Source: a virus. From it: a stretch of 25,366 nucleotides of DNA. Shown in pieces: positions 1-25,366 of this stretch. Location: the IMG/VR virus record IMGVR_UViG_3300021379_001019, positions 1 to 25,366 of that record. One strand, written 5' to 3'. The notes beneath the pieces were generated by a model. It was not told the DNA's origin. It did not search any database and was given only the letters and a program-made list of their open reading frames with translations. Position 1 is the stretch's first letter; every line of letters starts with the position of its first letter. The position numbers and the translations under genes were made by a program.

Positions 1-479
1 ACCACAAGCCAATTATTAGAGGTAATGATACAGGTATCTGGAGAAGAATTATAAGCATACCTTTTAACTATAAAGTGCCAAGAGAAAAAAGAAACAAATC
101 TTTGATATTTGAGTTGCAAGAAGAAATGGGTGCAATTTTAAAGTGGGCAATAGATGGTTGTTTGAAATGGCAAAAAGAAGGACTAAAACTTCCAGATGCT
201 ATAACAAAATCTAATCAAGATTATCAAGAAGAAATGGACATCATTACAATATTCTTGAAAGACCACACAAAACCAGACCCACAATCAAAAGTATTGGCAA
301 CAAAAATATATCAAGAGTATGTAGCGTGGGCGAAGTCATCAAATGAGTGGGTGGCAAGTTCAACAATATTTGGCAGAGAATTAGGCAAACGATTTAAGAA
401 AAAAAGAACGAGCAAAGGAGTATGGTATCTTGGCTTAAAACTTAAAAGCGAGAACCCAGAATATGTATATGAAAAGTAA
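1..479 (+). CDS. Phage/plasmid primase-helicase (P4/D5 family), C-terminal end, 5' truncated
   Basis: The reading frame is open from the left edge (first whole codon at base 3) and encodes the end of a P4/D5-like replicative primase-helicase, which unwinds and primes the phage genome. The visible start reads HKPIIRGNDTGIWRRI followed by SIPF, the signature that follows the SF3 helicase core in this family (thing-to-keep GND, W-R-R, PF). After it comes the usual C-terminal winged-helix region: a WAIDGCLKWQ-x-GLKLP segment, then a Y-x-EEMD-x(4)-FL segment. Only about 158 codons are present, so the primase and Walker motifs lie outside the window. A GTG at 75 is in frame but is internal, since the conserved motif lies upstream of it. 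The end overlaps the next gene by 17 bases, indicating one operon. Confidence 0.88.
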   Translation, partial: HKPIIRGNDTGIWRRIISIPFNYKVPREKRNKSLIFELQEEMGAILKWAIDGCLKWQKEGLKLPDAITKSNQDYQEEMDIITIFLKDHTKPDPQSKVLATKIYQEYVAWAKSSNEWVASSTIFGRELGKRFKKKRTSKGVWYLGLKLKSENPEYVYEK

Positions 480-837
480 TGTAAAGAAAATAGGAAATCA
501 AACAGAAAAAGATTTTGCTAACTTAATGTTCAACAAAGGTTGGTGGGTGCATCTTTTAAATGACAAAGTAAATGGTCAACCCTTTGATGTCATTATGGCA
601 AAGAATAGTGCTGTTTGGTTTTTAGATGTAAAAAATGTAAGTGGTAAAAATTACTTCTTACATAATAGAATAGAACCAAATCAAAAATCATCAATGAAAA
701 TGTTGATGAAACGAGGCATCTCAAATGTGGGTTTTGTTATTTGCTTTGATGGTGAATGGTATTTACTTAAATATAGCAAAATTGATTTTGATAAACCAAG
801 AACATTGAAACGAGATTGCATTAGGGTATTGATATGA
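463..837 (+). CDS. RecU-like Holliday junction resolvase / PD-(D/E)xK nuclease
   Basis: This 124-aa protein fits a small RecU-type nuclease that cuts branched DNA made during replication and recombination. The family's catalytic layout is visible: E15 in GNQTEKDFA, D42 in GQPFDVI, then D55-x-K57 in WFLDVKN (Asp where RecU often has Glu), and Q74 in a helix (EPNQKSSM). Hydrophobic beta strands surround these residues, and the end (FVICFDGEWYLL) resembles the last core strands of the fold. An ATG at 469 is an alternative start; both are preceded only by a weak purine stretch. It overlaps the primase gene upstream and the 23-aa gene downstream (ATGA), so the three are probably translated together. 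The family level call is good, but the exact substrate is inferred. Confidence 0.78.
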   Translation: MYMKSNVKKIGNQTEKDFANLMFNKGWWVHLLNDKVNGQPFDVIMAKNSAVWFLDVKNVSGKNYFLHNRIEPNQKSSMKMLMKRGISNVGFVICFDGEWYLLKYSKIDFDKPRTLKRDCIRVLI

Positions 838-905
838 TATTCTATTTAATCGCATTATTTATAGGAATTTTATTTGGTTGGCTAATGCTTTTTATTAAAA
901 AATAA
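834..905 (+). CDS. 23-aa single-pass membrane microprotein
   Basis: A short frame whose ATG overlaps the TGA of the resolvase gene (ATGA at 834-837), the arrangement of a translationally coupled gene. The peptide begins MIFYLIALFIGILFGWLM and ends FIKK, so nearly all of it is one hydrophobic helix with a glycine-spaced face (G-x(3)-G) and a positive C-terminal tail. It would insert into the cytoplasmic membrane with the lysines probably inside. There is no family I recognise. It could be a holin-like, regulatory or superinfection-related peptide, but nothing shows which. The main support is the coupling and the coherent transmembrane composition; in AT-rich DNA such frames can also occur by chance. 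Confidence 0.5.
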   Translation: MIFYLIALFIGILFGWLMLFIKK

Positions 906-933
906 TTAAAGTAAAAAAAAATAATCTTTTTTA

Positions 934-960
934 TTGACATTCTCTTTAAGTTATGATAAT
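934..960 (+). promoter_or_regulatory. Predicted sigma70-type promoter
   Basis: A perfect -35 box TTGACA (934-939) follows an A/T tract. Candidate -10 boxes downstream are GATAAT (955-960, 15-bp spacer) and TAATAT (957-962, 17-bp spacer). It lies in the only gap of about 100 bases between the resolvase cluster and the 94-aa gene and would start transcription near 966-969, just before a hairpin. It likely drives the small-gene cluster that contains the two ribozymes. Confidence 0.65.
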
Positions 961-969
961 ATGTAAATG

Positions 970-987
970 TAAGGCAAGGAAGCCTTA
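970..987 (+). promoter_or_regulatory. 5'-proximal leader hairpin
   Basis: TAAGGC (970-975) pairs perfectly with GCCTTA (982-987) around a six-base loop AAGGAA. It starts within a few bases of the predicted transcription start and ends five bases before the Shine-Dalgarno AAAGGAG of the next gene. It may protect the 5' end or modulate initiation. Confidence 0.45.
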
Positions 988-1005
988 ACATAAAGGAGAA
1001 AAGAA

Positions 1006-1290
1006 ATGAGAACATTATATTGGAATGTAAGAAGAAAAGTAGTAACAACCTTGTTAGCTTATGATGAGTGTGATGTATGGTATTACAAAGATAGAGATAG
1101 ATATGAAGTAACACCAAATGCTATGTTAACTGCAGAACCACAAAATAGAGTATTGGTAGCAACATATTATCAAAAAGATTTCTTCAAAAATGATGAAGAA
1201 AGAATAGCATTATATCAAGCATATGAAAAAGCATACAAACCATTATATAGTTTACAACTTGAAGAAGATAAATGGGGGACTAATTTATAA
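1006..1290 (+). CDS. Hypothetical protein (94 aa), first gene of the ribozyme cluster
   Basis: An unrecognised 94-aa soluble protein rich in Tyr and charged residues. It starts MRTLYWNVRRKVVTTLL, with a DECDVWYYKDRDRYEV segment in the middle and a helical-looking, acidic end. There is no signal peptide or membrane segment. The ATG is well placed behind AAAGGAGAA (992-1000), and the promoter at 934-960 lies just upstream. Its TAA (1288-1290) sits only four bases before the catalytic C-GAAA strand of the first hammerhead ribozyme, so cleavage would leave this mRNA with a ribozyme stem III hairpin and a 2',3'-cyclic phosphate at its 3' end. Function is unknown. Confidence 0.75.
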   Translation: MRTLYWNVRRKVVTTLLAYDECDVWYYKDRDRYEVTPNAMLTAEPQNRVLVATYYQKDFFKNDEERIALYQAYEKAYKPLYSLQLEEDKWGTNL

Positions 1291-1292
1291 AA

Positions 1293-1353
1293 TGCGAAAC
1301 ACCCTACGGGGTGTCTTGGTGAGATGGGCTACACCAACTGATGAGTTAGCCTA
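1293..1353 (+). ncRNA. Type II hammerhead ribozyme, copy 1
   Basis: All parts of a hammerhead are present in the order of the stem II-open (type II) permutation. C1295-GAA(1296-1298) is followed by stem III (1299-1304 with 1309-1314, six pairs capped by a UACG tetraloop closed by C-G). Then come U1314-C1315 and stem I (UUGGUG 1316-1321 with CACCAA 1332-1337), followed by the core CUGAUGA (1338-1344) and G1345, which pairs with C1295. The cleavage site is predicted between C1315 and U1316. Stem II is very short (G-C plus a U-G wobble). It appears to be supplemented by a pseudoknot in which stem I loop bases 1325-1330 pair with 1348-1353 (one G-U), plus A1331-U1347. The structure ends at the Shine-Dalgarno of the next gene. 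It lies entirely between two genes. Confidence 0.92.
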
Positions 1354-1367
1354 AGGAGAAATGAAAA

Positions 1368-1637
1368 ATGAAAAAGAAATATTATGTTGTTAGATGGGAA
1401 ATAGCCGTTTACAATATGCTTAACAATTATGCAAGAGGTTATGAAGTATATACAAACAAAAAAGAAGCAGAAAAAAAAGTAGAAAATTTAAAAAAAATAC
1501 ATTTCTACGATAGCTTAAAGGTAGAACTATTTCATTTAAAAGGTTGGGAATTAAGCAATATGATAAGTAAAAACCCAGAAAAAACTGAAAAAACAAATTA
1601 TGGTTATGTTCAAAACAAAGGCTTTGAATTTCACTAA
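1368..1637 (+). CDS. Hypothetical protein (89 aa) carried between two hammerhead ribozymes
   Basis: An unrecognised 89-aa basic protein beginning MKKKYYVVRWEIAVYNML, with an all-charged helix in the middle (KKEAEKKVENLKK) and no membrane segment. The start pattern K-K-YYVVRWE and a following 'Y-x-NKKEAEKKVE' resemble small proteins that read and index residues along a strand-helix unit, but I assign no family. The start is set by AAGGAG (1353-1358), seven bases before ATG 1368; an ATG at 1361 is out of frame and soon stops. The whole gene is inside the 350-nt RNA (1316-1665) released by the two ribozymes, with its stop five bases before the second catalytic strand. Its function is unknown, but its position makes it the apparent cargo of the cassette. 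Confidence 0.75.
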   Translation: MKKKYYVVRWEIAVYNMLNNYARGYEVYTNKKEAEKKVENLKKIHFYDSLKVELFHLKGWELSNMISKNPEKTEKTNYGYVQNKGFEFH

Positions 1638-1640
1638 TAA

Positions 1641-1703
1641 ATGCGAAACCCACAAAGCGTGGGTCTTGGGGAAATGGACTACCCCAACTGATGAGCAAGT
1701 CCA
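1641..1703 (+). ncRNA. Type II hammerhead ribozyme, copy 2
   Basis: Second complete copy, same strand and permutation. C1644-GAA(1645-1647) is followed by stem III (1648-1653 with 1659-1664, AAAGC loop), U1664-C1665, stem I (UUGGGG 1666-1671 with CCCCAA 1682-1687) and the core CUGAUGA (1688-1694). Stem II pairs G1695-C1644, C1696-G1643 and A1697-U1642. A six-pair pseudoknot joins loop UGGACU (1675-1680) to AGUCCA (1698-1703). The cut is predicted between C1665 and U1666. Compared with copy 1 there are compensatory changes in stem III (two pairs), stem I (U-A to G-C) and the pseudoknot (G-C to A-U), with different stem III loops. That is the pattern of selection on structure rather than recent duplication. 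Confidence 0.93.
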
Positions 1704-1719
1704 GAAAGGGTATTGTAAT

Positions 1720-2043
1720 ATGAAATATACAAAAGATTATTTATTAGAGTTGGAGTTCAATGATTTAGTTTACATCTGGAATGATTTTTGTAGAGAGAAT
1801 GATTGGAATGACAATGAAGTTTTTGAAAATGACCAATATGGTTTAGAATTAGTTTTTGCTGGTAAAGATAATTTACAAGATTTAGCAAGAGCAATACATT
1901 ATGGTAGTTATAACTATCAAGACACACATTTTTGTTTTGATGGAATGGGTCATATCAACTCATTCAGTTGGACTAATGAACTTTTAGATTTTATTGATGA
2001 AGATGAATTATTAAATTGGTTAAATGAAAGAGAGGAAGAATAA
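1720..2043 (+). CDS. Hypothetical acidic protein (107 aa)
   Basis: An unrecognised acidic protein beginning MKYTKDYLLELEFNDLVY, with aromatic and Asn/Asp-rich stretches (NDFCRENDWND, HFCFDGMGHINSFSW) and an acidic end. The frame is open back to 1600, but that extension would translate the second ribozyme. ATG 1720 has AGAAAGGG (1703-1710) at a good distance, so I start there. It is the first gene downstream of the second ribozyme: after cleavage its mRNA would begin with the stem I hairpin at base 1666. Acidic, compact phage proteins in such early clusters are sometimes DNA mimics or inhibitors of host enzymes, but nothing here proves that. Its TAA shares its last base with the next ATG (TAATG). 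Confidence 0.72.
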   Translation: MKYTKDYLLELEFNDLVYIWNDFCRENDWNDNEVFENDQYGLELVFAGKDNLQDLARAIHYGSYNYQDTHFCFDGMGHINSFSWTNELLDFIDEDELLNWLNEREEE

Positions 2044-2255
2044 TGTTTGTATTAGTTAGGAATGTCAAAACACAAGAACTTTATTTTGTGAGAGAGATTG
2101 GTCAAAATGAAGTGTTAATATCTTGGCAAGAATGTCAGAGATTAGAAACTTTTGTAAAGTGGTGTGCCTATAATAATTTAGAACCAAAAGAAGCAACATC
2201 ACTTGAAAAGTTTAGTTCAATGTTACAAGAAGAAAGACAAGGAGTATCAGAATGA
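2043..2255 (+). CDS. Hypothetical protein (70 aa)
   Basis: An unrecognised small protein beginning MFVLVRNVKTQELYFVREIG. The first 35 residues alternate hydrophobic and polar like a small beta sheet, followed by a helical second half (WCAYNNLEPKEATSLEKFS). Its start overlaps the preceding stop (TAATG at 2041-2045), with GAGAGGAAG upstream as ribosome binding site. Its end overlaps the next gene by ATGA (2252-2255). It is therefore an internal gene of a coupled operon. Function unknown. Confidence 0.68.
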   Translation: MFVLVRNVKTQELYFVREIGQNEVLISWQECQRLETFVKWCAYNNLEPKEATSLEKFSSMLQEERQGVSE

Positions 2256-2491
2256 AATTAAAACAATATGAGCTATATGGTTTTATGAGAGAAGTAGCAA
2301 AAAAAATGAATATAAAATTAGATTTGACCATTAAGTTTGCAATGTTTTTTGAAGAACTAATTAAATATCTTATACAGTTGGGACATCTGCCAAGAACCAT
2401 TACAACAGATGAAACACTACTTGATATTTATGATACGATTTATATGAAGGCATCAAGTTTTTGGGAAAATCAGTTAGGAAGGTTATATTAA
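2252..2491 (+). CDS. Hypothetical helical protein (79 aa)
   Basis: An unrecognised protein that looks mostly helical, with segments MREVAKKMNIKLDL and FFEELIKYLIQLGHL and an aromatic C-terminal part. There is no clear membrane helix, signal or metal site. Translation is probably coupled to the gene before it (ATGA at 2252-2255), with AAGGAG (2238-2243) as Shine-Dalgarno. The next gene starts one base after its stop. Its role is unknown; it could be a small regulator or a host-takeover protein. Confidence 0.66.
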   Translation: MKLKQYELYGFMREVAKKMNIKLDLTIKFAMFFEELIKYLIQLGHLPRTITTDETLLDIYDTIYMKASSFWENQLGRLY

Positions 2492-2492
2492 A

Positions 2493-2723
2493 ATGGAAAA
2501 ATGCTGGTATGCAGTAGATGATGAGTTATTTCAAGATTATGATGATGCTTATGATTATTTAGTATCTATGAATGAGGGTGGCAGTAGCGATTACTATGAT
2601 GAACTTTGTGAGCAAGAAATTTATGAAGTTTGTGGTATCGTAGAGTTAGCTGAATTTTGTGAGGGTGAAGAAGGTTGTATTGCATATTATGACAAGAACT
2701 TCATCACATCTAAAAATGAATAG
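2493..2723 (+). CDS. Hypothetical strongly acidic protein (76 aa)
   Basis: A very acidic, Tyr- and Asp-rich protein: DDELFQDYDDAYDYLVSM near the start and a CEGEEGC element near the end. It has five cysteines and few basic residues. Such composition is typical of DNA-mimic or inhibitor proteins of phages, though that is only analogy; antirestriction or anti-repressor roles are possible. It begins one base after the previous stop, with a weak GGAAGG (2476-2481) upstream. Its end overlaps the helicase start by eight bases. Confidence 0.66.
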   Translation: MEKCWYAVDDELFQDYDDAYDYLVSMNEGGSSDYYDELCEQEIYEVCGIVELAEFCEGEEGCIAYYDKNFITSKNE

Positions 2724-4062
2724 CGTTATTAGTAACAAGATTATTGTAGAAAATTATAATATGGCACTACTTAATTATTGTGAAAACAATTTAGTGCTTG
2801 ATAACCCTGATTATTATGTAGCAAAAAAAATGGGTAGATGGACAGGTAATATTGATAAAAAACTTTACCTATATGAACGATTAGGAAATAAAATTTATTT
2901 ACCATTTGGTGAACTAAATAATGTATGGGACATTATCAAAGATACACCATATGAGCTTGATTTTGCACCGTTTAAGGAATTAGAAATGCAAGGTAATGTT
3001 AGTTTATATGACTACCAAAAAAAAGCTCTTAAAACGCTAAAAAATGCAAAGGGTGGTGTCTTGGAAGCACCGTGTGGTTCTGGTAAAACACAAATAGGTA
3101 TTGCACTAATAAAAGCATTAGGTCAAAAAGCTTTATGGCTCACCCATACAAAAGACCTATTGATACAAAGTAAGAAACGAGCAGAGCATTATTTTGATGG
3201 TGATTTTGGAACAATTACCAATGGCAAAGTAGATATTGGTGAGGACATAACATTTGCTACTGTTCAGACAATGACTAAATTAGATTTATCAGAATATGCA
3301 AAAGAATGGAATGTGATTATTGTAGATGAGTGTCATAGAGTAGCAGGAACACCAACAAAAGTGATGCAATTTTACAGGGTCTTATCTAATCTAAAAGCCA
3401 GACACAAATTTGGTTTGTCAGCAACACTTGACAGGGTAGATGGTTTACTCAAAAGCACTTTCTCACTACTTGGGACTATGGCATATAGTATTGCCCCAGA
3501 AGAAGTTGGTGATAAAATTATGAAAGCCAGACATCAAATGATAGCAACTGATTTAGGTGATAGTGAGAAATATTTAGAAACAGATGGGACATTTAACTAC
3601 ATCAAATTGATAGATTATATAACAAATAATCAAGATAGAAATGTAGAGATTGTGAATAGAATTTATAGAGAACCAGACCATCACCATTTGGTGCTAACTC
3701 ATAGGGTAGAACATATCAGAACGCTACACCATTTACTACATAGCATTGGTGTTGATGCCCTGATGATAAATGGTAAAATACCAAAAGATGTGAGAGAGCA
3801 TATGTTACAACAGATGAGAGAAGGAAAAAAGAAAGTATTGATTGCTACTTATACACTTGCTAAAGAAGGTTTAGATATACCAATACTTGATAGGCTACAT
3901 TTAGCAACACCCAATAAAAACAGAGCTGTCATCAAACAAAGTGCAGGGCGTATTGAGAGGAGTGTAGATGGAAAAGACACCCCTGTTATCTATGATTATG
4001 TAGATGTGAATATCAATTACTGTTTGGGAATGTATAAAAAGAGAAAAAGTATCTTAAAATAG
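2716..4062 (+). CDS. SF2 DEAD/DEAH-box helicase
   Basis: An ATP-dependent superfamily 2 nucleic acid helicase or translocase, 449 aa from ATG 2716. A Q/Y-rich entry (LYDYQKKALKTL) precedes motif I APCGSGKT (118-125). Motif Ia is LTHTKDLL, motif II is DECH (204-207) and motif III is SAT (235-237). The second RecA domain has LVLTHRV, then ATYTLAKEGLDIP (motif V) and QSAGRIER (motif VI, 408-415). The layout resembles the RAD25/UvsW-like phage helicases that act in replication, repair and fork reversal. The frame is open from 2659, where GTG or ATG (2689) starts are possible. ATG 2716 is chosen for its short overlap with the preceding gene, but it lacks a strong Shine-Dalgarno, so the start is uncertain. 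It is the last gene before a non-coding gap. Confidence 0.92.
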   Translation: MNSVISNKIIVENYNMALLNYCENNLVLDNPDYYVAKKMGRWTGNIDKKLYLYERLGNKIYLPFGELNNVWDIIKDTPYELDFAPFKELEMQGNVSLYDYQKKALKTLKNAKGGVLEAPCGSGKTQIGIALIKALGQKALWLTHTKDLLIQSKKRAEHYFDGDFGTITNGKVDIGEDITFATVQTMTKLDLSEYAKEWNVIIVDECHRVAGTPTKVMQFYRVLSNLKARHKFGLSATLDRVDGLLKSTFSLLGTMAYSIAPEEVGDKIMKARHQMIATDLGDSEKYLETDGTFNYIKLIDYITNNQDRNVEIVNRIYREPDHHHLVLTHRVEHIRTLHHLLHSIGVDALMINGKIPKDVREHMLQQMREGKKKVLIATYTLAKEGLDIPILDRLHLATPNKNRAVIKQSAGRIERSVDGKDTPVIYDYVDVNINYCLGMYKKRKSILK

Positions 4063-4244
4063 TGCCACTTTTTCCACCAAACCACTATAATATAGGTGAG
4101 GGTGAAAAAAAGATACCTTATTTTAGGTATAATAGTAGTAGAAAGTTAAAAAAAATCGTTATTAAGGTTGTAAAAGGGGGCAACTTTAAGTATAACAATA
4201 ATGAAGGGGAGTAAAAAAAATTATGAAAAGAGGTGAATTGTAAA
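4063..4244 (+). promoter_or_regulatory. Non-coding spacer with promoter-like boxes and hairpins
   Basis: About 180 bases with no supported gene. It holds three -10-like boxes (TATAAT 4086-4091, TATAAT 4128-4133, TATAAC 4191-4196). The last has TTGTAA (4168-4173) 17 bp upstream. Hairpins include ATACCT (4113-4118) with AGGTAT (4125-4130), and AAGGTTG (4164-4170) with CAACTTT (4181-4187, one G-U). Neither hairpin has a following T-run, so I do not call a terminator. It probably carries the promoter for the next four small genes. Confidence 0.4.
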
Positions 4245-4472
4245 ATGTGGCACGATTGGGTAATAGAAAAACGAGCAGGTGATATTTACACTTATTCAAT
4301 GTTAGGTGGTAGTGGTGATGAATATACGCTATATATCAATGAAGAATTTTGTGGGTATCTTTACAACAAAAGTTATGTTCAAACTGTTTGTGAATTGATA
4401 GAAAATTCAGATGATAATAAAATCATCAGATTAGTAACAAAAAATAAACCAATTACGGAGTGGCAAAAATGA
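4245..4472 (+). CDS. Small paralogous protein A (75 aa)
   Basis: An unrecognised 75-aa protein (MWHDWVIEKRAGDIYTYSM). A GTG at 4233 is in frame but sits inside the Shine-Dalgarno AGAGGTGA (4229-4236); ATG 4245 at eight bases is the better start. It is clearly related to the gene directly after it: both have GDIYxY, then I-N-x-E-x(2)-GY, and then an I-E-x(3)-DN-x-IIR-x-V-x-K end. The pattern suggests a small alpha/beta fold. It is linked to its paralogue by an ATGA overlap (4469-4472). Function unknown. Confidence 0.68.
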   Translation: MWHDWVIEKRAGDIYTYSMLGGSGDEYTLYINEEFCGYLYNKSYVQTVCELIENSDDNKIIRLVTKNKPITEWQK

Positions 4473-4723
4473 AACGATTAGTTTTAAATCATTATGTATG
4501 TGAGATACGAAATGGAGACATATACAACTATGCTTTCATTGGTTTAGATGAGGGTGGTGAAATTCTCATTGACATCAATGATGAATATGTGGGTTATGTA
4601 TTTGATAATGACTATGCAAAACAAATATTAAATAGAATAGAGAAAGGTGAGGACAACGAAATTATAAGAATGGTTGTCAAAAGGGAAGCGAGTTATGAAA
4701 AGAAAAGACTTGAAGTTGCTTAA
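4469..4723 (+). CDS. Small paralogous protein B (84 aa)
   Basis: An unrecognised 84-aa protein beginning MKRLVLNHYVCEIRNGDIY. It is a diverged tandem copy of the gene before it, with the same GDIYxY, INDEYVGY and DNEIIRMVVK blocks in the same order. A GTG at 4460 is in frame, but ATG 4469 has ACGGAG (4455-4460) at eight bases and gives the ATGA coupling. It extends about ten residues further at the C terminus than copy A, into a Lys/Arg/Glu-rich tail that overlaps the next gene. Two diverged copies side by side suggest a heterodimer or target-range diversification; that is inference. Confidence 0.68.
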   Translation: MKRLVLNHYVCEIRNGDIYNYAFIGLDEGGEILIDINDEYVGYVFDNDYAKQILNRIEKGEDNEIIRMVVKREASYEKKRLEVA

Positions 4724-4931
4724 TGATGATGAGATGATGAAACAATTTGCTATTATATCTTCTGCCTGTGTTCCAGAAAAATTAGTAGATTTACAATACA
4801 AAAAGAATGACAAGGCAAATATAGATAGAATTGCAAAATACAAAGAAATGGTCAACGATTATTTGACCTGTGTCAGAGAGTTAAAAAGCAGGGGGTTTGC
4901 TTTACAAGAAATAATGGACATTAAATTGTGA
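4695..4931 (+). CDS. Hypothetical helical protein (78 aa)
   Basis: An unrecognised, mostly helical and charged protein (MKRKDLKLLNDDEMMKQFA) ending with RELKSRGFALQEIMDIKL. The second half, with a K-Y-K-E-M-V-N-D-Y-L helix, looks like a small coiled-coil or helix-turn-helix-like unit, but no family is recognised. ATG 4695 is preferred over the in-frame TTG at 4674 because AGGGAAGCGAG lies just upstream. It overlaps paralogue B by 29 bases and the following gene by GTGA (4928-4931). Confidence 0.62.
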   Translation: MKRKDLKLLNDDEMMKQFAIISSACVPEKLVDLQYKKNDKANIDRIAKYKEMVNDYLTCVRELKSRGFALQEIMDIKL

Positions 4932-5107
4932 AGGTCGTAGCGTGTTTGTTGAAGGTGGGAAACCAATACATCTCACCAAAACTTACGCTAACAAATGCAC
5001 CAGAAGAAGCACTTGTGGTCTTTGGTAAGCGTAAAGCAAAGCGTAGCAGAGATATGATTATCAAATTGAGCAAAGGTTTGGTAAAACCAGAGGTGGTTAT
5101 AAAATAG
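4928..5107 (+). CDS. Hypothetical small basic protein (59 aa)
   Basis: A frame starting with GTG inside the previous stop (GTGA at 4928-4931). It encodes a 59-aa basic protein with a short beta-like start (MKVVACLLKVGNQYIS), a middle ALVVFGK segment and an Arg/Lys-rich KRKAKRSRD stretch. The end (IIKLSKGLVKPEVVIK) is again strand-like. The basic patch could bind nucleic acid. It lies at the end of the small-gene cluster, just before the 326-base leader of the packaging genes. Support is the overlap and the sensible composition; no family is recognised. Confidence 0.5.
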   Translation: MKVVACLLKVGNQYISPKLTLTNAPEEALVVFGKRKAKRSRDMIIKLSKGLVKPEVVIK

Positions 5108-5258
5108 TGTATAGTGTGTAGGGTTTGAGGCATTTTTCACTAAACTATTATATATTTTTTTCTCATATGGGACTTTATGGAAAAACCATCTCAACTATAC
5201 ATACCCTACATTTTTTATAAAAAAACCTTGCTTTTTTGAATAATTTGATTTATTATTG

Positions 5259-5267
5259 TGTTATAAG
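5259..5267 (+). promoter_or_regulatory. Predicted extended -10 promoter for the packaging/head operon
   Basis: TGTTATAAG (5259-5267) matches the extended -10 form TGnTATAAT with one mismatch. A weak TTGAAT lies at 5236-5241, about 20 bp upstream. The start would fall near 5273-5275, which is the first base of the 13-bp helix that closes the downstream RNA fold. Confidence 0.42.
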
Positions 5268-5274
5268 GTAGTGT

Positions 5275-5366
5275 TTTTGGTTACAATATTTAATAAAATA
5301 GGCTTATTTCCTTTATTTGTGTAAAGGTCAAGAGAGCAAATACCATCTTTCTAATTGTAACCGAAA
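5275..5366 (+). ncRNA. Predicted multibranched structured RNA in the terS leader
   Basis: Bases 5275-5287 pair with 5354-5366 in a 13-bp helix (one U-G). Inside it three hairpins can form: AAATA-GGCT-TATTT (5296-5309), CCTTTA-TTTGTG-TAAAGG (5310-5327, perfect) and AGAGAG with CTTTCT (5331-5336 with 5347-5352, one G-U). Together these make a four-way junction. It starts at the predicted transcription start. I recognise no known class; it may be a leader that protects the late mRNA, a regulator, or a separate small RNA. Confidence 0.45.
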
Positions 5367-5433
5367 GCATTACAAAAAAATTAAAGTTTAACGAGGCATC
5401 TATTATAAAAAGAAAACAAGTGGAGTTGATGTG

Positions 5434-5805
5434 ATGAAAGCAGGGCGACCAAAGACAGAAATAGATAAAGACCAATTTGTTAAGTTATGTGAACTACAAA
5501 GCACTCTGCGTGAAGTGGCAGGGTTTTTCCATTGTTCAGAAGATGCAGTAAGAAGCTGGTGTAAAAGAGAGATGGGAATGACATATGAAGAAGCGTTTGA
5601 GGAATTTAGAGTAGGTGGTTTGTTATCGTTAAGAAGAAATCAATTTCAACTATCTCAAAAAAATACAGCTATGGCAATCTGGTTAGGTAAACAGCATCTG
5701 GGTCAAAAAGATATTATTACATACAACAATTTAGATGATAGTGAAGATGACCCATTGACAGCATCTATAAAGGCAAGTTTTGATAAAAAGGAACAAGATG
5801 AATGA
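5434..5805 (+). CDS. terS: Terminase small subunit
   Basis: The small terminase subunit recognises the phage DNA packaging site and hands DNA to the large subunit. The 123-aa protein has the expected plan: GRPKTEIDKDQFVKL, then a helix-turn-helix (LREVAGFFHCSEDAVRSWCK), a helical middle (YEEAFEEFRVGGLLSLRRNQ), and NTAMAIWLGKQHLGQKD, a motif seen in many TerS proteins of siphophages. The acidic end would contact TerL. ATG 5434 follows TGGAG (5421-5425) at eight bases; the GTG at 5431 is an alternative. It overlaps terL by eight bases. Confidence 0.88.
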   Translation: MKAGRPKTEIDKDQFVKLCELQSTLREVAGFFHCSEDAVRSWCKREMGMTYEEAFEEFRVGGLLSLRRNQFQLSQKNTAMAIWLGKQHLGQKDIITYNNLDDSEDDPLTASIKASFDKKEQDE

Positions 5806-7057
5806 GATTGGTTTTAGCCCAAAACAATTAGAACTATTTAAGTTTGGGTTTAGTAATTATGATGGTGTCATAGCAGATGGAACAATCAGGTCAGGAAAAA
5901 CATCATCAATGAGTATCGCATTTATACTTTGGGCAATGAGTGAGTTTAGGAACAAGAACTTTATCATAGCCTCAAAAAGTGTAACAAGTGCAGAGAGAAA
6001 TATCATTAAGCCTTTGATGAATATAAAGTATCTGCACAAACAATTTGATATAGCCTACTTCACATCAACACATACGCTAAAAGTTACAAGAGGCAGAAAC
6101 ACCCAATACTTCTATGTGTTTGGTGGTAAAGATGAGGCATCATATCAAACGGTTCAAGGTATTACAAGTGCAGGGGCATTTTTAGATGAAGTAGTCCTGA
6201 TGCCAGAAAGTTTTGTCAATCAGGTATTAGCAAGATGTAGTGTCCCAAGAAGTAAGTATTGGTTTAGCTGTAACCCAGAAAGTCCTAACCATTGGTTTAA
6301 GAAAGAGTGGGTCAATAAAGCTAACCAAAAGAATGTGAAGTATATACACTTTACAATGAAGGACAACCCCAGCCTAACAGATGAGATTGTTCAACGATAT
6401 GAGAATATGTATGATGGTGTATTTTACCAGAGATATATATTGGGGCAATGGGTCAGAGCAGAGGGTATTATTTACACCAAGTTTGCAGACAATATGGAAC
6501 GATACCTTATAGACCAAGTGCCAGATAATCTCATACTCATCAATGTAGGTGTTGACTTTGGTGGCAATAAGAGTGGGACAACATTTGTAGCAACAGGCTT
6601 TACCCCACACCTCAAAAACATAGTCGTATTAGAAGCAGAAAGAATAGAGGAAGAATTAAGCCCAGAAACATTAGATAAAAAATTTAGCACCTTTGCCAAG
6701 ATAGTATATGAAAAGTATGATAAACTATTTACAACAAGATGTGATAATGCAGAACCTGTATTGATACGAGGACTTAAGAACATAGCAATCAAGGACAGGT
6801 TAAAAACCAACATCAAGAAGGCACTAAAGAAACCCATCAAAGATAGAATAGAATTAGTGCAACGATTATTAGGAACAGACAGAATTAAGATGTTAAGACA
6901 TACAACTGTGCCTCTACAAAAAGGTTTAAGTCAGGCAGTATGGAGTGAGAAAAAAGAAGGCATTAGGTTAGATGATGGGACAAGTGATATAGATATATTA
7001 GATGCGTTTGAATATAGCATTGAAGAATATTTAGAGAACTTGGTAGAAATGGAGTAG
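5798..7057 (+). CDS. terL: Terminase large subunit (ATPase-nuclease)
   Basis: The motor that pumps DNA into the prohead and cuts it. The 419-aa protein has Walker A GTIRSGKT (28-35), Walker B AFLDE (127-131), then a coupling region with WFSCNPESPNHWFKKEW. The C-terminal RNase H-like nuclease shows D253 in GVDFGG, D316 in CDNAEP and an acidic DIDILDAFEY (397-406). The pattern matches the Terminase_3/XtmB-type group. A TTG at 5780 is in frame, but ATG 5798 follows AAAAGGA at a normal distance. It lies next to terS and is followed at once by a small membrane protein, DUF6321-like and portal genes. Confidence 0.96.
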   Translation: MNEIGFSPKQLELFKFGFSNYDGVIADGTIRSGKTSSMSIAFILWAMSEFRNKNFIIASKSVTSAERNIIKPLMNIKYLHKQFDIAYFTSTHTLKVTRGRNTQYFYVFGGKDEASYQTVQGITSAGAFLDEVVLMPESFVNQVLARCSVPRSKYWFSCNPESPNHWFKKEWVNKANQKNVKYIHFTMKDNPSLTDEIVQRYENMYDGVFYQRYILGQWVRAEGIIYTKFADNMERYLIDQVPDNLILINVGVDFGGNKSGTTFVATGFTPHLKNIVVLEAERIEEELSPETLDKKFSTFAKIVYEKYDKLFTTRCDNAEPVLIRGLKNIAIKDRLKTNIKKALKKPIKDRIELVQRLLGTDRIKMLRHTTVPLQKGLSQAVWSEKKEGIRLDDGTSDIDILDAFEYSIEEYLENLVEME

Positions 7058-7060
7058 CAT

Positions 7061-7186
7061 ATGTGGAAGAAGATATGGAAAAGTTTGTTAAGACCGATTG
7101 ACAATGAGCCGATAAATTGGTGGGTCAATGGTATAGCTATCTTCATATTAGTCTTGATGATTATAGAGGTGATAAGTAATGGCTAA
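7061..7186 (+). CDS. 41-aa single-pass membrane protein
   Basis: A small frame starting four bases after the terL stop, with GGAG (7051-7054) as ribosome binding site, and overlapping the next gene by eight bases. The peptide has a basic amphipathic start (MWKKIWKSLLRP), a NEPINWWVNG turn and a hydrophobic helix (IAIFILVLMIIEVI). This gives one membrane-spanning segment with the positive N terminus inside. I recognise no family. Small membrane proteins between terminase and portal are sometimes lysis or superinfection proteins, but nothing decides this here. Confidence 0.62.
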   Translation: MWKKIWKSLLRPIDNEPINWWVNGIAIFILVLMIIEVISNG

Positions 7187-7469
7187 AAAGAAAGACCCAA
7201 GATTAGAGCGAGCAGGAGTTAGTGGCTTTAATAAGCCAAAGAGAACACCTAACCACCCAACCAAATCTCACATAGTTGTAGCAAAAGAAGGTAACAAAAT
7301 AAAAACGATTAGGTTTGGTCAGAAGGGTGCAGATACGGTAACCAAAGCAACGAAGAAATTGACACCAAAGCTAAAAGCCAAGAGGGCATCATTCAAAGCA
7401 AGACACGCTAAAAATATTGCTAAAGGTAAAATGTCAGGGGCTTATTGGGCGGACAAAATTAAATGGTGA
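7179..7469 (+). CDS. DUF6321-like small basic protein
   Basis: A 96-aa, very basic protein that I recognise as close to the DUF6321 type of phage proteins. It has a FNKPKRTPNHPTKSHIVVAK block, a KIKTIRFGQKGA strand pair, and the typical end KARHAKNIAKGKMSGAYWA followed by DKIKW. The family is found in head-gene clusters of many phages; its role is not established, and the charge suggests DNA or nucleic acid contact, perhaps as a virion component. It overlaps the 41-aa gene and lies 22 bases before the portal gene. Confidence 0.78.
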   Translation: MAKKKDPRLERAGVSGFNKPKRTPNHPTKSHIVVAKEGNKIKTIRFGQKGADTVTKATKKLTPKLKAKRASFKARHAKNIAKGKMSGAYWADKIKW

Positions 7470-7491
7470 AGCGATTAAGAGGGGTAAGTAA

Positions 7492-9270
7492 ATGAGTATA
7501 GATGTAAATGGAATAATTAGAAATTTAGTAGGTATAGAAAAAGCACTACCTTATAAATCATATTATGCTAAAGATTGGTTATCTTGGTATAGGGGTAGAG
7601 TGTTAGGTTTTCATAACTACAAAATATATAATGGGACTAACTATCTTGAGATGGAAAGAAAGACCCTAAACCTTCCAAAGTTTATAGCTGAAAGTTGGGC
7701 TAATCTTTTGATGAATGAAAGATGCGATATTATACTACCTGATGAAGAAAAAGAAAAGTTAGACCAAATACTATACAATACAAACTTTTGGCAAAAAGCC
7801 AATGATGGTATTGAGAAATCTTTTGCATTAGGTTTAGGTGCATTGATTGTTAATGTGGAAGGACTTGGTGTTAGTGAAACAGGTAGAATAAATAAAGACA
7901 AATCTAAATTAACAATAGACTTTGTAAATGAAACAAAGATATACCCCATCACAATAGAGCATAAGAATATTACAGAGTGTGCATTTGTATCTCAAGGAAC
8001 TGATGAAACCAATGTGGTTGTGCATCTTAAAAATGAGAATGGCACATATGATATATGCAACTATTGTTTAGACCACGATTATAAAATAAAAACAAAATAT
8101 ATATTTAATACAAAAAGTGAGATGCCTTGGTTCTTTATATTAAGACCAAACCTATCATCAAACTTTATGACAGAATTATTAGATGATGAAATTGGTATTA
8201 GTATTTATGCGAATTGCCTTGACAACTTTAAAGCGATTGACAACAAGTATGATGGTTTTGATTTAGAATATGTATTAGGTCGTAAGCGTATGTTTGTATC
8301 AACAGAGGCTTGGACACTTAACAAAAATGATGGAACAATGCAACGAACTTTTGACCCATATGATACACTCTTTTATCACTTGCCAGATAATGATGATGGT
8401 AAACCACTTATTACAAATAAGAGTGATGAGTTAAGATACGAAGCATATGTTAGAGGTATCAATACAGAGATGAGTTATATTGCAATGAAGTGTGGACTTG
8501 GTGAAAACTTTTTGAAGTTTGATGGTAGTGTAGTCGCTACAGCAACACAGGTCATTAGTGAAAACTCAACCCTATATAGAAATATTAAAAAGCACCAAAT
8601 ACTTATAGAAGATGTATTGTTGAGATTAGCAAAAGTTGTTATGAAAGCATCTAACGATTTTACCAACATTCAGTTCAAACCTTTAGAAGATAGTGAAATT
8701 AGAATTATGTTTGATGACAGTATCTTTGAAGATAAGGGTAGCGAAATGGACAGAGATAGATTAGATGTTCAAGCAGGAATAATGAGTGTTCCAGAGTATA
8801 GAGAAAAATGGTATGGTGAAGATGAAGAAACAGCAGTAGAAAAATACAACAACCATTTCTTATACAAAGTTATAGACAACTACTTAACAGCCTTATCAAG
8901 CGGTGCAATTACACCAGAACAATATGTTGAAAAAGTTTTCCCTAATGCAACTAACAAATTAGAGATTATAGAATATATTGAGAAGATGGTTGGTAAGGAA
9001 GAAGCAGATATGCAAGACTTCTTATATGATGGTGATGAAAGTGGACAACAAGAACAACCACAAGAAGTTGCAGGTGATAAAGCACAGCAAGAAAGTTCTT
9101 ACAATGGTGCGCAGATACAAAGTGCGATTAACATTGTTAAAGAATATGCAACAGGGGCATTGGCAGAAGATAGTGCAATATCAATGCTTATGGAGTTCTT
9201 AAGAATAGATGAACAAACAGCAAGAAATATGGTTAAGATAGATACATCAAATTTACCAAGTGAGGAGTAG
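7492..9270 (+). CDS. Portal protein, SPP1 gp6-like
   Basis: The portal forms the ring at the head vertex through which DNA enters and leaves. At 592 aa, its first region (IEKALPYKSYYAKDWLSWYRG) and KTLNLPKFIAESWANLLMNE are characteristic of the SPP1-type portal family. An aromatic/acidic wing and stem lie in the middle. A VATATQVISENSTLYRN helix (~345-362) precedes the crown. The end carries an acidic Gln-rich linker (~518-545), then IQSAINIVKEYATGALAEDS, a segment common at portal C termini. The ATG has GAGGGG upstream. Position between terL and minor head genes agrees. Confidence 0.9.
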   Translation: MSIDVNGIIRNLVGIEKALPYKSYYAKDWLSWYRGRVLGFHNYKIYNGTNYLEMERKTLNLPKFIAESWANLLMNERCDIILPDEEKEKLDQILYNTNFWQKANDGIEKSFALGLGALIVNVEGLGVSETGRINKDKSKLTIDFVNETKIYPITIEHKNITECAFVSQGTDETNVVVHLKNENGTYDICNYCLDHDYKIKTKYIFNTKSEMPWFFILRPNLSSNFMTELLDDEIGISIYANCLDNFKAIDNKYDGFDLEYVLGRKRMFVSTEAWTLNKNDGTMQRTFDPYDTLFYHLPDNDDGKPLITNKSDELRYEAYVRGINTEMSYIAMKCGLGENFLKFDGSVVATATQVISENSTLYRNIKKHQILIEDVLLRLAKVVMKASNDFTNIQFKPLEDSEIRIMFDDSIFEDKGSEMDRDRLDVQAGIMSVPEYREKWYGEDEETAVEKYNNHFLYKVIDNYLTALSSGAITPEQYVEKVFPNATNKLEIIEYIEKMVGKEEADMQDFLYDGDESGQQEQPQEVAGDKAQQESSYNGAQIQSAINIVKEYATGALAEDSAISMLMEFLRIDEQTARNMVKIDTSNLPSEE

Positions 9271-9273
9271 AAT

Positions 9274-9342
9274 ATGCACTATGGAAAAAAGAAACCCAAG
9301 AAGATGGGTTATGGCAACAAGAGTAAAGGCAAGAAAAAATAA
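9274..9342 (+). CDS. 22-aa Lys-rich micropeptide after the portal
   Basis: A tiny frame four bases after the portal stop, with GAGGAG (9262-9267) ideally placed before ATG 9274. The peptide MHYGKKKPKKMGYGNKSKGK is half lysine and contains two G-Y/Y-G units. Similar Lys/Gly/Tyr-rich micropeptides occur in phage head clusters; the charge suggests DNA or RNA binding, perhaps as a packaged peptide. Support comes from the strong ribosome site and the non-random composition. There is no known function. Confidence 0.5.
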   Translation: MHYGKKKPKKMGYGNKSKGKKK

Positions 9343-9359
9343 AGTGTAGGTGATTAGTT

Positions 9360-11699
9360 TTGGCAAGAGATATACATAATGTAACTGATGATGTGTCTTT
9401 AGTAATGAGAGAAGTTATAGATGCAACTGAAAATGCAATGGTATTAGAAACAGCACTTCATCTCAACAAGGGTGCAAAGTCAGCCAATGCCAAAGACTAC
9501 ATCAAAACACAAGTAGCTTCAAAAAGACAATTAAATAATAAATTACAACAAGTGGCAAACAAATCTCAAAAGATGCTTAACAATGTGATTGACAACATTG
9601 GTTCATATACAGGCACAGATACCAAACAACTAAAAAAAGATACAGCAAGTGGTATGAAGATGTTAGTAAGAAGTGCAAAGTCAATGCAAAACAAAACACT
9701 TAAAAAAGTATCACGATTAGAAAGATATGCAACATCAGCACAGTTTATTCCTAATTTAGATAAGAGTATTATTAGCCAAACTAAAACAGGCATTGATAAG
9801 GGCTTACCTGTAACATATAAAAATGGTCGCAAGGTTACTTATAAAGCCTATATGGAAATGGCAGTCAGAACAGGCATACAACAAGAGATAGGCAATAGAC
9901 AATTAGAAGCTGGTAAAAATGCAAACATAGTTTTCTATGTGGTAAATGAATTTGGTGATTGTGCAGATGACCACGCTGACTATCAAGGTAAAATGTATTA
10001 TGATGAGGGTTTTCAAGACTTCCCATTGAGAGATGAAATTAAAGGTTTGATACAAGACCATATACAAAGAAATGGGTTGTTGTCAATACAGGCAGTTAGA
10101 GATAATGAACCTTACTTAACAACAAGACCTAATTGCAGACATAAGATGAAACCTGTTGCTATAGATAGAGTGCTTAAAGAAAGTGTTGAAGATATTAAAG
10201 ATGATTTAGGGTATAAAACAAAATCATATAGACCTGAAAATTATGAAGCAACAAAAGAGCAACGCTACAATGAAAGAAACATTAGAAAGTATAAGCAGAG
10301 AAATTTAACTTATATGGCACTTTACAAAAAGACAAATAATAAACAATATTTGTTATTAGCACAAAAAGAAAAAAGACAAGCAATGTTGTGGCAAAAAAGA
10401 CAAAGACAACATATGAAAGCAAACCCAGATTTGTTTAGAGATTATGAAAGAGAAAACCCAAGAGTGTTGTTACAAGACTTGGGTCTAACTAATAAGAAGA
10501 TACAAGTTGACCCTAACAAACCACCAACACCAATTACTAACAAGCCACCACAGAACCCACCTGTTCCAATGAGTGCAACGGTGCAAGAACACTTGGAAGT
10601 TCCAGAACAAAACTTAACAGAGATATTAACAAGTGATAAACAAAAAACATCAACTATGAACCAAGTATTTACAGGTAGAAACTTACTTGAAGAAAGAGAT
10701 GTTGACCCTGATAAAGATGCTTTTGATAATGATTTTATGTATAATTTAGAACACAATCAATATTTTCAAAGAGGTTTTGATGAAGTTCCATCATTACAAA
10801 TAAGAGAAGATTTTAATAAAGAATTAGAAAAATCACCTTATATGTTGTTTAGAGGTTATAGTGCAAGAACTAATGATGAAGCAAATAGTTTTAGAGAAGA
10901 TATGGAAACAGGTATATTTTATGTAGATAATAGTGGTGGTGCAGTTCACGGTAGAGGTATGTATTTTGCATTTGCAAAACCTAAACAAAGTGGAGTGCAT
11001 AGTGGGGAACTTGGGAAAAGATACGCAAATGATATTGCTTTAGAGTATGCAACAAGAAATGGTCATAGACATCAAAGAATAGACATAGCATATGTTAGAA
11101 AAGATGCAAAGATAGCAAAAAGTGAAGAAGAAATATATAATGAATATAAAGAACAATATAATAGAAAAGCATCACAAAAGGCAGGTCTTGAAAAACAACA
11201 CAATGGTTTTGTTGCAATAGATAAAAAGTTTGAAAATTTTAAGAAAAAATTTGATAAAGAATTTAAAGTGTTAGAAGATGAAGATAGTGCTAATGATAAA
11301 AAAATAAATGAATTACATAAAAGAATATTGCTAACAGATTTAAGTAAAAAAGAATATAAATCAAACAAAGAAGCACTTGAAAATTTACGAAGCAGACAAG
11401 CAGAAATTGTTTTACAAAAGAGAGAAAGACATAATGAATTAGTAAAAATAAGAAGAAAAAGAGATGAAGATAAAAATGTATTTTTATATGAAAACCAAGA
11501 ACTAAAAAAACTTTATCAAGCAACAGATGAAGTTACAGGAAATATTGATGTGGGTGTAGCAGGTGTTCAACTTGGTTATGATGGTTATGAAGTAGGTAAG
11601 TCAAATTATTTTGTTTTACTAAATAGGTCGCAAATTGTTTTATTGGACAATGATGGTGATATAAAAGACCCAATAGTTGAAAAGCTAACATTTGAATAA
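9360..11699 (+). CDS. Minor head protein fused to a probable ADP-ribosyltransferase domain
   Basis: This 779-aa protein joins a minor capsid (MuF/SPP1 gp7 or 'minor capsid 2') domain to a toxin-like end. The head domain has D200-C-A-D-D-H-A-D-Y-Q-G (200-210) and RPNCRH (256-261), the conserved signature of that group. A charged and then Pro-rich linker (~300-410) follows. The last part has LFRGYSA (R498), HGRGMYFAF (530-538) and, after a long charged insertion (~565-725, coiled coil), GYDGYEV and VLLNRSQIV (739-760). This order matches ADP-ribosyltransferase folds attached to phage MuF proteins, with R498/H530 and Y535 as likely NAD-binding positions and E744 a candidate catalytic Glu. The start is TTG with AGGTGA (9348-9353) upstream. 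It may be carried in the virion and injected to modify host proteins, like T4 Alt; this is inference. Confidence 0.82.
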   Translation: MARDIHNVTDDVSLVMREVIDATENAMVLETALHLNKGAKSANAKDYIKTQVASKRQLNNKLQQVANKSQKMLNNVIDNIGSYTGTDTKQLKKDTASGMKMLVRSAKSMQNKTLKKVSRLERYATSAQFIPNLDKSIISQTKTGIDKGLPVTYKNGRKVTYKAYMEMAVRTGIQQEIGNRQLEAGKNANIVFYVVNEFGDCADDHADYQGKMYYDEGFQDFPLRDEIKGLIQDHIQRNGLLSIQAVRDNEPYLTTRPNCRHKMKPVAIDRVLKESVEDIKDDLGYKTKSYRPENYEATKEQRYNERNIRKYKQRNLTYMALYKKTNNKQYLLLAQKEKRQAMLWQKRQRQHMKANPDLFRDYERENPRVLLQDLGLTNKKIQVDPNKPPTPITNKPPQNPPVPMSATVQEHLEVPEQNLTEILTSDKQKTSTMNQVFTGRNLLEERDVDPDKDAFDNDFMYNLEHNQYFQRGFDEVPSLQIREDFNKELEKSPYMLFRGYSARTNDEANSFREDMETGIFYVDNSGGAVHGRGMYFAFAKPKQSGVHSGELGKRYANDIALEYATRNGHRHQRIDIAYVRKDAKIAKSEEEIYNEYKEQYNRKASQKAGLEKQHNGFVAIDKKFENFKKKFDKEFKVLEDEDSANDKKINELHKRILLTDLSKKEYKSNKEALENLRSRQAEIVLQKRERHNELVKIRRKRDEDKNVFLYENQELKKLYQATDEVTGNIDVGVAGVQLGYDGYEVGKSNYFVLLNRSQIVLLDNDGDIKDPIVEKLTFE

Positions 11700-11711
11700 T
11701 GAGGAGTTAAT

Positions 11712-11906
11712 ATGATAAACAATGTTGATTTAAAATATAAGAAAAAAAAATATATGACTATTACACCTATGATTTTTAAAATGATAGATGATGGTATGAA
11801 TAAAACTGAAGTAAAAGAATATTTAAAAAAAATTGGCGTTGAACCAAACCTAATAAAAGATGTTGTTGATATTGGTTTTGAAAGAAACAGACAAAGAATA
11901 ATATAG
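11712..11906 (+). CDS. Hypothetical small protein (64 aa) after the ART-fused head protein
   Basis: An unrecognised, basic 64-aa protein starting behind GAGGAG (11701-11706). It begins MINNVDLKYKKKKYMTITP and continues with two probable helices (MIFKMIDDGMNKTEVKEYL, then NLIKDVVDIGFERNRQR), which look like a small helix-turn-helix or helical bundle. It sits directly after the fusion protein and before a promoter. That place would suit a partner or an immunity-type protein for the transferase domain, but a DNA-binding or assembly role is equally possible. Confidence 0.62.
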   Translation: MINNVDLKYKKKKYMTITPMIFKMIDDGMNKTEVKEYLKKIGVEPNLIKDVVDIGFERNRQRII

Positions 11907-11909
11907 TTA

Positions 11910-11938
11910 TTAAAACACATTTTACAATGTGATATAAT
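11910..11938 (+). promoter_or_regulatory. Promoter for scaffold and coat genes, with an operator-like palindrome
   Basis: TGATATAAT (11930-11938) is a perfect extended -10 (TGn plus TATAAT). A weak TTAAAA (11910-11915) lies 17 bp upstream. CACATT (11916-11921) and AATGTG (11926-11931) form a palindrome that overlaps the -10 TG element and so could be an operator. Transcription would begin near 11945. This separate promoter would let capsid proteins be made in excess of the rest of the head operon. Confidence 0.62.
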
Positions 11939-11950
11939 AAAAGTAGTTTA

Positions 11951-11969
11951 CAAGTTCTATAAAAACTTG
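11951..11969 (+). promoter_or_regulatory. 5'-proximal leader hairpin of the scaffold/coat transcript
   Basis: CAAGTT (11951-11956) pairs with AACTTG (11964-11969) around CTATAAA. After one A-G mismatch the stem can extend by three U-A pairs. It begins about six bases after the predicted transcription start. No T-run follows, so it is not a terminator on this strand. Confidence 0.42.
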
Positions 11970-12001
11970 GAAAAAAAAATAACACTGAAGGAGTGTGTGT
12001 G

Positions 12002-12583
12002 ATGGAAAAAGAAACACAAACAGTTGATACATCAGTCAACACAACAGAGCAACCTGTTGAAAAACAAGTGCAAGAAAAAGTGGTAGAGGCAAAACCTGAA
12101 CCACAACCACAAGAACAAAAAGCAGAAGTTGAGGCTAAAGGAAAAGTGTTTACTCAAGCACAGCTTGATGAGATTGTGATAAATAGACTTGGGAAGGAAA
12201 GAGCAAGGTTTTTAAAGAAACTTGGCATTGAAGATGAAAGTAAGCTTGATGACATTGTTAAGAAATCTCAAGAATATGAAACAGTAAGAGGTGAGGTGGA
12301 AACACTAAAACTTCAAAAGGCGAAGCAAGAGAAAGTTAATGTTTTAACTAAATCAAATGCAGACCCAGAGTTCACAGACTATCTTATTGAAAAGGTAGAA
12401 GTTGCAGAAGGCGAAACTTATGAACAGGCAGTAGAGAAATATCTTGAAGCCCACCCAAAGTTTAAGAATGAGCAATTTACAAGTGTGGACAGCAGTATCA
12501 AAATGAGTGGTGGTAGCTACCCAGATTTTACTAAAATGACAACAAAACAATACCTCGCTTGGCGAGAGAAAAATAAATTATAA
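12002..12583 (+). CDS. Capsid scaffolding protein
   Basis: A 193-aa protein that guides coat assembly and is then lost from the head. It has the usual build: a disordered, Gln/Glu/Pro-rich first 50 residues, then FTQAQLDEIVINRLGKERAR, a scaffold signature, a coiled-coil (ETVRGEVETLKLQKAK), and a helical end. The last residues KMTTKQYLAWREKNKL are an amphipathic basic helix, which in such proteins binds coat. The frame starts at 11993, but ATG 12002 follows AAGGAG at eight bases and is preferred. It sits directly before the coat gene and after the extended -10 promoter. Confidence 0.86.
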   Translation: MEKETQTVDTSVNTTEQPVEKQVQEKVVEAKPEPQPQEQKAEVEAKGKVFTQAQLDEIVINRLGKERARFLKKLGIEDESKLDDIVKKSQEYETVRGEVETLKLQKAKQEKVNVLTKSNADPEFTDYLIEKVEVAEGETYEQAVEKYLEAHPKFKNEQFTSVDSSIKMSGGSYPDFTKMTTKQYLAWREKNKL

Positions 12584-12596
12584 GGAGATTTAAAAA

Positions 12597-13718
12597 ATGG
12601 CTAACACATTTTTAACCCCTCAAATAATTGCACAAGAAGCATTAGCAATTTTGAGAAACCAACTTATCTTTGCAGAATTAGTTCATACTGACTATGCAAA
12701 TGAGTTTGTTAAAGTAGGGGACACTATTACTGTGCGTAAACCAGCAGAGTTAATTGCAAAAGACTTTGCAGGTTCTATATCAGCACAAGACCTAACTGAA
12801 CAAGGAGTTACTGTTAAGTTAGACAAATTCAAAGATGTATCTGTAAGTATTACTTCACAACAAGCATCTTTAGAATTAAGAGATTTTGCAAGACAAGTTA
12901 TTGAACCTGCAATGGTTGCTTTAGCACAACAAATTGATGAGGACCTTGCTAACTTCATTTATGAAAAAGCAAGTGGGTCAGTATTGGCTTCTTCTGCAAC
13001 ACCATCAAATTTAGCAGACATTGCTAATGTTGGTAAAAAATTAGACATAGCAAAAGCACCATTACAAGAAAGACATTTAGTTCTTTCACCAGAACATAAG
13101 TATCGTTATGCCTTAACAGAGATTTTAACAAAAGTTAACTTCGCAGGTAGCAACGAAACTTTAAGAGAAGCATTACTTGGTAAAGTATATGGTATGCAAA
13201 CTTATATGAACCAAAACTTACCAGAAAGCACAAGTTCTGCTGTTGGTTCAGCTAAAGGGTCATTCAGCGTAGCATCTGCTTCAGGTGGTGCAGTTGCATT
13301 GAGTGGTTTATCAACTGCTACAGCAACTGTTAAAATCGGTGAAGGTTTTGTTTACGAAGGTATCTTATATAGATTTACTGCAAACGGAACAGGGTCATCA
13401 AACGCTATTGCTTCAATAGCAGTAAGCCCAGCTTTCCCAGCAGGAGTATCTGCAACTGAAGTTAGAATGGTTAGACTTTCAAGTTCAGTTGGTTTTCACA
13501 AGAACGCATTTGCTTTTGTAATTAGACCACTTGACTTACCAATGGGCGCACCAAGAGCATCTGTTGTTAACGGTGAAGGTTTATCAGTTAGAGTAGTTTA
13601 TGACTACGACCAATCAAGTAAAACTGATACAATTTCATTTGATGTGTTATATGGTATTGCATCATTAAGACCAGAATTGGCAGTTGCAATTCAAGATAAC
13701 TACACACCAACACCATAA
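12597..13718 (+). CDS. Major capsid protein, P22 coat-like
   Basis: The 373-aa coat protein forms the icosahedral shell. The start (FLTPQIIAQEALAILRNQL), then GDTITVRKP and a LDKFKDVSVSITSQQASLEL segment are typical of P22-type coat (HK97 fold) proteins. DFARQVIEPAMVALAQQID is the spine helix. Residues ~205-285 are a Ser/Ala/Gly-rich beta insertion (VASASGGAVALSGLSTATAT) at the place where P22 coat has its I-domain. The end (YGIASLRPELAVAIQDN) is typical. A strong GGAG site precedes ATG. Its codons, with more GC-rich choices and repeated favoured codons than neighbours, fit high expression. Confidence 0.9.
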   Translation: MANTFLTPQIIAQEALAILRNQLIFAELVHTDYANEFVKVGDTITVRKPAELIAKDFAGSISAQDLTEQGVTVKLDKFKDVSVSITSQQASLELRDFARQVIEPAMVALAQQIDEDLANFIYEKASGSVLASSATPSNLADIANVGKKLDIAKAPLQERHLVLSPEHKYRYALTEILTKVNFAGSNETLREALLGKVYGMQTYMNQNLPESTSSAVGSAKGSFSVASASGGAVALSGLSTATATVKIGEGFVYEGILYRFTANGTGSSNAIASIAVSPAFPAGVSATEVRMVRLSSSVGFHKNAFAFVIRPLDLPMGAPRASVVNGEGLSVRVVYDYDQSSKTDTISFDVLYGIASLRPELAVAIQDNYTPTP

Positions 13719-13737
13719 TAATATAATAGGCATATAT

Positions 13738-13760
13738 GGGTGGGTCTTTATGACCCCCCT
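13738..13760 (+). promoter_or_regulatory. GC-rich hairpin after the coat gene
   Basis: GGGTGGGTC (13738-13746) pairs with GACCCCCCT (13752-13760) around a five-base loop, with one T-C mismatch and a terminal G-U. It is by far the most GC-rich stem in this area. No T-run follows, so it is more likely an mRNA 3'-stabilising or partial-attenuation hairpin that raises coat output than a full terminator. Confidence 0.55.
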
Positions 13761-13787
13761 GTGTCTAAAAAATAAGGAGTATGAAAA

Positions 13788-14201
13788 ATGGCAATAACAA
13801 TTAGAACAGAACCTATGTATATAACAAAACAAAATTATTTAGATTTTAGTGGCATTGATTTGGCATTAGAATTGCAAGGTGCAAACTATGACAACCCAAG
13901 TGATATGGTTGACACATTTATTGTGAGGTTAGAAGAATGGGCTTTGTCATATCTGTTTATGAAGTTTGGAACTTCAACTACTTACCCAACAGATGATGAT
14001 GATGTTGCTATTTTTGATGCTGATGCCTTTTCATTGGGACTACTACATCAGATTGATTACTTAAGAAGAAATGGTGATTTATCTATACAGGCAGTAAGTC
14101 AAGGTAAAGTATTAGCACCAAATGCTTATATGGTTTGGAAGAACGCTGGTATGTGTAATCTTGCACATAAAAGAACAGAGAGGTTAGGGTATTGGGTGTA
14201 G
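13788..14201 (+). CDS. Head-tail connector (adaptor) protein
   Basis: A 137-aa protein directly after the coat gene, where the adaptor (SPP1 gp15-like) ring protein is expected. The helical make-up fits (DMVDTFIVRLEEWALSYLF, then FSLGLLHQIDYLRRNG), ending with an AYMVWKNAGMCNLAHKR segment. Sequence signatures are weak, so the assignment rests mainly on gene order, size and helix pattern. AAGGAG (13774-13779) supports ATG 13788. It overlaps the next gene by ten bases. Confidence 0.62.
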   Translation: MAITIRTEPMYITKQNYLDFSGIDLALELQGANYDNPSDMVDTFIVRLEEWALSYLFMKFGTSTTYPTDDDDVAIFDADAFSLGLLHQIDYLRRNGDLSIQAVSQGKVLAPNAYMVWKNAGMCNLAHKRTERLGYWV

Positions 14202-14548
14202 ACTTTAATCAATCAAGAAACAATAAATTTAATCGTAACAAGTGGTATAGCAGAGAGTATGTAAACAATATGAAGCTACAACAAAATGCAACATCTAATG
14301 GTGTCTTTTATAGCACAGATAAAATACCACTACAAAAACAAACTGTAGCAGTAGGTAATATTAAGAAAACTATTTTTACAGTTACGATAGAAACCAATGA
14401 TACTATAGATGATATGAATGTAGATGACTATGTTTTGTATAGTGGTGAGCTTTGGTTGGTTGATGACATCATAGCTAATGACTATAACACAGCGAAAGAG
14501 TTTTCTAAAAGACCAAGTTTTACAACAGAAATAAGGTTAAGAAAATAA
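14192..14548 (+). CDS. Head completion / stopper-like protein
   Basis: A 118-aa protein in the place of the stopper (SPP1 gp16-like). It has a basic, Asn-rich start and an almost all-beta second half (KQTVAVGNIKKTIFTVTIE, then DDYVLYSGELWLVDDI), which fits the beta-barrel of stopper proteins. The frame has only a TTG start (14192) inside the end of the previous gene, with a GAGAGG/GGTTAGGG purine stretch upstream, so translation is probably coupled. It joins the next gene at TAATG (14546-14550). Confidence 0.6.
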   Translation: MGVDFNQSRNNKFNRNKWYSREYVNNMKLQQNATSNGVFYSTDKIPLQKQTVAVGNIKKTIFTVTIETNDTIDDMNVDDYVLYSGELWLVDDIIANDYNTAKEFSKRPSFTTEIRLRK

Positions 14549-14886
14549 TGAAGTATAATTTTGATGGTAGTGAAGGTTTTGGTAATGCAGAAGATTTAGC
14601 AAGTAGTCAATTTTATTATTTATTGTTTACACAATTTTTATCAAATGCCCCACAACTTTCAGGAAACTTAATTAAAAATATTACACTTGAAGATTATGGT
14701 GATTATTTTAAAATCGTAATTTCTGGACCAACAAAACAAGGTTTTGATTATGCACAATATTTAAATCAAAAACAAACACCAACGAGAACCACGAGAAACA
14801 AAGGAAGTGTGTGGTATCAATGGGTAGAGAAAACTATCAAAGAAACAGCACAGGCTGTATCAGGGAGTGTGAAGTATGAACTATAA
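14548..14886 (+). CDS. Neck/tail completion protein (HK97 gp10-like candidate)
   Basis: A 112-aa protein with a helix (QFYYLLFTQFLSNAPQLSG), two strands (ITLEDYGDYFKIVISG) and DYAQYLNQ, then an aromatic and basic end with WYQWVEKTIKETAQAV. This order is what one sees in small neck proteins of the HK97 gp10 type. It is coupled to the previous gene (TAATG) and overlaps the next by eleven bases. Position and fold pattern support it more than sequence identity. Confidence 0.58.
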   Translation: MKYNFDGSEGFGNAEDLASSQFYYLLFTQFLSNAPQLSGNLIKNITLEDYGDYFKIVISGPTKQGFDYAQYLNQKQTPTRTTRNKGSVWYQWVEKTIKETAQAVSGSVKYEL

Positions 14887-15604
14887 ATCTTATTTAGAAG
14901 GACTATCATATTTTAGTGGTTATACAGTTACTGATGAATTGAACTATCAATACAATGGTTCTGGAAATGCACTTATAATTAAATATCTAAATGGAACAAA
15001 TTATAAAGACAGCAAAGTGCAACCGATACAACTTGCAGTTTATACAAACGATTTAGTTGCAACGAAAGCAACACTTGATACATTTACAAAAGAAAAAAAT
15101 AATGCACCATTTTATGATAGCCAAACACCAACAACATATGTGCAACAGATTTATTCAACGCCTTTATTGCTAACACCTTTTGACCCAACAGGAAATAATT
15201 ATACACATCAATTTATTATCAATGCAACTTTACTTACATCAGAGAATGTTAACGAAATAAAACAAGTATATATAGATGGTGTAGAGTATGAAACCACACA
15301 AAGAACATTAAGCTATGTGGCACAAGTTGATAATCAAAGAAATGCTAATGCTTATCTTAATACATCTAATGTAACTTATGGTAGTTTACAATTTAACTGC
15401 CAGATGATATTAAAAAATAATGCTTTAAATAATAAATTAAAATTGATAAGAACAGACAGTTCAGATTTAGATACAACCTTTACTGTTAAATTAGTTTATA
15501 GTTCAAACAATGTAGAAGAAACATATACTATGAAATTAAGCAATATGACAATCAATAGTGAGAACCAAAGCCTTCCAATCTTATCATTGTCATTTGTAAA
15601 ATAG
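14876..15604 (+). CDS. Tail/neck structural protein (242 aa), unrecognised
   Basis: A 242-aa, beta-rich protein. The first ~85 residues (YLEGLSYFSGYTVTDEL, GNALIIKYLNGTNYKDSK, then PIQLAVYTND) look like a tail-terminator type domain. The rest is a repeated strand pattern (FIINATLLTS, LQFNCQMILK, FTVKLVYSSN, LPILSLSFVK) like a tail-tube or baseplate beta sandwich. It may therefore be a fusion of tail-terminator and tube-like parts, or one ring protein; I cannot decide from sequence. It lies between neck genes and the small hydrophobic protein, ending eleven bases before it. Confidence 0.5.
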   Translation: MNYKSYLEGLSYFSGYTVTDELNYQYNGSGNALIIKYLNGTNYKDSKVQPIQLAVYTNDLVATKATLDTFTKEKNNAPFYDSQTPTTYVQQIYSTPLLLTPFDPTGNNYTHQFIINATLLTSENVNEIKQVYIDGVEYETTQRTLSYVAQVDNQRNANAYLNTSNVTYGSLQFNCQMILKNNALNNKLKLIRTDSSDLDTTFTVKLVYSSNNVEETYTMKLSNMTINSENQSLPILSLSFVK

Positions 15605-15615
15605 GAGTGTGAGTT

Positions 15616-16044
15616 ATGCCAGATATTGAAGTCATCATACGAAAAGGGACAAGTGCTGATGGTGTATCACAAACAGAAGCATCATCATCAGCAACAGGTG
15701 AAGCCCAAGTAAATAAAAAAGAAAAAGGCAAAACAAGTGTGCAACAAGGTGCAATCAATACTGCCCTTTTACAAGTAGGACAACAAATGGTATCACAAGG
15801 CATCAATCAATATGCAAACTTAACAGGTGATTATGTTAGTTCAGAAACTTTAAATGCAATTACAAGCATAGGTTCTGATATTGCAACAATCGCAGTTGGT
15901 GGTCCTGCAGGTGTAGTTGCAGTAGCTGGTAAATATGCAATTCAATTTGCAACAGCTTTTGCAGAACAATCAAGGAAAATACAAGAACACAACTTTACAA
16001 AAGAAAGATTGGGTCGTATATCAACAGGGGGAAGTAGATACTAA
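15616..16044 (+). CDS. Small tail protein with a hydrophobic glycine-rich segment (142 aa)
   Basis: A 142-aa protein with a polar Ser/Glu/Lys-rich start, a Gln-rich amphipathic helix (TALLQVGQQMVSQGINQY), then a long Ala/Gly/Val segment (SDIATIAVGGPAGVVAVAG) and a basic end. The hydrophobic part could insert into a membrane or line a pore. It stands where a tape-measure gene would be, but at 142 aa it could only span a very short tail. It may be an ejection or membrane-channel protein. Starts behind GGAG; joined to the hub gene by TAATG. Confidence 0.52.
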   Translation: MPDIEVIIRKGTSADGVSQTEASSSATGEAQVNKKEKGKTSVQQGAINTALLQVGQQMVSQGINQYANLTGDYVSSETLNAITSIGSDIATIAVGGPAGVVAVAGKYAIQFATAFAEQSRKIQEHNFTKERLGRISTGGSRY

Positions 16045-18638
16045 TGCCAACAATTAACTCTGTAGTATTAAAAAGAACAGGCTTTAGTGATTTAACTTTA
16101 CCATTTAAGTATGGTATCACAGTTAAAGAAGTTTTAAATCAAGACTTGGACACAGGTTCTTTAGTCATAGTTAAAACAAATGAGTTAGATATAGAACCTT
16201 TTGATATTATAAAAATAACATATCAAACAATAAAAACATTATATTTTTATGTTGGAACAATACAATCAAAAATAATTAAATTTGGAACAACAAAACAATA
16301 TCAATATGATATAGGACTTGTATCTATGACCACAGAACTTCAAAGAATAGTATTGCCAAGTAGAAGCATCACACAAAGTTTAGATGGAAATAATGATTAC
16401 ACCATAAAAGAAATTATGGAGAACTACTTGGAAATGTATGCACCACAATTTACATTGACAACTTCATTGATACAAAAATTAGGAACTACAAAAGCACCAG
16501 AACAACAATGGAATAGACCCACTTTATTTGAAGTATTTAACGATTTATTAAAGCCTCTTGGTAGTGTAGTCAGAGTATTATATTTAAGCACAAATGCAAA
16601 GGTAATTGACTTTCTTGATTTAGATGAAGAAGGTAGTGCAATAGATGAAACAAAAATTCAAAATTTAGAAATTAGACAAGACCTTACAGAGTATGCAAGT
16701 GAAATAGAAATAGATGCACAAAATGTATATAACAAAAATGCTATTACACATACACCAGAAAGATATGTAGCAAAGACAATAGACCAAGCATTAGTTACTG
16801 ACTTAAATCAACAAATTGTTTTGAACAAACCTATCTTTGATGTTGAAAAAGTTACTTGCACTTTTGTTTACCCAGACACAAATGCTGGTGGTATTTTAAA
16901 AAAATTTACAGTTGATATAACACATAGAGTTGTAAATAAAAAAGTATGGGACACTTTAACACCAAGTAATCTTTCAGGTTATGTAACAGACACATCAACA
17001 GTAAAATATCAAAGAAACTATGTGTATTTTGAAGAAGGTAAAAATGTTATTGAATTAGGCTTTAAAGAAGATGATTGGTTGGGTTGGATAACCGTTGATA
17101 ATAGAGCTATACAAAATGTTATATATCATAGTTTAACAGATGCAGGTCAGACAACAATTAGAAATATGTTAGGAACAGGACAATTCAATGGTGGGTTATA
17201 TGAAAAAGCAGTCTTTAATGTGGAATATTTAACCACAGACAACATTTTATTTAGAGTTAAGAAAGATACACCAACCAGAAATAAAAGTGTCTTAATTAGT
17301 TCACAAGAAAGTTCAATTATAGATAGCGAAAATTTTGGAAAACAACAACAAGAGTTTGTTAATAGAATTGGTAATAGAGAAATGACAATTACAGGTAGGT
17401 ATGATAATTATGATGACATACCAGACCTTAAAGATTACATAGATGATTTTGTTTTAGTAGAAAGAGAAATACAGATACACGAAAGCCACTACAATTTCAA
17501 AGGAACAATGAGTGAGTTTTATAGTAAAGACAATATGTTTGCAGGTATCAATAGTGAAAGAAAATATTTTTCTGTTGCAACACCAGAAGAAGCATTTATA
17601 TCAAATCATTTAACACAAGTTGATTTAACTATAAGTAATAATGATGAAGCACACACAGGTTGGGAAAACGAAATAGAAAAATATGTGGTTGAAAACTTTG
17701 GTAAAAAAGATAAATATATTCAAGGTGCATTAGTTCTTACAGATGAAACACAAACACAAACACCATCAGGACAAGAAAAGAATGAATTGCTTTTAGAAGT
17801 TACACCACACGCTATAGGTAAATCAATTATTCTTACAATGCAAATGGGTGATAACTTTAATAGTCATTTTGCTTTACAAAATGTGAGTGGTAGTAGGTTG
17901 TCAAAATATATACCTTATGTAGATGACAATGGTAGATTTGAAGAAATAAAAATACAATTATATAGATGGGACAATGCTTATGCACATAGAGGTTTTGTTT
18001 TTAAACCTTATCAAATAAACCCAAATAACTTTACTTCAGGTGCAAGTTTTACAAATCAAAATTTATTTAATCACGCTTCTGAAGATAGTGCAAGATTGCC
18101 AGAGATACAATATGAAAGTGATTATACTGATGTTGATAGTAACAATAACCCAACTATATTTACATATGATGTAATAAATAATTATGCGAGAGTATTTACA
18201 ACAGGAACTTCAAGCAATTTTTATGTAAAGAGATACAAAGATAATAGAGAAATTACACACGAAACAATACAATTTAATTTTAGAACAAGTGTAAGTGGTA
18301 ATGGTAGCACACAACAAATTTTTATTACAAATGAGTTTGCCAAATATACACCATTCATTTTTAATGGCACAACAGACTATGATTTTAGAATTGCTTATTC
18401 AACTACATTAAAGTATAATAGAGATAGTAAAACTTACAAAGGAACATTGATGACAAATACTATAGCAGAAATATCAGTAAGTGGGAATGAATTGAGTATT
18501 ATAGATAAATCACCAAGCACTACTTGGTCAACAGTTAAAAATGGTATAGCAAGTTATGCAATATGTGATGCAAGTGGAAATATACTTATAGCAGTAAATA
18601 AAAGTGGGACATATGAGCCACTATATATTAACAGGTAA
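16044..18638 (+). CDS. Large tail hub / tail-tip protein candidate (864 aa)
   Basis: An 864-aa protein. The first ~240 residues alternate strands and short helices (FDIIKITYQTIKTLYFYVG, QYQYDIGLVSMTTELQRIV, then PTLFEVFNDLLKPLG), a pattern like gp27/Tal-type hubs of tail tips. The region 'LVSMTTELQRIVLPSRSIT' followed by a helix-and-strand block is typical of these. The remainder is beta-rich and ends with a Ser/Asn/Thr-rich strand domain, probably carbohydrate- or cell-surface-facing. Placement before fiber genes agrees. No clear peptidase or lysozyme motif is visible. It follows the 142-aa gene through TAATG. Confidence 0.58.
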   Translation: MPTINSVVLKRTGFSDLTLPFKYGITVKEVLNQDLDTGSLVIVKTNELDIEPFDIIKITYQTIKTLYFYVGTIQSKIIKFGTTKQYQYDIGLVSMTTELQRIVLPSRSITQSLDGNNDYTIKEIMENYLEMYAPQFTLTTSLIQKLGTTKAPEQQWNRPTLFEVFNDLLKPLGSVVRVLYLSTNAKVIDFLDLDEEGSAIDETKIQNLEIRQDLTEYASEIEIDAQNVYNKNAITHTPERYVAKTIDQALVTDLNQQIVLNKPIFDVEKVTCTFVYPDTNAGGILKKFTVDITHRVVNKKVWDTLTPSNLSGYVTDTSTVKYQRNYVYFEEGKNVIELGFKEDDWLGWITVDNRAIQNVIYHSLTDAGQTTIRNMLGTGQFNGGLYEKAVFNVEYLTTDNILFRVKKDTPTRNKSVLISSQESSIIDSENFGKQQQEFVNRIGNREMTITGRYDNYDDIPDLKDYIDDFVLVEREIQIHESHYNFKGTMSEFYSKDNMFAGINSERKYFSVATPEEAFISNHLTQVDLTISNNDEAHTGWENEIEKYVVENFGKKDKYIQGALVLTDETQTQTPSGQEKNELLLEVTPHAIGKSIILTMQMGDNFNSHFALQNVSGSRLSKYIPYVDDNGRFEEIKIQLYRWDNAYAHRGFVFKPYQINPNNFTSGASFTNQNLFNHASEDSARLPEIQYESDYTDVDSNNNPTIFTYDVINNYARVFTTGTSSNFYVKRYKDNREITHETIQFNFRTSVSGNGSTQQIFITNEFAKYTPFIFNGTTDYDFRIAYSTTLKYNRDSKTYKGTLMTNTIAEISVSGNELSIIDKSPSTTWSTVKNGIASYAICDASGNILIAVNKSGTYEPLYINR

Positions 18639-18650
18639 GGGGGTGAATAA

Positions 18651-19718
18651 ATGGCTAATATAAATTTTGAATATGACAACGAAGATTTAACATTAGAAAC
18701 CATAGCAGACAATGGCAATGCTTTAAATCAAGGACAGACAGACAGCATAGAGTTTAGATTATATTTCTTTAATTATTCAACAGATGGAAATGGTAACATA
18801 GTTAAGACAGATGCTTTAACAAATGACAATATGATTGCTGAAACCTGTTTGTTAAATATAGAAAGACCAGATGGTTCTTCTTCAAACAACATAGCAACAT
18901 CACCTGTGTTTGATGCCACACCAAAGTATTTTAAATTTGTTATAAGTGATTGGGTTACAGCACAATCTGGAACAATACAAGTTACTTCTAAAAGATACAA
19001 CCCTGTTACAGATGTTACAAGAACTTTTGGAACAGCAAACTTAAATGTAAATGCAAGTTCATCACAAAGCACAGACACTATAGAAGATACACAATATCAA
19101 GCACTTGTAAGTTATTTAGCAACTCAAGGAAGTGGCAGACAACAGGTGAGAGCAAGTGGAACAATAGATGCTTTGGACTTGGTTATGTTTGTTGGAACTG
19201 TTGGCGCAAGTGGTAAATTGTTAGTTGCAAAAGCAAGTCAAACAGGCACACCAAATATTAAAGACAGCCCAGAATATAAATTTGGAATTGCTTTGACAAG
19301 TGCTACAAACAATCAAGACTTCTATGTGCAAACTGTAGGTCTTATAGATAATGTAGATACAAGTGGGTTTATAGAAGGAAGTATATTAGTTCCAAGTGCT
19401 ACAGTCGCTGGTGGACTAATAGAAGCAACAGATGCTAATGCACCAGAAGCCCCACTTAATAGAACACCGATTTGTGCAGTAATTTATTCACATCAAAATC
19501 AAGGCATCTTATATGTAAGACCAACGATTTTTCCAAAGATGAGCCAAGTCAAAGATGTGTATATAGACAACAGCCAACTAACACAAGGACAAGGTTTAAT
19601 TTGGAACAATACAAATAGTAGGTTTGAAGCAGGTTTTAGTGGTGGTGTTTTCTATGATGACAACTTACCAGCCGAAGCAGATAGATTTCAAAACTTAACA
19701 TATTTTGATGAAGATTAG
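18651..19718 (+). CDS. Baseplate/fiber protein with fiber-head-like domain (355 aa)
   Basis: A 355-aa protein starting MANINFEYDNEDLTLETIAD, an upper-baseplate-like beta domain (~1-140, ending SGTIQVTSKRYNPVTD). A short helix (TIEDTQYQALVSYLATQ) leads to a second domain (~165-300) with V-x-ASGTIDALDLVMFVGTVG, FYVQTVGLIDNVDTSGF and GILYVRPTIF. That second pattern is common in phage fibers and head decoration proteins of the 'capsule' type. The end (LTQGQGLIWNNTNSRFEAG) is a familiar fiber linker. Strong GGGGGTGA site before ATG. Confidence 0.62.
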   Translation: MANINFEYDNEDLTLETIADNGNALNQGQTDSIEFRLYFFNYSTDGNGNIVKTDALTNDNMIAETCLLNIERPDGSSSNNIATSPVFDATPKYFKFVISDWVTAQSGTIQVTSKRYNPVTDVTRTFGTANLNVNASSSQSTDTIEDTQYQALVSYLATQGSGRQQVRASGTIDALDLVMFVGTVGASGKLLVAKASQTGTPNIKDSPEYKFGIALTSATNNQDFYVQTVGLIDNVDTSGFIEGSILVPSATVAGGLIEATDANAPEAPLNRTPICAVIYSHQNQGILYVRPTIFPKMSQVKDVYIDNSQLTQGQGLIWNNTNSRFEAGFSGGVFYDDNLPAEADRFQNLTYFDED

Positions 19719-19731
19719 GGGGTAAAAAAAT

Positions 19732-20079
19732 ATGACAAAAGCAGAGTTAGAAAAATTAGTTGCCAAACAAGAAAGGCAATTAGAAGAATATAAACAGCGT
19801 ATGATAATAGCAGAAGATAATGCAGAGGTTCATAAAAAAGCAAGTTATGAACAAGCAAAAAAAGATAGAGAAAGGCAAAAAGAATTTGAAGTCAGTAAAA
19901 TGCAATATGAAAAATTATCAACATCTTACAATAATTTAGCCAAAATATTTGATGAGTATATGTCAATAGGTAAAAACACTCTATCACAATTACAAGGTTT
20001 AACAAAAGCAAGTGTGATGCTTGAAAAACATATCACACAAAAAATAAAAAATTTCAATGAAGGAGTTGAAGAAAAATGA
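19732..20079 (+). CDS. Coiled-coil protein (115 aa)
   Basis: A 115-aa, almost entirely helical protein with a Lys/Glu-rich coiled coil from residue 2 to about 70 (ELEKLVAKQERQLEEYKQR) and a second helix with hydrophobic spacing (LSQLQGLTKASVMLEKHIT). It lies between two fiber-type genes and is coupled to the next by ATGA (20076-20079), so it may be a fiber-linked structural part or a trimerisation/assembly helper. No family recognised. GGGGG precedes ATG. Confidence 0.62.
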   Translation: MTKAELEKLVAKQERQLEEYKQRMIIAEDNAEVHKKASYEQAKKDRERQKEFEVSKMQYEKLSTSYNNLAKIFDEYMSIGKNTLSQLQGLTKASVMLEKHITQKIKNFNEGVEEK

Positions 20080-21098
20080 TTATAAAAAAATGGAACACAG
20101 CAAATGGGGGTTCTTGGCAAGAGCAATACCCAAAAACATTGGAAACAATGATTTATGATAGTAATAATACATCAACAAGTTTATTTCTAAATGGTAAATT
20201 AAAACAAGCATATTTGCCAGATGTAGTTTTTGGTGGTATGACTGTAGTAGGAACGATTGCAGTAATAGGCTCACCAAGTTCACCTGTGGCTTTACATAAT
20301 CTTATAAATGGTAGTTTATCAGGTTATGGTATATCAACATTAGATGCTTTTACAGGAAGAAATTATGATAATAATGATTATGATGATGATGGTGCAAGAT
20401 ACATTGGACACTATTGGATTGTTTCAACATCAGGAATATCACTATATGATAATAGCACAACAGATGAAATGGTTTGGAGTGTAGCATTTGATGATGGGGT
20501 TTCACCTGTTACTTCAGGTAACTATCAAAACTATTTAGCATTAGAAGCTGGTGATTGGGTAGTTATTACAGGTTGGGACAATACAAACAAAAGATGGAAG
20601 GTAAGTGTAGTTAATAATACTTATGGTAATGCAACGACTTCAAGTAAAGGTGTTGTTGAATTAGCAACAGCTACAGAAGTAGGTGATGGAACATCAACAA
20701 CTTTAGTAGCAAGTGTGAAAGATATTAAAGATACATATTCTTTACTAACTCACACACACGACGATACAGTTATTGATATGAGCCAAGCATATAGCAACAT
20801 TGGTTCAGTAAGCACAGACCATTTAGACGATGTATTGACAGACATAGATGGTATATTAGGAACTAACACATCTAACATATCAACTAATGCAACTAACATC
20901 TCAACCAACACATCTAACATATCAACCAACACATCTAACATTTCAACTAATACATCTAACATATCAACTAACACAAGTAACATATCAACTAATGCTTCAG
21001 ACATAACAACTTTGGAAGGAAGAAAAGAAGTGTTTGTTCAAACATCAGCAAACACACCAACAGCAAATCAAGCAAATGATTTATGGTTTGTAATATAA
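20076..21098 (+). CDS. Tail fiber with heptad-repeat stalk (340 aa)
   Basis: A 340-aa fiber protein. The N-terminal unit I-K-K-W-N-T-A-N-G-G-S-W resembles that of the next fiber (IKKYNSTNQQW), a likely shared docking element. A beta-rich domain (~50-190) contains aromatic and Asp-rich turns (DYDDDGARYIGHYWIVS, AGDWVVITGWDNTNKRW). A KGVVELATATEVGDG segment (~193-208) follows, a well-known part of tail fibers. Residues 268-309 are six heptads of the form ISTNTSN, a predicted trimeric coiled coil. The C-terminal tail (TPTANQANDLWFVI) is a short capping region. ATGA coupling to the coiled-coil gene. Confidence 0.76.
   Translation: MIIKKWNTANGGSWQEQYPKTLETMIYDSNNTSTSLFLNGKLKQAYLPDVVFGGMTVVGTIAVIGSPSSPVALHNLINGSLSGYGISTLDAFTGRNYDNNDYDDDGARYIGHYWIVSTSGISLYDNSTTDEMVWSVAFDDGVSPVTSGNYQNYLALEAGDWVVITGWDNTNKRWKVSVVNNTYGNATTSSKGVVELATATEVGDGTSTTLVASVKDIKDTYSLLTHTHDDTVIDMSQAYSNIGSVSTDHLDDVLTDIDGILGTNTSNISTNATNISTNTSNISTNTSNISTNTSNISTNTSNISTNASDITTLEGRKEVFVQTSANTPTANQANDLWFVI
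20877..21002 (+). repeat. Six 21-base repeats encoding IxxNTxx heptads
   Basis: Six tandem 21-base units in frame with the fiber gene encode I-S-T-N-(T/A)-(S/T)-(N/D). Synonymous changes between units (aac/aat, act/acc, ata/atc/att) are frequent, so the repeats are maintained at protein level. Ile at position a and Asn at d, with Thr after it, is the N@d motif of trimeric stalks. Confidence 0.85.
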
Positions 21099-21116
21099 CA
21101 AGGAGTGTGATGCTAT

Positions 21117-24100
21117 ATGGCAGACACAACAATAAAAAAATATAATAGCACAAATCAACAATGGGAAGATGTAAACCCACAAACAACCCACACACAAATT
21201 GTAGCAAGTGGAACTCCAAATGCAACCAATTATTTAGCAGGTAATGGAACTTGGAAAGCACCCCTTTATTATGTTGAAGGTAACACAACAGGAACTGCTG
21301 GAACTTGGACAGGAACGATAAGTAATTTAAGTGCATATTATGATGGTCTAACCATACGATATAAACAAGGTATTGCTGGTGCAACAAATGTTTATTTAAA
21401 TATAAACAATATAGGCAATGCTCAAGTATATAGATATGGTGGTGCAAGACTTACTACACATTGGCCTGTTGGAACAATCGCAACACTAACTTATAACTCA
21501 AGTGATAACAGATGGTATGCAACACCAGATTATAATTCAACAGATGACTATCGTATGAGATGGCAAGGTGATGTAGAAGTTGGAACTTTAATGCACGGTT
21601 ATCAAATAATTATGGAAGGTGCAGATAGAAAATTTCACCCTGTAACAGAGGGTGGCTCAACAGCAAACACAAACACCGTATCAACTGTAGACTTTCTTGT
21701 AGGTGGGACAATACTTTATCATTACTCTAGTAACAATCAAGATGTAGGTAGCACAGGCATTGGTTATGAAGTTTATGAGAGTGGACAATTTTCTTCAATG
21801 GAATATTTCAACAACAGAGATAGTGGTTGGGCTACAACAAGATACCCATTCTATTTTAAAGGAACAATAAACTCAAGTGGACATTTTAATTTAGATAATA
21901 CATCTTATACAAGTTGGCTAACACAAACACTTCCAACAAGTGATGATGGCTTTGTGTATATACAAATTGGTTATATGGCTGATGATTATGATGATTTTAG
22001 ATTAGCAAGTGAACACCCAATATATATTTATAAAGATGGTGCATTAAGATTATACCCATATTTTTCAGAGTTTAATGGTGGAACAGTTACAAGCAATGTA
22101 ACTATATCAAACTCATCACCACGATTGATTTTAACAGACACTAATAATGATAGTGATTTTCATATACAAAATCATAATGGAGTTTTCACAGTAGGTGATA
22201 CAACAAATCAAGAAGATAGATTTGAAATAGATAGCAGTGGTAATGTAGATATATTATCAGGTGATTTAACTGTATTGGGTTCAGGTGGAACAATAGGAAG
22301 CACAGGTCAAATAACCGATGCTTTCTTAAAGGTAGGAACAGGACTTGGAATTGACCCAAACCAAATTTTCTTTACATCAACAGCTTACATCAATTCAGCT
22401 TCAACTTTGTCTTTAGGTGGTGGTGGTAATGGAACAAATGCAGATTTATATATTACTGCAGACCATAAAATAGGTCTTGGCACGACAACTCCAGCAGAGA
22501 AGTTAGATGTTTCTGGAAGCATACAAGCAAATAGTAATTTTAAGTTTAAAGGTAGTGGTGGTTATTACTTATACAATAGTTCTATGGGCTTTAGAGGGGC
22601 TTTTATGGATGATGGTGGCCAAACAAAAATATTTGCTGATGGTAATGGTTCAACACCTGTTATTACTTTAGATAGTAATAACGCAACTTTTGCTAATGAT
22701 GTAACCGTTCAAGGTGATTTAACTGTTAGTGGAGAAACTACTACGATGAATACAACGGTTAGCACAACTGACCAATGGACAGTAACCAATGCAGGAACAG
22801 ATATTGCAACCATTATAAATCAAACAGGTTCAGCAGATATTTTAGATGTAAGAGATGATGGAACTTCTGTGTTTAAAGTTAAAGATGGTGGTGGTGTGGA
22901 AATGACAAACCACTTAAAACTTGCTGGTAATTCTTCTATTGCTATTGGTTCTAATAATTCAAATAGTCAAGTATCAGGTTCACCAGAAGCACAACTTGTT
23001 CTTGATGGCTTACATAATAACAGTTATAACCTTTCTACAAAACTTCTAATAAGAGGTTACGATAATGACACAGCAAGAACTATTATTAAAGCACAAGATG
23101 AAAATGGTTTAGTAGATTGGACTATGACTTCAGGTGTTAATACTCCACTAATGCACTTTAGAGGTAGTTTAGGTATTGGTAGAACTGCTGATACTGCATA
23201 TAAACTTGATGTTAATGGTGATGTAAGAATTACAGGTGATATAAAACTTGCAGGCGACCCAACAACAACCAATCAAGGTTTAATGATTGACTTTACAGGG
23301 TTTGATAAAGAAGGAACAACAGACTTTAGTGATAGAGCATACATTGAACACACAACAAACTTTGGTGGACACTCTGGTTCTGTATTAAAAATTAGTTCAA
23401 GAAATGATAGTAGTGATGGTATTGCTTTTGATACACACGCAAGTTCACAACTAAAACATAATGGTAATACAATATGGACTGCTGGAAATGATGGTAGTGG
23501 TAGTGGACTTGATGCAGACACAGTAGATGGAAAACACGCTTATCAATCTCAAATTAAAGATACAAGAAATGATGGTGATGTTACTCCAAACGATTTTGCA
23601 GATAAAACAGCTTCATTTTCTTTTACAGATGACATAGCAAATTCACCTAACACTTGGGACAGCGTTCTTACAATGAAAGGCTGGACAGATAATTATAGAG
23701 CGTGGCAATTATTTTCAAGTTCAACAAGTGCTGATACAAATGAAAATTTATATTTTAGAAGTGGTATAGGCACAAGTTGGGGAAGTGTTAAAAGAATATT
23801 AACAACAGCAGACGAAGGAAGTGGAAACGGTATTGATGCAGACACAGTAGATGGAAAACATATATGGAGTGGCAATGTTTGGAACAGAATACCTTTCGTA
23901 TTTTCAGACGGAGTAATGGAAGTTGGTAGATATATAGACTTTCACAATACTTCTGGCGACACTTCAGATTTTGCAGTTAGATTAGACACTAATGGAACAA
24001 GTGGTTTAAGAATAAACGGAAGTAATATATTAACAACAGCTTCAACAATAGATGCAGATACATTAGATAATTTAGATAGCACGCAATTTTTAAGAAGTGA

Positions 24101-24962
24101 TATAGCAGATACTATGACAGGTAATTTATCTATCGAAAATGCAGGACCACAACTAACACTTAAAGATACAACAGATAGCGACGATATCAATTTAAGTTTT
24201 ACAAATAGTTCAAATAGTCAAGTAGCAAACATTTCAACAGCAGGAAATAGACTTAACATTAACACAACATTTTCAAATGGTTTAAGTATTGATGCTGACA
24301 AAGTCGGTATTGGAACGACAAGTCCCTCAACAAAAATGCACATTGTAGAAAGTGGCACAACAACAGCTTTAACCGTTCAAAATGCAAGTTCTAATGGCAC
24401 AGTAGTAAAATTAACTTCAACAGGAGATAACAGAAGCCTATATTTACAAACAGACCATATTTATAGTAACGGTGCATTGTATATTGGTGATGGCAGTTAC
24501 AATACAATCGTAAGAGGAAATGAACTTTTAGTAGAAACAAATGTAAGAACTCAAGGACATTTATATTTAAATTATGATAACACAGCTACAGATAGTTATG
24601 TGTATTTTGGTGATAGTGCAAGTGATACAGCACACTATTTAAGATTAAGTCATAGTGGACAACGCTTCCAAATGTCAAATACTTTAGATGTTTCAGGTGC
24701 AATTACATCAGCTTCAAACTTATATCTAAACTATGACAACTCACCAACAGGAACAGACGCTTATATTTATTTTGGTGATGACACAGCTGATAGCACACAT
24801 TGGTTGAGATTTGATAATTCAGCACAACAATTTGGTATATCAAATAGATTAGTAGGAACAGCAGGTAGATTAGGTGCAATAGAATATAATGGTAGTGATG
24901 TAGATAAAGTAAACTTTGCTTTAAATACAACAACACAAACACTAACCATCACAACAAGTTAG
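21117..24962 (+). CDS. Large modular tail fiber / receptor-binding protein (1281 aa)
   Basis: A 1281-aa fiber, the probable main receptor-binding protein. The N-terminal docking-like unit (TTIKKYNSTNQQWEDVNP) matches the preceding fiber. Beta-strand repeats follow, with two 'GLGTTTP/VGIGTTSP-x-KL/M' motifs (~450 and 1063-1070), DADTVDGKH (799 and 907) and DADTLDNLDSTQFLRSD (979). These are all standard modules of long tail fibers. Two related ~42-residue units (LYLNYDN...YFGD...LR...F..SN) lie at 1148-1188 and 1201-1243. There is no clear intramolecular chaperone or peptidase end; the C terminus is IEYNGSDVDKVNFALN plus a short tail. The start has AGGAG 12 bases upstream, slightly far, and an 11-codon out-of-frame ATG at 21110 precedes it. 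Confidence 0.84.
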   Translation: MADTTIKKYNSTNQQWEDVNPQTTHTQIVASGTPNATNYLAGNGTWKAPLYYVEGNTTGTAGTWTGTISNLSAYYDGLTIRYKQGIAGATNVYLNINNIGNAQVYRYGGARLTTHWPVGTIATLTYNSSDNRWYATPDYNSTDDYRMRWQGDVEVGTLMHGYQIIMEGADRKFHPVTEGGSTANTNTVSTVDFLVGGTILYHYSSNNQDVGSTGIGYEVYESGQFSSMEYFNNRDSGWATTRYPFYFKGTINSSGHFNLDNTSYTSWLTQTLPTSDDGFVYIQIGYMADDYDDFRLASEHPIYIYKDGALRLYPYFSEFNGGTVTSNVTISNSSPRLILTDTNNDSDFHIQNHNGVFTVGDTTNQEDRFEIDSSGNVDILSGDLTVLGSGGTIGSTGQITDAFLKVGTGLGIDPNQIFFTSTAYINSASTLSLGGGGNGTNADLYITADHKIGLGTTTPAEKLDVSGSIQANSNFKFKGSGGYYLYNSSMGFRGAFMDDGGQTKIFADGNGSTPVITLDSNNATFANDVTVQGDLTVSGETTTMNTTVSTTDQWTVTNAGTDIATIINQTGSADILDVRDDGTSVFKVKDGGGVEMTNHLKLAGNSSIAIGSNNSNSQVSGSPEAQLVLDGLHNNSYNLSTKLLIRGYDNDTARTIIKAQDENGLVDWTMTSGVNTPLMHFRGSLGIGRTADTAYKLDVNGDVRITGDIKLAGDPTTTNQGLMIDFTGFDKEGTTDFSDRAYIEHTTNFGGHSGSVLKISSRNDSSDGIAFDTHASSQLKHNGNTIWTAGNDGSGSGLDADTVDGKHAYQSQIKDTRNDGDVTPNDFADKTASFSFTDDIANSPNTWDSVLTMKGWTDNYRAWQLFSSSTSADTNENLYFRSGIGTSWGSVKRILTTADEGSGNGIDADTVDGKHIWSGNVWNRIPFVFSDGVMEVGRYIDFHNTSGDTSDFAVRLDTNGTSGLRINGSNILTTASTIDADTLDNLDSTQFLRSDIADTMTGNLSIENAGPQLTLKDTTDSDDINLSFTNSSNSQVANISTAGNRLNINTTFSNGLSIDADKVGIGTTSPSTKMHIVESGTTTALTVQNASSNGTVVKLTSTGDNRSLYLQTDHIYSNGALYIGDGSYNTIVRGNELLVETNVRTQGHLYLNYDNTATDSYVYFGDSASDTAHYLRLSHSGQRFQMSNTLDVSGAITSASNLYLNYDNSPTGTDAYIYFGDDTADSTHWLRFDNSAQQFGISNRLVGTAGRLGAIEYNGSDVDKVNFALNTTTQTLTITTS
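23511..23860 (+). repeat. Exact 26-base direct repeat within the fiber gene
   Basis: The same 26 bases occur at 23511-23536 and 23835-23860, both encoding DADTVDGK and the next two bases of a His codon. In a gene where other repeat copies differ, perfect identity suggests recent duplication or gene conversion between the modules and offers a site for recombination. Confidence 0.75.
24558..24845 (+). repeat. Diverged protein-level duplication near the fiber C terminus
   Basis: Bases 24558-24680 and 24717-24845 encode two related units. Each runs LYLNYDN, (V/I)YFGD, D(T/S)(A/T)H(Y/W)LR, F and (M/I)SN in the same order. They are diverged at DNA level, so the duplication is old and kept by selection on the fold. 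Confidence 0.7.
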
Positions 24963-24971
24963 AGGTGAGTA

Positions 24972-25366
24972 ATGGCAACAATCAATATTGAAACCCTACA
25001 AACAATCAATAAAGATGTATCTGGCTATTGGCAATCACGCACTTGCCCAGCAACTTCATTTTCATATGATGGTGTGATAACAGCAGGTGAACCTTGTAGC
25101 ATAGCATCAGGTGGTATTTACAATGATGACAACAATAATTGCTTTGAGTGTGTAGGCTATTCAAGAACAGAAGTAAGAACATTAGTTCAAGGCACAACAA
25201 CAGTTTATGTTAAATGTTATGTAACCTTTGATGAACAAGGTGGAACAACCGTAGGAAATAGATATGTGTATTTTGGAAATGGCTCTGGTTCAAATGGTGA
25301 TAGAACATATGGACAATATGCTTCCCTACCGACACCTACACGAAGTGGTTATACATTTGATGGTTG
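24972..25366 (+). CDS. Cys-containing surface protein with InlB-type repeat, 3' truncated
   Basis: A frame from ATG 24972 (GAGGTG at 24962-24967) that runs off the right edge, giving 131 residues. The first part has Cys residues spaced among Ser/Gly-rich turns (TCPATSFSYDG, GEPCSIASGGIYND, NCFECVGYS). The visible end is YGQYASLPTPTRSGYTFDG, the hallmark of the InlB B-repeat / Listeria-Bacteroides repeat, a beta-grasp-like surface unit. It follows the fiber genes with nine bases between, so it may be an adhesin, fiber tip or decoration protein of the virion. The signal peptide is absent, as expected of a virion protein. Confidence 0.76.
   Translation, partial: MATINIETLQTINKDVSGYWQSRTCPATSFSYDGVITAGEPCSIASGGIYNDDNNNCFECVGYSRTEVRTLVQGTTTVYVKCYVTFDEQGGTTVGNRYVYFGNGSGSNGDRTYGQYASLPTPTRSGYTFDG

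Follow-up and report, generated by a model that had tools for sequence, protein, structure and literature searches.

Hammerhead ribozymes have been known in bacteria and phages since 2011, to our knowledge without a proven role. At the locus described here, two elements between three small phage genes are type II hammerhead ribozymes, a known kind. The window, by which we mean the whole analysed stretch of 25,366 bases from an IMG/VR virus record, contains terminase, portal and primase genes, and its portal has relatives mainly among Firmicutes phages and faecal phages. The order on one strand is ORF 1006-1290, hammerhead 1, ORF 1368-1637, hammerhead 2 and ORF 1720-2043. Coordinates are given on this plus strand unless stated otherwise.

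Both sites lie where the initial annotation had placed them, and re-deriving their anatomy gave a complete core in the stem II-open order, with CUGAUGA, GAAA and an NUH site whose cleavage triplet is GUC. The Rfam covariance-model search that had been proposed as a check matched RF02276 (Hammerhead_II) at both sites: hammerhead 1 (1292-1355) scored 38.4 bits, over the 37-bit cut-off, and hammerhead 2 (1641-1705) scored 35.7 bits, 1.3 bits below it, with E-values of 1.2e-4 and 6e-4, respectively, for the whole window and all Rfam families. Families other than RF02276 gave no match in the window at E ≤ 0.1. A default gathering scan of the window reported neither hammerhead although site 1 exceeds the cut-off; this is apparently an effect of the fast filters, and a permissive scan recovered both. 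Two occurrences of the pattern GAAAC-N4-30-GUC-N10-40-CUGAUGA were counted in the window, where shuffles give an expectation of 0.01. When the core and stems of at least 5 bp were demanded, the window again gave two matches and 150 first-order Markov surrogates, both strands included, gave none, and a chance origin of the two hammerheads was set aside.

The elements run in the order GAAA, stem III, C17, stem I and CUGAUGA; loops close stems I and III, and stem II is open. In hammerhead 1, GAAA (1296-1299) leads into stem III ACACCC/GGGUGU (1299-1304/1309-1314, loop UACG), followed by the predicted cut between C1315, which is C17, and U1316, by stem I UUGGUG/CACCAA (1316-1321/1332-1337) and by CUGAUGA (1338-1344). 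The corresponding parts of hammerhead 2 are GAAA (1645-1648), stem III ACCCAC/GUGGGU (1648-1653/1659-1664), the predicted cut between C1665 (C17) and U1666, stem I UUGGGG/CCCCAA (1666-1671/1682-1687) and CUGAUGA (1688-1694). Stems III and I have six pairs each and loop I has ten bases at both sites. Stem II is as minimal as had been claimed, with two pairs at site 1 (G1345-C1295 and U1346.G1294) and three at site 2 (1695-1697 with 1642-1644). Loop I is complementary to the 3′ tail, the bases immediately 3′ of stem II, and the resulting pseudoknot is UGGGCUA/UAGCCUA at site 1 (1325-1331 with 1347-1353; 7 bp, one G.U) and UGGACU/AGUCCA at site 2 (1675-1680 with 1698-1703; 6 bp). On the minus strand, the stem III hairpins also resemble terminators, at 1297-1316 and 1646-1666 (two calls against 0.4 in shuffles).

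The compensatory changes described in the initial annotation were found again on comparison of the two copies: stem III differs by two double changes (A-U to C-G and C-G to A-U), stem I by one (U-A to G-C) and the pseudoknot by one (G-C to A-U), and pairing is kept in each. These paired changes, together with those in the related loci L004, L005 and L131, speak at the level of sequence for stems I and III and for the predicted loop I-tail pseudoknot. In a class of 28 members with a long loop I, pseudoknot complementarity averages 4.96 bp compared with 3.94 bp (sd 0.15) when the tails are permuted, a mean that 0 of 2000 permutations reached. In a wider test with 51 distinct tails the score was 3.76, higher than in any of 1000 permutations (3.21, sd 0.11). 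RNAfold is unable to represent pseudoknots and favours nested folds in which the pseudoknot strands are paired in place of stem I, so misfolding of the hammerheads is possible. The idea that the pseudoknot stands in for the usual loop-loop contact is not new, as PMC3088659 had already demonstrated this in related type II hammerheads. The loop I-3′ tail pseudoknot occurs in the majority of type II hammerheads, not in all.

From the end of the stop codon to GAAA there are 5 nt at site 1 and 7 nt at site 2, and from CUGAUGA to the start codon 23 nt and 25 nt, respectively. The ORF 5′ of hammerhead 1 (1006-1290, 94 aa) has an 80% identical homologue in two further loci (L132/L133). ORF 1368-1637 (89 aa) stands alone between both ribozymes, and the Shine-Dalgarno-like AAGGAG (1353-1358) that abuts the 3′ strand of the first pseudoknot lies 9 nt before its ATG at 1368. 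At the second junction, the purine-rich Shine-Dalgarno-like stretch GAAAGGGT (1704-1711, with GAAAGGG at 1704-1710) follows directly 3′ of the pseudoknot strand and precedes ATG 1720, from which we read the listed ORF 1600-2043 as a gene of 107 aa (1720-2043) 3′ of hammerhead 2. This ORF matches phrog_4534 (unknown function), the sole match obtained with PADLOC, Pfam and PHROGs for the ribozyme-adjacent genes; ORF 1006-1290 and ORF 1368-1637 gave none in these collections, and no function was assigned to any of the genes. An anti-defence role, prompted by ardA in the part of PMC3088659 considered, is neither supported nor excluded. Upstream of the three genes, a promoter-like site (934-962, TTGACA/17 nt/TAATAT with TG before the -10 element) matches the consensus at 10 of 12 positions; it is not evidence of function, because it is a consensus match only and the region holds 19 such matches compared with 13.1 expected.

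Related loci differ in the genes around the hammerheads. L004 and L005 are about 92% identical to much of the window and have a single hammerhead at the corresponding place, in the order ORF 1006 homologue, hammerhead, a different gene (an 82-aa ORF as called) and ORF 1720 homologue. Compared with the window they are without ORF 1368 and have one hammerhead fewer; the one present is identical to site 2 from stem I onward and has an upstream flank like that of site 1. In L131, a 94% identical homologue of ORF 1368 is found in another gene neighbourhood, preceded by a diverged hammerhead fragment at the start of the locus with stem I CUACAC/GUGUAG, pseudoknot UAAGC/GCUUA and an unchanged core, and no hammerhead was found 3′ of this homologue. 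These arrangements therefore indicate that flanking genes were exchanged at the junctions while a hammerhead stayed. Loss of the core at homologous junctions had been named as one outcome that would speak against the ribozymes; L004, L005 and L131 keep it, with variation in the stems and the pseudoknot. The closest relatives are from IMG/VR only, since blastn of the ribozyme region against annotated phages and tblastn with the 89-aa ORF gave no match; when the 107-aa ORF was scanned against viruses, no relative emerged.

A scan of IMG/VR with a core-containing pattern gave at least 120 stretches, and a structure filter yielded at least 147 distinct type II hammerheads. Conservation of the core in this population is not independent evidence because the members were collected with that pattern; a simple rule served to call the ORFs, and among related sequences only identical ones were dropped. 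Among the matches listed, the stop codon of an upstream ORF of at least 40 codons lies at most 20 nt before the hammerhead at 122 of 143 sites (85%), compared with 4-19% at offset controls. A Shine-Dalgarno sequence with a start codon was present within 60 nt downstream at 97 of 144 sites (67%) among the matches listed, whereas the controls gave 13-28% at offsets and 13 of 145 in antisense. The median gap between stop codon and GAAA is 4 nt (139 sites among the matches listed).

The same placement is seen in isolated phages, where the genes come from the deposited annotation. In Chromohalobacter phage YPCBV-1, Alteromonadaceae phage B23, Pelagibaca phage P1, Burkholderia phage KS10 and Rhodobacter phage RcWaterboi, the hammerhead lies between two CDS, beginning 1-2 nt past the one and stopping about 10-14 nt short of the next. 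In Pseudomonas phage JBD30, which is listed together with many related records from strain PA14, GAAA starts 3 nt past one gene, and the gene that follows lies 11 nt from the end of CUGAUGA. Two Streptomyces phages, Marav and phiELB20, show a looser fit, with a gap of about 190-265 nt on one flank. Within about 1 kb, phage Marav (L139, 1530-2559) has three sequences that resemble type II hammerheads and are absent from its annotation table. In annotated phages (L140, L142, L143, L144 and L146) a hammerhead occupies a gene junction in a stretch left unannotated; several have transposition, Gam-like or GemA-like genes nearby, and in three cases the hammerhead directly follows an HU-like DNA-binding gene.

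Whole records were surveyed for 42 loci of the pattern scan and 6 others. The record IMGVR_UViG_3300017605_000570 (G008, behind locus L046) has 24 RF02276 matches at C1:9932-17520, all on the minus strand, mostly with one ribozyme per small ORF and gaps of mostly 1-7 nt from a stop codon to the next GAAA. This run of 24 was the longest array among the records examined. Three further loci, L019, L025 and L051 (records G010, G009 and G011), have six to nine type II hammerheads each, on one strand per record.

We consider it likely, with a probability of roughly 75%, that the two elements are active and serve as cutters at the gene junctions of a phage operon, judging from their sequences. The polycistronic transcript would be cut at two places, 3′ of C1315 and 3′ of C1665, and each upstream message would then end just past its stop codon with GAAA, the stem III hairpin and a 2′,3′-cyclic phosphate. 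Each downstream message would start with a 5′-OH, the hairpin of stem I and the loop I-tail pseudoknot, followed immediately by the Shine-Dalgarno sequence and the start codon. As a net result, ORF 1006, ORF 1368 and the genes from ORF 1720 onward would become separate mRNAs, whose stability and translation would be free to differ. Both the cleavage and a benefit of separating the messages are what we infer from the observed architecture, covariation and placement and from the conservation of the junction. A distance of 4 nt from stop codon to GAAA is within reach of a terminating ribosome, and a ribosome terminating on the upstream gene would probably cover GAAA. Gating of the cut by ribosomes at the nearby stop codon is our conjecture.

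The ribozymes could also cleave and yet serve mainly as a regulated 5′ leader, in which the pseudoknot beside the Shine-Dalgarno sequence controls translation, and either a signal or ribosome traffic affects cleavage or folding. The abutment of pseudoknot and Shine-Dalgarno sequence at both sites fits this, as do the short median distance to the stop codon among the matches listed and the diverged fragment that precedes the same 89-aa gene in the different surroundings of L131. However, neither a ligand-binding domain nor an alternative conserved structure was seen, the element adjoins the upstream stop codon just as tightly, and in L004 and L005 it remains after the ORF 1006 homologue though the next gene differs. 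We regard a mainly regulatory leader as possible, though not the reading that we would favour. The exchange of genes in these same loci could instead suggest that the hammerheads are mainly conserved boundaries which help small cassettes to recombine in and out, with RNA cleavage secondary: L004 and L005 combine a site-1-like upstream flank and a site-2-like hammerhead with another gene after it and are without ORF 1368 and one hammerhead, and ORF 1368 appears elsewhere in L131. Recombination alone, however, would not select for paired substitutions in stems, the stems in L131 have diverged almost completely, and the spacing to stop codon and Shine-Dalgarno sequence is tighter than a boundary requires, which makes a mainly recombinational role improbable.

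It is very improbable that the elements are remnants that have decayed or lost their activity, or simple hairpins, for example terminators. The score of site 2 below the cut-off and the two stem III hairpins called as terminator-like could be read in this way, but both sites have the complete core and compensatory changes, and the surrogates gave zero matches. As the calls lie on the minus strand and face away from the genes, a terminator function of the hairpins was set aside. Cutting at the gene junctions remains our preferred reading.

Much of what we describe has precedents. Perreault et al. 2011 (PMC3088659), in the part considered here, describe type II hammerheads with a short stem II and a loop I-tail pseudoknot that is required for fast cleavage: its disruption strongly slowed cleavage and its restoration recovered the rate. 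Clustered hammerheads were reported there to flank prophage genes, tandem hammerheads of Clostridium scindens, Azorhizobium and Agrobacterium cleaved in vitro, and the triple set of Agrobacterium cleaved in E. coli. The hammerheads of the window share with RF02276 type II the stem II-open order, GAAA and CUGAUGA, a stem II of 2-3 bp, the pseudoknot and the clustering by phage genes; they differ in the AT-rich phage, the 6-bp stem I, the pseudoknot of 6-7 bp and scores around the Rfam cut-off. Compared with that part of the published description, we found no additional structural feature. The tandems named above are likewise clustered near individual genes, but these are other genes, and the part of the paper considered here does not quantify a fit to stop codon and Shine-Dalgarno sequence. 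Structure, pseudoknot and clustering are thus already published, and the measurement of placement is added here. It agrees with the proposal, in the same part of that paper, that phage transcripts are cut into single-gene or operon-length mRNAs, and sharpens it. In the open-access literature searched, neither a quantified fit nor an array of 24 members was found reported, which is weak evidence of novelty.

In mitochondria, tRNAs at gene junctions act as structured punctuation that marks the cut points of polycistronic RNA, and proteins cut at these tRNAs. The phage hammerheads may be compared with them in working only, as the tRNAs do not cleave themselves and are not homologues. In its widest form, hammerhead punctuation would be widespread in phage operons, with a ribozyme per junction in runs of up to 24, a transcript that falls into messages of one gene each, and terminating ribosomes that gate the cut; we hold this to be rather unlikely as a whole. 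Within it the placement is measured, and gating and an effect on expression are conjecture.

The consistent fit from stop codon to ribosome-binding site narrows the role of the hammerheads to cutting at gene junctions. The tight placement and the spread across phages make such a job testable, and since the fit is also found in isolated phages such as JBD30, a standard laboratory system would suffice for such a test.
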